From Finegoldia magna ATCC 53516 (GTDB lineage: Bacteria; Bacillota; Clostridia; Tissierellales; Peptoniphilaceae), in contig NZ_CM000955.1 of assembly GCF_000159695.1 (NCBI RefSeq), positions 693,473 through 757,472 of the forward strand: a stretch of 64,000 bases of DNA, given 5' to 3'. The notes under the pieces were generated by a model. That model ran no database searches, had not been told where the DNA came from, and saw only the letters and a list, made by a program, of their open reading frames with translations. Positions 1 to 64,000 of the stretch are shown here, piece after piece; position 1 is the stretch's first letter; each line of letters begins with the position of its first letter. The translations under genes were made by a program, and so were the position numbers.

Positions 1-144
1 ATTATTTACATCAGATTCTATTGTAATTAAAGATATTTCAAAAATTTCTATATTATATAAAATTACGAGTAAATCCATAGCTTGTGTACTAGACTCAAAA
101 TTCACCCACAATTTTTTATAGTCTTTTTTATTAAAATTTTCCAT
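1..144 (-). CDS. N-terminal part of an unknown protein, cut by window edge
   Basis: An open frame runs leftward from an ATG at 142-144 to the window edge without a stop, giving 48 codons. A GGAG lies about 13 bases before the ATG, slightly far but usable. The visible residues are mixed: a charged Lys-rich start, then a hydrophobic stretch around residues 27-40. I recognise no family. It is divergent from marR, so the 120 bp between them probably holds both promoters. It could be a target of that regulator, which is inference only. Confidence 0.45.
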   Translation of the reverse strand, partial: MENFNKKDYKKLWVNFESSTQAMDLLVILYNIEIFEISLITIESDVNN

Positions 145-196
145 ATTTTACATTTATCTCCATAATTTCTATATAATTAACATATATACTGTAATT

Positions 197-241
197 AGTG
201 GATAACCACTTATGTGTATTTTATTATATCAAAACACATAA
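197..241. promoter_or_regulatory. Palindromes upstream of marR, candidate operator
   Basis: Two inverted repeats sit between the divergent start codons. The first is AGTGG-ATAA-CCACT at 197-210. The second pairs TTATGTGT (210-217) with ACACATAA (234-241) across an AT-rich centre that could hold a -10 box. MarR proteins usually bind such palindromes at their own promoter, so autoregulation is likely. This is inferred from position. Confidence 0.4.
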
Positions 242-268
242 TATTTTAAAAATTAAATGGAGGAAAAT

Positions 269-706
269 ATGGATTACAATTTAATTAACACAGAATTGTC
301 TCAATTGTTGAGAGAAACTTATCGTAAAACAGACGCTTTATTGGCACCAATTTCAGATAAATACGGATTAACTATTATGAAAGTTAAAACTTTATTTGAA
401 TTAGGCAAAAATGATGATTTGACTATCGGTGATATCGGAGTTTTAGTTGGTATGGCTGGTGGAAACATCTCTAACTTGTGTAAAGCATTAGAAAAAGAAG
501 GATATGTTTCAAGAAAAAGATCTGAAAAAGATGAAAGAATTGTTACTGTTCGCTTGACAGAAAAAGGTAAGAAAATCATCAACAATATCGTTGAAGAAAT
601 TTCTGAAAAATACAAAAAACAAATTAAATTAACTAACGAAGAATACAATAGTATTATCAAAAGTTTGAATTTATTAAACGAAAAATTAAATGTTGAATTA
701 ATGTAG
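269..706 (+). CDS. MarR-family transcriptional regulator
   Basis: The protein of 145 aa has the MarR winged-helix layout: an N-terminal dimerisation helix, a helix-turn-helix around residues 50-85 (LTIGDIGVLVGMAGGNISNL), then the wing with its basic KRSEKDERIVTVRLTEKG signature. I place the start at the second ATG (269), because the GGAGG ribosome binding site at 259-263 overlaps the earlier ATG at 257 and is correctly spaced only for 269. It ends 9 bp before ftsH on the same strand, so the two are probably cotranscribed. A MarR gene ahead of ftsH is not an arrangement I know. The ligand cannot be read from the sequence. Confidence 0.88.
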   Translation: MDYNLINTELSQLLRETYRKTDALLAPISDKYGLTIMKVKTLFELGKNDDLTIGDIGVLVGMAGGNISNLCKALEKEGYVSRKRSEKDERIVTVRLTEKGKKIINNIVEEISEKYKKQIKLTNEEYNSIIKSLNLLNEKLNVELM

Positions 707-715
707 TGGCACAAT

Positions 716-2602
716 ATGAAAGAAAACAAGCAAAATAAGAAGAAGATAATAATTTATTATCTTATAGCTATAGTTCTTTATGCTGTGGTTGCCGGCTTGC
801 TTTTCCCTACTTTTTCAAAAACAAAAGAAGAAGAAGTACCTTACAATAAATTTATCGAAATGCTCGATAAAGGAGAAGTTAAAGAGGTAAAAATATTAGA
901 AACTCATATCAATTTCAAATCAAAAGATAAAAACAACGTCATTTACAAAGCAGGATTGATTAGAGACGAAAAATTAGTTGATCGTTTATTGGAAAGCAAA
1001 GTCCAATTTTCAAGCGACATTCCTAGTAAATATGCACCACTTTTATCGATTTTCTTGCAATTTGTCTTGCCATTTATAATAATATTTGGTTTCTTGCAAT
1101 TAGCAATGAGCCAAGCTACTAAAAAAATGGGAGGCAATGCATTACAATTTGGTAAGAGCAACGCAAAAATTTACGTCGAAAGTCAAACTGGCAAGAAATT
1201 TACAGATGTTGCTGGTCAAGAGGAAGCCAAGGATGCTTTGTTGGAAGTTGTTGACTTCTTGCACGATCCAAAAAGATACAACGAAATTGGTGCAGTGTTG
1301 CCAAAGGGTGTTTTATTAGTGGGACCTCCTGGAACTGGTAAGACTTTACTTGCACAAGCAGTTGCTGGTGAAGCAAAAGTTCCATTCTTTTCAATGAGTG
1401 GTTCCGAATTCGTTGAAATGTTTGTCGGATTAGGAGCTAGTAAAGTTCGTGATTTGTTCAAACAAGCAGCAGAAAAAGCTCCTTGTATCGTATTCATCGA
1501 CGAAATCGATGCTATCGGTAAGAGACGTGATACTGCTGGAATTTCTGGTAACGACGAAAGAGAGCAAACTCTTAACCAATTATTAAATGAAATGGACGGT
1601 TTCAGTGGAAATTCAGGAGTTGTTATACTAGCTGCTACTAATAGACCTGAAATTTTAGACCCAGCACTTACTAGACCTGGTAGATTTGACAGACAAATTC
1701 CTGTTGAACTTCCAGATTTACAAGGACGTATCGATATTCTTAAAGTTCACGCGCGTAAAATCAAAATCGAAAAAGATTTGGATTACAAAGCTGTTGCTTT
1801 GATGACAGCAGGTACAAGTGGTGCTCAATTGGCAAATATAGTCAATGAAGCTGCACTAAGAGCTGTTAGAATGGGAAGAAATATCGTAACACAAGAAGAT
1901 TTGATAGAATCTGTTGAAGTTGTAATAGCTGGTCAACAAAGAAAAGGCACAGTTATAACTCCAAAAGAAAAAGAACTTATAGCTTATCACGAAGTTGGAC
2001 ACGCATTAGTTGCTGCAATGCAATCACATTCCGCTCCAGTTACTAAGATTACAATTATTCCTAGAACAAGCGGTGCGTTGGGCTACACAATGCAAGTAGA
2101 TCAAGAAGAAAAATTCCTCATGAACAAAGAAGAACTATTTAACATGATAGTTACATTAACAGGAGGAAGAAGTGCAGAAGAAGTTGTGTTTAACACAAGA
2201 ACTACTGGAGCTTCAAATGATATAGAAAAAGCTACAAAAATCGCTCGTGCGATGGTTACTCAGTACGGTATGACTGACGAATTCGACATGATGAGTTTGG
2301 AAACTACAAACTCAAAATATCTTGGCGGTGGCAATACTTTAGCTGCAAGCGATCAGAAAGCAGGGCAAATAGATAATAAAGTAGAATCTATAATAAAAGC
2401 TGCTCACGAAAAAGCTAGAAATATTTTAACTGAAAACATCGATAAACTTCACGAAATTTCAAAATTCTTACTAGAAAAAGAAACTATCACCGGAGAAGAA
2501 TTCATGGAAATTCTTAACCTTGAAGATGAAAAGAAATCTGAAATAGATGAAAACACAGTGAAAAAAGAAGAAGTAGACGATACTACAGTTAGCGATTTAT
2601 AA
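716..2602 (+). CDS. ftsH: ATP-dependent zinc metalloprotease FtsH
   Basis: Membrane-anchored AAA+ protease that degrades misassembled membrane proteins and short-lived regulators. Of 628 aa, two membrane segments (about 11-31 and 107-131) flank a small extracytoplasmic domain. The AAA module has Walker A GPPGTGKT (203-210), Walker B VFIDEID (259-265) and the second region of homology up to the Arg-finger stretch near 320. The zinc site HEVGH is at 425-429. Length and order are normal for FtsH. No clear Shine-Dalgarno precedes the ATG at 716, only 9 bp after marR, so translation may be coupled. The acidic C-terminal tail is typical. A strong terminator follows. Confidence 0.97.
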   Translation: MKENKQNKKKIIIYYLIAIVLYAVVAGLLFPTFSKTKEEEVPYNKFIEMLDKGEVKEVKILETHINFKSKDKNNVIYKAGLIRDEKLVDRLLESKVQFSSDIPSKYAPLLSIFLQFVLPFIIIFGFLQLAMSQATKKMGGNALQFGKSNAKIYVESQTGKKFTDVAGQEEAKDALLEVVDFLHDPKRYNEIGAVLPKGVLLVGPPGTGKTLLAQAVAGEAKVPFFSMSGSEFVEMFVGLGASKVRDLFKQAAEKAPCIVFIDEIDAIGKRRDTAGISGNDEREQTLNQLLNEMDGFSGNSGVVILAATNRPEILDPALTRPGRFDRQIPVELPDLQGRIDILKVHARKIKIEKDLDYKAVALMTAGTSGAQLANIVNEAALRAVRMGRNIVTQEDLIESVEVVIAGQQRKGTVITPKEKELIAYHEVGHALVAAMQSHSAPVTKITIIPRTSGALGYTMQVDQEEKFLMNKEELFNMIVTLTGGRSAEEVVFNTRTTGASNDIEKATKIARAMVTQYGMTDEFDMMSLETTNSKYLGGGNTLAASDQKAGQIDNKVESIIKAAHEKARNILTENIDKLHEISKFLLEKETITGEEFMEILNLEDEKKSEIDENTVKKEEVDDTTVSDL

Positions 2603-2610
2603 AAACAAAA

Positions 2611-2657
2611 ACATTCTCTATTTTGAGTTTTACTCAATATTAGAGAATGTTTTTTTA
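2611..2657 (+). terminator. Rho-independent terminator after ftsH
   Basis: ACATTCTCTA pairs with TAGAGAATGT across an inner GAGT/ACTC hairpin, followed by a run of T. It closes the marR-ftsH unit. Confidence 0.85.
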
Positions 2658-2661
2658 TTTA

Positions 2662-3645
2662 TTATTTCATTTTATTGTTGAAATGAGATTTTAAGATGAA
2701 ATAAAATGCCGCAAACAAAACCGCTCCTGCTGCAAAAATCACCCAAGTGATTTCCCATCTGTTTGTATACAAACTAACTGCAAGATATATTGCTGTTATT
2801 ATTAACCAGAAGGCTGTAATATATCCGCTCATCTTCTCTCTCAATTTTTTATTTTTCATAGTGTAATCTTCTACTTGAAGTAACATGTTATAACTTGATA
2901 TCACAGAAAGCTTTTTGATTAAAATATTAGTAGCTGCTGATACAATAATTAACAACAATATTATAGCTGATAATTGTAATACTTCACTCTCTGATATAGA
3001 TACAAGTATTATAGGAATCACACATAATATATACATTATTATCGCACTAGCAATTGCTTTATTATCTTTTTGTTCTCTTTCTTCCTTTTTCTTTTCAACT
3101 ATTCCTTTTACGCCGTATGATAAGATAAATGATTCTTTTGAAATAAAATCATATTTTTCAATTAAATTCGCCTTCACGATCAATTTATATACACCAAAAG
3201 CAATTATAAGAAATAATACAACAGTCCCTACTATTACGAAGGAATCTTCACTCTTAACATTAGTTGTCAAGGCTATGATTTGAGATATCAAAACTGCTAT
3301 AGGAGACATTATGAATAAGCTTATGCTATCAGCAACGTCATTTGAATATTCTTCGTATGCACTCATAAAATCATTAGCATCTTCTACACTAATTGTCTTC
3401 TTAGTCTCCAACTCTTCGACAGTATCATCCGAATATTCAATATCATCAATCTCATCCTTTAATAAGTAGTCTGTTTTTACTCCAAAAACATCACTCAATT
3501 GAATAATCTTATTGATATCCGGAATTGAGTTTCCCATTTCCCATTTCGATACAGATTGTCTGCTCACTCCTAATTTTTCTGCCAATTCTTCTTGAGTTAG
3601 ATTATTCTTTTTTCTAAGAAGAATTATCTTGTCACTTAATATCAT
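2662..3645 (-). CDS. XRE-family regulator with C-terminal membrane domain
   Basis: Of 327 aa, residues 1-65 form a Cro/CI-type helix-turn-helix (LTQEELAEKLGVSRQSVSKW), followed by an acidic linker. About six hydrophobic segments lie between residues 105 and 320. The architecture is that of a membrane-tethered DNA-binding protein, known widely in Firmicutes; the signal it senses is unknown. AAGGAGG precedes the ATG at good spacing. It is convergent with ftsH and is followed upstream by mrp on the same strand, separated by mrp's terminator, so it is its own unit. Confidence 0.85.
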   Translation of the reverse strand: MILSDKIILLRKKNNLTQEELAEKLGVSRQSVSKWEMGNSIPDINKIIQLSDVFGVKTDYLLKDEIDDIEYSDDTVEELETKKTISVEDANDFMSAYEEYSNDVADSISLFIMSPIAVLISQIIALTTNVKSEDSFVIVGTVVLFLIIAFGVYKLIVKANLIEKYDFISKESFILSYGVKGIVEKKKEEREQKDNKAIASAIIMYILCVIPIILVSISESEVLQLSAIILLLIIVSAATNILIKKLSVISSYNMLLQVEDYTMKNKKLREKMSGYITAFWLIITAIYLAVSLYTNRWEITWVIFAAGAVLFAAFYFILKSHFNNKMK

Positions 3646-3767
3646 TTCAAACCTCCTTGAATTTTTGTTAATTTAATTTTATAAAATCTTGCAGTTGATT
3701 ACTACAAACTTTGATTTGAAATTACGCAACTATCGGTTGCATTTATGATATTTCCGCCATTTATGAA

Positions 3768-3796
3768 AAAAACTAGCCCCAAACGAGCTAGTTTTA
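3768..3796 (-). terminator. Rho-independent terminator after mrp
   Basis: On the minus strand AAACTAGC pairs with GCTAGTTT around a short loop, followed by a T run. Confidence 0.85.
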
Positions 3797-3802
3797 TAAG
3801 TT

Positions 3803-4585
3803 TTATAAAGTTTCTATTTTTTCTGTAATATTTTCCAAATAATTTGTTTCAACTTCACTTATCTTTCCAGTTTCAGTTAATTTCGAAATTTCTGGATTAA
3901 TTGGAAGTTTGCAAACTGTATCGATATTTTCTTCTTCGGCAATTTTATCCACAGTGCTTGTTCCGAAAACTTCGATGTGTTTTCCACAATCAGGGCATTC
4001 CAAGTAGCTCATATTTTCAACTAATCCTATGACTTTTTTGCCCATCATTTTCGCCATGTGCAATGCTTTTTTGACAATTATTTCAACAAGTCCTGATGGA
4101 GACATCGCTACAACAATTCCCTTAATTGGAATAGATTGAAATACTGTCAATGGAACATCACCAGTTCCTGGTGGCATATCCACAAACAAATAATCTAAAT
4201 CTCCCCAATTTACATCTTGATAAAATTGTTTAACAACACCAGCAATTACAGGTCCTCTCCAAATTACTGCATCATCATCTTTTGGAAGCATCAAATTCAT
4301 TGATATAACTTTAATTCCATTAGATGTCGTAACTGGGTTGATGTGCCCTTCAGCATCTGCTGTCGCTTTTTCAGTTAAACCAAAATATTTTGGAATAGAT
4401 GGTCCTGTAATATCACCATCCATGATACCAACTTTATATCCTTTTTTTGCCATTTCGTTTGCCAATAAACAAGTGACAAGGCTTTTTCCTACTCCACCTT
4501 TACCACTGACTATTCCAACGATGTTTTTTATATTACTTCCTGTATTTGATTCGATCAAAAAATTAGGAACTTTTCTTTCTGTCAT
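3803..4585 (-). CDS. mrp: Mrp/ApbC-family Fe-S cluster carrier ATPase
   Basis: Cytoplasmic P-loop ATPase that carries [4Fe-4S] clusters to apo-proteins. The deviant Walker A KGGVGKS is at residues 29-35, the switch motif around DGDITGPSIP near 57-66, and the Mrp signature DMPPGTGD near 136-143. The cluster-binding pair CPDC is at 197-200. The length of 260 aa is that of the short form without an N-terminal MIP18 domain. GGGGTG lies ahead of the ATG. It stands alone between two terminated units. It could serve the Fe-S enzymes of this anaerobe, such as Hcp, but the sequence does not show that. Confidence 0.93.
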   Translation of the reverse strand: MTERKVPNFLIESNTGSNIKNIVGIVSGKGGVGKSLVTCLLANEMAKKGYKVGIMDGDITGPSIPKYFGLTEKATADAEGHINPVTTSNGIKVISMNLMLPKDDDAVIWRGPVIAGVVKQFYQDVNWGDLDYLFVDMPPGTGDVPLTVFQSIPIKGIVVAMSPSGLVEIIVKKALHMAKMMGKKVIGLVENMSYLECPDCGKHIEVFGTSTVDKIAEEENIDTVCKLPINPEISKLTETGKISEVETNYLENITEKIETL

Positions 4586-4632
4586 AATTTCACCCCATTA
4601 AAAATTATACCTAAATATTCTCACATAATTTA

Positions 4633-6822
4633 TTAATGTGTCAAGTTTTTGAAGAAATTCTTAATTTTATCGAACAAATTCATTCTTTTACTATCATTAT
4701 TATCTTGATTTATAGTTTCGTTGGATTTTGAGTTAATAACTCTGTTATCATCGTTAACTTCCGGTTGTTGTTTTACATCATTTTCTTTTGCAATTTTTAT
4801 CAATGCTTCTTGTGCATTCTTATTCTCAGTATTTTCAACTCTTGAGTATGATTTGTCCGGATTTAATTTTCTGATTTTAGTATCATCATCAAACATTATA
4901 TCCATAAAATTCAATATTCTGTGCTTAATAAAATCATCGTAAATTGGAACTGCAACTTCCACTCTTTTTCTGATATTTCTAGTCATGAAGTCTGCTGAAG
5001 AAATATATACTTTGCAATTTTCAGCCTTACCAAATTGATAAATTCTATGATGTTCCAAAAATCTTCCTACCACTTGGTAAACATTGATATTTTCAGTTTT
5101 ATCTTTTATTCCTGGCACCAAACAACAAATTCCTCTCACCATCAAATCAATCTTTACTCCTTTGCAAGAAGCCTTGGAAAGTTTATCTATTAATTTTCTG
5201 TCCGAAATTGAATTCATTTTTAGTCTTATATAGCCATCATCTGAAAACTTAGCTTTTTCAATTTGTTCATCGATTAATTTATCAAGTCCAACCTGCATAG
5301 AATGAGGGCTTACCATCAAATGTTTGTACTCACCATTCAAATTTCCTAACAAAAAATTATCGAAAAGCGCCTTTGCATCTTCACCAATTTCATGTCTAGT
5401 TGTCATATAAGAAAAATCCGTGTAGAGTTTTGCTGTTTTTTCATTATAATTTCCTGTACCAATTTGTGTGATGTAAGAAATCTTTTCATCTTTAATTTTA
5501 GTAATCAAACAAACCTTAGAATGACACTTATAATGGTCAAATCCGTAAATAATTCTACAACCAGCATTTTCTAATCTAGATGACCATAAAATATTATTTT
5601 CTTCGTCAAATCTCGCTCTCAATTCCATAAGAACCACAACTTCTTTGCCGTTTTCAGCTGCTTTTATAAGAGCTTTAGTGATTTCAGAATTCTTTGCCAA
5701 TCTGTAAATTGTAATCTTAATCGAAACTACAGACTCATCTTCAGCAGCCTCGTTCAAAAGTCTTATAAATGGATCAATGGATTCATAAGGAAACGAAAGG
5801 AACAAATCTTTATCGTATACTTGCTCTATAACCGATTTTTCTTTTGATATCATTGAAGAATCTTGTGGAGAAAATTCTTCATAAGTATATTTTTGAATTA
5901 CATCCTTTGGCATATCGTATACCAAATCAAACAAAAACCCACATCTCATTGGACTTTTTGTCACAAACATACGATGTTCTGTCAAATTTAAATTCTTCAA
6001 TAAGAACTCTTTAGTTTCGTCATTTGGAAATTCGTTAATTTCAAGTCTTACAGGTCTCAATCTTTTTCTAAGCTTTATCATCTTTTTCATATATGATCTG
6101 TAATCATCATCAATTTCCAAATCTTCGTCATCGTATTCGATGTCTGCATTTCTAGTCACAGAAATAATATATTTTGCCTCACATTCGTAATTATCAAATA
6201 TTTCTTGACCAAATTCTCTGATTACATCTTCAATAAGTACAACTCTAGTGTCTGATAATTTTACATATCTTTTAATTTTATCTGGAACTTGAATCAATCC
6301 CATAAATTGTTTTTTGTTCTTAGATTGAGAAGTGAGTTGAAACAAAACTACAATTGCCAAATTAGGAATTTGAGGGAATGGATGAACCCTGTCTACTATT
6401 TGAAAGCTAAGAATAGGAGCAATCGTAGAGTTGAAGTAATAATACACAAGCCTTTTTTCTTTATCTTCTAAATCAGCTACTTTACAAATATTTACATTTT
6501 CTTTTTGTAAATCTTGTTTTAAATCCTCATAAACAGAATCTTTTTTCTCATACAACCTTTTAGATTCATCCATGATACAATCTAATTGCTCTTGTGCATT
6601 CATCAATGATTTATTGTCTATAACTTTCTTCTTCATATCATTGATATCAGTAAGACTACCTACTCTCACCATGAAAAACTCTTCAAAGTTAGTATCAAAA
6701 ATAGAAAAAAACTTCAATCTTTCAAATAATTCCACGTTCTTTTCTGATGCTTCTTCAAGAACTCTTTCGTTAAACTTCAACCACGATAGTTCTCTATTTT
6801 GCGTAAACGAAATATCGTACAT
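4633..6822 (-). CDS. ppk1: Polyphosphate kinase 1
   Basis: Reversibly polymerises the gamma-phosphate of ATP into polyphosphate. The 729 aa protein begins with the PPK1 N-domain signature (FTQNRELSWLKFNERVLEEA). It has both phospholipase-D-like catalytic domains, with histidines in YGFDHYKCHSKVC (the site autophosphorylated in the family) and FLEHHRIYQFG. The last 60 residues are a polar Asn/Lys-rich tail beyond the usual end. It starts 1 bp after the ppx stop with AGGAAGGGGA upstream, so ppx-ppk1 form an operon pairing synthesis with breakdown. Confidence 0.96.
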   Translation of the reverse strand: MYDISFTQNRELSWLKFNERVLEEASEKNVELFERLKFFSIFDTNFEEFFMVRVGSLTDINDMKKKVIDNKSLMNAQEQLDCIMDESKRLYEKKDSVYEDLKQDLQKENVNICKVADLEDKEKRLVYYYFNSTIAPILSFQIVDRVHPFPQIPNLAIVVLFQLTSQSKNKKQFMGLIQVPDKIKRYVKLSDTRVVLIEDVIREFGQEIFDNYECEAKYIISVTRNADIEYDDEDLEIDDDYRSYMKKMIKLRKRLRPVRLEINEFPNDETKEFLLKNLNLTEHRMFVTKSPMRCGFLFDLVYDMPKDVIQKYTYEEFSPQDSSMISKEKSVIEQVYDKDLFLSFPYESIDPFIRLLNEAAEDESVVSIKITIYRLAKNSEITKALIKAAENGKEVVVLMELRARFDEENNILWSSRLENAGCRIIYGFDHYKCHSKVCLITKIKDEKISYITQIGTGNYNEKTAKLYTDFSYMTTRHEIGEDAKALFDNFLLGNLNGEYKHLMVSPHSMQVGLDKLIDEQIEKAKFSDDGYIRLKMNSISDRKLIDKLSKASCKGVKIDLMVRGICCLVPGIKDKTENINVYQVVGRFLEHHRIYQFGKAENCKVYISSADFMTRNIRKRVEVAVPIYDDFIKHRILNFMDIMFDDDTKIRKLNPDKSYSRVENTENKNAQEALIKIAKENDVKQQPEVNDDNRVINSKSNETINQDNNDSKRMNLFDKIKNFFKNLTH

Positions 6823-6823
6823 T

Positions 6824-7723
6824 TTATCCCCTTCCTAAAATTTTATGATAAACAAAACCTTCTCTAACTCCAGTCATGCTGATTCTGATAAGATCGGCAT
6901 AAAAATATTTTGAAATTCTATACAAAATAATCATTCCTGGAATTAATGTGTGAACCCTATCCGCCTTTACTTTTAAAATAAGTTTCATTTTTTCTCTATC
7001 AGGCATATTCATGAGTGTATTAATCATATTTTTAAGTCCATCCATTGTAATGATCACATTACCAGACTCTTTGTCATAAATTTCATTGTATAATTTGAGA
7101 CAAGCACGGGCAGTTCCTCCCACCGCACAAACTATATCGTGTTCAACTCTATTGAGATTATTAGAAGCAAGCATTAATTTGATATCATCTTCTAATAGTT
7201 TCTTCTCATCATTTGTCATGAACAAATTTTTAGAAAAATTATCAAATGCTACAAGTGAACCTATGTTTAAACTTGAAGTTCTAACGACTTTTCCTTGTTC
7301 GAAAACTACGATTTCACTACTTCCTCCCCCTATATCAGTAAGAATTCCACTTTTTGAATCAATACCAGCTCCTAAAAAAGACAACTTCGCTTCCTCTTCT
7401 CCACTTATTAACTCAATATCCATTCCAACTTCTGTTCTTACCCTCTCAATAATTTCGCGTCTGTTAGAAGAATTTCTAATCGACGCCGTAGCAATTGCAA
7501 AAGTTTTTGAAATATCTTCGAAATTTGATATTAAATTTTTGAATTCTTTCAAAGTATTGATTAGTTTTTGAATACCGTGTTCATTCATAACTCCTTTTTC
7601 AATGAATGAAGCCAACGATGCCGTAGACTTTTCATTAAAAAGATTTTTGACAGAATCTTTAATCACCTTATATACTGACAATCTTATAGTATTTGAACCT
7701 ATATCTATTACTGCATAAATCAT
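6824..7723 (-). CDS. ppx: Ppx/GppA-family exopolyphosphatase
   Basis: Removes phosphate from polyphosphate or (p)ppGpp. The 299 aa protein has the ASKHA fold phosphate-1 motif (AVIDIGSNTIRLSVY) at the N-terminus and the second phosphate loop LTDIGGGSSEIVVF near residue 137. The length matches the short Ppx form without the C-terminal HD domain. An upstream GTG at 7730-7732 lies inside the AGAGGTG ribosome binding site, so the ATG at 7723 is the real start. It is first in the operon with ppk1. PolyP and pppGpp specificity cannot be told apart here. Confidence 0.92.
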   Translation of the reverse strand: MIYAVIDIGSNTIRLSVYKVIKDSVKNLFNEKSTASLASFIEKGVMNEHGIQKLINTLKEFKNLISNFEDISKTFAIATASIRNSSNRREIIERVRTEVGMDIELISGEEEAKLSFLGAGIDSKSGILTDIGGGSSEIVVFEQGKVVRTSSLNIGSLVAFDNFSKNLFMTNDEKKLLEDDIKLMLASNNLNRVEHDIVCAVGGTARACLKLYNEIYDKESGNVIITMDGLKNMINTLMNMPDREKMKLILKVKADRVHTLIPGMIILYRISKYFYADLIRISMTGVREGFVYHKILGRG

Positions 7724-7842
7724 TAATAACACCTCTTTATTTAATTTTACTATATCTCATCAGTTTTTCTAAGTGTTTTACAATAAATTATCAATTTATT
7801 TACGTTTATTTTACAAATTATTAAATAATTTTTACAATCTAT

Positions 7843-7868
7843 GTTTAGAATTGCAAAAACGAGGGTAT
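7843..7868 (+). promoter_or_regulatory. Sigma-B-like promoter candidate for glsB-like gene
   Basis: GTTTAG (7843-7848), 14 bases, then GGGTAT (7863-7868). This resembles the general-stress sigma-B consensus GTTTAA-N12-15-GGGWAW more than a sigma-A promoter. It is 45 bp upstream of the start codon. Confidence 0.4.
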
Positions 7869-7912
7869 AAATAACACTGTAAGAGATTATGACCAACAAG
7901 GAGGTTTAATAT

Positions 7913-8167
7913 ATGGGAATTTTATCATGGATTATAGTAGGAGCATTAGCAGGATGGATAGGATCTAAAATAACTGGTAATGATGCAAATATGGGAGCAG
8001 GTGCTAACATTCTTTGCGGTATTGTCGGAGCTACAATTGGTGGCTGGGTAATGAGCATTATCGGAAAAAGCGGAGTAAACGGATTCAACCTTTACAGCAT
8101 TCTAGTTGCAATTTTAGGTTCAGTAATCCTATTATCTATTATTAATGCAATTAAAAAGAAAAAATAA
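7913..8167 (+). CDS. GlsB/YeaQ/YmgE-family small membrane protein
   Basis: An 84 aa, very hydrophobic, Gly-rich protein with three membrane segments (about 1-19, 30-52 and 60-79). The opening MGILSWIIVGALAGWIGSKI is the signature of the transglycosylase-associated/GlsB family. Members are membrane anchors for Asp23-type stress proteins or general stress proteins of unclear function; no asp23 lies nearby. AAGGAGG precedes the ATG. It is monocistronic, with its own sigma-B-like promoter candidate and terminator. Confidence 0.88.
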   Translation: MGILSWIIVGALAGWIGSKITGNDANMGAGANILCGIVGATIGGWVMSIIGKSGVNGFNLYSILVAILGSVILLSIINAIKKKK

Positions 8168-8178
8168 ATCGAATTTTA

Positions 8179-8212
8179 TGTAGTATGTCAGTTTTGGCAT
8201 ACTACTTTTTTG
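8179..8212 (+). terminator. Rho-independent terminator after glsB-like gene
   Basis: GTAGTATG...CATACTAC stem with T run. Confidence 0.85.
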
Positions 8213-8336
8213 TTTGAATTAACAAGAATTTTTTACAAGAAATTCTACTGCCATTTGGAAAATTTTTAATATTGTTAACTTTGTAAAAATTTGACAAATG
8301 TTAATTATCATATTATAATTTAACAATACGATATCT

Positions 8337-8427
8337 GGAGAGTTGTCCGAGTTGGCCGAAGGAGCATGATTGGAAATCATGTAAACATTAACGTGTTTCA
8401 AGGGTTCAAATCCCTTACTCTCCGCCA
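8337..8427 (+). tRNA. tRNA-Ser (anticodon GGA)
   Basis: Acceptor strands GGAGAGT and ACTCTCC close the cloverleaf. The anticodon stem ATGAT/ATCAT holds loop TTGGAAA with anticodon GGA, reading UCC/UCU. A long variable arm (about 8381-8400) marks a class II serine tRNA, and the T arm has GGTTCAAATCC. The discriminator is G and the CCA end is encoded. The SRP RNA begins directly after it, so both probably share one transcript. Confidence 0.95.
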
Positions 8428-8690
8428 TGCACTAGATGGGGAATTAGCGATGCCCTGTTACCTGCAATCGCTACAGCAGGATCGAATTCCCGAGCGAGGG
8501 ATTAAAAGTGTTGGTATGAGCTTAAAAAGTGGTGTTGAGAAGTGGGTCTCACGCAACAGGAACCTGTGAACCTGGTCAGGATCGGAAGGTAGCAGCCATA
8601 AGCAGTCATTTCTGTGTGATGTGAGGGTGCCTATTTTGAGCTAACTATTAGGAATCGCCTCCGCTTTTTCTAACAGACTCGGGTGTGCTT
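8428..8690 (+). ncRNA. ffs: Signal recognition particle RNA, large Firmicutes type
   Basis: The conserved helix 8 core is present: GTGAACCTGGTCAGGATCGG followed by AAGGTAGCAGCCATAAGCAG near 8565-8605. This is the Ffh-binding site, with the asymmetric and symmetric loops and the GGAA-type tetraloop. The 5' part (GGGGAATTAGCGATGCCCTGT, CTGCAATCGC) resembles the Alu-like domain of the about 265-nt SRP RNAs of Clostridia and Bacillus. Both ends are approximate. In many Firmicutes ffs precedes dnaX; here it is followed by a terminator, about 160 bp of AT-rich DNA with no gene I can see, and an IS200 element. Confidence 0.93.
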
Positions 8691-8697
8691 ACATATT

Positions 8698-8723
8698 TAC
8701 CAGATTTATCTGGTATATTTTTT
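8698..8723 (+). terminator. Rho-independent terminator after SRP RNA
   Basis: ACCAGA-TTTA-TCTGGT stem followed by a T run. Confidence 0.8.
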
Positions 8724-8882
8724 TTCAATTTTTAATTGCAATTCAATTTTAATTTTCTTGTTTAGTTTTCAAATTTTGAATACTTACTTTTTAAATTCTC
8801 ATTTATTTTCTCTTATCCCCCTATCAACTTGTTATCGTTCTACACAAACAAGCTACATGTATCATCCAATCTAATTTTAGTA

Positions 8883-9632
8883 AATCATGACCACCCGTAA
8901 AACGGGTGGTTTGTTCAAGGGCTATAAGCCCGAGTGATACCAACCAGCGTCTCAAGGCGCTGGTTTTCACTCCGTTCAAACCTAACTGTTTTTGCCACTT
9001 TAGCCTATCTCTGAAAGGGATTTTTAATTTCTATTTCATAAACGGATCTGTATATTCTTTTACACTCAATTTATCAAGTGCTATATCATGTTGCTCTTGT
9101 TCTCTTATATATTTTGCTATTGTCTTTTCATTCAATCCCACTGTGCTCACATAATATCCTTCTGCCCAAAAATGACGATTGCCAAATTTGTATTTTAAAT
9201 TCGCATGTCTGTCAAACATCATTAGAGCACTTTTCCCTTTTAAATATCCCATAAAACTTGATACTGATATTTTGGATGGAATGCTTACTAACATGTGTAC
9301 ATGATCTGGCATCATATGCCCTTCTATTATTTCTACTCCTTTGTATTTACAAAGTAATTTGAATATTTCTATGAGACTTTCTCTATATTGATAAAATATC
9401 ACTTTTCGTCTATACTTTGGAGTGAAGACTATGTGATACTTGCACATCCATTTTGTGTGAGACAATGAATTAGTTTTATTTGCCATAAAATCACCTCTTA
9501 TTATTTTAGGTCTGAACAACTCTATTATAATACTTGGTGATTTTTTTGGTATAACCTAAGAACGCCTACCCGCATAGCGGGTAGTTTATTGTTTCGTTCG
9601 CAAGCGAACTCAACTGACTAAAGTCATCAAAT
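8883..9632 (-). mobile_element. IS200-type insertion sequence, copy 1
   Basis: A 750-bp segment recurs at 52331-53080 with no difference that I can see. It holds one tnpA gene and no tnpB. Subterminal hairpins lie at each end: CCACCCG/CGGGTGG near 8890-8910 and CTACCCG/CGGGTAG near 9568-9590. These fit the imperfect palindromes that Y1 transposases recognise instead of terminal inverted repeats. A further GC-rich hairpin (CCAGCG/CGCTGG) follows tnpA. The upstream end abuts the U-tract of the alsT terminator. Boundaries are those of the shared sequence, so one or a few bases may be target. Confidence 0.92.
9031..9486 (-). CDS. tnpA: IS200-family Y1 transposase TnpA
   Basis: A single-strand DNA transposase of the HUH superfamily, 151 aa, normal for IS200. 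The metal-binding HUH motif is HVH in MPDHVHMLVSIP. The catalytic Tyr with its helper Gln four residues on is YIREQ near the C-terminus. The conserved FMGYLKGKSALMMFDRHANLK block is present with one or two changes from the typical form. The start at 9486 follows AAGAGGTG; an upstream in-frame extension to 9519 has no ribosome binding site. The gene looks intact. Confidence 0.93.
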   Translation of the reverse strand: MANKTNSLSHTKWMCKYHIVFTPKYRRKVIFYQYRESLIEIFKLLCKYKGVEIIEGHMMPDHVHMLVSIPSKISVSSFMGYLKGKSALMMFDRHANLKYKFGNRHFWAEGYYVSTVGLNEKTIAKYIREQEQHDIALDKLSVKEYTDPFMK

Positions 9633-9656
9633 AAAAAACACCACTTTCGTGATGTT
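9633..9656 (-). terminator. Rho-independent terminator after alsT
   Basis: On the minus strand AACATCAC-GAAA-GTGGTGTT is followed by a T run that meets the end of the IS200 element. Confidence 0.85.
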
Positions 9657-9688
9657 TTTTATCTCTTATAAATAAATCTTGACTTATT

Positions 9689-11089
9689 TTATAATGAACC
9701 TTCTTTACCATTTGTTTCATAATGTAAGCTCATATTCTTAACGTGTTTATGAAGCATGATGATAGCGATAATGTTTGGTATAACCATTAATGAGTTTGTT
9801 AAGTCTGCTGTGTTCCATACTAAATCTACTTCTTGTAAAGAACCTGCAATGATACATAACAATACTAAAATTCTGTAAGGCCACAAACCTTTATGACCGA
9901 ATAAGAATCTGATGTTTGTTTCACCAAAGTAGTACCAACCAACTATTGTTGTAAATGCGAAGAATCCTAATGCTACTGCAAGTAGAACTGTTCCTTTTGT
10001 ACCGAATGCTCTTGTGAAAGCTTCTTGAGTAACTAGAGCTCCGTTCAAGCCTTTATCTGTCCAAGCACCTGTTACTAAAATCATTAATGCAGTTACTGTA
10101 CAAATAACAATTGTATCGATGAATACACCAACCATAGCTGTATAACCTTGTAATACAGGGTGAGCTACGTGAGCTGTAGCATGAGCATGTGGTGTAGAAC
10201 CCATACCAGCTTCATTAGAGAATAATCCTCTACCAACACCTTTAGCCGCTGCTGCTTTAATTGTGATACCCATTGCACCACCAAGAGCTGCTTCAGGATT
10301 GAATGCTGCTTGGAATATAAGTTTAAATGCTGGTCCAATTTGATCATGGAATTTAACCATCATTACTATTGCTGCAACTATATAAATCAATGCCATGATT
10401 GGAACAACTAATTGTGCAAAGTTTGCAATTCTCTTAATACCACCAATGAATACTCCACCAGCTAATACTGCAACTACTATACCAACAATTATCGGATTAA
10501 GGTGTCCACCTGCTCCTTCAACTGCTGCTACAACACTTGTTGCGATTGAGTTTGATTGAACTATGTTTCCTACGAATCCTAATGCAATTACTATTAAAAT
10601 TGCAAATGCTACTGACATTACTTTTGCTAATCCAGGATGAGTTGGTCCAATACCATTTTTAATGTAGTAAGCAGGACCTCCGACGTAGTTACCTTCGTCG
10701 TCTTTTTCTCTAAATTTTTGTGCTAAAGTTGCTTCGGCATAGATTGTTGCCATACCTAATATTGCTGCAAGCCACATCCAGAAAATTGCTCCTGGACCAC
10801 CTGCCATGATTGCTGTTGCAACCCCTGCAACGTTTCCAGTACCTACTTGCGCTGCAATTGCTACTGCTAATGCTTGGAAAGAAGATACTCCTTCATCTTC
10901 AGATTTCTTTTCTTTTGAGAAAACTCCCCCAAAAGTTTGTTTAAATGCTGCGCCTAATTTTCTAAATTGCACGCCTTTTGAATAGATTGTGTAGAATATA
11001 CCGCAACCTAAAAGTGCAATCAATAAAATGTTGTTACTTAGAAAACTGTTGATGGCCACTATGGTATCGTTTAATGCTTTTTGATCCAT
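9689..11089 (-). CDS. Sodium:alanine/glycine symporter (AGCS family)
   Basis: A 466 aa integral membrane protein with about ten hydrophobic segments. It carries the AGCS signatures QVGTGNVAGVATAIMAGGPG near residue 95 and GRGLFSNEAGMGSTPHAHA near 288. These proteins import alanine or glycine with Na+. It lies next to trxB and the glycine reductase genes, so glycine uptake for Stickland fermentation is a reasonable inference. AAGGAGG precedes the ATG. It is divergent from trxB across 437 bp and ends in its own terminator. Confidence 0.93.
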   Translation of the reverse strand: MDQKALNDTIVAINSFLSNNILLIALLGCGIFYTIYSKGVQFRKLGAAFKQTFGGVFSKEKKSEDEGVSSFQALAVAIAAQVGTGNVAGVATAIMAGGPGAIFWMWLAAILGMATIYAEATLAQKFREKDDEGNYVGGPAYYIKNGIGPTHPGLAKVMSVAFAILIVIALGFVGNIVQSNSIATSVVAAVEGAGGHLNPIIVGIVVAVLAGGVFIGGIKRIANFAQLVVPIMALIYIVAAIVMMVKFHDQIGPAFKLIFQAAFNPEAALGGAMGITIKAAAAKGVGRGLFSNEAGMGSTPHAHATAHVAHPVLQGYTAMVGVFIDTIVICTVTALMILVTGAWTDKGLNGALVTQEAFTRAFGTKGTVLLAVALGFFAFTTIVGWYYFGETNIRFLFGHKGLWPYRILVLLCIIAGSLQEVDLVWNTADLTNSLMVIPNIIAIIMLHKHVKNMSLHYETNGKEGSL

Positions 11090-11179
11090 AAAATTTCCTC
11101 CTTAAATTTTTTGAGATACTTGAAAACCTTTATTGTGATTATACTATGATACAACAAATCTTCTCTCAAATTTGCCTTT

Positions 11180-11238
11180 GTCAAGCATTTAACCTCTTAT
11201 ATCCTGGATTAATAAATAAATTAATGCGTATGCTTGAC
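11180..11238. repeat. 9-bp inverted repeat in the alsT/trxB intergenic region
   Basis: GTCAAGCAT (11180-11188) and ATGCTTGAC (11230-11238) are perfect inverted copies 41 bp apart, in the 437-bp region between the divergent symporter and trxB genes. It could be a regulator site pair or a leader stem. The rest of the region (11090-11526) is AT-rich. I see no glycine riboswitch core in it. Confidence 0.4.
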
Positions 11239-11460
11239 TAAGTAACTCTAACCAAATCACTTATGAAAATCTTTTCATATCTCTTACTATTATTATACTA
11301 TGTTTTTAGTAAAATGCAATAACTTTACTAAAATTTTTATTATTTTACAGATATTTATTGTTTTATTGTAAACTAACTGCTATATTACGCTAATATCCTA
11401 ATTGTTACATTTTTGTTATAATTATTTTTTCTTCTAACTAAACGCTTAATAGTGATTTTT

Positions 11461-11489
11461 TTGACCTTTTGTGATATTATTATTTATAG
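11461..11489 (+). promoter_or_regulatory. Probable promoter of trxB
   Basis: TTGACC at 11461-11466, 17 bases, then TTATAG at 11484-11489, about 38 bp before the start codon. The -10 match is moderate. Confidence 0.45.
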
Positions 11490-11526
11490 AGTTCTTACTC
11501 TAAAAGAATTTAAGGAGTGAATTTAC

Positions 11527-12459
11527 ATGTATGATTTAATTATTATTGGTGCCGGCCCTGCTGGTTTATCAGCTGGTTTATACGCTGCACGTGCTAAAAT
11601 GAACACATTGATAGTTGAAAAAGAAAAAACTGGTGGTCAAATCACTACTACTGATTCTATTGAAAACTATCCAGGTGGAATTGTTGGAGAATCTGGTCCA
11701 AGCTTAATCAAAAAAATGGCTGACCAAATCGACAACTTCGGTCTTGAAATTAGAAGAGCAGATGTTGTTGACGTTGATTTTTCTGACAAAGTTAAAAAAC
11801 TTACATTAAAAAATGGAGATGTATTAGAAGCTAAAGCAGTTATTATAGCTACTGGTGCTGCTCCAAGAAAATTAGGATGCCCTGGTGAAAAAGAATTCAC
11901 TGGTAAAGGTGTATCTTACTGTGCAACTTGTGATGCAGATTTCTTTACTGACTTAGAAGTATTCGTTGTTGGTAGTGGTAACTCTGCAGTTGAAGAAGCT
12001 ACTTACTTAACAAAATTTGCTAGAAAAGTTACTCTTTTAGTTAGAGGCGATCACTTAAAATGTGATAAGACTGCTGAAGACGAAGCAAAGGAATGCGATA
12101 ACTTATCTATGAGATTCAACACTTCTATTAAAGAAATCAAAGGTGAAGGAATCTTGGAATCAATCGTTATGGTTGACAAAGAGTCAGGTAACGAAGAAGA
12201 ATACCACTGTGACGAAGATGACGGAACAATGGGTGTATTCGTATTCGTAGGTACAATCCCTTACTCAGATGTATTCAAAGGTAAAATCGAATTAGATGAA
12301 TACGGATATGTTTTAGCTGACGAAGAAATGCACACTAACGTTGAAGGCGTTTATGTAGCTGGTGATGTTAGACAAAAAACTCTACGTCAAGTAGTTACAG
12401 CTGCTGCAGACGGCGCTATCGCTGCTACTCAAGCTGAAAAATACGTAGATAAATTCTAA
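11527..12459 (+). CDS. trxB: Thioredoxin reductase
   Basis: NADPH-dependent flavoenzyme that reduces thioredoxin. Of 310 aa, the FAD-binding GAGPAGLSAGLYAAR is at residues 8-22, the redox-active CATC at 132-135, the NAD(P) loop GSGNSAVEEA near 151-160, and the second FAD motif EGVYVAGDVR near 273-282. It is followed by a terminator and then grdA, and lies close to trxA. With TrxA it is expected to supply electrons to selenoprotein A of glycine reductase, as known in other Stickland fermenters. AAGGAGTG precedes the ATG. Confidence 0.96.
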   Translation: MYDLIIIGAGPAGLSAGLYAARAKMNTLIVEKEKTGGQITTTDSIENYPGGIVGESGPSLIKKMADQIDNFGLEIRRADVVDVDFSDKVKKLTLKNGDVLEAKAVIIATGAAPRKLGCPGEKEFTGKGVSYCATCDADFFTDLEVFVVGSGNSAVEEATYLTKFARKVTLLVRGDHLKCDKTAEDEAKECDNLSMRFNTSIKEIKGEGILESIVMVDKESGNEEEYHCDEDDGTMGVFVFVGTIPYSDVFKGKIELDEYGYVLADEEMHTNVEGVYVAGDVRQKTLRQVVTAAADGAIAATQAEKYVDKF

Positions 12460-12487
12460 TTTTCATTTATTGAGATTTTCTATAAAA

Positions 12488-12527
12488 GAATTGCAGATTT
12501 CTGCTGTGAAATTTGCAATTTTTTTTT
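12488..12527 (+). terminator. Rho-independent terminator after trxB
   Basis: GAATTGCAGATTTC pairs with GAAATTTGCAATTT, followed by nine T. It separates trxB from the first grdA. Confidence 0.85.
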
Positions 12528-12634
12528 ATTATGATATTATAATGATGTCAACGAACGATAGGCGTTCGATTGTGGTAATTTCATTCTTCTTATTAGAATG
12601 AAAAATATATTTTAAAATAAAGAAAGGATGTATT

Positions 12635-13111
12635 ATGGGTTTTTTAGAAAATAAAAAAGTTATAATCATTGGAGACCGTGACGGAATTCCTGGTCTTGCA
12701 ATTGAAACATGTGTAAACACAGTAGAAAATACAGAAGTAATTTTCTCAAGTACTGAATGCTTTGTCTGAACTAGCGCAGGAGCTATGGACTTAGAAAACC
12801 AAAAGAGAGTTAAAGACTTCGCTGAACAATACGGAGCTGAAAACGTAGTGGTTCTTCTAGGTGCCGCAGAAGCTGAAGCTGCAGGTCTTGCAGCTGAAAC
12901 AGTAACAGCAGGTGACCCAACATTCGCAGGCCCATTAGCAGGCGTTGAACTTGGATTGTTAGTTTACCATGTTGTTGAAGAAGAATGTAAAGAACAATTT
13001 GATGCTGACGTTTATGATGAACAAGTTGGTATGATGGAAATGGTTCTTGACGTTGATGAAATCGCTGAAGAAATGAACGATATCAGAAGCGATTATTGTA
13101 AATTTTTATAA
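12635..13111 (+). CDS. grdA: Glycine reductase selenoprotein A, copy 1 (UGA = Sec)
   Basis: Selenoprotein A takes the carboxymethyl group from GrdB as Se-carboxymethyl-selenocysteine and passes it to GrdC/GrdD. The frame runs from ATG 12635 through an in-frame TGA at 12767-12769 (codon 45) to 13111, 158 residues in all. The redox motif is CFVUTSAG (residues 42-49), with U the selenocysteine. Simple ORF callers would see only the part from 12785. A small stem TAGC/GCTA right after the TGA is the likely bacterial SECIS. AGAAAGGATG precedes the ATG. Unlike copy 2 it stands alone between two terminators. From the Sec codon on, its protein is identical to copy 2 (18584). Confidence 0.95.
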
Positions 13112-13164
13112 AATCTAACATTTCACTTAAAGTGAATATTCTTCTTATTATTATTTAAAAAGAA

Positions 13165-13194
13165 AACAGCCTATAATTAGGCTGTTTTTTTGTT
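13165..13194 (+). terminator. Rho-independent terminator after grdA copy 1
   Basis: AACAGCC-TATAATTA-GGCTGTT stem with a T run. Confidence 0.88.
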
Positions 13195-13271
13195 GGATAT
13201 TCGATTTTTATAATAAATTATTTTGTTATTAATTTATCTGATTAATAGTAAATTCTTATAAATAAGCTCAT

Positions 13272-13302
13272 AAAAAAAGTCAGCGATGTAAAATCGCCAA
13301 CT
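13272..13302 (-). terminator. Terminator after the YkvI-like gene
   Basis: On the minus strand AGTTGGCGAT pairs with ATCGCTGACT (with two mismatched or wobble positions) and a seven-T run follows. Confidence 0.7.
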
Positions 13303-13305
13303 AAT

Positions 13306-14439
13306 TTAATCTTCAAATTCAATATTATTTCTTTGTGCAGCTTCCATTCTTTGTTTTTTAGCTTTTCCAGATGCACTTCTATAAATCATCCATGCTAAAA
13401 GAACCATTCCTATATATCCATTTACAACGTAAACGATGTTTACTAATGAGTCAAACTTCAAAGTCAATCCAATGATTGCCCCAACTATACCAGCTATTAA
13501 AGTAAATAATTTGTATTTCTTTGTGCCTTCATCAAAGAATCTTCCAGTTACTGTCCATAATAATGGAACAGATGTTGTAAATATACCTAGCATTATAAAT
13601 ATTGAAAATACTGTTGCAAGGACTGGATGAATTTTACCAGCTAATACCAACACTGGAATTTGTGAGTCGTATAATTCAGGAATTGATAAAATGATTGCTA
13701 TACTCATGATGAATATCGCAACTGAAAATCCTGTAGATCCAACGAAAACTCCAGCTTCTGCATCTTTTAAGCTTTTTGCAGTGTTTCCAACTTCTGCCAA
13801 GAAAGCAACCAACCATATCATATTAAACCCTACATATGAACCAGCTGCTAGGAAGAAGTTCTTACTAGCTACTTTAATTTCTCCACTGTTAACTAATTTT
13901 TCAATAAGATCAAGACTTGATTGTAAATTACCCATATTCATGAAAATAGAAATCAACCCAATTACGATTGCCATTATCGCAATAACTGGTCCAATTTTCC
14001 CAATAACATCTACAATTTTACCTAATCCAAGCATTACGACTAAAATAACAACCGCAGCCATAATAGCTCCACCAACATATTTCGGTGCATTAAAGTGTTG
14101 AACAGCTGTAGCTTGTGCACCAGCAATCATTACTGTATAAGATAAGAAAATAAAAAATACTGCGTAGTAATCTACGATAGTTCCTATCTTATTTCCACAC
14201 ATCAATTTGTAAATTTCATTTGGTTTTTCGAATTTTGAATAATAACCGTCATTTAAGAATGATAATCCTGCAAACGTAAACAAACCAAAACAAATCATAA
14301 TTCCTATAAGTCCATATAGTCTATATGAAGAAAAGAATTGTAAAATTTCTTGGCCCGTTGCAAATCCAGAGCCTATAAGTAATGCAATAAACGCTCCAGC
14401 ATAGGTGATTACCTGACCTATGTTATACTTTTGTTTCAT
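13306..14439 (-). CDS. YkvI-like membrane transporter
   Basis: A 377 aa protein with about ten membrane segments and a charged C-terminal tail. The opening GQVITYAGAFIALLIGSGFA with an unwound Gly-rich first helix, and GSYVGFNMIWLVAFLAEVG further on, match the uncharacterised YkvI family related to LeuT/APC-type amino acid transporters. AGGAGG precedes the ATG. It lies between grdA and selA on the opposite strand; an amino acid substrate linked to Stickland metabolism is a guess from position. It is its own unit with a terminator. Confidence 0.78.
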   Translation of the reverse strand: MKQKYNIGQVITYAGAFIALLIGSGFATGQEILQFFSSYRLYGLIGIMICFGLFTFAGLSFLNDGYYSKFEKPNEIYKLMCGNKIGTIVDYYAVFFIFLSYTVMIAGAQATAVQHFNAPKYVGGAIMAAVVILVVMLGLGKIVDVIGKIGPVIAIMAIVIGLISIFMNMGNLQSSLDLIEKLVNSGEIKVASKNFFLAAGSYVGFNMIWLVAFLAEVGNTAKSLKDAEAGVFVGSTGFSVAIFIMSIAIILSIPELYDSQIPVLVLAGKIHPVLATVFSIFIMLGIFTTSVPLLWTVTGRFFDEGTKKYKLFTLIAGIVGAIIGLTLKFDSLVNIVYVVNGYIGMVLLAWMIYRSASGKAKKQRMEAAQRNNIEFED

Positions 14440-14658
14440 AATTTACCTCCTATTGATTTTTCTTCTGATTGACATTATTTAGTGTATCGTTTTCCAAAAA
14501 ATGCAAAGAGTTAAATATTATTAACTTAAAAATTTTACATTAAAACAATAAACAGTAAAAAAACAAGGATTAAATCCTTTTTAGTCATTATAACATATTA
14601 ATTCTAACTTTGTAAATATTTTCCTACATTTTTTCTAAATTTGTTGTTCAAAAAGTCA

Positions 14659-14687
14659 AAAACCCCGAATAAATAATCCGGGATTTT
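14659..14687 (-). terminator. Rho-independent terminator after selA
   Basis: CCCGGAT/ATTCGGGG stem on the minus strand, followed by a T run. Confidence 0.88.
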
Positions 14688-14699
14688 CCTCATAATTCT

Positions 14700-16088
14700 C
14701 TACAATATATTAGATTTAATTACATTTACAATTCTTTCAAAATCTTTTTCGAAAACACACCTTAAATCCATGAAGAATGTGTCGTCATGAACAGTTCCAA
14801 TGATATGTTCATCAGATAATCTAAGTCTACGTTCAAATTCCGATACTTTCATTTCTGGTTTAACGGCAATAGAATACGAATTTAATTTGTCTAATGGATA
14901 TGCTCCACCGCCAACTTCGCTTTGAGATTCTACAATTTCCATATTAAGTTCCACTTCTTTTTCTATCATAGATTTAAGTTTTTCAGCTTTTCTAAGAATT
15001 TCTTCTTTTGGCATGGATATCATCTTCAAAGTTGGGATGTTTGCAATTGCCTTTTCATCATCTAAGTAGAATTTGAGAGTTTCTTCCAAAGCACCTAATG
15101 TAAACTTATCAACTCTGAATGCTCTCAACAATTGATTCTTCTTGATTTTAGATATCAATTCTTTCTTTCCAACTATAATTCCTGCTTGAGGTCCACCTAA
15201 AATCTTGTCACCAGAGAATGATACCAAATCAATTCCTTCATTAATACAATCCTTGACAGTTCTCTCGTAACTAAGTCCAAACTTAGACAAATCAATCAAA
15301 GAACCTGAACCCAAATCTTCTATTAAATGTATGCCTTTTTCATCACACAAATCTCTCAATTCATCTCCACTTACGCTCTCACTAAATCCTACTACAGAAT
15401 AATTTGAAGTGTGAACTTTCATGATAAGCGCAGTTTCTTCATTAATATTATCTTCGTAATCGTATAAGTGTGTTTTGTTAGTTGAACCAACCTCCACTAA
15501 TTTAGCACCGGATTTTTCCATAATTGAAGATATTCTAAAAGATCCACCAACCTCAACTAGTTCTCCTCTACTTATGATAGCTTGTTTGTTTTGAGCTAAA
15601 GTATTTAAAGCAAGAAAAACAGCAGCTGCATTATTGTTTACAACTACAGCATCCTCGGCTTTTGTAATTCTTTTTAAAAGTTCTACAGCGTGAACATATC
15701 TGGAGCCTCTTTTGCCTTCATCTAAGTCGTACTCTAAGTTAGAATAATTTCCAGCGATTTTACACAAGTTATCTACAACTTTTTCATTTAACAATGATCT
15801 ACCAAGGTTTGTATGTAAAATAACCCCCGTTGCATTTATTACTGGTTTCAATGATGGAGAAAAATTTTTGTCCATAAGTTCAAATGCTTTATCAATAACA
15901 TCTTTGTTATAAAAATCAAACTCTTCTTTATTTAATATTCTATTTCTAAAAAATTCTATAGATTCTCTTACAGAATCTTTAATTAAACCTTCAGGATATT
16001 CTTCATAAGCTTTTAAAATTTCTTCGGATTCTAAAATTTCTGAAACTTGAGGAAGTTTCTTGAACATTTCTTGTAAATTAGCTCCCAT
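14700..16088 (-). CDS. selA: L-seryl-tRNA(Sec) selenium transferase
   Basis: PLP enzyme that converts Ser-tRNA(Sec) to Sec-tRNA(Sec) with selenophosphate. Of about 462 aa, the SelA N-domain is followed by the PLP fold, with INATGVILHTNLGRS and the Schiff-base lysine in SFSGDKILGGPQAG. The length is normal. I choose the ATG at 16088: an upstream in-frame ATG at 16103 overlaps the GGAGG that is correctly spaced for 16088. It is divergent from the grd operon whose UGA codons need it. selB, selD and tRNA-Sec, also required, are not in this window. Confidence 0.95.
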   Translation of the reverse strand: MGANLQEMFKKLPQVSEILESEEILKAYEEYPEGLIKDSVRESIEFFRNRILNKEEFDFYNKDVIDKAFELMDKNFSPSLKPVINATGVILHTNLGRSLLNEKVVDNLCKIAGNYSNLEYDLDEGKRGSRYVHAVELLKRITKAEDAVVVNNNAAAVFLALNTLAQNKQAIISRGELVEVGGSFRISSIMEKSGAKLVEVGSTNKTHLYDYEDNINEETALIMKVHTSNYSVVGFSESVSGDELRDLCDEKGIHLIEDLGSGSLIDLSKFGLSYERTVKDCINEGIDLVSFSGDKILGGPQAGIIVGKKELISKIKKNQLLRAFRVDKFTLGALEETLKFYLDDEKAIANIPTLKMISMPKEEILRKAEKLKSMIEKEVELNMEIVESQSEVGGGAYPLDKLNSYSIAVKPEMKVSEFERRLRLSDEHIIGTVHDDTFFMDLRCVFEKDFERIVNVIKSNIL

Positions 16089-16128
16089 TTTTTTGGCCTC
16101 CATTTTCTTCTATATAATATATACGTAT

Positions 16129-16157
16129 TTGACATTAACTTATGAGTAAATTATAAT
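16129..16157 (+). promoter_or_regulatory. Consensus sigma-A promoter between selA and grdX
   Basis: TTGACA at 16129-16134, 17 bases, TATAAT at 16152-16157: a perfect vegetative promoter. It reads into a terminator hairpin only about 30 bp on. Confidence 0.8.
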
Positions 16158-16163
16158 ATAAGA

Positions 16164-16213
16164 GCAGAGAATTGTCTATCATATAGCGATTGGAAGATTG
16201 TAATCGCTTTTTT
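16164..16213 (+). ncRNA. Putative short RNA or attenuated leader upstream of grd operon
   Basis: The transcript expected from the consensus promoter begins near 16164. It ends at a GCGATT/AATCGC hairpin (16186-16207) with six T, so it would be about 50 nt. It holds no start codon with a ribosome binding site. It may be a stand-alone small RNA, or an attenuator letting some transcription run on into grdX, 206 bp further. I know of no matching family. The remainder of 16089-16418 is AT-rich and holds a second promoter. Confidence 0.5.
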
Positions 16214-16336
16214 AATCATAATAGAATTCGAATTTTTTATTTACGTATTAATGTTTTGGTTTTAACAAATTAAATTTCATTTAATAAAGTAATTTGTGAT
16301 TTTTTATGAGCGGTTATTATGATTTCCTATATATGA

Positions 16337-16364
16337 TTACATTTGAGTGATTTTGTTATATAAT
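16337..16364 (+). promoter_or_regulatory. Probable proximal promoter of the grd operon
   Basis: TTACAT (16337-16342), 16 bases, TATAAT (16359-16364), 55 bp before grdX. Confidence 0.55.
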
Positions 16365-16418
16365 AATATTGAGCTAGAAAATAGCTTATAACGAATCAAA
16401 AGACAGGTAGGGTAAAAG

Positions 16419-16793
16419 ATGTTATTAATCACAAACAATGAATTTTTTAAAGATGCTATCAAATGGAATGATGTGACAGTTGAATACATTGATATCGACT
16501 ACATCGGAATTTTGAAAAAAGCACGCGATTTAATTCATCAAAATTATCGCCTAGTCACTCACCCACTTTATGGATCAGTAAAACCTAACGAAACTGTTTT
16601 TAGATCCGTTATTTTGGAAAAGGGTGACAAATTTGATACTGATTCTTTGATGATGATTGAAGAATCTATCAACACTGCAACTAAGTTTATGAATATTTCT
16701 AAACCAAAGCGTTGGCCACCTGAAATCTTAGATGATTTTAGAGTTGTCGACTTCGACATAATCAGTCAAACTTTGGATAGAATATTAATATAA
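16419..16793 (+). CDS. grdX: GrdX-family protein
   Basis: A 124 aa soluble protein with the conserved block LVTHPLYGSVKPNETVFRSV in its middle and a C-terminal DFDIISQTLD. This matches GrdX, a small protein of unknown function typically encoded at the head of glycine and betaine reductase operons. AGGTAGGG lies upstream of the ATG. It is followed 21 bp on by trxA and starts the run grdX-trxA-grdE-grdA-grdB-grdC-grdD. No catalytic motif is visible. Confidence 0.87.
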   Translation: MLLITNNEFFKDAIKWNDVTVEYIDIDYIGILKKARDLIHQNYRLVTHPLYGSVKPNETVFRSVILEKGDKFDTDSLMMIEESINTATKFMNISKPKRWPPEILDDFRVVDFDIISQTLDRILI

Positions 16794-16814
16794 AAATTTT
16801 AGGAGGCATTTGAA

Positions 16815-17135
16815 ATGTTAGAATTAGACAAGAAAACTTTTGAACCAGAAGTATTAGAAGCTGAAGGATTAGTATTCGTAGACTTCTGGAGTGACGGATG
16901 TGAACCATGTAAGGCACTTATGCCAGGCGTTCATGAATTAGCTGAAAAATACGGTGACAAAATTAAATTCTGTTCACTAAACATTACTTCAGCTAGAAGA
17001 GTTGCTATCAAACAACAAGTATTAGGATTACCAACTATGTTAATGTACAAAGACGGTCAAAAAATTGATGAAATCAATAAAGATGACGCTAATTTGGAAA
17101 ACATAGAAGCAATGATCCAAAAACACTACAACTAA
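16815..17135 (+). CDS. trxA: Thioredoxin of the glycine reductase operon
   Basis: A 106 aa thioredoxin fold with the redox pair CEPC at residues 29-32 ([11 protein letters not shown]) in place of the usual WCGPC, and the cis-Pro loop LGLPTMLMY near 74-82. Atypical thioredoxins with this kind of motif accompany grd operons and reduce the selenenylsulfide of GrdA after each turnover; TrxB nearby is the likely electron donor. AGGAGG precedes the ATG. Confidence 0.93.
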
Positions 17136-17171
17136 TCTCAAGCTAGATTAAAGTAGAAGTAAATTAGTTAA

Positions 17172-17204
17172 AAACTCATTAGGGGTCACTCCCCTATTGA
17201 GTTT
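17172..17204 (+). other. Intercistronic hairpin between trxA and grdE
   Basis: AAACTCA.TAGGGG pairs with CCCCTA.TGAGTTT around TCACT. It has no T run, so it is probably an mRNA processing or stabilising hairpin, or a weak attenuator that sets the higher level of downstream grd genes. Confidence 0.5.
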
Positions 17205-17234
17205 AAATAAAAAAATATTATAGGAGGTTAAGAT

Positions 17235-18527
17235 ATGCGTCTTGAATTAGGTAAGATTTTTATTAAAGACATCATCTTTGATGAAGGTGAGTCAAGAATC
17301 GAAGACCACATTTTGTATCTTAATAAGAAAGAATTAGCAGATGTATCAGGTGTAGCTGATGATGAACACTTAGAATCAATTGATTTTGATATCGCTCATC
17401 CAGGCGAAAGCACTCGTATAACACCAGTTAAGGATGTTAACGAACCAAGAGTTAAAGTTGAAGGTGGAGAAATATTCCCAGGATTATTAAACAAAGTTGA
17501 CCCTGTAGGTTCAGGTAAAACTATCGCTCTTAAAGACATTGCTGTTGTTACAACAGGTAAAATCGTAGGATTCCAAGAAGGTATCATCGATATGTCAGGT
17601 TTAGGTGCTGAATACACTCCATTCTCTAAGACAGTTAACTTAGTAGTAACTATCGAACCAGTTGAAGGTGTTAAACAACACAATCACGAAGCTGGAGTTA
17701 GAATGGCTGGTTTAAGAATCACTGATTTCATCGGTAGATTAGCAAAAGATTTAGAAGCAGATGAATGGGAAACATTCGAAACTCTTCCAATCTTAGAACA
17801 AGTTAAACAATATCCAGAATTACCAAAAGTTGTATATGTTTACATGTTACAAACTCAAGGTTTATTACACGACACTTATGTTTATGGAGTTGACGCTAAG
17901 AAAATTATTCCAACTTTCTTATACCCAACTGAAATCATGGACGGAGCAATTTGTTCAGGTAACTGTGTAAGTGCTTGTGACAAAAACCCAACTTACGTTC
18001 ACTTAAACAATGGTGTAATCAGAGAATTATACAAAGAACACGGTAAATCAATCAACTTCTTAGGAGTTGTAATTACTAACGAAAATGTATACTTGATGGA
18101 TAAAGTTAGACACTCTGACATGACTGCAAAACTTTGTGAATTCTTAGGAGCTGACGCTGCTATCGTATCACAAGAAGGTTTCGGTAACCCAGATACTGAC
18201 TTAATAATGAACTGTAAGAAGATTGAAGGTAAAGGAATCAAAACTGTTATCATCACTGATGAATATGCAGGACGTGACGGTGCTTCTCAATCATTAGCAG
18301 ACGCTGACCCAGCTGCAACTGCAGTAGTAACTGGTGGTAATGCTAACCAATTCATCACTTTACCAAAGATGGACAAAGTAATTGGTCACATCCAATTCGT
18401 TGACACTATCGCTGGTGGATCTGATGGAGCATTGAAAGAAGACGGTACTATCGAAGTAGAAATCCAAGCAATTACTGGTGCTACTAACGAAACTGGATTC
18501 AACAGATTAACAGCAAAAACTTATTAA
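17235..18527 (+). CDS. grdE: Glycine reductase component B, GrdE proprotein
   Basis: Proprotein of the substrate-binding component. In the family it is cleaved at an internal Cys, which becomes the pyruvoyl group that forms a Schiff base with glycine. The 430 aa protein has CSGNCVSACDKNP at residues 240-252. The Asn243-Cys244 bond is the expected cleavage site, giving subunits of about 26 and 20 kDa. Length and motif fit the glycine-specific GrdE. TAGGAGG precedes the ATG. It is followed by grdA copy 2 and grdB, with GrdB as its partner subunit. Confidence 0.96.
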   Translation: MRLELGKIFIKDIIFDEGESRIEDHILYLNKKELADVSGVADDEHLESIDFDIAHPGESTRITPVKDVNEPRVKVEGGEIFPGLLNKVDPVGSGKTIALKDIAVVTTGKIVGFQEGIIDMSGLGAEYTPFSKTVNLVVTIEPVEGVKQHNHEAGVRMAGLRITDFIGRLAKDLEADEWETFETLPILEQVKQYPELPKVVYVYMLQTQGLLHDTYVYGVDAKKIIPTFLYPTEIMDGAICSGNCVSACDKNPTYVHLNNGVIRELYKEHGKSINFLGVVITNENVYLMDKVRHSDMTAKLCEFLGADAAIVSQEGFGNPDTDLIMNCKKIEGKGIKTVIITDEYAGRDGASQSLADADPAATAVVTGGNANQFITLPKMDKVIGHIQFVDTIAGGSDGALKEDGTIEVEIQAITGATNETGFNRLTAKTY

Positions 18528-18583
18528 TTAATAAAAAAGATTTATTCAAAACAAAATATATTTAAATTTAAGAAAGGATAATT

Positions 18584-19060
18584 ATGGGATTTTTAGAAAA
18601 TAAAAAAGTTATCATAATTGGAGACCGTGATGGAATTCCTGGTCTTGCAATTGAAACATGTGTAAACACAGTTCCTAACACAGAAGTAATTTTCTCATCT
18701 ACAGAATGTTTCGTCTGAACTAGTGCAGGAGCTATGGACTTAGAAAACCAAAAGAGAGTTAAAGACTTCGCTGAACAATACGGAGCTGAAAACGTAGTGG
18801 TTCTTCTAGGTGCCGCAGAAGCTGAAGCTGCAGGTCTTGCAGCTGAAACAGTAACAGCAGGTGACCCAACATTCGCAGGCCCATTAGCAGGCGTTGAACT
18901 TGGATTGTTAGTTTACCATGTTGTTGAAGAAGAATGTAAAGAACAATTCGATGCTGACGTTTATGATGAACAAGTTGGTATGATGGAAATGGTTCTTGAC
19001 GTTGATGAAATCGCTGAAGAAATGAACGATATCAGAAGCGATTATTGTAAATTTTTATAA
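18584..19060 (+). CDS. grdA: Glycine reductase selenoprotein A, copy 2 (UGA = Sec)
   Basis: Same protein as the 12635 copy: 158 residues from ATG 18584, with an in-frame TGA at 18716-18718 (codon 45) inside CFVUTSAG. The only protein difference I see is at residues 31-32, where this copy has Pro-Asn and copy 1 has Glu-Asn, that is P31 against E31. A few silent changes lie before the Sec codon and almost none after it. The likely SECIS follows the TGA. It sits in the operon between grdE and grdB, the standard place. AGAAAGGATA precedes the ATG; grdB starts 19 bp later. Confidence 0.96.
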
Positions 19061-19078
19061 AGAAAGGAAGTAAGCTTA

Positions 19079-20389
19079 ATGGATAAAATTAGAGTTGTTC
19101 ATTATATAAACCAATTCTTCGCTGGTATTGGTGGAGAAGAAAAAGCTGATACAAAACCATTTATAGCAGAACAATTACCTCCTATCTCAGCTCAATTAGA
19201 CAGTAAATTGGGAGACGAGTTCGAAGTAGTTAGAACTGTAGTATGTGGTGACTCATATTTCGGTGAAAATATGGAAGCTGCTCAAAAAGAAGTATTGGAT
19301 ATGATCAAAGAAGCTAATCCAGACTTCGTAGTAACTGGTCCTGCATTTAACGCTGGTAGATACGGTGTTGCTGCTGGTACTGTTGCAAAAGCAGTTAAAG
19401 ATGAATTAAATATTCCTGTACTAACAGGTATGTATCCTGAAAACCCAGGTGCAGATATGTACAAAAAGGACGTATATATCGTAGAAACTAAGAATAGTGC
19501 CGCTGGTATGAGAGACGCTATGAAGAAAATTAGTAAATTAGGACCTAAGGTTGCTAAAGGAGAAGAAATCGGCTCTCCTAAAGAAGAAGGATATATCGAA
19601 AGAGGAGTTCGTGTTAACTTCTTTGCAGACAAAATCGGTTCTCAAAGAGCTGTTGAAATGCTTATTAAGAAAATTAATGGCGAAGAATTTGAAACAGAAT
19701 ATCCAATGCCTGCATTCGACAGAGTTGAACCTGGTAAAGCTATCAAAGATTTATCAAAAGCAAGAATCGCTCTTGTAACTTCTGGTGGTACAGTTCCAAA
19801 AGGAAACCCAGACCACATCGAATCATCTTCAGCAACTAAATACGGTGCTTATGACTTCCACGGAATCGATGACTTGACTTCTGAAAACTCAGAAACAGCT
19901 CACGGTGGATACGACCCAGTATACGCTAACGAAGATGGAGACAGAGTTACTCCTATCGATGTTATGAGAGAATTCGAAAGAGAAGGAGTTATCGGTTCAT
20001 TACACGAAACTTACTATACTACAGTAGGTAACGGTACTGCCGTAGCTAACGCTGATGCTTTCGGTACTGAAATTGGTGAAAGATTATTAGCTGACAACGT
20101 AGACGCAGTTGTTCTTACTAGTACCTGAGGTACTTGTACACGTTGCGGTGCAACGATGGTAAAAGCAATTGAACGTACAGGACTTCCTGTTGTTCATATT
20201 TGTACAGTTACTCCTATCTCATTAACAGTAGGTGCTAACAGAATTGTCCCAGCTATTGCTATTCCTCACCCATTAGGAAACCCAGCATTAACTAAAGAAG
20301 AAGAATATAGTCTTCGTAAAAAGATTGTTATGAAAGCATTAAACGCTTTAACTACAGAGGTAGAAGACCAAACAGTTTTTGAAGACTAA
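19079..20389 (+). CDS. grdB: Glycine reductase component B, selenoprotein GrdB (UGA = Sec)
   Basis: Catalytic subunit of selenoprotein B. The frame is 436 residues with an in-frame TGA at 20126-20128 (codon 350) in the motif LTSTUGTCTRCGA, the UxxCxxC redox motif of the family. Without Sec insertion it would appear as two ORFs, ending at 20128 and starting at 20156. It works with the pyruvoyl subunit from GrdE to cleave the C-N bond of bound glycine and transfer the carboxymethyl group to GrdA. AAAGGAAG precedes the ATG. Confidence 0.96.
20121..20155 (+). promoter_or_regulatory. Candidate SECIS element of grdB
   Basis: The TGA lies in the loop of GTACC-TGA-GGTAC, and 12 bases later CGTTGC-GGT-GCAACG (20141-20155) forms a strong stem. 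A stem-loop directly 3' of UGA is what bacterial SelB reads; this one must also encode the CTRCGA residues. Confidence 0.6.
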
Positions 20390-20428
20390 TTCAAATATAA
20401 ATAAATAATAAAGGAGAATAGTTAACAG

Positions 20429-21976
20429 ATGAATTTTCCAGTATTAAAGGGAGCTGGCTATGTATTAGTCAACACTCCTGATATGATTATCCAAAACGGA
20501 TCAACATGTCAAACTGAAAGAGTAGTAAACCCAGATTCTGAATTCTTAAAAGAAGTTGGAAAACACATTAGAAGTTTTGATGAGGTAGTAAAATATCTTC
20601 CTAACCAAGTTTATATAGGAAATGTTACTCCTCAAGAACTTGAAAATTACGAAATGCCATTTACTAATCACTCTTACGAAGAAGGTAAGGCTGATGGTAA
20701 AATGGGTAAAATCGTAAAACAAGACGTATTCATCGCATTATTACAAATGTCTGATGCATTCGACTTAGTAAAACTTTCTGAAGAATTCGTAAACGAAATC
20801 AAACCAGTTATCGAAAAAGAATATCCAATTTTAGAACCATATTTCGGTCACCTAAAAGGATCTGATATTTCAAATGCTCAAGAATTATTCGACACTCACA
20901 TGGCAGAAGCTTTATACCATGACGGCAAAGTTTGTGGTTATATCAAAGCAGCTCATGATATCGACGTAAACTTAAGCGCTCACACAATGTTCGAAAACTT
21001 AGTAGTAAAAGCTTCAGGTGTATTAGCAGCTGTAGAATTAGTTACTAAGAACGACATTAACAGAGATGATATAGATTATGTAATCGAATGTTCAGAAGAA
21101 GCCTGCGGAGACGTTAACCAAAGAGGTGGCGGTAACTTCGCTAAATCTATCGCTGAAATCGTAGGATTACAAAATGCAACAGGCTCTGATACAAGAGGAT
21201 TCTGTGCAGCTCCTATTCACTCATTAATCGAAGCAAGTGCTTTAGTTAAATCTGGTGTTTATAAGAATGTTATGGTAGTAGCAGGTGGTTCAACTGCTAA
21301 ATTAGGTATGAACGCTAAAGACCACGTTAAAAAGGGCTTCCCAGTTCTTGAAGACGTAGTTGGTGGATTTGCAATTTTAATCTCAGAAAATGATGGTGTT
21401 CACCCAGTATTAAGAACTGACATCGTAGGACGTCACACAGTTAAGACTGGTTCTTCACCACAAGCAGTTATCTCAAGCTTAGTATCTCATTCATTAGAAG
21501 AAAATGGATTAAAGATTACTGATGTAGATAAATACTCTGTAGAAATGCAAAACCCAGATATCACTAAACCTGCCGGAGCTGGAAATGTTCCTGAAGCTAA
21601 CTATAAGATGATCGCTGCCCTTGCTGTTAAACAAGGAGAACTAGACAGAAAAGAATTAGCTAATTTCATTACTGATAAAGGCTTAGTAGGTTGGGCTCCA
21701 ACACAAGGACACATCCCATCAGGTATTCCTTATGCAGGACATGCTATTAAAGACTTAACTGAAGGAGATTACAACAGAGTAATGTTCGTTGGTAAAGGTA
21801 GTTTGTTCTTAGGTAGAATGACTAACTTATTTGATGGTGTATCTATCGTTATGGAAAGAAATGATGGTAAAATGGAAGATGAATCATCAGTTTCATCTGA
21901 ATCAGAAAAGGATCAAATTAAGAAAGTAATCGCAGAATCCATGAGAAAACTAGCTGAAAATCTTTTAGCAGAATAG
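20429..21976 (+). CDS. grdC: Glycine reductase component C, beta subunit GrdC
   Basis: GrdC takes the carboxymethyl group from GrdA as an acetyl thioester and, with GrdD, releases acetyl phosphate. The 515 aa protein resembles the FabH/thiolase fold, with a catalytic Cys in GSDTRGFCAAPIHSLIEAS near residues 253-271. The first part (NFPVLKGAGYVLVNTPDM) is typical of GrdC. Length is normal. AAAGGAG lies ahead of the ATG. It is followed 11 bp later by grdD. Confidence 0.95.
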   Translation: MNFPVLKGAGYVLVNTPDMIIQNGSTCQTERVVNPDSEFLKEVGKHIRSFDEVVKYLPNQVYIGNVTPQELENYEMPFTNHSYEEGKADGKMGKIVKQDVFIALLQMSDAFDLVKLSEEFVNEIKPVIEKEYPILEPYFGHLKGSDISNAQELFDTHMAEALYHDGKVCGYIKAAHDIDVNLSAHTMFENLVVKASGVLAAVELVTKNDINRDDIDYVIECSEEACGDVNQRGGGNFAKSIAEIVGLQNATGSDTRGFCAAPIHSLIEASALVKSGVYKNVMVVAGGSTAKLGMNAKDHVKKGFPVLEDVVGGFAILISENDGVHPVLRTDIVGRHTVKTGSSPQAVISSLVSHSLEENGLKITDVDKYSVEMQNPDITKPAGAGNVPEANYKMIAALAVKQGELDRKELANFITDKGLVGWAPTQGHIPSGIPYAGHAIKDLTEGDYNRVMFVGKGSLFLGRMTNLFDGVSIVMERNDGKMEDESSVSSESEKDQIKKVIAESMRKLAENLLAE

Positions 21977-21986
21977 AGGTGTAGAC

Positions 21987-23132
21987 ATGGATAATAAAAA
22001 AATTTCCGAAGTATTTCTTGAAATATCTGAAGCTATCGAAAGCGGAAAATTTGGTAAGAAAGTAAAAATCGGTCTTACTACTTTAGGTAGTGAACACGGC
22101 GTTGAAAATATGAAGAAAGCTATTGAATTAGCTGATTCTGATCTTTTTGAAGTAGTTGTTATCGGTGAAAAAGTTGATGATGAACATGAAACTTATGAAG
22201 TTGATAACGATGAAGATATGTACAAAAAGATGGAAGAATTACTTGACAGTGGCGAAATTCAAGCCTGTGTAACTCTTCACTACAACTTCCCTATCGGTGT
22301 TTCAACAGTTGGTAGAGTAATCACTCCTGGTACTGGCAAAGAAATGTTCTTAGCTACTACTACAGGAACTAGTGATACAGAAAGAACAAAAGCTATGGTA
22401 AGAAATGCAGTTGCAGGTGTTATCGCAGCTAAATCTTGTGGTATCGCAAAACCAACAGTTGGTATTTTAAACATCGACGGAGCAAGACAAGTAGAAAAAG
22501 CTTTGAAACACTTCAAAGACAACGGATTTGATATCGAATTTGCTGAAAGCCAAAGAGCTGACGGTGGTATCGTAATGAGAGGTAATGACCTTCTTATGGG
22601 AAGCTGTGATGTAATGGTAACTGATTCATTAACAGGTAACTTATTAATGAAGATGTTCGGTTCATTCACATCAGGTGGTAACTACGAAACTACTGGTTTT
22701 GGATATGGTCCTGGTATCGGTGAAGGCTACGAAAGAAACATATTTATAGTATCTCGTGCTTCAGGTGCTCCTGTAGTTGCAAATGCTTTAAAATATGCTT
22801 ACCAAACAGTAGCTGGTGGAATTGATAACAATAAAAAATCTATCTATAAACAAGCTGAAAAGGCTGACTTCAAAGGCATCTTAGATTCTTTAACTAAGAA
22901 AGAAGCTCCAAAGGAATCTTCTGAAGAAGTTAAAATGCCAGATAAAGAAGTTGTATCTGCAACAATCTCAGGAATTGATATTCTTGAAATTGAAGATGCT
23001 GTTCAAGCTTTATGGAAAGAAAATATATACGCTGAAAGCGGTATGGGCTGTACTGGTCCAATCGTTCAAGTGTCTGATGCAAACTTAGATAAAGCATCAC
23101 AAATACTAAAACAAAATGGTTATATAGAATAA
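21987..23132 (+). CDS. grdD: Glycine reductase component C, alpha subunit GrdD
   Basis: The 381 aa subunit belongs to the fatty acid/phospholipid synthesis PlsX-like fold used by GrdD, and gives phosphate-dependent release of acetyl phosphate from the GrdC thioester. The motif TTTGTSDTERTKAMVRNAV and the central SCDVMVTDSLTGN are seen. A C-terminal extension of about 60 residues, ending in SGMGCTGPIVQVSD, carries the conserved CTGP found in the family. GAGGTG precedes the ATG. It is the last gene of the operon and is followed by a strong terminator. Confidence 0.95.
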   Translation: MDNKKISEVFLEISEAIESGKFGKKVKIGLTTLGSEHGVENMKKAIELADSDLFEVVVIGEKVDDEHETYEVDNDEDMYKKMEELLDSGEIQACVTLHYNFPIGVSTVGRVITPGTGKEMFLATTTGTSDTERTKAMVRNAVAGVIAAKSCGIAKPTVGILNIDGARQVEKALKHFKDNGFDIEFAESQRADGGIVMRGNDLLMGSCDVMVTDSLTGNLLMKMFGSFTSGGNYETTGFGYGPGIGEGYERNIFIVSRASGAPVVANALKYAYQTVAGGIDNNKKSIYKQAEKADFKGILDSLTKKEAPKESSEEVKMPDKEVVSATISGIDILEIEDAVQALWKENIYAESGMGCTGPIVQVSDANLDKASQILKQNGYIE

Positions 23133-23150
23133 TTCTATAGGCTTTTAAAA

Positions 23151-23180
23151 AGATGTGTGATTTTTCACACATCTTTTTTT
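23151..23180 (+). terminator. Rho-independent terminator of the grd operon
   Basis: GATGTGTGA-TTTT-TCACACATC followed by eight T. Confidence 0.92.
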
Positions 23181-23228
23181 TGAGCTATTTTAATATTTTT
23201 CTGAATTTTTCTCTACTCTTTTCCCCAC

Positions 23229-23276
23229 TAAAAAAACCTCAGATTAAAAGTTTAATCAAACTAATAATCTAAGGTT
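23229..23276 (-). terminator. Terminator after the yitT-like gene
   Basis: On the minus strand AACCTTAGATTA pairs with TAATCTGAGGTT (one wobble), followed by a T run. Confidence 0.82.
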
Positions 23277-23289
23277 GTATTTAATTAAA

Positions 23290-24162
23290 TTATTCTATTA
23301 TATTTCTCCATCTCCAGCCGTATGTTTCACTTGCATTACATACAATAACGAAAGCCAATGGATCTATTTCTTGGATGTATTTTTTTAACATAATAAAATC
23401 TCTGTTGCTTACAACTGTTTGAACGATTTCTTTTTCCATTCCTGAATAAGCACCCTTTGCTGTGTAAATATTGGCAGATCTTGTAAGATTGTCTACTAAG
23501 AATTTGCTTACTTCATCAGGTTTCGATGTGGTAATAGTGCAAAGTTTTGATGTATTCATACCATTAATAGTAAAATCTATTATTAAACCGTTAAGTACAG
23601 TACCTACAAGCGAATATATAGCTATTTCTGTTCCGTAGGCATACCATGCTGATAATGTGATAAGGAAATCCACCATCAAACATCCTTTACCCAACTCAAT
23701 TCCCAAGTATTTATTCAATATCTTAGCGAATATGTCAGAGCCGCCAGTTGATGCGTAGTTATTAAGTACAATCCCTACTCCTGATCCATAAATCATTACA
23801 GCTGCAATTAATTGAATCATTTTTCCTTCAAACAATGGTTTTTCCATAGGAAATAAAATATCCAAAATCCACACCAATAAACTAAGTCCCAAGGAACAAA
23901 TTATAGTTTTAAGTCCAAATGCCTTTCCAAGCGTAATAAATCCTACAATAAATAAAACCGTGTTGATGATAATCAAAATTGGACCCGTTGATATTGGAAC
24001 GAAATTTCCAATTACTATTGCCATTCCGGCTGCTCCACCTAGTGACAATTTATTTGGTGCTAAGAAAAAATGAATTCCCAATGCAATAAGAATGACACCA
24101 ACTGCCATCATAATCACGCTTTTTCTTTTGTTTCTCTTTTCTAAAGCGTCTAAATCAATCAT
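23290..24162 (-). CDS. YitT-family membrane protein (DUF161/DUF2179)
   Basis: A 290 aa protein with five or six membrane segments in the first 200 residues, including the family stretch PNKLSLGGAAGMAIVIGNF near 31-49. A soluble C-terminal DUF2179 domain (about 205-290, NIYTAKGAYSGMEKEIVQTV) follows. The family is common in Firmicutes with several copies per genome; its substrate is not known. GGGGGA precedes the ATG. It stands alone with its terminator, convergent with grdD. Confidence 0.9.
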   Translation of the reverse strand: MIDLDALEKRNKRKSVIMMAVGVILIALGIHFFLAPNKLSLGGAAGMAIVIGNFVPISTGPILIIINTVLFIVGFITLGKAFGLKTIICSLGLSLLVWILDILFPMEKPLFEGKMIQLIAAVMIYGSGVGIVLNNYASTGGSDIFAKILNKYLGIELGKGCLMVDFLITLSAWYAYGTEIAIYSLVGTVLNGLIIDFTINGMNTSKLCTITTSKPDEVSKFLVDNLTRSANIYTAKGAYSGMEKEIVQTVVSNRDFIMLKKYIQEIDPLAFVIVCNASETYGWRWRNIIE

Positions 24163-24264
24163 ATTATCCCCCTAGTATTTTTTTGCAATAATATTATAAC
24201 AATTGAATATACAATTTACAACGATATATTCATTAATTTCTAATAATTATTTGATAATTCAAAA

Positions 24265-25050
24265 TTACAAAATATCTATAAATCTTTCAATTGGCAGTCC
24301 TCGTGCCTTGTCCTTAATATCCAATGAAAGCTTCAGTAGTTCTGTTGTCTTCAAACTAGCATACTTTGCAGACTCAAAAATCGACTTATTTTCTGAATAC
24401 TGACTTATGAATAACGCTGAAAATAAATCCCCCGTTCCTGCATAAGATGTGTCGATGTATTCATAATAGATTTTATCTGATACAAAATTTTCATCCATAC
24501 AGAAAACAAAATGCTCATCATTTTCTTCTACGCTAGTAATAACGGCGTATTTTGCGCCCATTTGGATAAGTTTTTCTGCCACATCGTTAATCGGTTCATC
24601 CATCTTACTAGTTATCATTCTAGCTTCTGTTTCGTTTGGAATAATTACTGTAGCTATGTCGATAAGTTTTCTGAAATTTTCTATATTGTCCTCGTCCAAT
24701 CCGTTGTATAGTTTGCCATTATCTGCCATAATAGGATCTACAATAACGTCCGGTGAGTTTTTTTGTTTTGCGATAAAATCTTTGATTATGTCCACTTGTT
24801 CTAAACTATATAAAAATCCAGTAGCTATCAAATCAAAACTGAAATCCAATTCTTCCCAAACTTTTGTAGCTTGTTTCATGTATTCTGTCGTATCTAATAT
24901 AGCAAATTTGCCGTAATCCAATGTGTTACTCACAACAGCCGTTGGCAAATTAAAAACACTTTTACCTTTGTTGCTCAAGACAGGAATCATACAACTAAGA
25001 GCGACTCTCCCATATCCTGGCATATCGTTGATTAGTAATATATCTTTCAT
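24265..25050 (-). CDS. Pyridoxal/pyridoxamine kinase (ribokinase-like)
   Basis: A 261 aa kinase of the PdxK/PdxY type in the ribokinase superfamily, expected to phosphorylate vitamin B6 vitamers for PLP salvage. The N-terminus LLINDMPGYGRVALSCMIPV has the substrate-site NDxxGxGR/S form seen in pyridoxine kinases. The anion-hole and catalytic base lie in YAGTGDLFSALF near residue 209, with Asp in GTGD. GGAGAGAAG precedes the ATG. It stands alone. A hydroxymethylpyrimidine kinase is less likely by sequence order. Confidence 0.85.
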   Translation of the reverse strand: MKDILLINDMPGYGRVALSCMIPVLSNKGKSVFNLPTAVVSNTLDYGKFAILDTTEYMKQATKVWEELDFSFDLIATGFLYSLEQVDIIKDFIAKQKNSPDVIVDPIMADNGKLYNGLDEDNIENFRKLIDIATVIIPNETEARMITSKMDEPINDVAEKLIQMGAKYAVITSVEENDEHFVFCMDENFVSDKIYYEYIDTSYAGTGDLFSALFISQYSENKSIFESAKYASLKTTELLKLSLDIKDKARGLPIERFIDIL

Positions 25051-25196
25051 CTTCTCTCCTCCATCTAATTATAACACTAAAAGCGTATTTGTATATCAAA
25101 TAAATCTTAATCATTTTGTAGATTTTCAAGCTCTGAAAAGCTCAAATTTTCTCAATTTTTTATGATATAATATCAGGTGGAAATAAGGAGGGGCTT

Positions 25197-26582
25197 ATGT
25201 TCAATTTTAATATAGAAGAGCACAAATTTAAATATATACATTTTATAGGAATCGGCGGAATATCAATGAGTGGTATAGCTGAATTGTTGAACCATTATGG
25301 ATACAAAGTTTCTGGGAGCGACAGAGAAGAATCCGACGAAACTAATAGACTAAAAAATCTAGGAGTTGAAATATTTATCGGACAAAAAAGAGAAAATATC
25401 AAAAATCCTGACTTAATAGTATACACTGATGCAATTTTAGACGACAATGAAGAATTAATTGCTGCAAGAGAGCTTGGAGTAGACGTTGTAAGCAGAGGAG
25501 TTTTCCTTGGTGCACTTATGAGAAATTACAAGTATTCCATTGGAGTTAGTGGATCTCACGGCAAATCAACTACAACATCAATGATCGCGAAGATTTTAAT
25601 CGATGCAAAAGTTGATCCATCTATACTTTTAGGTGGAAAATTAGACGAAATTCAAGGCAATGTTCACTGTGGAAATAGCGAATACATGCTTACAGAAGCT
25701 TGTGAATACAAAGCAAATATTCTCAACTATTATCCATCAATGGCTATTATTTTGAATATTGATGAAGACCACTTGGATTACTATAAGGATTTGAACCACA
25801 TTGTTGCAACATTCATTGGCTACATGAAAAACTTGGAAGAAAATTCCAAAGCGATTATAAACATAGACGACAAAAACTGTGAACCATTACTTTCTCACAT
25901 CAAAGGAGAAATCATAACATTTGGTATAGAAAATGAAAAGGCTGATTACAACATTCACGATATAACTTTTAATGAAAATGGCAATCCTACTTTTGTAATT
26001 TCATCTGAAAAATTTGACAAAGACGAAGAATTTTCACTTTCTATAATTGGACGTCACAACATATACGACGCTGTGGCTGCGATTATCGCATGTTACGAAT
26101 TCCACATCGATATCGACACTATAAGAAAAAATATGAAAGAATACCAAAATCTCCACAGAAGAATGGAAACTGTAGGATTTTACAAAGGTTGTGAAGTGAA
26201 GACTGATTATGGTCATCACCCTACTGAAATCAAAAATACATTGAAAGCATTAGATGAACACAAGAAAGGCAAATTCTACTGCGTATTCCAACCCCATACT
26301 TATTCAAGAACTAAGATGCTATTGGATGATTTTGCCAATGCATTCTACGATTGTGATGAGGTTATAGTTACTGAAATATACGCAGCAAGGGAAAAATTCG
26401 ACAGCAGCATTCACTCTACAGATTTGGTTGAAAAACTAGTTAAAAATGGCGTAAATGCAAAATACTACAAGACTTTTGAAGAAGCACGTGATTATCTTCG
26501 TTCGAAAGTTTCTGACAATGATATAGTGTTGACTACAGGTTGTGGCAACCCTGATGTTCTTGCGAAGATGATTGTGGAATAA
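25197..26582 (+). CDS. murC: UDP-N-acetylmuramate--L-alanine ligase
   Basis: Cytoplasmic peptidoglycan precursor ligase adding the first L-Ala. The 461 aa protein has the N-terminal UDP-binding HFIGIGGISMSGIAELL (15-31), the ATP P-loop GVSGSHGKSTTTSM near 116-129, the central-domain DEDHLDYY, and the C-terminal substrate region YGHHPTEIK. Size is normal for MurC. AAGGAGGGG precedes the ATG. Its stop is 1 bp before the following Ntn-hydrolase gene, so the two are translationally linked. Confidence 0.96.
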   Translation: MFNFNIEEHKFKYIHFIGIGGISMSGIAELLNHYGYKVSGSDREESDETNRLKNLGVEIFIGQKRENIKNPDLIVYTDAILDDNEELIAARELGVDVVSRGVFLGALMRNYKYSIGVSGSHGKSTTTSMIAKILIDAKVDPSILLGGKLDEIQGNVHCGNSEYMLTEACEYKANILNYYPSMAIILNIDEDHLDYYKDLNHIVATFIGYMKNLEENSKAIINIDDKNCEPLLSHIKGEIITFGIENEKADYNIHDITFNENGNPTFVISSEKFDKDEEFSLSIIGRHNIYDAVAAIIACYEFHIDIDTIRKNMKEYQNLHRRMETVGFYKGCEVKTDYGHHPTEIKNTLKALDEHKKGKFYCVFQPHTYSRTKMLLDDFANAFYDCDEVIVTEIYAAREKFDSSIHSTDLVEKLVKNGVNAKYYKTFEEARDYLRSKVSDNDIVLTTGCGNPDVLAKMIVE

Positions 26583-26583
26583 T

Positions 26584-27519
26584 ATGTGTACGACAATTAT
26601 TGTAGATTATCCACAAGGCTCTGTGATGGCGCGTACACTTGATTTTGAAGTGCCTTTGGAATACAACATGATTTATATTCCAAGAGGCTTTCACTATGCA
26701 GATGATTTGTATCACAAACCAATGCGTTCGAAATATAAAATGATGGGAATGTGTTTTAGAAATCTGTACCCTATCAAAGATGGTGTAAATGAACATGGAC
26801 TGTGCGGCTGTACGAATATGTTTATCGCAAATAATTTGTTCAGCAATCACCCAATTGAAGGAAAAATAAACACAAATTCACTAGATTTCATGAATTTTGC
26901 ACTAGGAAATTACAAAACAGTTGAAGAATTGTTAAACGATTTGGACAATATTCACCTAGCTAACAAAGATATTGATGGAAATTCTGTGATATGCCCTGAT
27001 TTCCACTTTATGTTTGTCGATAGAACTGGCGATTCGACGGTTTTAGAATACAAGGATCACAAATTGGTCCCATGTGGAGATAATCCAAAAGTAATGACTA
27101 ATTCTCCAAAATATTCTTCACACTTAAAAAGATACGAAAAATCCGTCGGAGATCTCTCCAAATTCAACCAGATAAAAGATTTGACAGGAGCTTATGATCC
27201 TGTAAGTAGATTCATCAGAGCAAAATACATCCTATCAACTCACAGGAAATCAAATAATGTTAATGAAGCATACTCATCAGCATTCAGTATCTTAGAGCCT
27301 CTAAAAATCACTGAGGGCTTCTTTAAGAACGATTCACATGATTACTATACATTTACTAGGTATATCAGCGCATTCGACACACAGACAGCTTCTATGGCTG
27401 TTAGAACGCATTCCAATACACAAACTTATTTGATAGACTTTGATGATATACCAGATGAAAATGAAATATACTCGTATTATTTTGAAAACAAATTACAATT
27501 TAAGAGAATTATTAAATGA
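26584..27519 (+). CDS. Choloylglycine hydrolase / penicillin V acylase family protein
   Basis: Ntn-hydrolase of the linear amide C-N hydrolase group, 311 aa. The start ATG at 26584 gives Met-Cys, so Cys2 becomes the N-terminal nucleophile after Met removal; this fixes the start against an upstream in-frame TTG. Family residues are in place: Arg17 and Asp20 (ARTLDFE), Asn in CGCTNMF, Asn in VMTNSP, Arg in VSRFIRAKY. Bile salt hydrolases and penicillin V acylases share these residues, so the substrate (bile conjugate, acyl-homoserine lactone or other N-acyl amide) is open. There is no signal peptide. It follows murC by 1 bp and depends on it for translation, having no clear ribosome binding site. 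Confidence 0.9.
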   Translation: MCTTIIVDYPQGSVMARTLDFEVPLEYNMIYIPRGFHYADDLYHKPMRSKYKMMGMCFRNLYPIKDGVNEHGLCGCTNMFIANNLFSNHPIEGKINTNSLDFMNFALGNYKTVEELLNDLDNIHLANKDIDGNSVICPDFHFMFVDRTGDSTVLEYKDHKLVPCGDNPKVMTNSPKYSSHLKRYEKSVGDLSKFNQIKDLTGAYDPVSRFIRAKYILSTHRKSNNVNEAYSSAFSILEPLKITEGFFKNDSHDYYTFTRYISAFDTQTASMAVRTHSNTQTYLIDFDDIPDENEIYSYYFENKLQFKRIIK

Positions 27520-27546
27520 TAGGCAAATGCCTATCATTTATTTTTT
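27514..27546 (+). terminator. Terminator overlapping the acylase stop codon
   Basis: AAATGATAGGCA-AA-TGCCTATCATTT then T run; the TGA stop at 27517-27519 is inside the stem. Confidence 0.88.
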
Positions 27547-27570
27547 GCGTAATGAGATGCAAAATTCCTA

Positions 27571-27610
27571 AAAAAATAGAAGCTATTTTGTAATTAACAA
27601 AATGCTTCTA
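27571..27610 (-). terminator. Terminator after the dicarboxylate symporter gene
   Basis: TAGAAGC.TTTTGT pairs with ACAAAATAGCTTCTA on the minus strand, followed by a T run. Confidence 0.85.
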
Positions 27611-27621
27611 CTTTTAATCAA

Positions 27622-28902
27622 TTATGCATTATATTTTTCCATATCTAAATCGTGTTGCATAGCAGCTACCATAACACCAGTAGATCCACCTGCGTGAACG
27701 TTAGTTGAAGTACGTGCCATATCTGCAACACCTTGGATTGGGCTTAGTACTAAAATCATTTCAACTGGTAATCCCATTGTAGCAAAGATTGCTGTAGCTT
27801 GAATTGTTCCTGTTCCTGGTACCCCTACTGTTCCCATTGAAGCGAACAAGCATGAACCAACCATGATTAAATATTGAGTAGCAGAGAATGGAATATTAAG
27901 CGCATTGATTGTAAACATCGCTAATAAAATTGGCCATACTGCTGCACATCCTGGCATACCAAATGTAGTACCAATTGATGCTGCAAATGATGCAATTTCT
28001 GTTGGAGTTCCCATGTCTTCTTGTTCTTTAATATTTGCTGGCAAAGATCCAATTGAACTTTGTGTAGTGAATGCTATCAACCATGCTGGGAAGAATTTGC
28101 GTTGGAACTTGAATGGATTGATGTGTGCAATTAAACTCATCATAGCTGATGTAGTGATGAATGTGTGGAACAAACATGCTACATAAACCATTAATAATAA
28201 GAATAATAATGATTTAACAAATGATAAATCCAATGTAGCTACTTGGTTAGCTAATAAAGAAAGAACTGCGTATGGAGTGAATTCGATGATTTCTCCAATT
28301 ACTTTGTTCATTACTTTATTACCAGCTTCTACGAAATCTAAGAATGGTTTAATTTCTTCCTTGTTATTGTATCTAAGTACAACAATACCAATGATAATTG
28401 CAAAAATTACAATAGGTACGATTTTGTTGTGACTCATACTGTCAATAATGTTTTTAGGGAAGAAACTTACAAATACGTCTGCAAAAGGTGGAACTTCCTT
28501 AACCTTATCTGCAACATCCATTTTGATATTTGCATTCATTCCTATATTTACTAATTTACCTAAAATTATAGACAATATAGCAGCTAAAACATTGTGTAAA
28601 GCTAAAATTATAATTGTTTTGCCACCCATTGATCTTAATTTTTCTGAGCTTTCCAAGGATGCAACTGTAGTTATAATTGAGAATAATAATAGTGGAATTA
28701 CAAATGCTTGTAATAAACTTGAAAATACACGACCAAATATTGCTACATAGTCAGTGCTTCCTTTGAAAATAAGTCCTACTATGGCACCCATTGCTGTAGC
28801 TAATAAAATTCTGATCATGAATGAAGTACCTTTTTTCTTCAAACGATCGATAACTACGCACAATGCGAAAGCTACAACTAAAGCGATTAAGCTTTTAATC
28901 AT
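27622..28902 (-). CDS. Dicarboxylate/amino acid:cation symporter (DAACS family)
   Basis: A 426 aa secondary transporter with eight or so membrane helices and two re-entrant loops. The serine-rich hairpin FTTQSSIGSLPANIKEQ lies near residue 275 and the C-terminal GVPGTGTIQATAIFATMGLP near 370. These are the substrate and Na+ sites of GltPh-type carriers for aspartate, glutamate or cystine. I use ATG 28902, preceded by AAGGAGATG; a 21-residue upstream extension has no ribosome binding site. It is monocistronic with its own promoter and terminator. Confidence 0.93.
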   Translation of the reverse strand: MIKSLIALVVAFALCVVIDRLKKKGTSFMIRILLATAMGAIVGLIFKGSTDYVAIFGRVFSSLLQAFVIPLLLFSIITTVASLESSEKLRSMGGKTIIILALHNVLAAILSIILGKLVNIGMNANIKMDVADKVKEVPPFADVFVSFFPKNIIDSMSHNKIVPIVIFAIIIGIVVLRYNNKEEIKPFLDFVEAGNKVMNKVIGEIIEFTPYAVLSLLANQVATLDLSFVKSLLFLLLMVYVACLFHTFITTSAMMSLIAHINPFKFQRKFFPAWLIAFTTQSSIGSLPANIKEQEDMGTPTEIASFAASIGTTFGMPGCAAVWPILLAMFTINALNIPFSATQYLIMVGSCLFASMGTVGVPGTGTIQATAIFATMGLPVEMILVLSPIQGVADMARTSTNVHAGGSTGVMVAAMQHDLDMEKYNA

Positions 28903-28936
28903 TTCAACATCTCCTTTATATATTTTTGTCACACTA

Positions 28937-28965
28937 ATCTTATCACATCGTCTTATAATAGACAA
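28937..28965 (-). promoter_or_regulatory. Promoter of the dicarboxylate symporter gene
   Basis: On the minus strand TTGTCT (28960-28965), 17 bases, TAAGAT (28937-28942). The 347-bp gap 28903-29249 otherwise holds AT-rich DNA with short CGTT/AACG palindromic bits and no gene that I can see. Confidence 0.6.
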
Positions 28966-29220
28966 TGATATTTAATCAGTGCTATCGTTTTCATCGTTTT
29001 TTATTTATTGTATTGTTCAATATATCGATTTTTCATGTAAATTCACACATTATTTAAATTTTTTTCAAAATTTTACAAAAACAATAATTTGACAAAAATT
29101 TAAAAATTACCTTATAATCCTCACTTGTTATCGTTAATATATCAACGTTTTTTGTTTGTTTTACTTAGGATTAAAATTTTCAAATATTATTTCATTTTTG
29201 TAATATATAGATTTTCTCAA

Positions 29221-29251
29221 TAAAAAAAGACCGATGTTAAACATCAGCCTT
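29221..29251 (-). terminator. Terminator overlapping the stop of the first MATE gene
   Basis: AGGCTGATG-TTTAA-CATCGGTCT (GT pairs included) followed by seven T; the TAA stop touches the stem. Confidence 0.8.
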
Positions 29252-30617
29252 ATCTTTCCCATCTACCTCGTTTGTAAATTATAAATCCCACAATAACTGT
29301 CAATCCATTAGACACTAACATTGAAATCCAAATTCCTGTAGATCCAAGATCTGTCAAACTCTTTAGTATCATAATAAGTGGAAGTCTTAGTACCCATAAT
29401 CTCGCAAGAGACAAATACATTGTAAGTTTTGTTTTTCCAACACCTTGGAAGAAACCATTAATCGCTGAGAAATATCCCATGAAAAATGTAATTATCGCTG
29501 AGAAGTACATGTACTCACTCGCTTGTCTCCAAAGTTCGATATCTCCACGATCTTTGATAAATATGGATAGCAATTGATCTTTGAAAAGCAAAATAATAAT
29601 CGCAGATGCAAGTGAGAAGAATGTTATGATTATATTTGCGCGTTTGAAAATATCCTTGCTTCTTTCCTTTTTTCCAGCTCCAATATTTTGTCCAGTTATT
29701 GATGTAAGAGCCATTCCAATTCCTATAGCTCCTTGGTTGAATATATCGGACAATCTGTTGCCCATTGAAAATGCAGCAAGTGTCGTTGTGCCGTATGATT
29801 GAATAAATCCATTAAGAACAGTGAATCCAATGGCTTCCCCACTTGATCCAAGCGATGCTGGAATTGCGATGGAGAATATATGTTTGATTATTCCCATATC
29901 AAGTTTGAAGTTTTTAAAATTAACTTCTATTTCAGATTCTTTTTTGACAACTCTTACAGCAAATACAACTAATAAAACTTTGGACAAAACAGTCGCCCAT
30001 GCGGCACCTGCAATTCCCATGTTAAGTCCTGGAATTCCCAAAACATTATCAAAAATAAAGAACGGATCTATAACGACATTTGTAATGGATGATATTGTCG
30101 AAATAATCGTCATTGATTTGGTTCTTCCTTGCGAATTCAGTATAGATTGATATCCGAAAAATATCATATCAAACAAAAGCCCAACAGAGTTTATCGCAAG
30201 GAATATGTATGATTTGTACTCAAAGCTTCCTGTCGCTCCCATCCACCTTACAATAAATGGTGCGGTGATTACGCCTAGAATACTGAAAATAACTCCAAGT
30301 ACTGTCGTGAGAATTAAAGTATGCACAGCATAAACTGAGCAGTCTTTTAATTTTCTAGCTCCAAGTCTTTGACTCATTAAAGAAGTAGCTGCCACACTTA
30401 CTCCAAGGCCCACTGCTATAAACAAATAAAGCACCGGCCAAGTAAAAGATGTCGCAGCGTAATCTTCAGAACTGATTTGTGCTACATATATTCCGTCAGT
30501 TATACCATAAAGGGTTTTGATTAGGTTACTAATCATCAATGGGATACTTAACTTAAAAATCACATCTGTAATATTTCCGTTTGTAATAAATTCAATGTTA
30601 CTTTTTTTGTTTCCCAT
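29250..30617 (-). CDS. MATE-family efflux transporter
   Basis: A 455 aa protein with twelve predicted helices in two repeated halves, opening with the MATE signature LSIPLMISNLIKTLYGITDGIYVAQIS and carrying NRLSDIFNQGAIGIGMALTSITGQNIGAG at mid-protein. It exports cationic drugs or metabolites with Na+ or H+. GGGGG precedes the ATG. It is the last gene of gltX-cysS-thyX-degV-MATE, 19 bp after degV. The substrate cannot be told. Confidence 0.92.
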   Translation of the reverse strand: MGNKKSNIEFITNGNITDVIFKLSIPLMISNLIKTLYGITDGIYVAQISSEDYAATSFTWPVLYLFIAVGLGVSVAATSLMSQRLGARKLKDCSVYAVHTLILTTVLGVIFSILGVITAPFIVRWMGATGSFEYKSYIFLAINSVGLLFDMIFFGYQSILNSQGRTKSMTIISTISSITNVVIDPFFIFDNVLGIPGLNMGIAGAAWATVLSKVLLVVFAVRVVKKESEIEVNFKNFKLDMGIIKHIFSIAIPASLGSSGEAIGFTVLNGFIQSYGTTTLAAFSMGNRLSDIFNQGAIGIGMALTSITGQNIGAGKKERSKDIFKRANIIITFFSLASAIIILLFKDQLLSIFIKDRGDIELWRQASEYMYFSAIITFFMGYFSAINGFFQGVGKTKLTMYLSLARLWVLRLPLIMILKSLTDLGSTGIWISMLVSNGLTVIVGFIIYKRGRWER

Positions 30618-30636
30618 TCACTCGCCCCCTATTAAT

Positions 30637-31482
30637 TTATAATTTAAAATATCCTATTCCAAATAATCCCGGTCCAGTATGAATACTTAATGTTGGAACA
30701 ATTTGTCCTTCATAATAGAACTTTGCTCCTTCGATTAAATCCTTCATACTATCCTTCGCTATTTCCATAGCATTTTTATTGTCGCCATTTAATAAAACCA
30801 AGTAATAATCCTTGATACCAGTTAATTCTTTTTTAACGATATCAATAGCGTGGTTGATGTTTTTCATTGTTCCACGATTTTTTTCTACTGTATAATATTC
30901 TCCATCTTCATTACAAGATATTATAAGCTTCAAATTTAATAAATTACCAACCATTCCAGTGATTTTACCAATTCTACCACCCAATGTTAAGTATTTCAAT
31001 GTATCTAAAGTAATGACTGGAACTGAATCTTTGATTTTGGATTTCATGGTTTCTATTATAGATTCTAGCGAAAATCCTTCATCGATTAATTTTCTGGCAA
31101 AAATAGCAAAAAATCCTGTACCAATCGAAATATTTTTTGAATCAAATACTTCCACTTCGACATCTTCCACTTGGTCTTTTGCTAACATAAATGCATTGTA
31201 CATCCCACTTAATTTTGAAGAAATTGAAATGCAGATTATCTTGTCAAATCCCTTATTTTTAATTTCATTTAATTTATTAACGACATCTCCAATTGATGGA
31301 ATGGAAGTTTTTGGAACTTCTCTATCGATGTTTTCGTATATATATTTAGGTTCAACAGTGTAATCATCGTAGGAAACATCCGAATAGTTTATTTGAAGTG
31401 GCATCAATTCTATGCCGTATTCTTCAGCTATTTTTGGTGTGATTTCACTACCTGAATCTGTTAAAATTGCGATTTTTCCCAT
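30637..31482 (-). CDS. DegV-family fatty-acid-binding protein
   Basis: A 281 aa soluble protein of the DegV/FakB type. It has the N-terminal ILTDSGSEITPKIAEEYGIELMPLQI, the TSIPSIGDV block and a C-terminal HTGPGLFGIGYF, the usual lipid-binding residues. FakB proteins present fatty acids to the kinase FakA for phospholipid synthesis; no fakA is in the window. AGGAGAT precedes the ATG, 12 bp after thyX. Confidence 0.92.
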   Translation of the reverse strand: MGKIAILTDSGSEITPKIAEEYGIELMPLQINYSDVSYDDYTVEPKYIYENIDREVPKTSIPSIGDVVNKLNEIKNKGFDKIICISISSKLSGMYNAFMLAKDQVEDVEVEVFDSKNISIGTGFFAIFARKLIDEGFSLESIIETMKSKIKDSVPVITLDTLKYLTLGGRIGKITGMVGNLLNLKLIISCNEDGEYYTVEKNRGTMKNINHAIDIVKKELTGIKDYYLVLLNGDNKNAMEIAKDSMKDLIEGAKFYYEGQIVPTLSIHTGPGLFGIGYFKL

Positions 31483-31494
31483 AATATCTCCTAA

Positions 31495-32256
31495 TTAGTC
31501 AAGGCTATTAAAATATTCTCTAACTTCTTTTATTTTTCCACAAGTCATCTTGCCTTCTGGACAACTTCCTTTAACACAACCTGGCCCAGCTTTTTTGAAA
31601 ATTTGTGGACACACTTTTTTCGCTTCGATAAGCATTAGTGTCGCCATTTCCCTGATTTCCCATTGCGCTCTTTGACAACATCTAGCTTCAAAGAAATGCA
31701 ACAGTTCACGTGCATTCATTGTCATGACAATTTTTGTCTCAGTAGCATTTGAAAACACGTATCTTGCATCTTCAATGGAACTTTTTTCTGACATTGATTT
31801 TGCTTTTTTCTCATCAACTCCAGATTCGATTAATTTGTCGTATTCTTCTTGTATCAGAATTTCTGTCAAATCGTTGTAAGCATCAATCGTGTGTTTCATG
31901 TGGTTTTCGTAAATTTCTAAAGCCTTTGGATTGTTTTTTATTTTGGGAGGAATAATATACTCGTAATTATTCGCTCTCACATATCGTTGTGATTTTTGAG
32001 AGAAACTCGCTAATCTGTGTCTGACCAATTGGTGGGTCAAAGTTCTAGATACACCCTCAATTGCAAAAGTAAAACTAATGTGTTCGACTGGTGACATGTG
32101 CCCCAAATCCATTAATTTGTCTATAAAATTTTCTACATTTTCCTCAGTTAGTCCTTCTTCAATCTCCATAACAGAACTATCTGAATAGCAAAGTTTTGCA
32201 CTTGATGCGACAAGTTTTTGTGCATCAGGAGTGTATCTAATTAGATTAACCTTCAT
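31495..32256 (-). CDS. thyX: Flavin-dependent thymidylate synthase ThyX
   Basis: Makes dTMP from dUMP with methylene-THF, FAD and NADPH. The 253 aa protein contains the ThyX motif RHRLASFSQKSQRY (RHRxxSxxxxSxR) near residues 79-92, and NARELLHFFEARCCQRAQWEIR with the dUMP-binding Arg. It has a Cys-rich tail (CPQIF, CVKGSCPEGKMTCG), seen in clostridial members. The ATG overlaps the cysS stop as TAATG, so the two are coupled. Confidence 0.96.
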   Translation of the reverse strand: MKVNLIRYTPDAQKLVASSAKLCYSDSSVMEIEEGLTEENVENFIDKLMDLGHMSPVEHISFTFAIEGVSRTLTHQLVRHRLASFSQKSQRYVRANNYEYIIPPKIKNNPKALEIYENHMKHTIDAYNDLTEILIQEEYDKLIESGVDEKKAKSMSEKSSIEDARYVFSNATETKIVMTMNARELLHFFEARCCQRAQWEIREMATLMLIEAKKVCPQIFKKAGPGCVKGSCPEGKMTCGKIKEVREYFNSLD

Positions 32257-33644
32257 TAATTACTTCTCTCCCATATAACTCCATCTCTTGTGTCTTTCAA
32301 CACAATTCCCATAGATAAGAGTTTGTCTCTTATTTCGTCTGCCTTTTTGAAGTCTTTTTCTTTTCTAGCAGCATTTCTTTGTTCAATCAAATCTTCAATT
32401 TCAGAATCCAAATCATCGTCTTCTTCTTTGAATAAAATTCCCAAAACATAAGAAATATCATCCATCAATTTCTTAGCTTCAGTTAAGATGTTTTTCGATG
32501 TATTTTCATCGTAATTTTTGTTGATATATTTAATAAAATCAAACAATACACTAATTGCATCTGATGTGTTGATGTCATCGTCCATAGCTTGTTCGAATTT
32601 TTCTCTGAATGATTGTATGTTATCATCACTTCCTTCTTTTTCAGAAGAATTTTCTAAAATTCTGTTCAAGAACTTCTTCGCCGTGTACAATCTTTCAAGA
32701 GAATTTTTCGTAGCTACTAATGTGTCGTGACTAAAATCAATTGGATTTCTGTAGTGAACTGATAACAACCACAATCTGATAACTTCCAAATCAAATTCCT
32801 TTTCTATGTCCTTTAACAAAAAGAAATTATTCTTTGATTTGCTCATTTTTTCCTTGTCTACAGTTATCATTGAGTTGTGTAGCCAATAATTTGCAAAGTG
32901 AGCCCCAGTGCATGTTTCTGATTGTGCGATTTCATTTTCGTGGTGTGGAAATTGCAAATCTTCTCCACCGGCGTGAATGTCAATAGTGTCACCCAAAATT
33001 GATTTACTCATTACAGAGCATTCCAAGTGCCAACCAGGTCTTCCCATTCCCCAGGGACTTTCCCAAGCCGGTTCACTTTCTTCTTTTCTCTTTTTCCACA
33101 AAGCAAAATCCATTGGATTTTTCTTTTCGCTGTTGACATCTATCCTCGCACCAGCACGTAAATCATCTATATTTTTCTTAGATAATTTGCCGTAGTCTTT
33201 TGCCTTTGTGATATCAAAGTACACATTGCCATCCACATTATAAGCTGCACCTTTGTCTTCCAAAGTTTTAACGAATTTAATCATCTCATCGATATATTCA
33301 GTAGCTTTTGGGTGGATTGTGTCTTCTTCATCGAAATTAAGTCCTGAAACATTATCCAAGTAAGCTTGAATGTATTTCTTAGTGATTTCTCTGAAATCTA
33401 TATCTTCATCTTTTGCTTTATTGATAATTTTGTCGTCGATATCAGTGAAGTTGCTTACAAATTTAACATTATATCCTTTGTAAATAAAATATCTTCGCAA
33501 AGTATCAAATACCACAATCGGTCTTGCATTTCCAACGTGAATATAATTATAAACAGTAGGGCCACATACGTATATACCGACATTTTTTTCTTTTATTGGT
33601 TTAAATTCTTCCTTTTTTCGTGTCAGTGTATTGTATAACTTCAT
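32256..33644 (-). CDS. cysS: Cysteinyl-tRNA synthetase
   Basis: Class I aminoacyl-tRNA synthetase, 462 aa. The HIGH-type motif is YIHVGNARP near residues 34-42 and KMSKSKNN near 266-273. The zinc ligands include Cys28, the CSVMS region and HHENE. The C-terminal tRNA-binding domain is normal. AGGAGA precedes the ATG and overlaps the gltX stop region 8 bp upstream. The order gltX-cysS is common in Firmicutes; here thyX follows rather than the usual mrnC-rlmB-rae1, and rlmB-rae1 lie 22 kb away. Confidence 0.97.
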   Translation of the reverse strand: MKLYNTLTRKKEEFKPIKEKNVGIYVCGPTVYNYIHVGNARPIVVFDTLRRYFIYKGYNVKFVSNFTDIDDKIINKAKDEDIDFREITKKYIQAYLDNVSGLNFDEEDTIHPKATEYIDEMIKFVKTLEDKGAAYNVDGNVYFDITKAKDYGKLSKKNIDDLRAGARIDVNSEKKNPMDFALWKKRKEESEPAWESPWGMGRPGWHLECSVMSKSILGDTIDIHAGGEDLQFPHHENEIAQSETCTGAHFANYWLHNSMITVDKEKMSKSKNNFFLLKDIEKEFDLEVIRLWLLSVHYRNPIDFSHDTLVATKNSLERLYTAKKFLNRILENSSEKEGSDDNIQSFREKFEQAMDDDINTSDAISVLFDFIKYINKNYDENTSKNILTEAKKLMDDISYVLGILFKEEDDDLDSEIEDLIEQRNAARKEKDFKKADEIRDKLLSMGIVLKDTRDGVIWERSN

Positions 33645-33652
33645 ATCTTCTC

Positions 33653-35122
33653 CTATCTATTTAAAGCTTTGTTTATCCTATCTAAAACTTCTTGTTTTCC
33701 TAAAACTACCATAATAGAATCCAAGTCTGGTCCGTGAACATTTCCAGTAACCACAGCTCTTGTAGTCATCCACAAATCCTTACCCTTGATTCCAGTTTTC
33801 TTTTGAACTCTCTTCATAATCCCTGATGCAAATTCTTTTTCGATTTCATCAACTGATTCGATTTCTTCTTTTAATGCATTCATTAATTCGTCTAATTTTT
33901 CGTAGTTTAAGAATTCCTTAGCATCATCATCCATTTCGTAATCCTTGAACAAGAATTCAACTTTTTCAGTAATCTCTGCCAAATAATCCAATTCTTCTTT
34001 GAATAATGAAGCGATTTCTAATAATTTGTAATCTGGATAATCTTCCGAAATCACACCATCTTCAACCAAGTATGGTTTTAACATTGATGCTAATTCTTCG
34101 TTTTCTATTTCTTTAATATAGTGTCTGTTGATCCAGTTTAATTTTTCTGTATCGAAAACTCCGCCGGATTTTGAAACTCTACTGAAATCAAATTTTTGTT
34201 TCAATTCATCCATCGACATAATTTCTTGGTTATCTTCACTTGACCAACCTACTAGTGCTAGATAATTGTCGATAGCTTCTGGTAAATATCCCTTTGTACG
34301 GAAATCTTTAACTGCAACGTCGTCATTTCTCTTGGATAATTTCTTGCCTGATTTGTTCAAAACAACTGGTAAGTGAACAAATTCTGGAACATCCCATCCG
34401 AAACATTGATACATATACACATGCTTTGCTGTTGAAGAAATCCATTCATCACCACGAACAATATGAGTAATTCCCATCAAATGGTCGTCAACTACAACTG
34501 CAAAGTGATAAGTTGGAAATCCGTCTGATTTTATCAAAACTTGATCGTCCATATCATTAGTGTTGAATGTAATCTTACCTTTGATCGCATCGTTAAATGT
34601 GATTTCTTTGTTTTCAGGAAGTTTCAATCTAATAACATATTCTTCGCCATTTGCAATTCTTTTTTTAGCATCTTCAATGCTAATTCCTCTGCAAAGTCCG
34701 TCGTATTTTGGCATCAAGCCGTCTGCTTTTTGTTGCGCTTTAACTTGATCCAATCTTTCTTTTGAACAGAAACAATAATATGCGTAACCTTTTTCGATTA
34801 ATTCGTCAATATATTTTTGATACAATCCTTGTTTTACTCTGTCAGATTGAACGTAAGGGCCACATTCACCAACTTCAGTTACTTTGCCTTCATCATCAAG
34901 GACAACACCTTCGTCTGGATCAAGTCCTGCCCATTTTAATTGTTCCAATAAATTTTCGATAGCACCGTCAACATATCTAGTTCTATCAGTATCTTCAATT
35001 CTCAAAAGAAATTTTCCGTTATTTCTTTTAGCATACAAATAATTATATAAAGCTGTTCTAAGTCCACCAATATGCAAAAATCCTGTTGGACTTGGAGCAA
35101 ATCTTACTCTTACTTCACTCAT
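33653..35122 (-). CDS. gltX: Glutamyl-tRNA synthetase
   Basis: Class I synthetase of about 489 aa. It has RFAPSPTGFLHIGGLRTALYN with the HIGH motif, a four-Cys-poor zinc-like region (CFCSKERL), and KLSKRNDD as the KMSKS loop near residue 253. Possibly non-discriminating, charging tRNA-Gln as well, but the sequence alone does not settle this. I use the second ATG (about 35122) because GGGGGA sits over the first and is spaced for the second. It is the first gene of a five-gene run. No T-box is visible upstream. Confidence 0.95.
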   Translation of the reverse strand: MSEVRVRFAPSPTGFLHIGGLRTALYNYLYAKRNNGKFLLRIEDTDRTRYVDGAIENLLEQLKWAGLDPDEGVVLDDEGKVTEVGECGPYVQSDRVKQGLYQKYIDELIEKGYAYYCFCSKERLDQVKAQQKADGLMPKYDGLCRGISIEDAKKRIANGEEYVIRLKLPENKEITFNDAIKGKITFNTNDMDDQVLIKSDGFPTYHFAVVVDDHLMGITHIVRGDEWISSTAKHVYMYQCFGWDVPEFVHLPVVLNKSGKKLSKRNDDVAVKDFRTKGYLPEAIDNYLALVGWSSEDNQEIMSMDELKQKFDFSRVSKSGGVFDTEKLNWINRHYIKEIENEELASMLKPYLVEDGVISEDYPDYKLLEIASLFKEELDYLAEITEKVEFLFKDYEMDDDAKEFLNYEKLDELMNALKEEIESVDEIEKEFASGIMKRVQKKTGIKGKDLWMTTRAVVTGNVHGPDLDSIMVVLGKQEVLDRINKALNR

Positions 35123-35207
35123 AATATCCCCCATAAAAAATAAATTTAACTTATTTTATTATATCACAAATAGCCAAAATCAGCATTTATAAATAAACTC
35201 AACGCAA

Positions 35208-36605
35208 TTATTTCGCCAAATTTTTTACCCAAATTTTCTTTCCAACCAAATACAACCCCAAAACAACCTTGTACAAATCAATCACAGAAATAATCAAATA
35301 CATCAACACGACATTTAAATCTGTAAACTTTGCTAATAAAAACGAAATCGGATACGAAATCAAAACAATTCCCACTGAATCAAAAAGCAAAGTCAATACA
35401 GTTTTGCCTCCGCTTCTGAGTGTAAAATATGACGCATTGTACAAAGCAGAAATCCATAAAAACGCTCCACCAACTCTAAGCATATTTGTCGCCATCAATT
35501 TTACATCATCAGTTGTATTGTAAAATTCTGGAAAAAGCGGCGCCAAAATAATCAACACAATTCCAACTACAAGTGATAACATCAATGAAAACACAATTAA
35601 TTTCCTGTCGGTGTCTACAGCCTCATCTACATTTCCACTTCCCAAAAGTCTACCTACCATAATCGAAATACAATCTCCCATCGCCAAGTTAAAAACGATG
35701 AAAAGTCCTATAATTGTCTGAGCAATATTGTACGCCGCCAACGCTTCAATACCTCTTGTTGAATAAGATTGAGTAATCGCAGCAATCCCCAAAGAATACA
35801 AAACTTCATTGATAATCAAAGGAATTCCCGCAACAGTTATGTTTTTGAAAAGACCTGTATCTATGTGGAAATTCTTGAAGAAATTAGAATAAAATGTGAA
35901 TCTTAATTTATTCTTGTTCGCAAAATAAATAAACAATGAAAGTTCTACAAATCTCGAAATAACAGTCGCAATCGCAGCACCCTTTGGCCCCAATGCGGGA
36001 AATCCTAAAAGTCCGAAAATCAAAATCAAATTGAACACGAAATTCACTAAAACCGTAATCACGCTTGTTATCATCGGAAGCCTAGTTTCACCATTTACTC
36101 TCATTGAAGAAGAAATCGACTGCGAAAAAGCAAATGGAATAAATCCAATAGTCATAATTTTGGTATAATCAAGTGCAAATTTCATAGTCGTAGCAATATT
36201 TTTTGCAGAATCCGTGTCTGGATTCATAAATAAATACAATAATTTCTCGCCAAAAACCCAGAAAATAAACACACTAATCACAGAAACGATAAAAGATAAC
36301 ACCACATCAAAATACAAACAGTTTTGTACGTTCTTGTAATCTTTTTTACCTGCAAATTGTGCCGCAAAAATACTAGCCGCTGACACAAGCCCGAAAATTG
36401 CCAAGTTGAACACAGTAATCAATTGGTTCGCTACAGAGACTCCACTCATCGCAAAAGTTCCAGTCTGTCCAACCATAATATTATCCAACATATTTACAAA
36501 CGATGTAATAAGCTGCTGAATAATGATTGGAATTGCTAACACCAATACTCCTTTGTAGAAATTTTTATCCCCAAAAAACTTACTTTTCTTTAATGCTAAA
36601 TTCAA
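35208..36605 (-). CDS. MATE-family efflux transporter (second)
   Basis: A 465 aa, twelve-helix MATE protein: VLAIPIIIQQLITSFVNMLDNIMVGQ at the N-terminus and AYNIAQTIIGLFIVFNLAMGDCISIMVGRLLGSG in the second half. It is distinct from the 29250 copy. The start is a TTG at 36605, preceded at good spacing by AAGGAGGG, so a non-ATG start is well supported. It begins 1 bp after the GNAT gene, forming a two-gene unit. Substrate unknown. Confidence 0.91.
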   Translation of the reverse strand: MNLALKKSKFFGDKNFYKGVLVLAIPIIIQQLITSFVNMLDNIMVGQTGTFAMSGVSVANQLITVFNLAIFGLVSAASIFAAQFAGKKDYKNVQNCLYFDVVLSFIVSVISVFIFWVFGEKLLYLFMNPDTDSAKNIATTMKFALDYTKIMTIGFIPFAFSQSISSSMRVNGETRLPMITSVITVLVNFVFNLILIFGLLGFPALGPKGAAIATVISRFVELSLFIYFANKNKLRFTFYSNFFKNFHIDTGLFKNITVAGIPLIINEVLYSLGIAAITQSYSTRGIEALAAYNIAQTIIGLFIVFNLAMGDCISIMVGRLLGSGNVDEAVDTDRKLIVFSLMLSLVVGIVLIILAPLFPEFYNTTDDVKLMATNMLRVGGAFLWISALYNASYFTLRSGGKTVLTLLFDSVGIVLISYPISFLLAKFTDLNVVLMYLIISVIDLYKVVLGLYLVGKKIWVKNLAK

Positions 36606-36606
36606 T

Positions 36607-37152
36607 CTATCCCTCCTTCAAATTTTCTATATAAAAATAATTGCAAAGCTTATTTGTTCCATCAAAGTTTTCATATAAATGTTCACCGTAAAACTTGAAC
36701 CCACATTTTTCAATAACCCTTGTACTTCTATTATTTTCAACAAAACAGCTGCAATAAATATAATCGTAATCCAAATCCTCAAGCAAATGATTCACAAAAC
36801 ACTTCACAACCTTCGTCATAATCCCGCGATTCCAATAATTTTTGTTCAAACTATATCCAATTTCAACCCCGGTCTTATCTTCGAATTCTGGCTGTTCATA
36901 CAAATAATCGTCTTCGTACACTCCAATCATTCCTATTAGTTTGTCATCCAGAAAAATTCCGTATTCTAACTTTGAATTGATGAAATCTTTGAGAATTTTC
37001 TTGGATTGTTTGATGGATTTGTGTGGTTTCCATCCTGCAGATGGTCCCACCTCTTCTTGAATAGCGTATTCATGGAAATCATCTAAACATTTCATTTCCA
37101 ACGCTTTTATTTCTATATCTTCACATTTTAAAATAAAATTTTCGTACTTCAT
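36607..37152 (-). CDS. GNAT-family N-acetyltransferase (RimJ-like)
   Basis: A 181 aa acetyltransferase of the GNAT fold. The acetyl-CoA loop is in LNKNYWNRGIMTKVVKCFVNHLL near residues 113-135, followed by NNRSTRVIEKCGFKFYGEHL, the C-terminal signature of the RimJ/RimL group. The N-terminal acceptor for acetyl could be a protein, an amino acid or a drug. The ATG at 37152 follows GGAG; an upstream in-frame TTG lies before that site. It is operonic with the MATE transporter. Confidence 0.87.
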   Translation of the reverse strand: MKYENFILKCEDIEIKALEMKCLDDFHEYAIQEEVGPSAGWKPHKSIKQSKKILKDFINSKLEYGIFLDDKLIGMIGVYEDDYLYEQPEFEDKTGVEIGYSLNKNYWNRGIMTKVVKCFVNHLLEDLDYDYIYCSCFVENNRSTRVIEKCGFKFYGEHLYENFDGTNKLCNYFYIENLKEG

Positions 37153-37369
37153 TTGTATCTCCAAAATTTTTCAATCTATATAATAATATATCTTTAAAAA
37201 TTTTAAGTCAATCGATTTTAGTTGAGATTTCTACAATTAAAACCTGCTAACAAAAGTCAAGCATAACCTGAAATTAATTTCAGTTTATTTGATTACTTGA
37301 GTAATTAAATTTGCGCATGGCAAACAAGCCGAGAGTAATCCATCGGTTTTTTTAGTGTAATTTTAGATT

Positions 37370-38592
37370 TTATGCTACTTTTAATTCTTGTTTTTGGGCT
37401 TTTGATTCCATAACTCTTGCATAGTAGATTCTTAAGAATTTGTTTAATCCTGCAAATTTACATACTTTTTTGGCTTTTCCTTCTTTTTCTTTTTTTATCA
37501 TGTACTTATATATTTCATTTTCTGGTTTTTTAGCACTCATCATACATTTCATTGCCTGGTAGCCCACTTTTCTTAGTATTGCGTTTCCTCTTTTACTTAT
37601 TTTTCTTTGATCTGCTTTAAAGTTTCCTGATTCATATGGTGGTGCGTCTATCCCTATAAAGGATATTAGGCTTTTTTTGTTTTTAAATTTTGATAGGTCG
37701 CCAAATTCTGCTACTATTTGTACTGCTAATTTTTCTGATATTCCTGAGAATTTTTTTGCTTATTGATATTCTTCTAAGGGCTCGGATATTTCTATCATTT
37801 GTGATAAAATTCTATTTAGAATCTGATTTATTTGTTTTATCAGGTTTATTCCTTCTCTGATATTTGTTTCTATTTTTGTGTTATGGGAAGGTTGTGTTGA
37901 GATACTATCCTCTGCTAATTGGTAAATGGCTTTTGCTTTGTTTGCATTTGGATGGTATCTCTTTTCTTTTGCCCACCTTTTATATTCTTCTATAAATTCT
38001 TCTTCTGTTTTTTCTAATACTAGGTCTTTATGCCACCATTTTTCTGAAAAGTCTAAGAGTTTGTCTTTTGAAAAGTCTCCTGAATTATGTAGTATTAGTT
38101 TTTTTATGCCTGGAAATGTTTGATGTATTGTTTGATCTATGTAGTTCATTTGATCGATTCTTAGCTCCATGTAATGTTGGTAGTTTCTGTTTAATTCTTT
38201 TAAGACTCTGTAGTTTTCTTCATCTACTTTGTATTCTTCTAATTCTTTCCAATACATTAGTCCATATTCTGCTATTTGTTTTGCATCCATCTTGTCATTT
38301 TTTGCTTTTCTAAAGTTTAATGCTCGACAATATTGTTTCATTTTTAATGGATTTATTACTGTTACAAAGTATCCTCTATCTTTTAATTCATAAAGTATTG
38401 GTAGATGATATTTTCCTGTTGCTTCCATTGTTATTTTTACTTCTTCTTTTAATTTTTCTAGTTTCTCTATTAATTCTTCTACTTTTGTTTTTTTAGAGAA
38501 ACATCATAGGGTTTCCAAATTATTTTGTTCCCTTGTTCTAATGCACAAACTGTTATTTTTTCTTTTGATATGTCTATTCCTACAGATATCAT
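37370..38592 (-). pseudogene. IS110-family transposase, disrupted
   Basis: The reading begins at ATG 38592 (ISVGIDISKEKITVCALEQG) and continues in three blocks. The DEDD RuvC-like residues are present: Asp in GIDIS, Glu in MEATGKYH, Asp pair in KNDKMDAKQ. The C-terminal Tnp20 region with its Ser in YESGNFK and KISKRGNAILR is also there. Two lesions split it: a one-base loss in an A run near 38505-38512, which would be restored by a -1 shift on A AAA AAA C, and an in-frame TAA at about 37760. A GGGAAATT ribosome site remains. With an internal stop as well as the frameshift it is most likely dead. Confidence 0.85.
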
Positions 38593-38800
38593 AATTTCCC
38601 TTCTTTCTTATTATTTTGTAGTTTCTACCTGCACCATTACACTCTTTTTAGCTTGTGACACGGACGTTTTGCCCAACCTGCTTAACCGAATATGAATAAT
38701 GAAAAGGTAGTTGACAGTTTTAATGGCGGATGTTTCAACCCTAAAAGAGCCTCGTCATACTACTTCTTCATTATACAAAAATAGTGCAAGATAGGAATTA
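38593..38800 (-). other. Non-coding end of the IS110 element, possible bridge RNA region
   Basis: The roughly 200 bp upstream of the transposase start has no ORF and is less AT-rich than its surroundings, with hairpin-forming parts around 38640-38760 (for example GTGACACGGACG and CAACCTGCTTAACCG). IS110 elements encode a target-choosing bridge RNA in the non-coding end next to the transposase start. This is inferred from position; the ends of the element cannot be fixed from one copy. Confidence 0.35.
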
Positions 38801-38827
38801 CTTCCTTTCTTACACTATTTATGGTAC

Positions 38828-38852
38828 TAAAAAGAGCCCTTTCGGACTCTTA
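38828..38852 (-). terminator. Rho-independent terminator after hcp
   Basis: AAGAGTCC-GAAA-GGGCTCTT on the minus strand, followed by five T. Confidence 0.88.
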
Positions 38853-38872
38853 ATTAAATGAATTTTCACGAA

Positions 38873-40534
38873 TTATTTTGTTTTAATTCCAAATTTTTCC
38901 ATATCTTCATCAACTTCTCCTATTGGAGCAATTCCAAAATTTTCTACCAAAACATTGGCTACATTTGGAGATAGGAATGCAGGAAGAGTTGGTCCAAGAT
39001 GAATATTTTTAACGCCTAAGCTCAAAAGTGCAAGTAGTACGATTACTGCTTTTTGTTCGTACCATGCGATGTTGTAGCTAATTGGTAAATCGTTGATATC
39101 ATCAAGACCAAAAGCTTCTTGTAAAGCTTGGGCTATGACAACTAATGAATATGAGTCGTTGCATTGACCTGCATCTAATACTCTTGGAATTCCATTGATA
39201 TCTCCTAGGTTTAATTTGTTGTATCTGTATTTTGCACAACCAGCAGTCAAAATAATTGTGTCATCAGGCAATGCTTTTGCGAAATCTTCGTAATAATTTC
39301 TACCTTTTTGTCTTCCATCACAACCAGCCATTACTACAAATTGTTGAATGTCTCCATTTTTAACTGCTTCAACAACTTTGTCTGCCAAAGCTAATACTTG
39401 ATTGTGTGCAAATCCACCGACGATTTTTCCGTGTTCAATTTCTTTTGGAGATTCACATTTTTTTGCAAGTTCTATAATTTCTGAGAAATCTTTGTGACCA
39501 TTTTCATCTGCTACAATGTGTTTCATTCCAGGATATGCTGCAACACCAGTTGTGAATACTCTGTCTTTGTAAGAATCTTTTGGTGGAATTATACAGTTAG
39601 TAGTCATCAAGATTGGACCATTAAATGATTCGAATTCCTTGTCTTGTAGCCACCAAGAGTTTCCGTAATTTCCCACGAAATTATCGTATTTTTTGAAAGC
39701 TGGATAATAATTTGCAGGTAACATTTCACTGTGAGTGTATACATCTACTCCTGTGTTTTGAGTTTGTTCCAAAAGCATTTCCATATCTTTCAAATCATGA
39801 CCTGAAATCAAAATAGCAGGATTGTTTCTAACACCGATGTTTACTTCTGAAATTTCTGGATTTCCGTAAGCAGATGTATTTGCACTATCCAAAAGAGCCA
39901 TTGCTGCTGCACCATTTGATCCAGTTTCTAATGTAAGAGCTATCAAATCTTCTACGGACAAACTATCGTCCATTAATTTTGCTAAAGTATTTTCCATAAA
40001 TTCGTCTACATTTTCATCGAATTTTCCCAAAACATTAGCGTGTCTATTGTAGGCTGCCATTCCCTTCAATCCGTAAGTAATAAGTTCTCTAAGACTTCTC
40101 TTATCGTCATCCAAAGTATTCAACACGCCGATAATTTGTGATTTCAATTTTAATTCATCATCGTCTTTTTCGTTATACAAAGCTGCCTTTGACAAGTTTT
40201 CTTTGTCATCTAAGCCTTCGATTAATTTTTGGTTCAAATCGATAGTTTCTTTTACTTTTTCTAACAAATCTTCATAGTGGAAGTTTGCGTTTGTAATTGT
40301 AGTAAACAAATTATTGTTGACATAAGAATGTAAATTAGAGATATCTTTGTTTTCTTTTCTCATTCTAGTTAGGATTTCGCCTAACCCTTTTGTAACCCAA
40401 ACAAGCAAGTCTTCGATGTTTGCTACATCTGATGTTTTACCGCAAACCCCTTTTTTTGTACATGCGATGTTTTTTGCTGTTTCTTGACATTGATAACAAA
40501 ACATTTCTTCATTTTTTTCAATAGTTTTTTCCAT
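38873..40534 (-). CDS. hcp: Hydroxylamine reductase (hybrid cluster protein)
   Basis: Cytoplasmic Fe-S protein that reduces hydroxylamine or nitric oxide in anaerobes and protects against nitrosative stress. Of 553 aa, the N-terminal [4Fe-4S] Cys set is C13, C16, C25, C31 ([19 protein letters not shown]). The hybrid-cluster ligands lie in [29 protein letters not shown] and [10 protein letters not shown]. Length matches the class found in strict anaerobes. AGGAGGAAAG precedes the ATG. A Crp/Fnr regulator is encoded just upstream on the same strand, with a palindrome between them. Confidence 0.96.
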
Positions 40535-40570
40535 TTTCTTTCCTCCTGATTTATTCTGTCTTATGCCTTA

Positions 40571-40614
40571 ATTATACTTATTCAAAAGTATAGTTTTCTG
40601 TAACATAAGTTACA
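40571..40614 (-). promoter_or_regulatory. hcp promoter with Crp/Fnr-type operator
   Basis: A perfect palindrome TGTAAC-ATAA-GTTACA lies at 40599-40614. On the minus strand a TATAAT (40571-40576) follows. The palindrome centre is about 42 bp before the expected start of transcription, the usual class II activator position for Crp/Fnr proteins. It lacks a good -35 box, as expected for an activated promoter. It is likely bound by the adjacent regulator. Confidence 0.65.
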
Positions 40615-40622
40615 TTTGTTCA

Positions 40623-41276
40623 TTACAATAAGTTTTCCAATTCTTCTCTGTTTTTAATTTTAATTTCAGATCCGTTTAATTCAATAAGACCACTATCCTC
40701 CATGCTCAATAATTCCCTTGATAATGAAGGTCTGGTCGTAGCCATAAAATCTGCCATCTGTTGCCTTGTCATTTCCGTGTTTGATACGTCTTTTTTTTCT
40801 GTTTGAATTAAAAAAGTTGCGATTTTTTGCCTCAACGAAAAACTAGACAACAATCTTACCTTGCTATTTAAGAAAAATGCTTTTTCTGCAAGAATCTTTA
40901 TAAGATTAGTCATAATTTTATTTTTAATCGAAGTGGAGCTTTCAGATATATCGAAAAAACTTACAGGAATTTCAAGAATTTCGCAATCAGTGTTGCACAC
41001 TAATGTAAAATCGCTGATTTTATTCAAATACGAATACACCTCAGCCATTACTTCCCCATGATTTTTGAAAATATTCACGACAGTGTTTTTCCCATTAATA
41101 TCCGTCTTTTCAAGACTAAGCTTTCCGCTTTTCAGAACGTAGATTTTATTGCAAATATCTCCAGGGGAAAATACGTACGAATTTTTGTTGTATTTGTTTA
41201 TTATTGAATTTGATTCAATAAGAAATTGTTTAAATTCTTCTTCTGTAAAATTTTTAAAAAGTTTTGAATTTATCAT
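40623..41276 (-). CDS. Crp/Fnr-family regulator, likely of hcp
   Basis: A 217 aa protein with an N-terminal cyclic-nucleotide-binding-like beta-barrel (about 15-125, NSYVFSPGDICNKIYVLKSGKLSL). A long dimer helix and a C-terminal winged helix follow, with MTRQQMADFMATTRPSLSREL near 168-188. No FNR-type N-terminal Cys cluster is present. Its place 88 bp upstream of hcp and the palindrome between them suggest an HcpR-like NO or nitrosative stress activator; this is inference from context. It shares the strand with hcp. Confidence 0.88.
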   Translation of the reverse strand: MINSKLFKNFTEEEFKQFLIESNSIINKYNKNSYVFSPGDICNKIYVLKSGKLSLEKTDINGKNTVVNIFKNHGEVMAEVYSYLNKISDFTLVCNTDCEILEIPVSFFDISESSTSIKNKIMTNLIKILAEKAFFLNSKVRLLSSFSLRQKIATFLIQTEKKDVSNTEMTRQQMADFMATTRPSLSRELLSMEDSGLIELNGSEIKIKNREELENLL

Positions 41277-41324
41277 TTAATCACCATTATTTTTATACCC
41301 AATAATTTTTTATGTACAACAAAA

Positions 41325-41354
41325 AACGCATCAGAATTTTCATTCTAATGCGTT
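41325..41354 (-). terminator. Rho-independent terminator after wzz-like gene
   Basis: AACGCAT.AGAAT-GAAA-ATTCT.ATGCGTT followed by a T run on the minus strand. Confidence 0.88.
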
Positions 41355-41359
41355 TGGTT

Positions 41360-42379
41360 TTAAGCGTATGGTAAATATTTTTTGTCGTCTGAATTGTATT
41401 TGGAGATTTCAACTGCTGCTATTGGATTAATTCCCAACGATTTTATTGCTTCCAATGTGTTTTTGATTTCTCCTAATCTTGAATCGTCTTTCTTGTAAAG
41501 TACGATTGCGTTTTGAATGTCTTTTGTCAAATCTGTAAGGTCTACTTTTTCCGAAATTGGACTTACAGCTGTAATTTTCTTATCGAAATTTGAATTGTAT
41601 GCCTTAGCTAAATTTGCTGTGTTTTGATCAAAACTAAACACACCAACATTATCAAAACTATCTATTCTTCTGTTCAACAAACTCAATGCGCTATTTGAAT
41701 TTTCATTGTAATCATTTGAAAGTACGCTAACTGTTTCAAGTCCCAATTTGTTTTGCAATTGTTCTTTGCTGAAAATATTAGGATCTTTGTAATAAGAAGC
41801 GAATGCATATGCTAGACCTATTAACATTCCCAAGAACAATCCTATTGCTGTGTCCATTTTATTGACAAGTTGTTTGATTTTCTTCTTGGCATTAGGTGCA
41901 TCAACGACTTGAATGTTATCTTTTTTCATCGTTTTTTTAGTCAAATCTGTAATAGCTTTTAATGATTCTTCCAATACTTTGTTAGTTTGTTCGGCGCTTT
42001 CACTTGAATATTCCATTTCAATAATTGATGTAGATGGAACGCTTTTTACTTTCAAATCTTTCCTTAAATCAGAAGAGCTAACGCCATTTCCTACTTTTTC
42101 TGCTACTGTATCCAAAACAGAATTTGATTTAATCAATTGTTCAACATTTGAAACCAATTGTGTATTAATCATTGCGTCTACTTTGGAAACAACTGCTCCT
42201 TCTTTTTCAAAATCTTCTGGACTCCCCACCATTATTGAAACCTTTGATGAGTAAGAGTCCTTTCCCAAAACATTATTAAAAACATTTGTCAATAACGCAC
42301 ACACAAGCATTATTATTATAATGTGTGGCAATTTTCTAAGTATTGCTTGCCACGCTTCTTTTAAATTTAATTCTTCCAA
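41360..42379 (-). CDS. Wzz-type chain-length determinant / capsule co-polymerase
   Basis: A 339 aa protein with membrane helices near residues 17-37 and 175-193 flanking an extracytoplasmic coiled region. It has the Wzz opening NLKEAWQAILRKLPHIIIIM and the Pro/Gly-rich second helix. The cytoplasmic tail resembles a P-loop-less CpsD/receptor-like part, ending in KYLPYA with a Tyr. Such proteins set polysaccharide chain length with a Wzy polymerase, and the gene 2 bp upstream looks like one. No glycosyltransferase or CpsD kinase is adjacent. Confidence 0.82.
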   Translation of the reverse strand: MEELNLKEAWQAILRKLPHIIIIMLVCALLTNVFNNVLGKDSYSSKVSIMVGSPEDFEKEGAVVSKVDAMINTQLVSNVEQLIKSNSVLDTVAEKVGNGVSSSDLRKDLKVKSVPSTSIIEMEYSSESAEQTNKVLEESLKAITDLTKKTMKKDNIQVVDAPNAKKKIKQLVNKMDTAIGLFLGMLIGLAYAFASYYKDPNIFSKEQLQNKLGLETVSVLSNDYNENSNSALSLLNRRIDSFDNVGVFSFDQNTANLAKAYNSNFDKKITAVSPISEKVDLTDLTKDIQNAIVLYKKDDSRLGEIKNTLEAIKSLGINPIAAVEISKYNSDDKKYLPYA

Positions 42380-42381
42380 GT

Positions 42382-43674
42382 TTATATCTCCTTAACTTTT
42401 TTATCTCTTTTACTCAATAACCACATTAAAACTATGCTCATAATCAATCCGTGATATAGAAGTCCTGTAAGTAAATCTACACTAATAAGATTGAACATAG
42501 GCACAATAGTTATTGCTATTGCTACCCACAAAGGCATTTTTTTGTATGAGATTTCATCCATAATTCCAATTAACCAACCAGTTATTGCAGAATAAGATAA
42601 CATTCCGTAAAAACCAAAGTTAGCGTATCCATTTGCAATGAATCCAGTGTTTACCCAAGTATTTGGATGACCGTAATAAATCATCGAAATCAATGCTTGG
42701 ATTGGATAATTATATGGATACAATTTTCCTCCAAATACCCAAGATTTGTCTGTCAAATACACGAAATCAATATTTTTGAATGCATCGTAATATCTGAAAT
42801 GATTATCTGCAGTTACCATGAAAACACGTCTTACAATTACACTTATCGGTTGCCAATTGTCAGTTATCAAATAAAAAGCTAAGCACAAAAATGTAAGCCC
42901 TGCTAGTCCCATAGTCATTAAATTCCCAGTGTATTTGTTTCCCTTTACGATAGCTATAAAAATTACCAGTACAGGATAAAACAGCATTGACTTATGTGAA
43001 GTAAATCCAAAGAAAAATACTTGGCAAATCAATGTGATTACAGTTCCTAATTTTTTTCTATCCCAAAGGCAGAACACCAACAAAGTTGGGTTGATAATTT
43101 TACCATACCAGTTCATAAAATATGCAAATGGTCCCGGAAAGATTACTTCCGCGATTTCCCTTCTAGTGTCGTAAACTTTTCTAAAATCGAAATTCAAATA
43201 TTTTAGTCCGCCTCGCATTATTATCCAAGCAAACATCAATATTCCCACCAGTGCAAAAGCATAAACTATGAAATTTTCGTTGATTTTTTTATCCGAAAAA
43301 GATAACCTCAATTTCGGTGAATTAGCGAAAATTTGCATAGTATAAAACGATGCTATCAACATGTACATATATAATCTGGAGAAATCCTTATAAGGATATA
43401 TATTTAAACATGGTATGATTATCAAAACATAAAATAGCATCAGATAAAAATCACTGACCCTCTCTACTTTATGCCTTATCGTATAACACATTATCACAAC
43501 CAAAGCGTAGGATTCTATCAATTTGTAAATATTTAAATTGTTCACAAGCCCCATGTACGAAAACAACGGACTTATTGCATAAGAATAACTCAAATCTAAA
43601 AACAATTTAAACATCAATGATAAGAACACAAAAAACCCTTTTGATTGGAACAATGCTTTTATATCATCAGTCAT
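42382..43674 (-). CDS. Wzy-like polysaccharide polymerase (membrane protein)
   Basis: A 430 aa protein with about eleven or twelve membrane segments and a large loop between residues 160 and 200 (YLNFDFRKVYDTRREIAEVIF) that is followed by PFAYFMNWYGKIINP. This layout is that of O-antigen/capsule polymerases, which are poorly conserved in sequence, so the call rests on topology and on the Wzz-type neighbour 2 bp downstream. No clear ribosome binding site consensus beyond AAGGGGA is seen. It may act on an exopolysaccharide made by genes elsewhere. Confidence 0.65.
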   Translation of the reverse strand: MTDDIKALFQSKGFFVFLSLMFKLFLDLSYSYAISPLFSYMGLVNNLNIYKLIESYALVVIMCYTIRHKVERVSDFYLMLFYVLIIIPCLNIYPYKDFSRLYMYMLIASFYTMQIFANSPKLRLSFSDKKINENFIVYAFALVGILMFAWIIMRGGLKYLNFDFRKVYDTRREIAEVIFPGPFAYFMNWYGKIINPTLLVFCLWDRKKLGTVITLICQVFFFGFTSHKSMLFYPVLVIFIAIVKGNKYTGNLMTMGLAGLTFLCLAFYLITDNWQPISVIVRRVFMVTADNHFRYYDAFKNIDFVYLTDKSWVFGGKLYPYNYPIQALISMIYYGHPNTWVNTGFIANGYANFGFYGMLSYSAITGWLIGIMDEISYKKMPLWVAIAITIVPMFNLISVDLLTGLLYHGLIMSIVLMWLLSKRDKKVKEI

Positions 43675-43733
43675 AAATTCCCCTTTTCATTTTTTTACTA
43701 AATTAGTATACCATAATTAAACGCGATAATAAA

Positions 43734-44675
43734 CTAATTTACTTTATTTTTAGGGATTTCTCCGTTTTTAAATTGCATAATATTGTCAAAAGTAAATTCA
43801 CCCATTTGAACTCTCGCAAGCTTAGTGGCATTTCCCAAATGAGGAGCCAATAAAATATTCTTGGCATTTCTCAAATCTTCTGAAATTTTGGGTTCAAATT
43901 CGTACACATCCAATGCACAACCAGCAATTTCTCCATCATTTAATGCATTTATCAAATCTTGTTCGCTTATAACTTTTCCACGCGATGCGTTGATAAGATA
44001 TGCTGATTTTTTCATTTTTGAGAATGCTTTTGCATCTATTAAGTGATGTAATTTTTCGCTATAAGCTGTGTGTAAAGTTATTACGTCACTGTTTTCAAGT
44101 AAATAATTTAAATCTACTTGCTTTGCCCCATCAACTTCTTTTTTGCTACGATTGTAGAATATCACATTCATATCGAAAGCTTTGGCTTTTCTCATAACTT
44201 CAGTTCCAATTCTTCCAAGTCCAATTATTCCCAAAGTTTTCCCTTCCAATGTTTCTCCCAAACCATACACAGGCTTCCATCCTTCAAATGAATTATCATA
44301 GCAATCAGAATTCATCTTGGTAATATTTCTGAGTAGATCTATCATCAAACCAAAAGTCAATTCTGCAGTTGATTTTGTAGATGCAGATGCAGGTGCGTTT
44401 GTGACAATTATTCCTTTTTCTTTTGCGTAATCAATGTCAACATTATCAAAACCAGCGCCATAATTTGCAATTATTTTCAAATTTTTAGCTGCATCGATAA
44501 TTTCTGAATCGATTTTTTCACTCAAAGGACACACTAATCCTTCGACATCTTTTATTCTAGTTTTCAATTCTTCTTTTGACAAAAAGTCCAAACTATCGTG
44601 ATAATCTACTTCAAAATTCTCTTCGTATTTTTTTATAATTTCTTCAGGGATTCTATTAGTAATCAAAACTTTCAT
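43734..44675 (-). CDS. D-isomer-specific 2-hydroxyacid dehydrogenase
   Basis: A 313 aa NAD(P)H-dependent oxidoreductase that reduces 2-oxo acids. The nucleotide loop is GLGRIG in TLGIIGLGRIGTEVM near residue 150. The catalytic set is Arg in INASRGKVI, Glu in CALDVYEFEP and His in LAPHLGNAT. The substrate (glyoxylate, hydroxypyruvate, phenylpyruvate or another) is not decidable. The ATG overlaps the stop of the upstream PHP gene (TAATG), so the two are coupled. Confidence 0.93.
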   Translation of the reverse strand: MKVLITNRIPEEIIKKYEENFEVDYHDSLDFLSKEELKTRIKDVEGLVCPLSEKIDSEIIDAAKNLKIIANYGAGFDNVDIDYAKEKGIIVTNAPASASTKSTAELTFGLMIDLLRNITKMNSDCYDNSFEGWKPVYGLGETLEGKTLGIIGLGRIGTEVMRKAKAFDMNVIFYNRSKKEVDGAKQVDLNYLLENSDVITLHTAYSEKLHHLIDAKAFSKMKKSAYLINASRGKVISEQDLINALNDGEIAGCALDVYEFEPKISEDLRNAKNILLAPHLGNATKLARVQMGEFTFDNIMQFKNGEIPKNKVN

Positions 44676-45466
44676 TACATATCCTCCATTCTTATCGTAG
44701 TCATTTTTCTATTTTCAAACATCGCCAAATACTTTGCATCTACGCTTTTTAATAATTTGAAAGCATCATCAAAGTGATATCTGTAATAATTTTCAAAGTG
44801 CGCATCGCTACCAACTGAGAATAATTTGCCCTTCATTTTTACGTATTTTTTGAGCGCAAATGTGTAATATTCTATGTTGTCGTATTGATACACACTTCTT
44901 GTGTTAAGCTCCAATGCTTTTTCATCATTAATGAGTTCTGCAAAAACTTTTGTCAAAAATTCATCCACAATATCCATATTTTTAGATTCCAATTTATTAA
45001 GTCTTAATGCATAATCAATGTGTGTTAACACGTCAAAATCTTTGAAATTATTCACAGCTTCCAGCATTTTTTCAAAATAATTTGTAAGAAACTCTCTTTG
45101 AGAGTAATCTTCTGGCTTTGGATTCATAAAATCTTTACCATTGAATTGATGAACTGACAAAAGTTGAATGTCATAATCTCTGCTGTTCACAGTGTTTTTG
45201 ATTTTTTCCAAATTCTCAGTTGTGTAACCTATTTCTATTCCTTTTAAGATTTTTTGTGAACTTTTTTGGTTGTGTTCTTCAATCACTTTTACGTATTTGT
45301 CGTAATCAATGTCCACATCCTCAACTCTACCATCATTATAGGTAAATCCATAATCCAAGTGTTCGGTGGTGATAATGTCACCTTTGACAAGCTTCAAATA
45401 ATTCTCAAATTTTTCTTTACTATCGAATGAAAATTCCGTATGACAATGTTGATCTCTATAATACAT
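44675..45466 (-). CDS. PHP-domain phosphatase (histidinol-phosphatase-like)
   Basis: A 263 aa PHP-fold metallohydrolase. Metal ligands are seen in DQHCHTEFSFDSKE (HxH, residues 5-8), ITTEHLDYG, KGIEIGY, SVHQF, LTHIDYALR and VGSDAHFEN. It resembles HisJ-type histidinol-phosphatases. No other histidine genes are near, so the substrate may be a different phosphoester. It is coupled to the hydroxyacid dehydrogenase and follows a terminator after deoC. Confidence 0.86.
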   Translation of the reverse strand: MYYRDQHCHTEFSFDSKEKFENYLKLVKGDIITTEHLDYGFTYNDGRVEDVDIDYDKYVKVIEEHNQKSSQKILKGIEIGYTTENLEKIKNTVNSRDYDIQLLSVHQFNGKDFMNPKPEDYSQREFLTNYFEKMLEAVNNFKDFDVLTHIDYALRLNKLESKNMDIVDEFLTKVFAELINDEKALELNTRSVYQYDNIEYYTFALKKYVKMKGKLFSVGSDAHFENYYRYHFDDAFKLLKSVDAKYLAMFENRKMTTIRMEDM

Positions 45467-45481
45467 ATTACTCCTTAAATG

Positions 45482-45513
45482 AACGAAAAGATGCTAAATA
45501 ACTAGCATCTTTT
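45482..45513 (-). terminator. Rho-independent terminator after deoC
   Basis: AAAAGATGCTA pairs with TAGCATCTTTT on the minus strand, followed by more T. Confidence 0.82.
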
Positions 45514-45517
45514 ACAA

Positions 45518-46159
45518 TTATCCTTCTACTATTTTAATACCGCTTGATGCTCCGATTCTATCTGCTCCATTTTCTATCATAGATAAAGCTTCTTCTCTAG
45601 AATGAATTCCACCACTTGCTTTTACCATAGCTTTGTCTCCAACAGTATCTTTCATCAATTTGACATCTTCTACTTTTGCTCCGCCTGTTGAAAAACCTGT
45701 AGAAGTCTTCACGAAATCAGCGCCGCATTTTACAGAAATTTCGCAAACTTTTTTCTTTTCTTCATCAGTTAATAAACAAGTTTCGATGATTACTTTCAAA
45801 ACTTTTCCTTTTGTAGCATCTCTTACAGCTTGGATGTCTTTTTCGACATAATCATAATCTTGTTCTTTTAATTTGCCGATATTGATAACCATGTCGATTT
45901 CATCTGCTCCATCTTCGATAGCAGTCTTTGCTTCAAAAGCTTTTGATTTGATACTCATAGCACCAAGTGGAAATCCCACAACAGTGCACACCAAAACGCT
46001 TGAATTTTCCAAAGACTTTTTAACGAAAGATGTATAGCAAGAATTTACGCACACGCTTTTAAAATCGTATTTGATTGCTTCATCACAGATTTTTTTGATG
46101 TCAGCTGATGTTGCATCTGCTTTTAATAAAGTGTGGTCGATATATTTATTTAATTCCAT
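45518..46159 (-). CDS. deoC: Deoxyribose-phosphate aldolase
   Basis: Class I aldolase that splits 2-deoxyribose 5-phosphate into acetaldehyde and glyceraldehyde 3-phosphate. The 213 aa TIM barrel has [12 protein letters not shown] at the start, the Schiff-base Lys in [11 protein letters not shown] and the second Lys in MVKASGGI. The ATG at 46159 is used; an in-frame GTG 9 bp earlier overlaps the deoD stop. With deoD it forms a nucleoside salvage pair, spaced 1 bp from it. Confidence 0.95.
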
Positions 46160-46160
46160 A

Positions 46161-46865
46161 TTATTCACCCAATTCCAATGCGATTTCCATCATTTTTGTA
46201 AATGATGTTTGTCTTTCTTCAGGAGTAGTTTGCTTGTCTGAATGGAATGAGTCAGAAATTGTCAAAATAGTCAAAGCTCTTGCGTTGTTTGCTTTTGCTG
46301 TCAAATACAATCCGTAACTTTCCATTTCAACTGCTAACACGCCCATTTTTTCCCATTTTTTCCATTCTTCTGATTTTTGATTGTAGAAAATATCTGCAGA
46401 GAATACATTTCCAACGTGAACGTCGATGTTTTTTTCTTCTGCAACATTTACTGCTTTTCTCAACAAATCATAATCGCAAATCGCAGAAAAAGTTCCTTCC
46501 AAATCAAATTGGTGAGCAAAGTTGGAATCTGAACAACTTCCCATTGCTATTACGACATCGTATAAATCAAGGTCTTTGCTGTAAGCTCCCGCTGAACCGA
46601 TTCTGATAAGATTTTCAACTCCGTATTCGTTGATAAGTTCGTAAGAATAAATTCCTATAGATGGAATTCCCATTCCAGTTCCCATAACAGAAATTTCTTT
46701 GCCTTTGTATTTCCCAGTGTATCCGAACATATTTCTAACTGCATTGAATTGTTTTACATCTTCCAAGAAATTATCTGCGATAAATTTCGCTCTCAATGGA
46801 TCTCCTGGCAATAAAACTGTTTTTGCGATATCTCCTTTTTTCGCTTCGATATGTGGTGTTGACAT
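46161..46865 (-). CDS. deoD: Purine nucleoside phosphorylase DeoD
   Basis: A 234 aa hexameric-type PNP that phosphorolyses purine (deoxy)nucleosides. [29 protein letters not shown] at the start has the phosphate-binding GDP(L)RA, and [15 protein letters not shown] carries the Glu that binds ribose. LTISDSF contains the catalytic Asp. AGGAGG precedes the ATG. It lies between the small CC-motif gene and deoC, and feeds deoxyribose 1-phosphate into the deoC route (a mutase is not seen here). Confidence 0.96.
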
Positions 46866-46874
46866 AATAACCTC

Positions 46875-47138
46875 CTAATAATTTACTATAATCATATTCA
46901 AAAATTTTACCAAATCTAGTTGACAATCATCCAAGTAATTTTCAATGTACGTTTCATAATACACGCTAATCCCATCAACATTCACCTCTTTCAAATGTGG
47001 TGATTTTGAAATAAATTTGGCGTAGTATTTGGCTTCTGCAATTGTGCAGCAAGGACTTTGTCCCATGTACAACAAAATTTTTTGCTTAGATTTTTGATTG
47101 CAATATGCTTTTAATTTTTCGCTTAATTCTATTTTCAT
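46875..47138 (-). CDS. Small CC-motif protein of unknown function
   Basis: An 87 aa soluble protein with a double cysteine in QSPCCTIAEAKYYAKFISKS and a closing VDGISVYYETYIENYLDD. The pattern (a CC pair, then a V-D-G-I-x-V-Y strand) resembles the family described as CC/Se motif (seleno)proteins, some of which carry Sec in place of one Cys; here both are Cys codons. It may be a redox or metal-sulfur-cluster protein, but no function is known to me. It starts the transcript that continues into deoD 9 bp later. Confidence 0.6.
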   Translation of the reverse strand: MKIELSEKLKAYCNQKSKQKILLYMGQSPCCTIAEAKYYAKFISKSPHLKEVNVDGISVYYETYIENYLDDCQLDLVKFLNMIIVNY

Positions 47139-47152
47139 ATTCTCTCAAATCA

Positions 47153-47183
47153 AATAAGAGAGAAATCTTGTTTCTCTCTTATT
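47153..47183 (-). terminator. Hairpin between hpf and the CC-motif gene
   Basis: AATAAGAGAGAAA pairs fully with TTTCTCTCTTATT. The T run is weak on either strand, so it is a terminator or mRNA-stabilising hairpin after hpf. Confidence 0.6.
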
Positions 47184-47207
47184 ATATCATCAATTTGAAC
47201 ATTTTTG

Positions 47208-47747
47208 CTATTTTTCAAATCCTGGAACTAACAATCCGTAGTTGCCATCTTTTCTCTTATAAACAACATTTACATTATTTGTTTTTGAATCCAAGAATAC
47301 GAAGAAATCATGATCGATTAATTCCATTTGCATGATAGCTTCTTCCTTATCCATTGGTTTGATTCCGAATTCTTTTGTCTTAACGATTGCACCTATTGGG
47401 ATTTCTTTGTCGTTGTTTTCTTCAACAGCTTCAAATCTTATCGAATTACTTTCTGTAAATCTCTTTTGTAATTTTGTTTTGTGTTTTCTTATTTGTCTTG
47501 CTAACGCATCTTCAACTTTGTCGATAGCTGTTTTAATATCTTCGTTTGATTCTTCAGCTCTTAAAACAACTCCTTTATCTAAAATCATAGTGACTTCAAC
47601 TCTCGCTTTGTCCTTTTCTTTTTTGAATACTACACGAGCTTGTTGTTCGTCATGGAAATATTTATCTAACTTGTGTAATTTAGATTCTGCCATTTGTTTC
47701 AAATCATCAGTCAATTTGATATCTTTTGTTACATAATTAAGTTTCAT
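47208..47747 (-). CDS. hpf: Ribosome hibernation promoting factor, long form
   Basis: A 179 aa protein that pairs 70S ribosomes into inactive 100S dimers in stationary phase or stress. The N-terminal HPF/RaiA domain (residues 1-95, DDLKQMAESKLHKLDKYF) is followed by a linker and the C-terminal dimerisation domain (about 118-175, IVKTKEFGIKPMDKEEAIMQM and FVFLDSKTNNVNVVYKRKDGNYGL). AGGAGG precedes the ATG. The upstream DNA has a sigma-B-like promoter candidate, which would suit its role. Confidence 0.95.
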   Translation of the reverse strand: MKLNYVTKDIKLTDDLKQMAESKLHKLDKYFHDEQQARVVFKKEKDKARVEVTMILDKGVVLRAEESNEDIKTAIDKVEDALARQIRKHKTKLQKRFTESNSIRFEAVEENNDKEIPIGAIVKTKEFGIKPMDKEEAIMQMELIDHDFFVFLDSKTNNVNVVYKRKDGNYGLLVPGFEK

Positions 47748-47802
47748 AAAATTCCTCCTGTTTATGAATTAAGAAATAATTTCTTATTTTCTTATTCTAT
47801 AT

Positions 47803-47827
47803 ATACCCAATTTACATTTTTGCAAAC
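47803..47827 (-). promoter_or_regulatory. Sigma-B-like promoter candidate for hpf
   Basis: On the minus strand GTTTGC (47822-47827), 13 bases, GGGTAT (47803-47808), about 56 bp before the start codon. No sigma-A pair with good spacing overlaps it. The -10-like box is the same as that before the glsB-like gene. Confidence 0.4.
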
Positions 47828-47853
47828 GATACTAATCACTAAATTTAAAAAAT

Positions 47854-47902
47854 CAAAAAAACTTCCCAAGTGCAAATTTTTCATTTGCTCTGGGGAAGTT
47901 TT
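47854..47902 (-). terminator. Rho-independent terminator of the copper operon
   Basis: AACTTCCC and GGGAAGTT with an inner GCAAAT/ATTTGC stem, then seven T on the minus strand. Confidence 0.9.
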
Positions 47903-47904
47903 CG

Positions 47905-48168
47905 TTATTTGATATATTTGTCGATAATGTTGATTACTTCTTCGATTTTTTCATCTGCATTATCATTTTCGATTGCATGTTTAACGCATGTTCTCATGTG
48001 TCCGTTTAAAATGTCGATGTTCGCTTTTTTCAATTGACCAATACAACTTAAAATCTGAGTAGAAATATCCACGCAGTATCTGTCCTCTTCAATCATATTT
48101 ACAATCGCATCGAGTTGTCCACGAACTGTTTTGATTTTTTTGAGAGCTTTTTGTTTGTGTTCACTCAT
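47905..48168 (-). CDS. csoR: Copper-sensing repressor CsoR
   Basis: An 87 aa all-helical DUF156 repressor. The Cu(I) ligands are placed as in CsoR: Cys in DRYCVDIS near residue 32, and His and Cys in GHMRTC near 57-61. This pattern favours copper over the nickel/cobalt type RcnR. Cu(I) binding releases it from operators such as the palindrome before copA. It is last in copA-copZ-csoR; its ATG overlaps the copZ stop as TAATG. Confidence 0.93.
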   Translation of the reverse strand: MSEHKQKALKKIKTVRGQLDAIVNMIEEDRYCVDISTQILSCIGQLKKANIDILNGHMRTCVKHAIENDNADEKIEEVINIIDKYIK

Positions 48169-48368
48169 TATTTAACGGTAGCCTCAAATCCTATTTCATC
48201 AATAGCTTTGATGATATCAGCTTCATTAAAATCGCCTTGAACTACAGCTGTTTTGTCTTCCAATGAAACATTCACATCTGTAACTCCGTCAACTGATTTA
48301 CAAGCTTTTGTCACTGATTCTACACAATGATTGCACACCATATCCAACACTTCAAATTCTTTTTTCAT
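48168..48368 (-). CDS. copZ: Copper chaperone CopZ
   Basis: A 66 aa single heavy-metal-associated domain with the Cu(I) pair in MVCNHCVESV (residues 11-20, CxxC). It hands copper to CopA or to CsoR. Its start overlaps the copA stop (TAATG) and its stop overlaps csoR, so the three are translated together. Confidence 0.94.
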   Translation of the reverse strand: MKKEFEVLDMVCNHCVESVTKACKSVDGVTDVNVSLEDKTAVVQGDFNEADIIKAIDEIGFEATVK

Positions 48369-50710
48369 TATTTTTCCTCCTTAAAATTTTTAATTCTCAA
48401 CGAATTTGTAACTACAGTTACAGAACTAAACGCCATTGCAGCTCCTGCTATCATTGGATTCAAAAATCCAAATGCAGCAATTGGTATTCCAATAACATTG
48501 TAGAAAAACGCCCAGAACAAATTCTGTTTTATTGTTTTAATTACTCTGTGACTTAATCTAATCGCAGTGTTAACTTTATTCAAATCTCCATTTATGATTG
48601 TGATGTCACTTGCTTCAATCGCAACATCTGTACCAGTTCCTATAGAAAAACCAACATCACTTGTCGCTAACGCTGGAGCATCGTTTATTCCATCTCCAAC
48701 CATTCCGACTTTTTTGCCTTGGTTTTTTAATTCTAATACTTTGTCTGATTTGTCTTTTGGCAAACATTCAGCAATAACATGGTCGATGTTCGCTTTTTCT
48801 GCAATATGTTTTGCAGTATTTTCGCTATCACCAGTTATCATATACACATCGATATTATCTTCTTTTAATTTTGCAACGGCTTTTGGTGATGATTCTTTTA
48901 TTTTATCTGCAATCAAAATATATCCGAAAAATTCGTCGTTTTTCCCAACAAGAACAACTGTATTTCCTTGAGATTGATATTTTTGAATATCTACATCGAC
49001 ATCAATATTATTGTCTCTCATCAATTTTTCATTGCCAATGTAGTAATTATCTCCATTTATTGTTGCTGAGAGTCCTTTACCAGTTATTGAATCGAAATCT
49101 TCAACTTTATAAAAATCGGAACCATTTTTTTCGTATTCTTTAACTACCGCATCTGCAAGTGGGTGTTCCGAGTTTTTTTCAATTGAGGACACAATTTTCA
49201 AGAAATCCGCATCTTCTGATTTGTAATCTACAACTTCTGGCTTTCCATTTGTTATTGTTCCTGTTTTATCCAAAATAACTGCATCGATTTTGTTCGCAGT
49301 TTCCAAAACTTCAGCACTTTTTATTAAAATTCCAAGCTCTGCGCCTTTACCACTTCCTACCATAATGGCTGTCGGAGTTGCAAGTCCCAATGAACAAGGG
49401 CACGCTATTACAAGAACTGAAACTGAATTTAACAACGCTTTGTCGAATTGTTTTGTCACAAAATAAGTGATGGCGAATGTAATCACAGCGATTACAATAA
49501 CAATGGGTACAAAAACAGATGAAATCTTATCTGCTAGTCTTTGGATTGGCGCTTTGTTGGATTGTGCATCTTCCACTAATTTCACGATTTGACTTAGAAC
49601 TGTATCTTCGCCAATTTTTTTCGCTTCAAATACAAATGATCCATTTTTATTAATCGTAGAGCCAATGCATTCATCTCCAACTTGTTTTTGTACAGGCATC
49701 GATTCTCCAGTAATCATAGATTCATCAATCGATGAGCTTCCTTCAATTATAATCCCATCAACAGCGATTTTCTCTCCTGGTTTTACGAGGATTTTATCTC
49801 CAACCATAACATCCTCAATATCCGTTTCAATCGTCTCACCATTTTTAATTACGTTCGCTTTTTTCGCTTGGAGTCCCATTAATTTACTTATAGCATCAGT
49901 AGTTCTAGTCTTCGCTCTTTTTTCGAAAACTTTTCCGAGTAAAATCAAAGTGATAACAACAGCAGACGATTCAAAATACAATTGGTCAGATCCTATTAAT
50001 ACGTGATAAATCGAGTAGAAGTAGGCAGCACTTGTTCCCAATGCTATTAGAACATCCATGTTTGCTCCTCCGCCTCTCAATGATTTGTATGCATTCACAT
50101 AATATCTTCTTCCAATGTAGAATTGAACCACAGTTGCCAACGCCCATTGAAAATATCCATTACTTAAAATCGTGTGAACTCCAGCCATGTGAAAAAACAT
50201 CGCTGAAAATAAAGGAATTGAAAAAATCGCAGAAATTATAAAATCACGTTTCAATTTTTCGTATTCAGTAATATTTTTTTCGTTAGCTATTTTATTGTCT
50301 GTTTTTATTTCTGCAGAATATCCTGCTTTGTCAACTAATCTTTTTACTTCAGAATTAGTCTTGTATCCTTCATAAAAACTAACCGTAAGTGAGTTTTGCA
50401 ACAAATTCACGTTAACATCTTTGAAATTATTTTTGTTCAAAACTTTTTCAATTCTAGATGCACATGACTGACAGCTCATTCCTTCGATATCAAACTTCGA
50501 TGTCTTTACCGGAACATCATACCCTGCTTTTTTTATTTTGCCTACGATAGTTTCTATATCGTATCCTTCTTTTAATTTCAAATATGCGTATTCTTGAAGT
50601 AAGTTCACGTTAACTGTGTCGATGTATTCGTATTTACTTAAAACTTTTTCTATTCTAGCCGCACATGATTCACAGCTCATGCCTTGTATTTTTAATTTTA
50701 TTTCTTCCAT
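48368..50710 (-). CDS. copA: Copper-exporting P1B-type ATPase CopA
   Basis: A 780 aa membrane pump that exports Cu(I). Two N-terminal metal domains carry GMSCESCAARIEK (residues 10-22) and GMSCQSCASRIEK (about 78-90). Eight membrane helices include the transport motif CPCSLGLATPTA. The phosphorylation site is DKTGTITNGKPE, the actuator TGES is present, and MVGDGINDAPAL closes the ATP domain. The ATG follows AAGGAGAAAAAAGGAGAA. A consensus promoter and CsoR-type operator lie upstream. It is divergent from pncB. Confidence 0.97.
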   Translation of the reverse strand: MEEIKLKIQGMSCESCAARIEKVLSKYEYIDTVNVNLLQEYAYLKLKEGYDIETIVGKIKKAGYDVPVKTSKFDIEGMSCQSCASRIEKVLNKNNFKDVNVNLLQNSLTVSFYEGYKTNSEVKRLVDKAGYSAEIKTDNKIANEKNITEYEKLKRDFIISAIFSIPLFSAMFFHMAGVHTILSNGYFQWALATVVQFYIGRRYYVNAYKSLRGGGANMDVLIALGTSAAYFYSIYHVLIGSDQLYFESSAVVITLILLGKVFEKRAKTRTTDAISKLMGLQAKKANVIKNGETIETDIEDVMVGDKILVKPGEKIAVDGIIIEGSSSIDESMITGESMPVQKQVGDECIGSTINKNGSFVFEAKKIGEDTVLSQIVKLVEDAQSNKAPIQRLADKISSVFVPIVIVIAVITFAITYFVTKQFDKALLNSVSVLVIACPCSLGLATPTAIMVGSGKGAELGILIKSAEVLETANKIDAVILDKTGTITNGKPEVVDYKSEDADFLKIVSSIEKNSEHPLADAVVKEYEKNGSDFYKVEDFDSITGKGLSATINGDNYYIGNEKLMRDNNIDVDVDIQKYQSQGNTVVLVGKNDEFFGYILIADKIKESSPKAVAKLKEDNIDVYMITGDSENTAKHIAEKANIDHVIAECLPKDKSDKVLELKNQGKKVGMVGDGINDAPALATSDVGFSIGTGTDVAIEASDITIINGDLNKVNTAIRLSHRVIKTIKQNLFWAFFYNVIGIPIAAFGFLNPMIAGAAMAFSSVTVVTNSLRIKNFKEEK

Positions 50711-50734
50711 TTTTTCTCCTTTTTTTCTCCTTTC

Positions 50735-50789
50735 TACCCCCCCCTACTGGTGGTATGGTTATTGTATAATATTTAAAATACTTTGTCAA
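50735..50789 (-). promoter_or_regulatory. copA promoter and CsoR-type operator
   Basis: On the minus strand TTGACA (50784-50789), 17 bases, TACAAT (50761-50766). Just downstream the GC-rich near-palindrome TACC...GGTA with runs of C and G spans 50735-50755, as in CsoR operators. Binding there would block elongation or polymerase. Confidence 0.75.
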
Positions 50790-50811
50790 GGATTTGGATT
50801 TGGATTATAAT
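50783..50811 (+). promoter_or_regulatory. pncB promoter, sharing its -35 with copA
   Basis: TTGTCA (50783-50788), 17 bases, TATAAT (50806-50811). The -35 hexamer overlaps the copA -35 on the other strand by five bases. Confidence 0.65.
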
Positions 50812-50838
50812 ATTCATAATAAAATATGGAGGCAGATT

Positions 50839-52287
50839 ATGGATTGGAAAAATTATGAAAATTTAAGCATGTTATCTGATTTCTACGAATTTACAATGAT
50901 GAATGGATATTTGGAAAATAATATGGAAGATGAGTATGCTTATTTTGATTTGTATTTTAGAAGAATTCCTGATAACGGAGGATTTGTTATCGTTGCGGGA
51001 TTAGAAGAAGTTGTAAAATATATTCAAAATTTGAAGTTTGACGAAAAAGACATCGAATATTTCAAGAGCAAGAATATGTTCAGCGAAAAATTCTTAGATT
51101 ATCTTAGAAATTTCAAATTTGAATGCGATGTGTGGGCAATGCCTGAAGGTTCGGTTGCATTTCCTAATGAACCTTTGATGATAGTTCGTGGACCTGCTCC
51201 ACAAGCACAATTGATAGAAACTTTTGCACTTTTGTCAATCAATCATCAATCATTGATTGCGACTAAGACGAATAGAATAGTTCACGCAGCTGAAGGAAGA
51301 GTTGTGATGGAATTTGGCGCAAGACGTGCACAAGGTGTTGATGCTACAGTTCTTGGTGCAAGAGCTGCTTTCATAGGCGGTGCTACTGCTACAAGCAATA
51401 CTTTGACAGATATCACTTACGATGTTCCTGCTTTTGGTACAATGGCCCATTCATGGATTATGATGTTTGATTCAGAATACGAAGCATTCAAAAAATATGC
51501 CGAAATTTTCCCAAATTCTTGTTCACTTTTAGTGGACACTTACAACGTTTTAAAATCCGGTGTCCCAAATGCGATAAAAGTTTTCGACGAAGTTTTGAAA
51601 CCTCGTGGAATTAAAAATATGTCTATCAGAATTGACAGTGGTGACCTTGCTTATTTGTCAAAACAAGCGCGTAAAATGTTGGATGATGCAGGATATGAAA
51701 ACTGTCAAATCATGGCAAGTAATTCTCTTGATGAATACACAATCTCTGATTTGATTGAACAAGGAGCAAAACTAGATGGATTTGGAGTTGGAGAAAGATT
51801 AATCACTGCAAAATCAGATCCAGTTTTAGGTGGCGTGTACAAATTATGTGCGGTTGAAAAACCTAACGGAGAAATCATTCCTAAGATTAAAATCAGTGAA
51901 AATATCGAAAAAATTACAACTCCTGCATTCAAAACAGTTTACAGAATTTACGACAAAGATTCAGGCAAAGCAGAAGCCGATTTGATAACTCTTCACGATG
52001 AAAAAATCGACGAATCAAAAGATTTGGAAATATTCCACCCTATTCACACTTGGAAGAGAAAAACATTAACTAACTTCACAACAAAAGAATTGTTGGTTAG
52101 AGTGTTCGACAAGGGAGAATTGGTGTACGACCTTCCAACATTAGATAAAATAATTGAAAGAAAGAATGAACAAATTGCTGAACAATGGGAAGAAGTAAAA
52201 AGATTTGAACATCCTCATTTGTTCCACGTGGATTTGTCTCAAAAATTGTGGGATATAAAATACAATTTATTAATGCAAAGCAAATAA
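50839..52287 (+). CDS. pncB: Nicotinate phosphoribosyltransferase
   Basis: Makes nicotinate mononucleotide from nicotinate and PRPP for NAD salvage. The 482 aa protein shows LSDFYEFTMMNGYLENN at the start, the family EFGARRAQGVDATVLGARAA near residue 155, the phosphoribosyl-site IRIDSGDLAYLSKQAR and GFGVGERLITAKS. I use the ATG at 50839, preceded by GGAGG; an upstream in-frame start at 50794 overlaps the promoter. It is divergent from copA and ends in a strong terminator, next to which an IS200 copy lies. Confidence 0.95.
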   Translation: MDWKNYENLSMLSDFYEFTMMNGYLENNMEDEYAYFDLYFRRIPDNGGFVIVAGLEEVVKYIQNLKFDEKDIEYFKSKNMFSEKFLDYLRNFKFECDVWAMPEGSVAFPNEPLMIVRGPAPQAQLIETFALLSINHQSLIATKTNRIVHAAEGRVVMEFGARRAQGVDATVLGARAAFIGGATATSNTLTDITYDVPAFGTMAHSWIMMFDSEYEAFKKYAEIFPNSCSLLVDTYNVLKSGVPNAIKVFDEVLKPRGIKNMSIRIDSGDLAYLSKQARKMLDDAGYENCQIMASNSLDEYTISDLIEQGAKLDGFGVGERLITAKSDPVLGGVYKLCAVEKPNGEIIPKIKISENIEKITTPAFKTVYRIYDKDSGKAEADLITLHDEKIDESKDLEIFHPIHTWKRKTLTNFTTKELLVRVFDKGELVYDLPTLDKIIERKNEQIAEQWEEVKRFEHPHLFHVDLSQKLWDIKYNLLMQSK

Positions 52288-52294
52288 TTAATTC

Positions 52295-52329
52295 AGCACA
52301 ACCATAAAAATTTGGTTGTGCTTTTTTTG
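52295..52329 (+). terminator. Rho-independent terminator after pncB
   Basis: AGCACAACCA-TAAAAAT-TGGTTGTGCT followed by seven T; the IS200 copy 2 begins at most two bases further. Confidence 0.9.
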
Positions 52330-52330
52330 C

Positions 52331-53080
52331 AATCATGACCACCCGTAAAACGGGTGGTTTGTTCAAGGGCTATAAGCCCGAGTGATACCAACCAGCGTCT
52401 CAAGGCGCTGGTTTTCACTCCGTTCAAACCTAACTGTTTTTGCCACTTTAGCCTATCTCTGAAAGGGATTTTTAATTTCTATTTCATAAACGGATCTGTA
52501 TATTCTTTTACACTCAATTTATCAAGTGCTATATCATGTTGCTCTTGTTCTCTTATATATTTTGCTATTGTCTTTTCATTCAATCCCACTGTGCTCACAT
52601 AATATCCTTCTGCCCAAAAATGACGATTGCCAAATTTGTATTTTAAATTCGCATGTCTGTCAAACATCATTAGAGCACTTTTCCCTTTTAAATATCCCAT
52701 AAAACTTGATACTGATATTTTGGATGGAATGCTTACTAACATGTGTACATGATCTGGCATCATATGCCCTTCTATTATTTCTACTCCTTTGTATTTACAA
52801 AGTAATTTGAATATTTCTATGAGACTTTCTCTATATTGATAAAATATCACTTTTCGTCTATACTTTGGAGTGAAGACTATGTGATACTTGCACATCCATT
52901 TTGTGTGAGACAATGAATTAGTTTTATTTGCCATAAAATCACCTCTTATTATTTTAGGTCTGAACAACTCTATTATAATACTTGGTGATTTTTTTGGTAT
53001 AACCTAAGAACGCCTACCCGCATAGCGGGTAGTTTATTGTTTCGTTCGCAAGCGAACTCAACTGACTAAAGTCATCAAAT
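52331..53080 (-). mobile_element. IS200-type insertion sequence, copy 2
   Basis: The same 750-bp element as 8883-9632, in the same orientation, with no difference seen. It lies between the T run of the pncB terminator and that of the apt terminator, without gene damage. End hairpins are at 52338-52358 and 53016-53038. Confidence 0.92.
52479..52934 (-). CDS. tnpA: IS200-family Y1 transposase TnpA (copy 2)
   Basis: Identical in protein to the copy at 9031: 151 aa, HVH metal motif, YIREQ catalytic Tyr region. The start at 52934 follows AAGAGGTG. Perfect identity means recent transposition, or gene conversion, and likely activity. Confidence 0.93.
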   Translation of the reverse strand: MANKTNSLSHTKWMCKYHIVFTPKYRRKVIFYQYRESLIEIFKLLCKYKGVEIIEGHMMPDHVHMLVSIPSKISVSSFMGYLKGKSALMMFDRHANLKYKFGNRHFWAEGYYVSTVGLNEKTIAKYIREQEQHDIALDKLSVKEYTDPFMK

Positions 53081-53081
53081 C

Positions 53082-53108
53082 AAAAATCCACATGCATGAC
53101 ATGTGGAT
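53082..53108 (-). terminator. Rho-independent terminator after apt
   Basis: ATCCACATG pairs with CATGTGGAT on the minus strand, followed by five T that end 2-3 bases from the IS200 boundary. Confidence 0.85.
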
Positions 53109-53113
53109 AAAAT

Positions 53114-53632
53114 TTAGATATCGTATTGTACTAAAGTGTTGATGTAATATTTTTTGTTGACATCTCTTCCGCCAAGTTCAGTAAGTTCAATCAAAAATTC
53201 CATCGCAGTGATTTCGCCACCGTTTTTTTCAACTAACTTAGCTACTGCATTTACAGTTCCACCTGTTGCCAACAAGTCGTCAACGATTGCAACTTTGTCG
53301 CCTTTTTGGATTGCATCTTTGTGTACTTCTAATTTGTCAGTACCATATTCCAAATCATAAGAATACTCTGACACTTCTCCAGGAAGTTTGCCTGGTTTTC
53401 TTACAGGAACAAATCTTACTCCAAGAGCATACGCTACAGCTGAGCCGAACAAAAATCCTCTAGCTTCTGGAGCTGCAATCACAGTTATTCCTTTGTCTTT
53501 TAAATCTTCTACCATAAGGTCTACTGCGTGTTTGTAGGCATCTTTGTCGTTTAACAATGTAGTAATATCTTTGAACGAGATTCCTTCTTTTGGAAATCCG
53601 TCTATAACTCTAATTTTTTCTTTTAAATCCAT
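53114..53632 (-). CDS. apt: Adenine phosphoribosyltransferase
   Basis: Purine salvage enzyme making AMP from adenine and PRPP. The 172 aa protein has [21 protein letters not shown] at the start, the adenine-site EARGFLFG and the PRPP loop [13 protein letters not shown] near residues 117-129. I use the ATG at 53632, which gives the usual length and has GGTGA upstream; in-frame ATG 53638 and GTG 53641 are close alternatives. It stands alone. Confidence 0.95.
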
Positions 53633-53816
53633 TTTCATCACCGTTTCTTTTTTACTGTATTATCTACATCTATAGTATACCATATTGTGGGATTTGTTTG
53701 TTGTTAAATTATTTTTAGTTTTCTCAATCGTTATGTTTTTTATTTAAAAATTTTGTCAAAACAATTTATTTACAACTATATTTTTATATGTTACGATATG
53801 TTTGGAGAGTGATGTA

Positions 53817-55061
53817 ATGGACAGTTCGAGTGTCTCGCAAATAATTGCGTTGGTGTTCTTGGTTACAATGTCCGCTGTGTTTTCATCAAGTGAAACGGCG
53901 ATAACATCTGTAAGCAAAATAAAAGTTCGACAATTAGACCAAAAGGATAACAAAAATGCACATTTGCTAAAGAAATTGCACGATAATATGCAAACTACCA
54001 TATCTACTATTTTGATTGGTAACAATATTGTAAACATCGCAGCGAGTTCTATAGCTACAATTTTATTCACAAATATTTTTCATCAAAACGGAGCTTTGAT
54101 ATCGACAGTTGTAATGACTGTATTTGTGTTGATTTTTGGTGAAGTTATACCGAAAACAATTGCACAATATAAAAACAAATCCGTAGCGTTAAAATTTTCT
54201 AGGTTTATTTATTTTCTTACTTTAGTTTTCAAACCAATTGTAAAAGTATTAAACCTCTTAACTCGTTTGGTAATCAAACTTTTTGTTGGAGAAGACGAAG
54301 ATAGTTCGACATTGACTGAAGAAGAATTAAAAACTTTGGTGGAAGTTAGTGAAGAAGAAGGCGTACTGAAAAATCAAGAAACTGAAATCATGATAAATGC
54401 GTTGGAGTTAAAGGAAACTTTAGCAGTTGATATTATGACCCCAAGAACTAGCATGGCTTCAGTGGATATTGAAGATGCAGAGAGCGATTTGAAGGAAATC
54501 ATCAAAAATATTACTTATTCTAGAATTCCAGTTTATGAGGACAGCATCGACGATATCATAGGCGTTCTTCACATAAAAGAATTAGCACACAAAATCATCG
54601 AAGATGACCGCGATTTTAAAATCAGAGATATACTGAAACCAGCATTCTATGCTTATGAATACATTCCAGTCGTAGATTTGTTCAAACAAATGCGAGCAAA
54701 AAATATTTCCATCAGTATCATTATCGATGAGTACGGTGGAACTAGTGGCATTGTAACGATGGAAGATATTTTAGAAGAGCTTGTCGGAGAAATCGACGAT
54801 GAATACGATAATGAAAAAGAAGTAACTAAAATTAGCGAAAACGAATACTTAGTCGACCCTGAAATGAGAATCGATGAAGTAAATGAAAGGTTTGACCTTG
54901 ACATTCAAAGTGACAAATTCGATTCAATAGGTGGATTTGTCATAGAATTATTGGACAGAATGCCAAAATCAAAAGATGAGGTTGAATTTGAAAATTTGAA
55001 ATTCGTCGTAGTTAATGTTGATAAAAGAAAAATTACACAACTTATGATAATATTCAAATAA
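53817..55061 (+). CDS. CorC/HlyC-family membrane protein (CNNM-CBS)
   Basis: A 414 aa protein. A DUF21/CNNM membrane domain (residues 1-185, three or four helices, FSSSETAITSVSKIKVRQL with the family Ser-Ser-Glu) is followed by a pair of CBS domains (about 205-325, VDIMTPRTSMASVD and YGGTSGIVTMEDILEELVGEI) and a C-terminal CorC domain (about 335-414). Members export Mg2+ or Na+, or are called hemolysin-like without proof. GGAGAGTG precedes ATG 53817; an upstream in-frame TTG at 53802 comes before that site. Its terminator follows. Confidence 0.93.
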   Translation: MDSSSVSQIIALVFLVTMSAVFSSSETAITSVSKIKVRQLDQKDNKNAHLLKKLHDNMQTTISTILIGNNIVNIAASSIATILFTNIFHQNGALISTVVMTVFVLIFGEVIPKTIAQYKNKSVALKFSRFIYFLTLVFKPIVKVLNLLTRLVIKLFVGEDEDSSTLTEEELKTLVEVSEEEGVLKNQETEIMINALELKETLAVDIMTPRTSMASVDIEDAESDLKEIIKNITYSRIPVYEDSIDDIIGVLHIKELAHKIIEDDRDFKIRDILKPAFYAYEYIPVVDLFKQMRAKNISISIIIDEYGGTSGIVTMEDILEELVGEIDDEYDNEKEVTKISENEYLVDPEMRIDEVNERFDLDIQSDKFDSIGGFVIELLDRMPKSKDEVEFENLKFVVVNVDKRKITQLMIIFK

Positions 55062-55064
55062 TTT

Positions 55065-55094
55065 GCTCTCACGATATTCGTGAGAGTTTTCTTA
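55065..55094 (+). terminator. Rho-independent terminator after corC-like gene
   Basis: CTCTCACGA-TAT-TCGTGAGAG followed by TTTTCTT. Confidence 0.87.
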
Positions 55095-55126
55095 TGGGAA
55101 AATTGATAATTACAATAACATAAACA

Positions 55127-55195
55127 AAAAGTAGAAAATCATTTTTGCACGAACATCTGAATACATAAATTTGCGCAAAAATGTAATCTACTTTA
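55127..55195 (-). terminator. Long imperfect terminator after rnhA-like gene
   Basis: On the minus strand AAAGTAGA...ATTTTTGC pairs with GCAAAAAT...TCTACTTT around a 20-base loop, followed by a T-rich end. Confidence 0.65.
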
Positions 55196-55213
55196 ATTTT
55201 TTTAAATACTTTA

Positions 55214-55822
55214 TTATTTCCCTATTCCCAACGCTTGTTTCGCCAATTCATCAGCCATATCGTTATAAGTATCGTTGGAGTGACCTTTGACTTTTACGAA
55301 ATTAATGTCGATTTGAGGTTTTATTTCATCGATAAATTTCTTGTAGCTTTTAGTTAGATTGTTGTTTGTTTTCCAGTCTCCATTAGCCCAGCTTTCGATT
55401 CCTTGATAATCATAAAAAATCGTGATTTTGTCCATTTTAAGTTCTACGGCTTTTTTAATTGCAAATACCGACCCACTTACTTCTCCAGATACATTTCTGT
55501 GAGTTGAAAATTCTGATTGAGGAAATTTTTGATTGAATTTGTCGATTTTACCATTGTGAAACAGCACACAACCAAAACTATATTCTCCCGTATCTTTCTT
55601 AAATGATCCATCTACATACGCCACGCATTCATTTTCATTTAAATTATCAATTGACGCTACTTTTTTATTATCTTCGCCATTTATGAAATTATCTGCCTCT
55701 TCTTTTGTCTTAAAAGATTTGAAAATCGCTCCCTTAAAACCATTTACTTGTTGTTGACAATCTGCCCAACTATTGTATATTCCAGGATTTCTCCCAATTT
55801 TTACCGCATAAAATTTACTCAT
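55214..55822 (-). CDS. rnhA: Ribonuclease H with N-terminal hybrid-binding domain
   Basis: Cuts RNA in RNA/DNA hybrids. The 202 aa protein starts with the RHBD/viroplasmin domain (residues 1-46, KFYAVKIGRNPGIYNSWADC). It continues with RNase HI and its acidic catalytic set in AYVDGSFKKD, KKAVELKMD, FYDYQGIESW and DTYNDMADELAKQ. The layout is that of eukaryotic-type RNase H1 found in some Firmicutes. Its start overlaps the end of the alpha-amylase gene by 8 bp; the pairing has no obvious reason. Confidence 0.93.
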   Translation of the reverse strand: MSKFYAVKIGRNPGIYNSWADCQQQVNGFKGAIFKSFKTKEEADNFINGEDNKKVASIDNLNENECVAYVDGSFKKDTGEYSFGCVLFHNGKIDKFNQKFPQSEFSTHRNVSGEVSGSVFAIKKAVELKMDKITIFYDYQGIESWANGDWKTNNNLTKSYKKFIDEIKPQIDINFVKVKGHSNDTYNDMADELAKQALGIGK

Positions 55823-57260
55823 TACATACCCAACAGCTCAAAGTTCCAGCTCCCACTTCAAAATCCCCGAATCCTTCATCATCGATTACAATTTCATTAG
55901 AATTTGTTCCAGTGATTTCCGTATACTTTTTACCTGCATTTTCCTTTCCTACATTCATTCTCAAAGTATTGATGTCGCCAGTGCTGATTACAACAGCCAT
56001 TGGATTGTGAAAATCATCTCCGTGTCTAATCCAACCTATCAAATTTTCACTTTCCATATAATCTGTTTGCTCTCCAAATGCGTAATGTTTTCTGATGTAC
56101 ATCAAATTATCTATAATATCCTTTTGCCCTTCGATATTAAATTCTCCACCTATTTTACAATAATCACCGTAAAACACGCAAGGATATCCGTCTTTTCTAA
56201 GTAGAATCAAACCGTACGCAATTTTTTTGAACCAAGGCTCTACAAATGATTCCAACGACTGACCAGGTTCGCTGTCGTGATTATCCACGAATGTAACCGC
56301 AATTGTGGGATGTTCTTTTACCAAAGTATTGTCGAAAATTTTTCTCATATCAAATTTATCGCCCATTTTCGATGCAGAATACATATTAAAATGAAGTGCC
56401 ACATCGAACAAATCCACATCGTATTTCGTATCGTATAAATAATGGTTAGTGTTGTCCTTATCTTGTAACCAATATTCACCGAAAAAATAAAAATCACGAT
56501 TTGCAACTTTTTGTATATGCTTTGTGAAATCAATTATAAATTCATCGTCAATGTGTTTAAGCGCGTCGTATCTGAAGCCGTCCACATTAACATAATTCAC
56601 AAACCATTCTCCCCACCTAAAAAGCTCAGCTTTAACATCAGGATTTTTGTGGTCAATATCTGCAAACATCAAATAATCGAAATTCCCTTTTTCGTTGGAA
56701 ACATTCTCGCTAAATCCTTTGTTTTCTCCAGCGATTTCAAAAATTCCTTTCTTTTGTTGTTTATTGTCAAAGTCAACTCCATTGAAATGTTGAAAATGCC
56801 ACACGAACTCAGAATATTTTCCATTTCTACCCTTGAAATCAAAGCCAGTCCATCCCTCAATATCATAAGCATCAGTAATTCTTTTCGTCCTGTCGTTAGA
56901 ATCCACTTCATAAGCCTGAAAAGTTTCTGAGAAATCTGCTCCAGCTTTATGATTTAAAACAACATCTGCGTAAACTTTTATATCATTTTCGTGCAAAACT
57001 TCGATTAATTTTTTCAATTCTTCTACAGTTCCGTATTTTGTACGAACAGATCCTTTCTGATCAAATTCTCCCAAATCGTACAAATCATACACACCATAGC
57101 CAACATCATTTGTCCCTGTCGCTTTAAACATTGGAGCAAGCCACAACGAATCAATCCCTTTTTCTTTTAAATTCTTCGCTTCTTTCGTCAAATTTTTATA
57201 ATAATTTCCATCGTCTGGCAAGTACCATTCAAAAGCTTGCATCATTATTTCGTTTCCCAT
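55815..57260 (-). CDS. Cytoplasmic alpha-amylase (GH13)
   Basis: A 481 aa glycoside hydrolase family 13 enzyme cutting alpha-1,4-glucans or maltodextrins. The four conserved regions are seen: DVVLNHKAG, GFRYDALKHI with the Asp nucleophile, FFGEYW with the Glu acid, and FVDNHDSEP. NEIMMQAFEWYLPDDGNYYKNL opens it in the style of the liquefying bacterial amylases, but there is no signal peptide, so it is expected to act inside the cell. GGGGGA precedes the ATG. It may turn over stored glycogen; no glycogen genes are in the window. Confidence 0.94.
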   Translation of the reverse strand: MGNEIMMQAFEWYLPDDGNYYKNLTKEAKNLKEKGIDSLWLAPMFKATGTNDVGYGVYDLYDLGEFDQKGSVRTKYGTVEELKKLIEVLHENDIKVYADVVLNHKAGADFSETFQAYEVDSNDRTKRITDAYDIEGWTGFDFKGRNGKYSEFVWHFQHFNGVDFDNKQQKKGIFEIAGENKGFSENVSNEKGNFDYLMFADIDHKNPDVKAELFRWGEWFVNYVNVDGFRYDALKHIDDEFIIDFTKHIQKVANRDFYFFGEYWLQDKDNTNHYLYDTKYDVDLFDVALHFNMYSASKMGDKFDMRKIFDNTLVKEHPTIAVTFVDNHDSEPGQSLESFVEPWFKKIAYGLILLRKDGYPCVFYGDYCKIGGEFNIEGQKDIIDNLMYIRKHYAFGEQTDYMESENLIGWIRHGDDFHNPMAVVISTGDINTLRMNVGKENAGKKYTEITGTNSNEIVIDDEGFGDFEVGAGTLSCWVCNE

Positions 57261-57349
57261 TTGTTCCCCCTATTAATTGTAAGAAATTGCTTTATATTGT
57301 ATAATCTAATAAGATTATAACATTAAAATGATAAGAATAAGGAGAATAA

Positions 57350-58084
57350 ATGCAATATTTAGTCGGTAGAAATCCTGTTATGGAAGCTTTGGAAATGGAT
57401 ATGGGAGTAACCAATATATACATACAAAAAGGCGAATTAAAAGGATTTATTAAAAAAATAGAAAAAAAAGCTTACGATATGGGAATTAGAGTCGAATACG
57501 TCGATAAAAAATACATCGAAAAATTCGCAGAAAACACTGCTCATCAAGGCGTTATGGCAAAAATGCCAAGTTTTGGTTATTCAAGCGTTGATGAAATGAT
57601 AATTTACGCCAAAAAAATAAATGAAGATCCATTTTTGATAATTTTGGACGAAATCACAGATCCTCACAATTTGGGATCCATCATCAGGACTGCAGAAGTT
57701 GCTGGATGCCACGGAGTTATAATTCCAAAACACCGCGCATGTGAGGTAAATGCAACTGCAATTAAAACAAGTGCAGGAGCTGTTTTTAATATCAAAATCG
57801 CACGTGTAACCAATATAACCACGACAATTAATTATTTAAAAGAACATAACATTTGGATTTACGGAGCCTGTGGAGAAGCTTCACAAACTCACACACAGGC
57901 TAACTTGAAGGGACCTATTGGTCTTGTAATAGGAAATGAGGGCAAGGGTATTTCGAGATTAGTCAGAGAAAACTGTGATCAGTTAATTAAAATCCCAATG
58001 TATGGAAAAACAGAATCACTCAATGCATCAAATGCTGCGAGTATTCTAATTTACGAAATCATACGCCAAAGGTATGAAAAATAA
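57350..58084 (+). CDS. rlmB: 23S rRNA (guanosine-2'-O-)-methyltransferase RlmB
   Basis: SpoU/TrmH-family knotted methyltransferase. The 244 aa protein has the N-terminal RNA-binding domain (VGRNPVMEALEM) and the three SPOUT motifs: LDEITDPHNLGSIIRTAEVAG, PIGLVIGNEGKGISRLVRENCD and IPMYGKTESLNASNAASI. AAGGAG precedes the ATG. It overlaps rae1 by 11 bp. In many Firmicutes these two follow cysS-mrnC; here that block is split. Confidence 0.95.
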   Translation: MQYLVGRNPVMEALEMDMGVTNIYIQKGELKGFIKKIEKKAYDMGIRVEYVDKKYIEKFAENTAHQGVMAKMPSFGYSSVDEMIIYAKKINEDPFLIILDEITDPHNLGSIIRTAEVAGCHGVIIPKHRACEVNATAIKTSAGAVFNIKIARVTNITTTINYLKEHNIWIYGACGEASQTHTQANLKGPIGLVIGNEGKGISRLVRENCDQLIKIPMYGKTESLNASNAASILIYEIIRQRYEK

Positions 58085-58607
58085 GCAAATTTATCTTTAT
58101 GTCGATGGTTATAATATAATTAACGCTTGGCCGAATTTGTACAAATTATCAAATGACGTGGACTTGGATAGTGCCCGTGAAGAGCTCATTGATATAATGA
58201 AAGAATATCAAAATCTAAGCGGCGAACAAGTTTATGTGGTTTTTGATGCATACCTTGTAAAAGGTGGAATGAGCATCGAAGAAAAACGCGATAATTTGAC
58301 GGTTGTTTATACAAAGGAACACGAATCTGCTGACCGATACATTGAAAGAAAAGTCAACGATATGAAAAAGCACGACAAAATGTATGTGGCTAGTAACGAT
58401 GGAATGATCCAAAGAATTATTTTATCGCGTGGAGGTATCAGAATTAGTGCCAATGAACTTTGGAAAAATTATCTTACTTTAAAAGAAAACCTCAAAAGAT
58501 CTAAGCTAAGAAAAAGAAAACAATCTACCGAAAATATTGTTACTATAGATAATGAAATTTATGAACAATTAGAAAAACTTCAAGATGAATTAAAAAAACA
58601 AAACTAG
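58074..58607 (+). CDS. rae1: NYN-domain endoribonuclease Rae1 (YacP)
   Basis: A 177 aa PIN/NYN ribonuclease related to YacP/Rae1, which cleaves mRNA in the ribosomal A site in Bacillus subtilis. The acidic metal residues are in YLYVDGYNIINAWP (Asp at residue 11), VVFDAY and YVASNDGMIQR. A basic, coiled C-terminus of about 40 residues extends beyond the core. It overlaps rlmB by 11 bp, so they are cotranslated. The stop codon lies within the terminator stem. Confidence 0.92.
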   Translation: MKNKQIYLYVDGYNIINAWPNLYKLSNDVDLDSAREELIDIMKEYQNLSGEQVYVVFDAYLVKGGMSIEEKRDNLTVVYTKEHESADRYIERKVNDMKKHDKMYVASNDGMIQRIILSRGGIRISANELWKNYLTLKENLKRSKLRKRKQSTENIVTIDNEIYEQLEKLQDELKKQN

Positions 58608-58630
58608 GTCACATGGCCTAGTTTTGTTTT
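58599..58630 (+). terminator. Terminator overlapping the rae1 stop codon
   Basis: CAAAACTAGG pairs with CCTAGTTTTG, then a T run; the TAG stop (58605-58607) is in the stem. Confidence 0.88.
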
Positions 58631-58742
58631 TCAACATAAGGAGATACCCATTGTTAATGGATAAAATGAAAACGTTATTAACTGTTTTTATTATATCACC
58701 CTATATACAATTTGTCAAAATTTTAAAATTAAATTTTCAAAT

Positions 58743-59516
58743 TTATTTTTGTTTATCTTCCTCTATCAAATTTTTGATTGCTTCGATTGCAACTTTAATG
58801 GCTACATCAGTGTCGTGACACACAGGATTATCCAAGTGTTTCTTCTCACGTTCTTGGTTTGCCACAACCAAAAAGCAAGATCCACATCTAACGCGAAGAT
58901 AACTTGCAACCACAAATAAGGCTGCTGATTCCATCTCACTTGCCAATGTGCCAAGCCTTTTCCAAGCTTCCCATTTATTCAATAAATCGTATGACACGGG
59001 CATTTTTTCTGGTTCGTGTTGTCCGTAGAAGCTGTCCTTGCATTGAACAACTCCAACATGGTAATTATGTCCCAAATCTTTTGAAGCTTTTACCAAAGAA
59101 TTTGTCACATCTAAGTTTGCAACTGCTGGAAATTCTATCGGAGCGTATTCCTTCGTAGTACCTTCAGCTCTTATCGCAGAATTTGCTATAACTACATCAG
59201 AACTTTTCACATCTTCTTGAATTCCTCCACAAGTTCCAACTCTTATAAAAGTATCTGCTCCTGCTTTGACAAGCTCTTCCATTGCAATTGCTGCAGAAGG
59301 ACCACCGATTCCAGTACTTGTTACGGAAACTTTTTCTCCATTTATAGTTCCAGTGTATGTTACATATTCTCTATGATCTGCTACTAGCTTTGCATCGTCA
59401 AAATATTTTGCGATTTTTTCGCATCTTTTTGGATCTCCTGGTAAGATTACATACTTTCCAACATCTCCACTTTTAATATTCAAATGATATTGCACGCCTT
59501 CTTCTGCGTATTTCAT
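58743..59516 (-). CDS. udp: Uridine phosphorylase-type nucleoside phosphorylase
   Basis: Phosphorolyses uridine, perhaps also other nucleosides. The 257 aa protein has the phosphate-binding [14 protein letters not shown], the family [33 protein letters not shown] near residues 65-97 and the ribose Glu in [11 protein letters not shown]. It is distinct from DeoD at 46161 and closer to uridine than purine enzymes by these blocks. GAGGTG precedes the ATG. Monocistronic. Confidence 0.91.
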
Positions 59517-59573
59517 AAAATCACCTCATTTTTATCTATATTACTAGTATATACTAATTTTAGACAAATATCA

Positions 59574-60089
59574 TTATTGAGCGTTGATTTTAACGTAATT
59601 TGTGCGATAAATTATTTTTTTGAAGAAAATTCCCACAATTGTGTTCAAAACTGAAGTTGGCAAACACACTGCGACAAACATTGATGGTAGTAACTCTTTA
59701 AAATTTTCTGTACCCATTCCCATTGGAATTGCAAGAGATAAAAATACAAATCCACTTATCACGGTTCCTAAAGCGAATATCAAATTAGATTTTTTGCTGT
59801 TTTTGCCCATGAATTTGAACAAATAAAACACGATAATTCCAGAAACTAATTTGTCGATTATATTTGGAAGTTGTCCCATTGGAAAACTTGTTGTAAAAGC
59901 TGCAAGTCCTCCCGCAAACAAACTCAACACAAAAGCTTCTTTTACATTATCCATGAATAATATTCCCAAAAACATCATTACCAATAAAAAATCTGGCTTA
60001 ACTCCCATAAACAACGCAGGTGTAACGTAATGTAGCAATAATCCTACACTTAAAAATATCGAACTTACTGTTAATTTTTTTGAATCCAT
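59574..60089 (-). CDS. trpP: Tryptophan transporter TrpP-like
   Basis: A 171 aa membrane protein with five hydrophobic segments. The opening LTVSSIFLSVGLLLHYVTPALFMGVKPDF and the FAGGLAAFTTSFPMGQLPNIIDK block match the TrpP (YhaG) family of small tryptophan uptake proteins. A T-box leader with a likely UGG specifier lies upstream on the same strand, which supports tryptophan as the substrate. AGGAAGA lies ahead of the ATG. It would respond to uncharged tRNA-Trp. Confidence 0.9.
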   Translation of the reverse strand: MDSKKLTVSSIFLSVGLLLHYVTPALFMGVKPDFLLVMMFLGILFMDNVKEAFVLSLFAGGLAAFTTSFPMGQLPNIIDKLVSGIIVFYLFKFMGKNSKKSNLIFALGTVISGFVFLSLAIPMGMGTENFKELLPSMFVAVCLPTSVLNTIVGIFFKKIIYRTNYVKINAQ

Positions 60090-60171
60090 AATATCTTCCT
60101 CTCTTTTTCATAATATTTTTTTCTCTCAAATTCATTTTATAAGTTCATTTCATTACACTCACCTGCCTTTA

Positions 60172-60410
60172 TAATAAAAAAACACCTGTTCCCAAAAGGA
60201 ACAAGTGTCAAAACTCGCGTTACCATCCTAATTTATGTGCAAAAATGCACACATCTCTTTCAGATACTTCCATATCCTATCCCTGTAAAGTGAGAATCAC
60301 TTTTTGAACTACTAAGCTTCGTTCAAAATTCAGATAACCCCATTCATATAAACTTCGCTTAGAAATTCGCACCACCCATTTCCTCTCTTGAAGTTTCATT
60401 TATACTACTA
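60172..60410 (-). promoter_or_regulatory. T-box riboswitch controlling trpP
   Basis: On the minus strand the leader has a stem I region with AGAGAGG and GGGTGGTGCGAA, the antiterminator T-box bulge AGGATGGTAACGCG (60216-60230 region), and a terminator ACACTTGTTCC-TTTTG-GGAACAGGTGT (60182-60208) with a T run. A GAATGG at about 60343-60348 lies where the specifier loop is expected and would read UGG, tryptophan. Uncharged tRNA-Trp would favour the antiterminator. Confidence 0.88.
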
Positions 60411-60450
60411 TCTTATCTATTGAATTTAATATTTTTAAATATTTTCTAAT

Positions 60451-60478
60451 ATTATACCACAAATAAAATAATTTACAA
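60451..60478 (-). promoter_or_regulatory. Promoter of the trpP T-box transcript
   Basis: On the minus strand TTGTAA (60473-60478), 16 bases, TATAAT (60451-60456). It begins right after the stop of the OsmC-like gene, giving a leader of about 270 nt before trpP's terminator. Confidence 0.7.
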
Positions 60479-60479
60479 G

Positions 60480-60932
60480 TTATAAAACAGTTTTAAAATT
60501 AACATTTACCAAATCTTTTATAGAATTGTAAATTAAAGTTCTATCCAGAACTTCATCCAAAAACTCTTGTAGTTCTTCTCCTTCATAAAAAGAGAAGAAA
60601 TAAATGTCGATGTTGATTTTGTTGATAATACTCTTATCTTCAAAGCCAATAACATTTAACAGATACATTGGATTGTCGATATCTAAGTTCACCTTAGCTT
60701 CGATATCTTGCAATATAGTATTTCTTTTCTTCGCAACTCTCATCATAGTCAAAATCAGCTCTGAAACGATGGAGCTTACGAAGAAATCAATTGATGTGAA
60801 TTCTTCTTTTTCTGAGTCAAAAGAAATAGATGAGTCCACAGGAATACATGATTTTTCGTTGTAAACTTTGACCAAATCATTGGATACAATAGCCCTGAAA
60901 TTTTTTTGGAATGAATTTATGTCATCATTCAT
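60480..60932 (-). CDS. OsmC-like protein without the usual cysteines
   Basis: A 150 aa soluble protein. FTSIDFFVSSIVSELILTMMRVAKKRN (residues 45-71) and the closing LDEVLDRTLIYNSIKDLVNVNF follow the OsmC/Ohr layout, in which a Cys sits in the long helix and another in CPVxxxL. In this protein those positions read Ser-Glu and Arg-Thr, and the sole Cys is at residue 29. So peroxidase activity of the OsmC kind is not expected. The ATG overlaps the stop of the MetE-like gene by 8 bp, so it belongs to that cluster. The assignment to OsmC is tentative. Confidence 0.55.
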   Translation of the reverse strand: MNDDINSFQKNFRAIVSNDLVKVYNEKSCIPVDSSISFDSEKEEFTSIDFFVSSIVSELILTMMRVAKKRNTILQDIEAKVNLDIDNPMYLLNVIGFEDKSIINKINIDIYFFSFYEGEELQEFLDEVLDRTLIYNSIKDLVNVNFKTVL

Positions 60933-62100
60933 ATTCTTTCCTCAATTTATTTCTAGCATCAATCATAGATTGTATTTTTTCTCTTATGTGGTCGTACTCA
61001 TTTACTGGTCTATTGGAGAATGTAGCAAATCCACAGTCTGGGTTTAGCCACAATTTATCCTTGTCGATAAATGTTAGAGCTTCCTTGGCTCTTTTGTAAA
61101 TTCCTTCTGTGTCTTCCTTGTCATCCAATCTAGGATTTAACACTCCAAGTCCCAAAATCATTTTGTTGTTGATTCTTTCATCTGCTAGTAATGCTTTCAA
61201 TTCTCCAGCTCTTGGTGTTGAAAATTCTAACGCCAACAAATCTGCATGAATATCTGCGAACAAATCCAAAAGCGGAGTATAAGGTCCTGTCAATAAAATA
61301 CTTTCGTTTTTACTCCAATTACCACGACACACGTGAAGTGAACAGATAGATTTGTCTCTATCGACACTATCCATAACGCTTTTTATCAAATGTGTGGCAA
61401 ACTTTAACTCTTCAGTTGGATCTTTTCTTGTAGACAATGATGCACACATGAAAGTTCTAGGTCTTCCTTCAGTGAACACAATTTCTGTAAGAACTGGTTC
61501 ATCGAATTGAATTACGTCTACTCCGATTTCTTGAAGATTTTTGATTTCTTTTTTGTAAATGTCGATTACATCTTCTCCCAAATCTTCCTTACTGTCGTAG
61601 TATTTGGAACTAACATTTGCTAGCCACATACTTCTTGTAACCAAATAAGGACCAGGCATTGTAATCTTTACAGGTTTATCAGTCAATGATTTCAAAAGCT
61701 TTAATTCTTCTGATACAATGTCACCTTTGTATTCCAATTTGCCAGTACAAATAGCGTTTTTAATAGATGTTGCAGGAACATCTAATGTCGTCAAAATATT
61801 TTCGAATTCTCTTTTATCATCGACATAATCCAGCATTTCAGCCATGCTCATTTGAGTTACGCCACCAAGTTTTTCAGAAATAAAAGATACGTAATTGTCT
61901 CTTTCTATTTCTCCACTTGTGATTACATCTATGTCCAAATCTTCTTGTAATTGTACAACTTCTTTGGTCTTATCGTACACCATTTGTTCGTAGTCAGAAA
62001 GGCTAATCATATTAGCCTTTAACATCCTACGAGCTTTCATTATTTCGTCCCCTCTTGGCATAGACCCTATCAAAGAGGTATTGAATAATTTATTGTTCAC
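60925..62100 (-). CDS. MetE-like (cobalamin-independent methionine synthase-type) methyltransferase
   Basis: A 391 aa protein of the MetE C-terminal/UROD-like TIM barrel family. It opens with SLIGSMPRGDEIM. The zinc ligands are in SLHVCRGNW (His and Cys) and NPDCGFAT (Cys), with Glu likely in ALEFSTPRAG. Full MetE has about 750 residues, so this is the short form whose methyl donor is not fixed by sequence: methyl-folate, betaine-like or methylthio compounds. The start is GTG 62100, within the end of the PhnD-like gene (11 bp overlap). It lies in a four-gene cluster. Confidence 0.85.
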   Translation of the reverse strand: MNNKLFNTSLIGSMPRGDEIMKARRMLKANMISLSDYEQMVYDKTKEVVQLQEDLDIDVITSGEIERDNYVSFISEKLGGVTQMSMAEMLDYVDDKREFENILTTLDVPATSIKNAICTGKLEYKGDIVSEELKLLKSLTDKPVKITMPGPYLVTRSMWLANVSSKYYDSKEDLGEDVIDIYKKEIKNLQEIGVDVIQFDEPVLTEIVFTEGRPRTFMCASLSTRKDPTEELKFATHLIKSVMDSVDRDKSICSLHVCRGNWSKNESILLTGPYTPLLDLFADIHADLLALEFSTPRAGELKALLADERINNKMILGLGVLNPRLDDKEDTEGIYKRAKEALTFIDKDKLWLNPDCGFATFSNRPVNEYDHIREKIQSMIDARNKLRKEYE

Positions 62101-62917
62101 TATTGAATCCCTTTAAGAAATTTCCTAAATATTCATTAGCTTCTGTAATTTGTTTGAAACCCTCTCTTCTACCAGGAATCCATTGTTTTAATCCTTCAAG
62201 ATCCATGATTTCTTTTTCTTTTTCGTTGTTGTAATCCATCTTGAACATAATATCATCAAATGCTTTGATGTCTTCATCAGAAACTTCAGGATTGAATGTA
62301 AATATACAATGGTCAAAGTTATCAGTTTTATCTAAAACTTCAACTTCGTTTTTGTCTAGTGTACCATCACTAATCCAAGCATCATAATTTGTACTTAAGC
62401 AGAATGATGCATCAACTTCTCCATTAACCATAGCGATCATGCTGTCTTTTTCTCCACCAACGTGATCTCCGTGTAAGCCAACACCGATATCAAATCTTTT
62501 TTCAGTGTAATCTTTACCATATTCTAAACCATTTTGGTGTAAATAGTTTATAGGAATAAGTCTTGCTTGTGGAGAGTCAATAGCTCCAAATCCTATTGTT
62601 TTTCCTTTTAAATCAGAAACTTTTTCAAAACTACCTTTTTTAACTACTAGATAAGTCTTCTTATCTCTATCAGTATCTCTCATGCATCCGATCTTATCTT
62701 TTCCTTCAGATCTCAAGTGAGCGTCTAAATGTGCTAATGGGGAATTCCATGCTCCATCAATTTCTCCACTCATTAAAGCATCTACTTGTAGTTTGTAGTC
62801 TTTGAAGAATACTCCTTCGATTTCAGCTCCATTTTCCTTGAAAAATTCTTCAATCATTTCCCATATTACTGTAACTCTTGGAGCGTAAATAACTGCACCT
62901 ATTTTTAATTTTTTCAT
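62090..62917 (-). CDS. PhnD-like substrate-binding protein without signal peptide
   Basis: A 275 aa protein of the type II periplasmic-binding fold, PhnD/phosphonate-sulfonate group: LKIGAVIYAPRVTVIWEMIEEFF, the hinge ALMSGEIDGAWNSPLAH and LKGKTIGFGAIDSPQARLIPINYL. Binding proteins of this kind are normally exported lipoproteins; this one begins MKKLKIGAVIYAP with no hydrophobic leader or lipobox, so it should be cytoplasmic. No ABC permease or ATPase gene is adjacent in the window. It might act as an intracellular small-molecule binder or enzyme for the neighbouring methyltransferase. GGAGG precedes the ATG. Confidence 0.8.
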   Translation of the reverse strand: MKKLKIGAVIYAPRVTVIWEMIEEFFKENGAEIEGVFFKDYKLQVDALMSGEIDGAWNSPLAHLDAHLRSEGKDKIGCMRDTDRDKKTYLVVKKGSFEKVSDLKGKTIGFGAIDSPQARLIPINYLHQNGLEYGKDYTEKRFDIGVGLHGDHVGGEKDSMIAMVNGEVDASFCLSTNYDAWISDGTLDKNEVEVLDKTDNFDHCIFTFNPEVSDEDIKAFDDIMFKMDYNNEKEKEIMDLEGLKQWIPGRREGFKQITEANEYLGNFLKGFNSEQ

Positions 62918-62932
62918 TTAATTCCTCCTATT

Positions 62933-64000
62933 TTATTTACTTGATAAAGATTGTCCTAACATAACATGCAACACATCTAAAGATGGTGCCATGATTTGTC
63001 CAGCGTAAGCATCTCTCATCAACTTTTCAATTTCAGTTTTTCTATTGTAACTAATTCCTCCACCGACTCTCATTGCAAGAGTTGAGGATTCCATCGCATG
63101 TTCAATTGCAATAACTCTGGAAGCTATGATTTTTTGTAAAGCATCTTCATCATTTCCATCTAATGCTTCGGCTGCATCTTCTGCTAATGTTCTTGAACTT
63201 TGTGCTTTCGAATATATCTTGGATAGATACATTTGAACAATTTCTATATCTGCTAAACATCTTCCATCTGGATACTTTCTGTTTTTTGCATGATTTGTTG
63301 TGATTTTTGATAATCTAATATTTAAGCCAGAATATACACTAGCTAGACCTAATAAGAAAAACTTAGTAACTATTTTAGAAACTTCAGGACCTTCTCCTTC
63401 CACTCCTAATCTATTCATGTCTGTTAACTTAACACCTTCGAGTTTCATTGGACATGAAACATTTCCTCTCATTCCAACTCCATCCCAATATTTCATATTG
63501 AAACTCAATCCTTCAGATTCCAAAGGAACTGTCCAATAAGTAGTCTTACCCTCAAAATCACATGATTTACTCAAGAACAAATAATAACTAGCAAACGTAG
63601 CAGTAGTTACCATTGACTTTGTTCCGTTAAATACAAAATAATTTCCATCTTTTGTGCAAGTTGTTTCTGGATTACCAAAGTGAGTTCCTGTTCCAAATTC
63701 AGAATTAGCCAATGCCAAATACTTATTGTGATTGACTACATCATCCACAACTTTTTCATACAAATCTTTTTGTCCACATTTAATTACAGCATTCAATGCT
63801 ACATTATGCATCATATAACATAATGCAGCTGACGGATTATACTCAGCAAAAGCCATAATTACTTTTTGGTGTTCTTTAGCTCCTTTACCAAGTCCACCCA
63901 TTTCTTCAGGAACCAAAAGTTTTAAAAAACCTTCTTCTCCCATTTTTTCAAATGCTTCTTTTGGAAATGAACAATCCACATCTGAATTTTTTCCAGCCGT
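62933..64000 (-). CDS. Acyl-CoA dehydrogenase-like flavoprotein, 5' end outside window
   Basis: The frame stays open to the window edge, so the N-terminus is missing; 355 residues plus stop are visible. The acyl-CoA dehydrogenase fold is clear: LKLLVPEEMGGLG, the middle beta domain LANSEFGTGTHFGNPETT, and AMRVGGGISYNRKTEIEKLMRDAYAG. The end reads GQIMAPSLDVLHVMLG, where true acyl-CoA dehydrogenases have the YEGT-type catalytic Glu; I see no Glu there. This resembles the flavin-dependent ACAD-like enzymes used in sulfur-compound metabolism more than beta-oxidation. It is upstream of the PhnD-like gene by 15 bp. Confidence 0.85.
   Translation of the reverse strand, partial: TAGKNSDVDCSFPKEAFEKMGEEGFLKLLVPEEMGGLGKGAKEHQKVIMAFAEYNPSAALCYMMHNVALNAVIKCGQKDLYEKVVDDVVNHNKYLALANSEFGTGTHFGNPETTCTKDGNYFVFNGTKSMVTTATFASYYLFLSKSCDFEGKTTYWTVPLESEGLSFNMKYWDGVGMRGNVSCPMKLEGVKLTDMNRLGVEGEGPEVSKIVTKFFLLGLASVYSGLNIRLSKITTNHAKNRKYPDGRCLADIEIVQMYLSKIYSKAQSSRTLAEDAAEALDGNDEDALQKIIASRVIAIEHAMESSTLAMRVGGGISYNRKTEIEKLMRDAYAGQIMAPSLDVLHVMLGQSLSSK

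What the first reader, a model, noticed from the sequence alone, without database searches (positions are those of the whole stretch)
60480..64000. Four overlapping genes (ACAD-like, cytoplasmic PhnD-like, MetE-like, OsmC-like) form an unassigned pathway
Seen: the genes overlap or are spaced 15 bp or less, so they are one unit. The PhnD-like protein has no export signal and no ABC partner in view, the ACAD-like enzyme lacks the usual catalytic Glu near its end, and the OsmC-like protein lacks its reactive cysteines. Known: ACAD-like flavoenzymes and sulfonate/phosphonate binding folds occur in organosulfur use, and MetE-like short proteins move methyl groups to or from thiols. Inference: the unit may take apart or build a methylated sulfur (or selenium) compound in the cytoplasm, with the PhnD-like protein as carrier or sensor. 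I know of no described system with this set.
Basis: partly seen in the sequence, partly recalled or inferred. Interest (0 to 1): 0.72.

Follow-up and report, generated by a model that had tools for sequence, protein, structure and literature searches.

The report
Fixed four-gene sulfur/selenium methyl-transfer unit
Four neighbouring genes in the skin bacterium Finegoldia always travel together in its relatives and probably run an undescribed chemical step on sulfur (perhaps selenium) compounds inside the cell, which would be a new way of moving methyl-type groups without folate.

Summary
On the minus strand lie an ACAD-like flavoprotein, an export-less PhnD-like protein (SBP), a short MetE-like zinc methyltransferase and an OsmC-like protein without a conserved Cys, spaced +15, -11 and -8 bp. 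In 249 genomes of the order, SBP, ACAD and close MetE relatives occur in exactly the same 24 genomes. All 24 loci keep the order ACAD-SBP-MetE-OsmC, in at least eight different surroundings, with no cognate ABC transporter adjoining. The window's ACAD is the third of three tandem copies in F. magna. ACAD-SBP alone is a pair in three actinobacterial plasmids.

New: the MetE-like family keeps the zinc and homocysteine residues of core methionine synthases and adds an invariant Cys219. In a paralog outside the unit (two related genomes) this Cys is an in-frame TGA, a selenocysteine candidate, beside a YedF gene. A 38-39% Paracoccus homolog carries a weak TusA-like extension among TusA, DsrE, SelA and TrxB genes.

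Against: no SAM riboswitch or T-box was found upstream; selenium use is common in the order; carrier links come from homologs, not the unit. Substrate and direction are unknown.

The parts
62933..64000 (-). ACAD-like flavoprotein (355 aa in window, 5' end cut by the edge); third of three tandem copies in F. magna; Ala338 in place of the catalytic Glu
62987..62989 (-). Codon of Ala338 (motif MAPS) where acyl-CoA dehydrogenases have the catalytic Glu; MAPS invariant in 38 of 38 aligned rows
   Evidence: sequence
62090..62917 (-). PhnD/PtxB-fold protein without signal peptide (275 aa), Rv1680-like; invariant motifs include DS (114-115), GD (150-151) and HC (203-204)
60925..62100 (-). MetE-like core methyltransferase without folate domain (391 aa); zinc ligands H256, C258, E292, C356; homocysteine residues S13, E64, D200; extra invariant Cys219
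61444..61446 (-). Codon of Cys219, replaced by TGA in a paralog of two related genomes
60480..60932 (-). OsmC-like protein (150 aa) without conserved cysteines

Best explanation
The four genes encode one cytosolic enzyme system. Its centre is a core MetE-type zinc enzyme without a folate domain that moves a methyl (or small alkyl) group between homocysteine/methionine and a small sulfur or selenium compound, with Cys219 (TGA, probably selenocysteine, in a paralog) as an extra nucleophile or intermediate carrier. The Glu-less ACAD-like flavoprotein does the redox step that makes or consumes the methyl donor; the PhnD-fold protein holds an oxyanion-bearing substrate in the cytosol; the OsmC-fold protein is an accessory. 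Shown here by sequence: the unit, its co-occurrence, conserved residues, lack of export, lack of an adjoining cognate transporter. Inferred: methyl transfer, the role of Cys219, the roles of ACAD, SBP and OsmC. Unknown: the compound and the direction.
For: Same 24 of 249 genomes for SBP, ACAD and close MetE relatives; order and strand kept in 24 of 24 loci, mostly overlapping or within tens of bp. The seven zinc and homocysteine residues that Price et al. 2021 used to judge core methionine synthases (PMC7857596, section 11 read) are present in the window protein and in all 27 aligned rows (read off). Cys219: Cys in 25 of 27 rows, TGA in the other 2. In those two the frame stays open and constrained after the TGA (dN/dS 0.18, resting on 12 changes), and both genomes have a tRNA-Sec gene. 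A YedF-type gene stands directly upstream of both TGA paralogs (TIGR03527 118.7 bits, cut-off 110, tested on L111); a rhodanese gene precedes the Cys paralog of L113; the Paracoccus homolog has a TusA-like extension (24.0 bits, below the 28.6 cut-off) among TusA, DsrE, SelA and TrxB genes. The SBP's second-best NCBIfam model is the putative selenate SBP (75.6 bits, below the 250 cut-off), found beside SelD and MnmH in Sphaerotilus. Precedent: MesD needs MesX, predicted to use flavin.
Against: No SAM riboswitch or T-box at gathering score upstream of the unit in any of 24 loci (a leader slightly below the cut-off would be missed), while metK in L067 and the transporter genes beside the TGA paralog in L111 do have S boxes. 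F. magna has a second, distant MetE-like gene (28%), so the unit's MetE is not its only candidate methionine synthase. MetF and PF02574 are about as frequent in unit genomes (5/24, 7/24) as in controls (7/24, 9/24). The actinobacterial ACAD-SBP pairs show no MetE relative in three loci (L064 reaches only 1.7 kb past the SBP), so ACAD-SBP chemistry need not involve it. The Cys/TGA and carrier links come from paralogs or homologs, not from the unit. Relatives named Gemella, Facklamia and Loigolactobacillus belong to groups that, as far as I recall, mostly lack selenocysteine, so strict selenium dependence is unlikely.
Confidence: 0.4

Rival explanations
1. Chalcogen relay rather than methyl transfer: the MetE-like enzyme takes persulfide sulfur or selenide from carrier proteins on Cys219 and passes it to a homocysteine-like acceptor; ACAD, SBP and OsmC make or hold the acceptor.
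For: TusA-like extension, TusA/DsrE/SelA/TrxB neighbours, YedF and rhodanese beside paralogs; tRNA-Sec at 62 bits or more in 24 of 24 unit genomes against 8 of 24 control genomes.
Against: The unit itself has no carrier gene. SelD is over its cut-off in 199 of 249 genomes of the order (all 24 unit genomes, so 175 of the other 225), so selenium use is common and the contrast with my 24 controls is only moderate; genomes are related and not independent. Paracoccus homolog is only 38-39% identical.
Confidence: 0.25
2. The export-less PhnD-fold protein is itself an enzyme (as cytosolic PBP-fold Thi5 is, and DszB, the latter recalled) and, with the ACAD, makes or breaks a small molecule; MetE-OsmC supply one later step in Firmicutes and radical SAM/DoxX proteins in actinobacteria.
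For: No signal peptide in the aligned relatives; invariant His203-Cys204; ACAD-SBP alone conserved in three actinobacterial plasmids with DoxX-like or radical SAM genes nearby; Thi5 among Foldseek matches, though only at ranks 48-50.
Confidence: 0.2
3. The unit is the organism's anaerobic methionine synthase, a folate-independent analogue of MesD/MesX serving methionine supply.
For: Homocysteine and zinc residues kept; 17 of 24 unit genomes have neither MetF nor PF02574; F. magna G001 has LuxS, a homocysteine source.
Against: No S box or T-box found upstream; LuxS in only 2 of 24 unit genomes (3 of 24 controls); a second MetE-like gene in F. magna; no enrichment against controls.
Confidence: 0.12
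4. The SBP is an orphan transport or sensor part working with an ABC transporter encoded elsewhere.
For: Clear PhnD family membership by sequence and fold.
Against: No export signal, in-frame stop before the start; no selenate-type permease match in 24 loci; one PhnE-type permease match (L098) in an operon with its own binding protein; 12 of 24 stretches hold some generic ABC ATPase, none paired with this SBP.
Confidence: 0.03

Closest known systems
Folate-independent core methionine synthases MesA-MesD, in particular MesD+MesX (Price 2021, PMC7857596)
   Same: MetE catalytic domain without folate domain; same zinc and homocysteine residues; partner protein(s) proposed to supply the methyl group, a flavin enzyme in prediction
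   Different: Extra Cys219; partners are ACAD, SBP and OsmC, not DUF1852; host is an anaerobe while MesD needs oxygen; no Wood-Ljungdahl link tested
Rv1679 (FadE16) / Rv1680 SBP-like families (NCBIfam NF049984, NF049985)
   Same: Best NCBIfam models for ACAD and SBP; adjacent ACAD-SBP pair seen in three actinobacterial plasmids
   Different: Window proteins far below both curated cut-offs; actinobacterial neighbours are DoxX/radical SAM, not MetE/OsmC
Putative selenate ABC transporter SBP (TIGR04553) and PhnD/PtxB oxyanion SBPs
   Same: Fold and several motifs (alignment)
   Different: No export signal, no permease or ATPase partner; Ser-rich anion site replaced by DSPQA
Acyl-CoA dehydrogenases (butyryl-CoA, isovaleryl-CoA) and 3-sulfinopropionyl-CoA desulfinase
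   Different: No catalytic Glu at either usual site

Membership tests
Core methionine synthase (MesA-D type) | MetE catalytic domain, no N-terminal folate domain | tested here: met
   391 aa, Meth_synt_2 over residues 6-363
Core methionine synthase (MesA-D type) | Zinc ligands H641, C643, E665, C726 (E. coli numbering) | tested here: met
   H256, C258, E292, C356 in all 27 rows
Core methionine synthase (MesA-D type) | Homocysteine-binding S433, E484, D599 | tested here: met
   S13, E64, D200 in all 27 rows
Core methionine synthase (MesA-D type) | Makes methionine from homocysteine | not testable with these tools
   needs enzyme assay or complementation
MesD/MesX | MesX (DUF1852) encoded with it | tested here: not met
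   No DUF1852 among the four unit proteins; whole genomes not searched for it
ABC transporter substrate-binding protein (PhnD) | PBP fold of the phosphonate-binding family | tested here: met
ABC transporter substrate-binding protein (PhnD) | Export signal or lipobox | tested here: not met
   Starts MKKLKIGAVIYAP, in-frame stop before ATG
ABC transporter substrate-binding protein (PhnD) | Adjoining permease and ATPase | tested here: not met
   None that fits in 24 loci; see rival 4 for partial matches
Acyl-CoA dehydrogenase (dehydrogenating) | ACAD fold | tested here: met
   Pfam, model and fold match
Acyl-CoA dehydrogenase (dehydrogenating) | Catalytic Glu | tested here: not met
   Ala338 invariant in 38 of 38 rows
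OsmC/Ohr thiol peroxidase | OsmC sequence family | tested here: met
   At cut-off for the window protein, 18 of 22 relatives
OsmC/Ohr thiol peroxidase | Two reactive cysteines | tested here: not met
   No conserved Cys in 22 rows
Rv1679/Rv1680 families (NCBIfam) | Score over curated cut-off | tested here: not met
   197 of 600 and 191 of 400 bits
Selenoprotein (MetE-like paralog in L111, L112; not the window gene) | In-frame TGA at a conserved Cys, open frame after it, tRNA-Sec in genome | tested here: met
Selenoprotein (MetE-like paralog in L111, L112; not the window gene) | SECIS element after the TGA | tested here: inconclusive
   No Rfam SECIS in L111; a short GGUCA-AGGU-UGAUC hairpin can form but lowest-energy folds of the two sequences differ

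The most novel reading that the evidence does not exclude
The unit is a fifth kind of folate-independent methyl-transfer system: an anaerobic route in which a cytosolic oxyanion-binding protein and a Glu-less ACAD flavoenzyme turn an organosulfur or organoselenium compound into a methyl donor or acceptor for a MetE-like zinc enzyme that works through a Cys (in paralogs a selenocysteine), i.e. also the first methionine-synthase-like selenoprotein family.
Probability: 0.25. Interest if true: 0.85.

Novelty: new variant of a known kind. Interest (0 to 1): 0.6.

Why it matters
Short MetE-like proteins are often annotated as methionine synthases although their methyl donors are unknown. A strictly conserved partner set, and a nucleophilic Cys that becomes TGA in a paralog, give a concrete, testable handle on what one such clade does in anaerobes of skin and mucosa. 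It would also give a function to the ACAD/PhnD-like pair that mycobacteria share, for which my searches found only one-line annotations.

Tried and rejected
Methionine-supply operon: weakened, no S box or T-box upstream at gathering score in 24 loci, no MetF/PF02574 contrast. Selenium-specific unit: tRNA-Sec 24/24 against 8/24 looked strong (the 62-bit line is mine, the next hit is 49 bits), but SelD is over its cut-off in 199 of 249 genomes of the order (24 of 24 unit genomes, 15 of the 24 controls by E-value), and named relatives are in groups I recall as lacking selenocysteine. Transporter: rejected. DszB-like desulfinase: an analogy from memory; DszB did not appear in the fold lists shown, which excludes nothing. 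Methylocystis and Indioceanicola ACADs from plasmids sit in other contexts (SfnG; PAS kinase) and were not used. Phylum sample with NF049985: of 299 genomes, 66 match but only G001 exceeds 82 bits. Class sample: 7 of 391 match, 5 strongly, all 5 already in the order set. Phages: no match.

Papers. Read: PMC7857596 abstract/outline, passages, sections 8, 11, 13. Passages only: PMC8562490, PMC9312934. Listings only: everything else. 'Not in print' rests on ten searches (two searches listed 12 of 22 and 12 of 38); the library lacks most subscription papers.

Rows dropped: the MetE alignment used 23 of 25 unit sequences (L001, L065 left out, both 97% identical to the window) plus four homologs; OsmC alignment A4 used 22 of 25 (L001, L101, L105 left out).
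Full report
What is there. The window is 97% identical at protein level to Finegoldia magna DSM 20470 around these genes (L001). Four genes run on the minus strand: ACAD-like 64000-62933, SBP 62917-62090, MetE-like 62100-60925, OsmC-like 60932-60480, spaced +15, -11 and -8 bp. Downstream stand a T-box leader (92.2 bits, gathering 93) and trpP, a separate unit. Upstream, outside the window, L001 has two further ACAD paralogs (58-61% and 74-76% identical to the third) and then a gene that I read by eye as pyruvate:ferredoxin oxidoreductase. The window's ACAD is thus the extra, diverged copy; the copy that relatives keep is most like ACAD1.

Is it a unit? In 249 genomes of the order, the SBP (E<=1e-30) is in 24, ACAD1 (E<=1e-50) in 24 and MetE at 477 bits or more in 24, and the three sets are identical. 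In one search, 31 genomes passed E<=1e-20; the other seven hold only distant MetE homologs (97 bits or less). In all 24 loci the order is ACAD(s)-SBP-MetE-OsmC on one strand: 21 with one ACAD, two with two, one with three. Surroundings differ in at least eight ways, judged by eye. Outside the order the unit is rare: 5 strong matches in 391 genomes of the class, all from the order, and only G001 above 82 bits in 299 of the phylum. Protein names show SBP relatives in Gemella, Facklamia, Mogibacterium and Eggerthellaceae and ACAD relatives in Bacillus, Paenibacillus, Loigolactobacillus and others; their neighbourhoods were not available.

ACAD. Pfam, model (pLDDT 92.7) and fold search give a standard acyl-CoA dehydrogenase fold. 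The position of the catalytic Glu is Ala in the motif MAPS, invariant in 38 of 38 rows, and MAPT in three actinobacterial relatives and one alphaproteobacterial one (by eye). So loss of this base is a mark of the subfamily, not a defect of the Finegoldia copy.

MetE-like. It lacks the folate domain and keeps the zinc ligands (H256, C258, E292, C356) and homocysteine residues (S13, E64, D200) that Price et al. used for core methionine synthases. It adds an invariant Cys219, 19 residues after D200. Three genomes have a second, 41-45% identical copy outside the unit. In two of them (G439, G021; 381 of 396 codons encode the same residue) the Cys219 codon is TGA with the frame open on both sides; changes after the TGA are constrained (7 synonymous, 5 nonsynonymous; dN/dS 0.18) as before it (0.27). 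Both genomes have tRNA-Sec. No Rfam SECIS was found, and the folds after the TGA are not consistent. The gene upstream is YedF-type; other YedF genes that I read stand with DUF3343 genes, two of three also with SelD. In L113 a rhodanese gene precedes the Cys version. In Paracoccus ferrooxidans the homolog has a TusA-like extension (below cut-off) among TusA, DsrE, SelA and TrxB genes. These links are to sulfur and selenium carriers, but all come from outside the unit.

OsmC-like. Weak but consistent OsmC match (18 of 22), no conserved Cys, no convincing solved relative. Six of 24 loci have a CMD-type gene just downstream (L069 and L093 by Pfam; four by eye).

Genome context tests. With 24 unit genomes and 24 controls (nearest relatives without a strong SBP match, part of those): MetF 5 against 7, PF02574 7 against 9, LuxS 2 against 3, tRNA-Sec 24 against 8. 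SelD is over its cut-off in 199 of 249 genomes of the order, so the tRNA-Sec contrast is suggestive at most, since the genomes are related and my controls are poor in selenium genes (15 of 24 with SelD by E-value). No SAM riboswitch or T-box precedes the unit at gathering score.

Mechanism. My best account is a cytosolic methyl- or alkyl-transfer system on a sulfur (perhaps selenium) compound, with homocysteine/methionine on one side and Cys219 as extra nucleophile. It works like the MesD/MesX pair in that a core MetE needs dedicated redox partners, but it is not a member of MesD. A relay of sulfur or selenium itself, and an enzymatic PhnD-fold protein, remain live rivals. The compound, the direction and the role of each partner are not shown.

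Noticed in passing
L111 7692-8879 (+) and L112 7222-8409 (-): MetE-like paralog with one in-frame TGA at a Cys conserved throughout the family, next to a YedF-type gene: candidate new selenoprotein family. In L111 a SAM riboswitch (9029-9122) follows, before ABC transporter genes that look like a methionine transporter.
   Followed up: partly
L106 8641-10122 (+): Paracoccus MetE-like protein with N-terminal TusA-like extension in a TusA-DsrE-hypothetical-hypothetical-MetE-SelA-TrxB cluster.
   Followed up: partly
window 18584-19060 and 19079-20389 (+): Two selenoprotein genes of glycine reductase type (by eye GrdA and GrdB, each with one in-frame TGA), the second with a SECIS_4 match at 20129-20166.
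   Followed up: partly
window 60429-60194 (-): T-box leader scoring 92.2, just under the Rfam cut-off of 93, upstream of trpP.
   Followed up: no
L062 1-1660 and 7850-9849: Miltoncostaea plasmid with selA and selD about 6 kb from its ACAD-SBP pair.
   Followed up: no
L102, L103, L104, L105 just downstream of the unit: 6S RNA gene follows the OsmC-like gene in four related genomes.
   Followed up: no
L069, L093, L094, L099, L100, L101: A CMD/AhpD-like gene with a CxxC motif follows the OsmC-like gene in 6 of 24 loci.
   Followed up: partly
L114 328-1458 (-): A second lone ACAD of this subfamily (46%) in G442, away from the unit.
   Followed up: no
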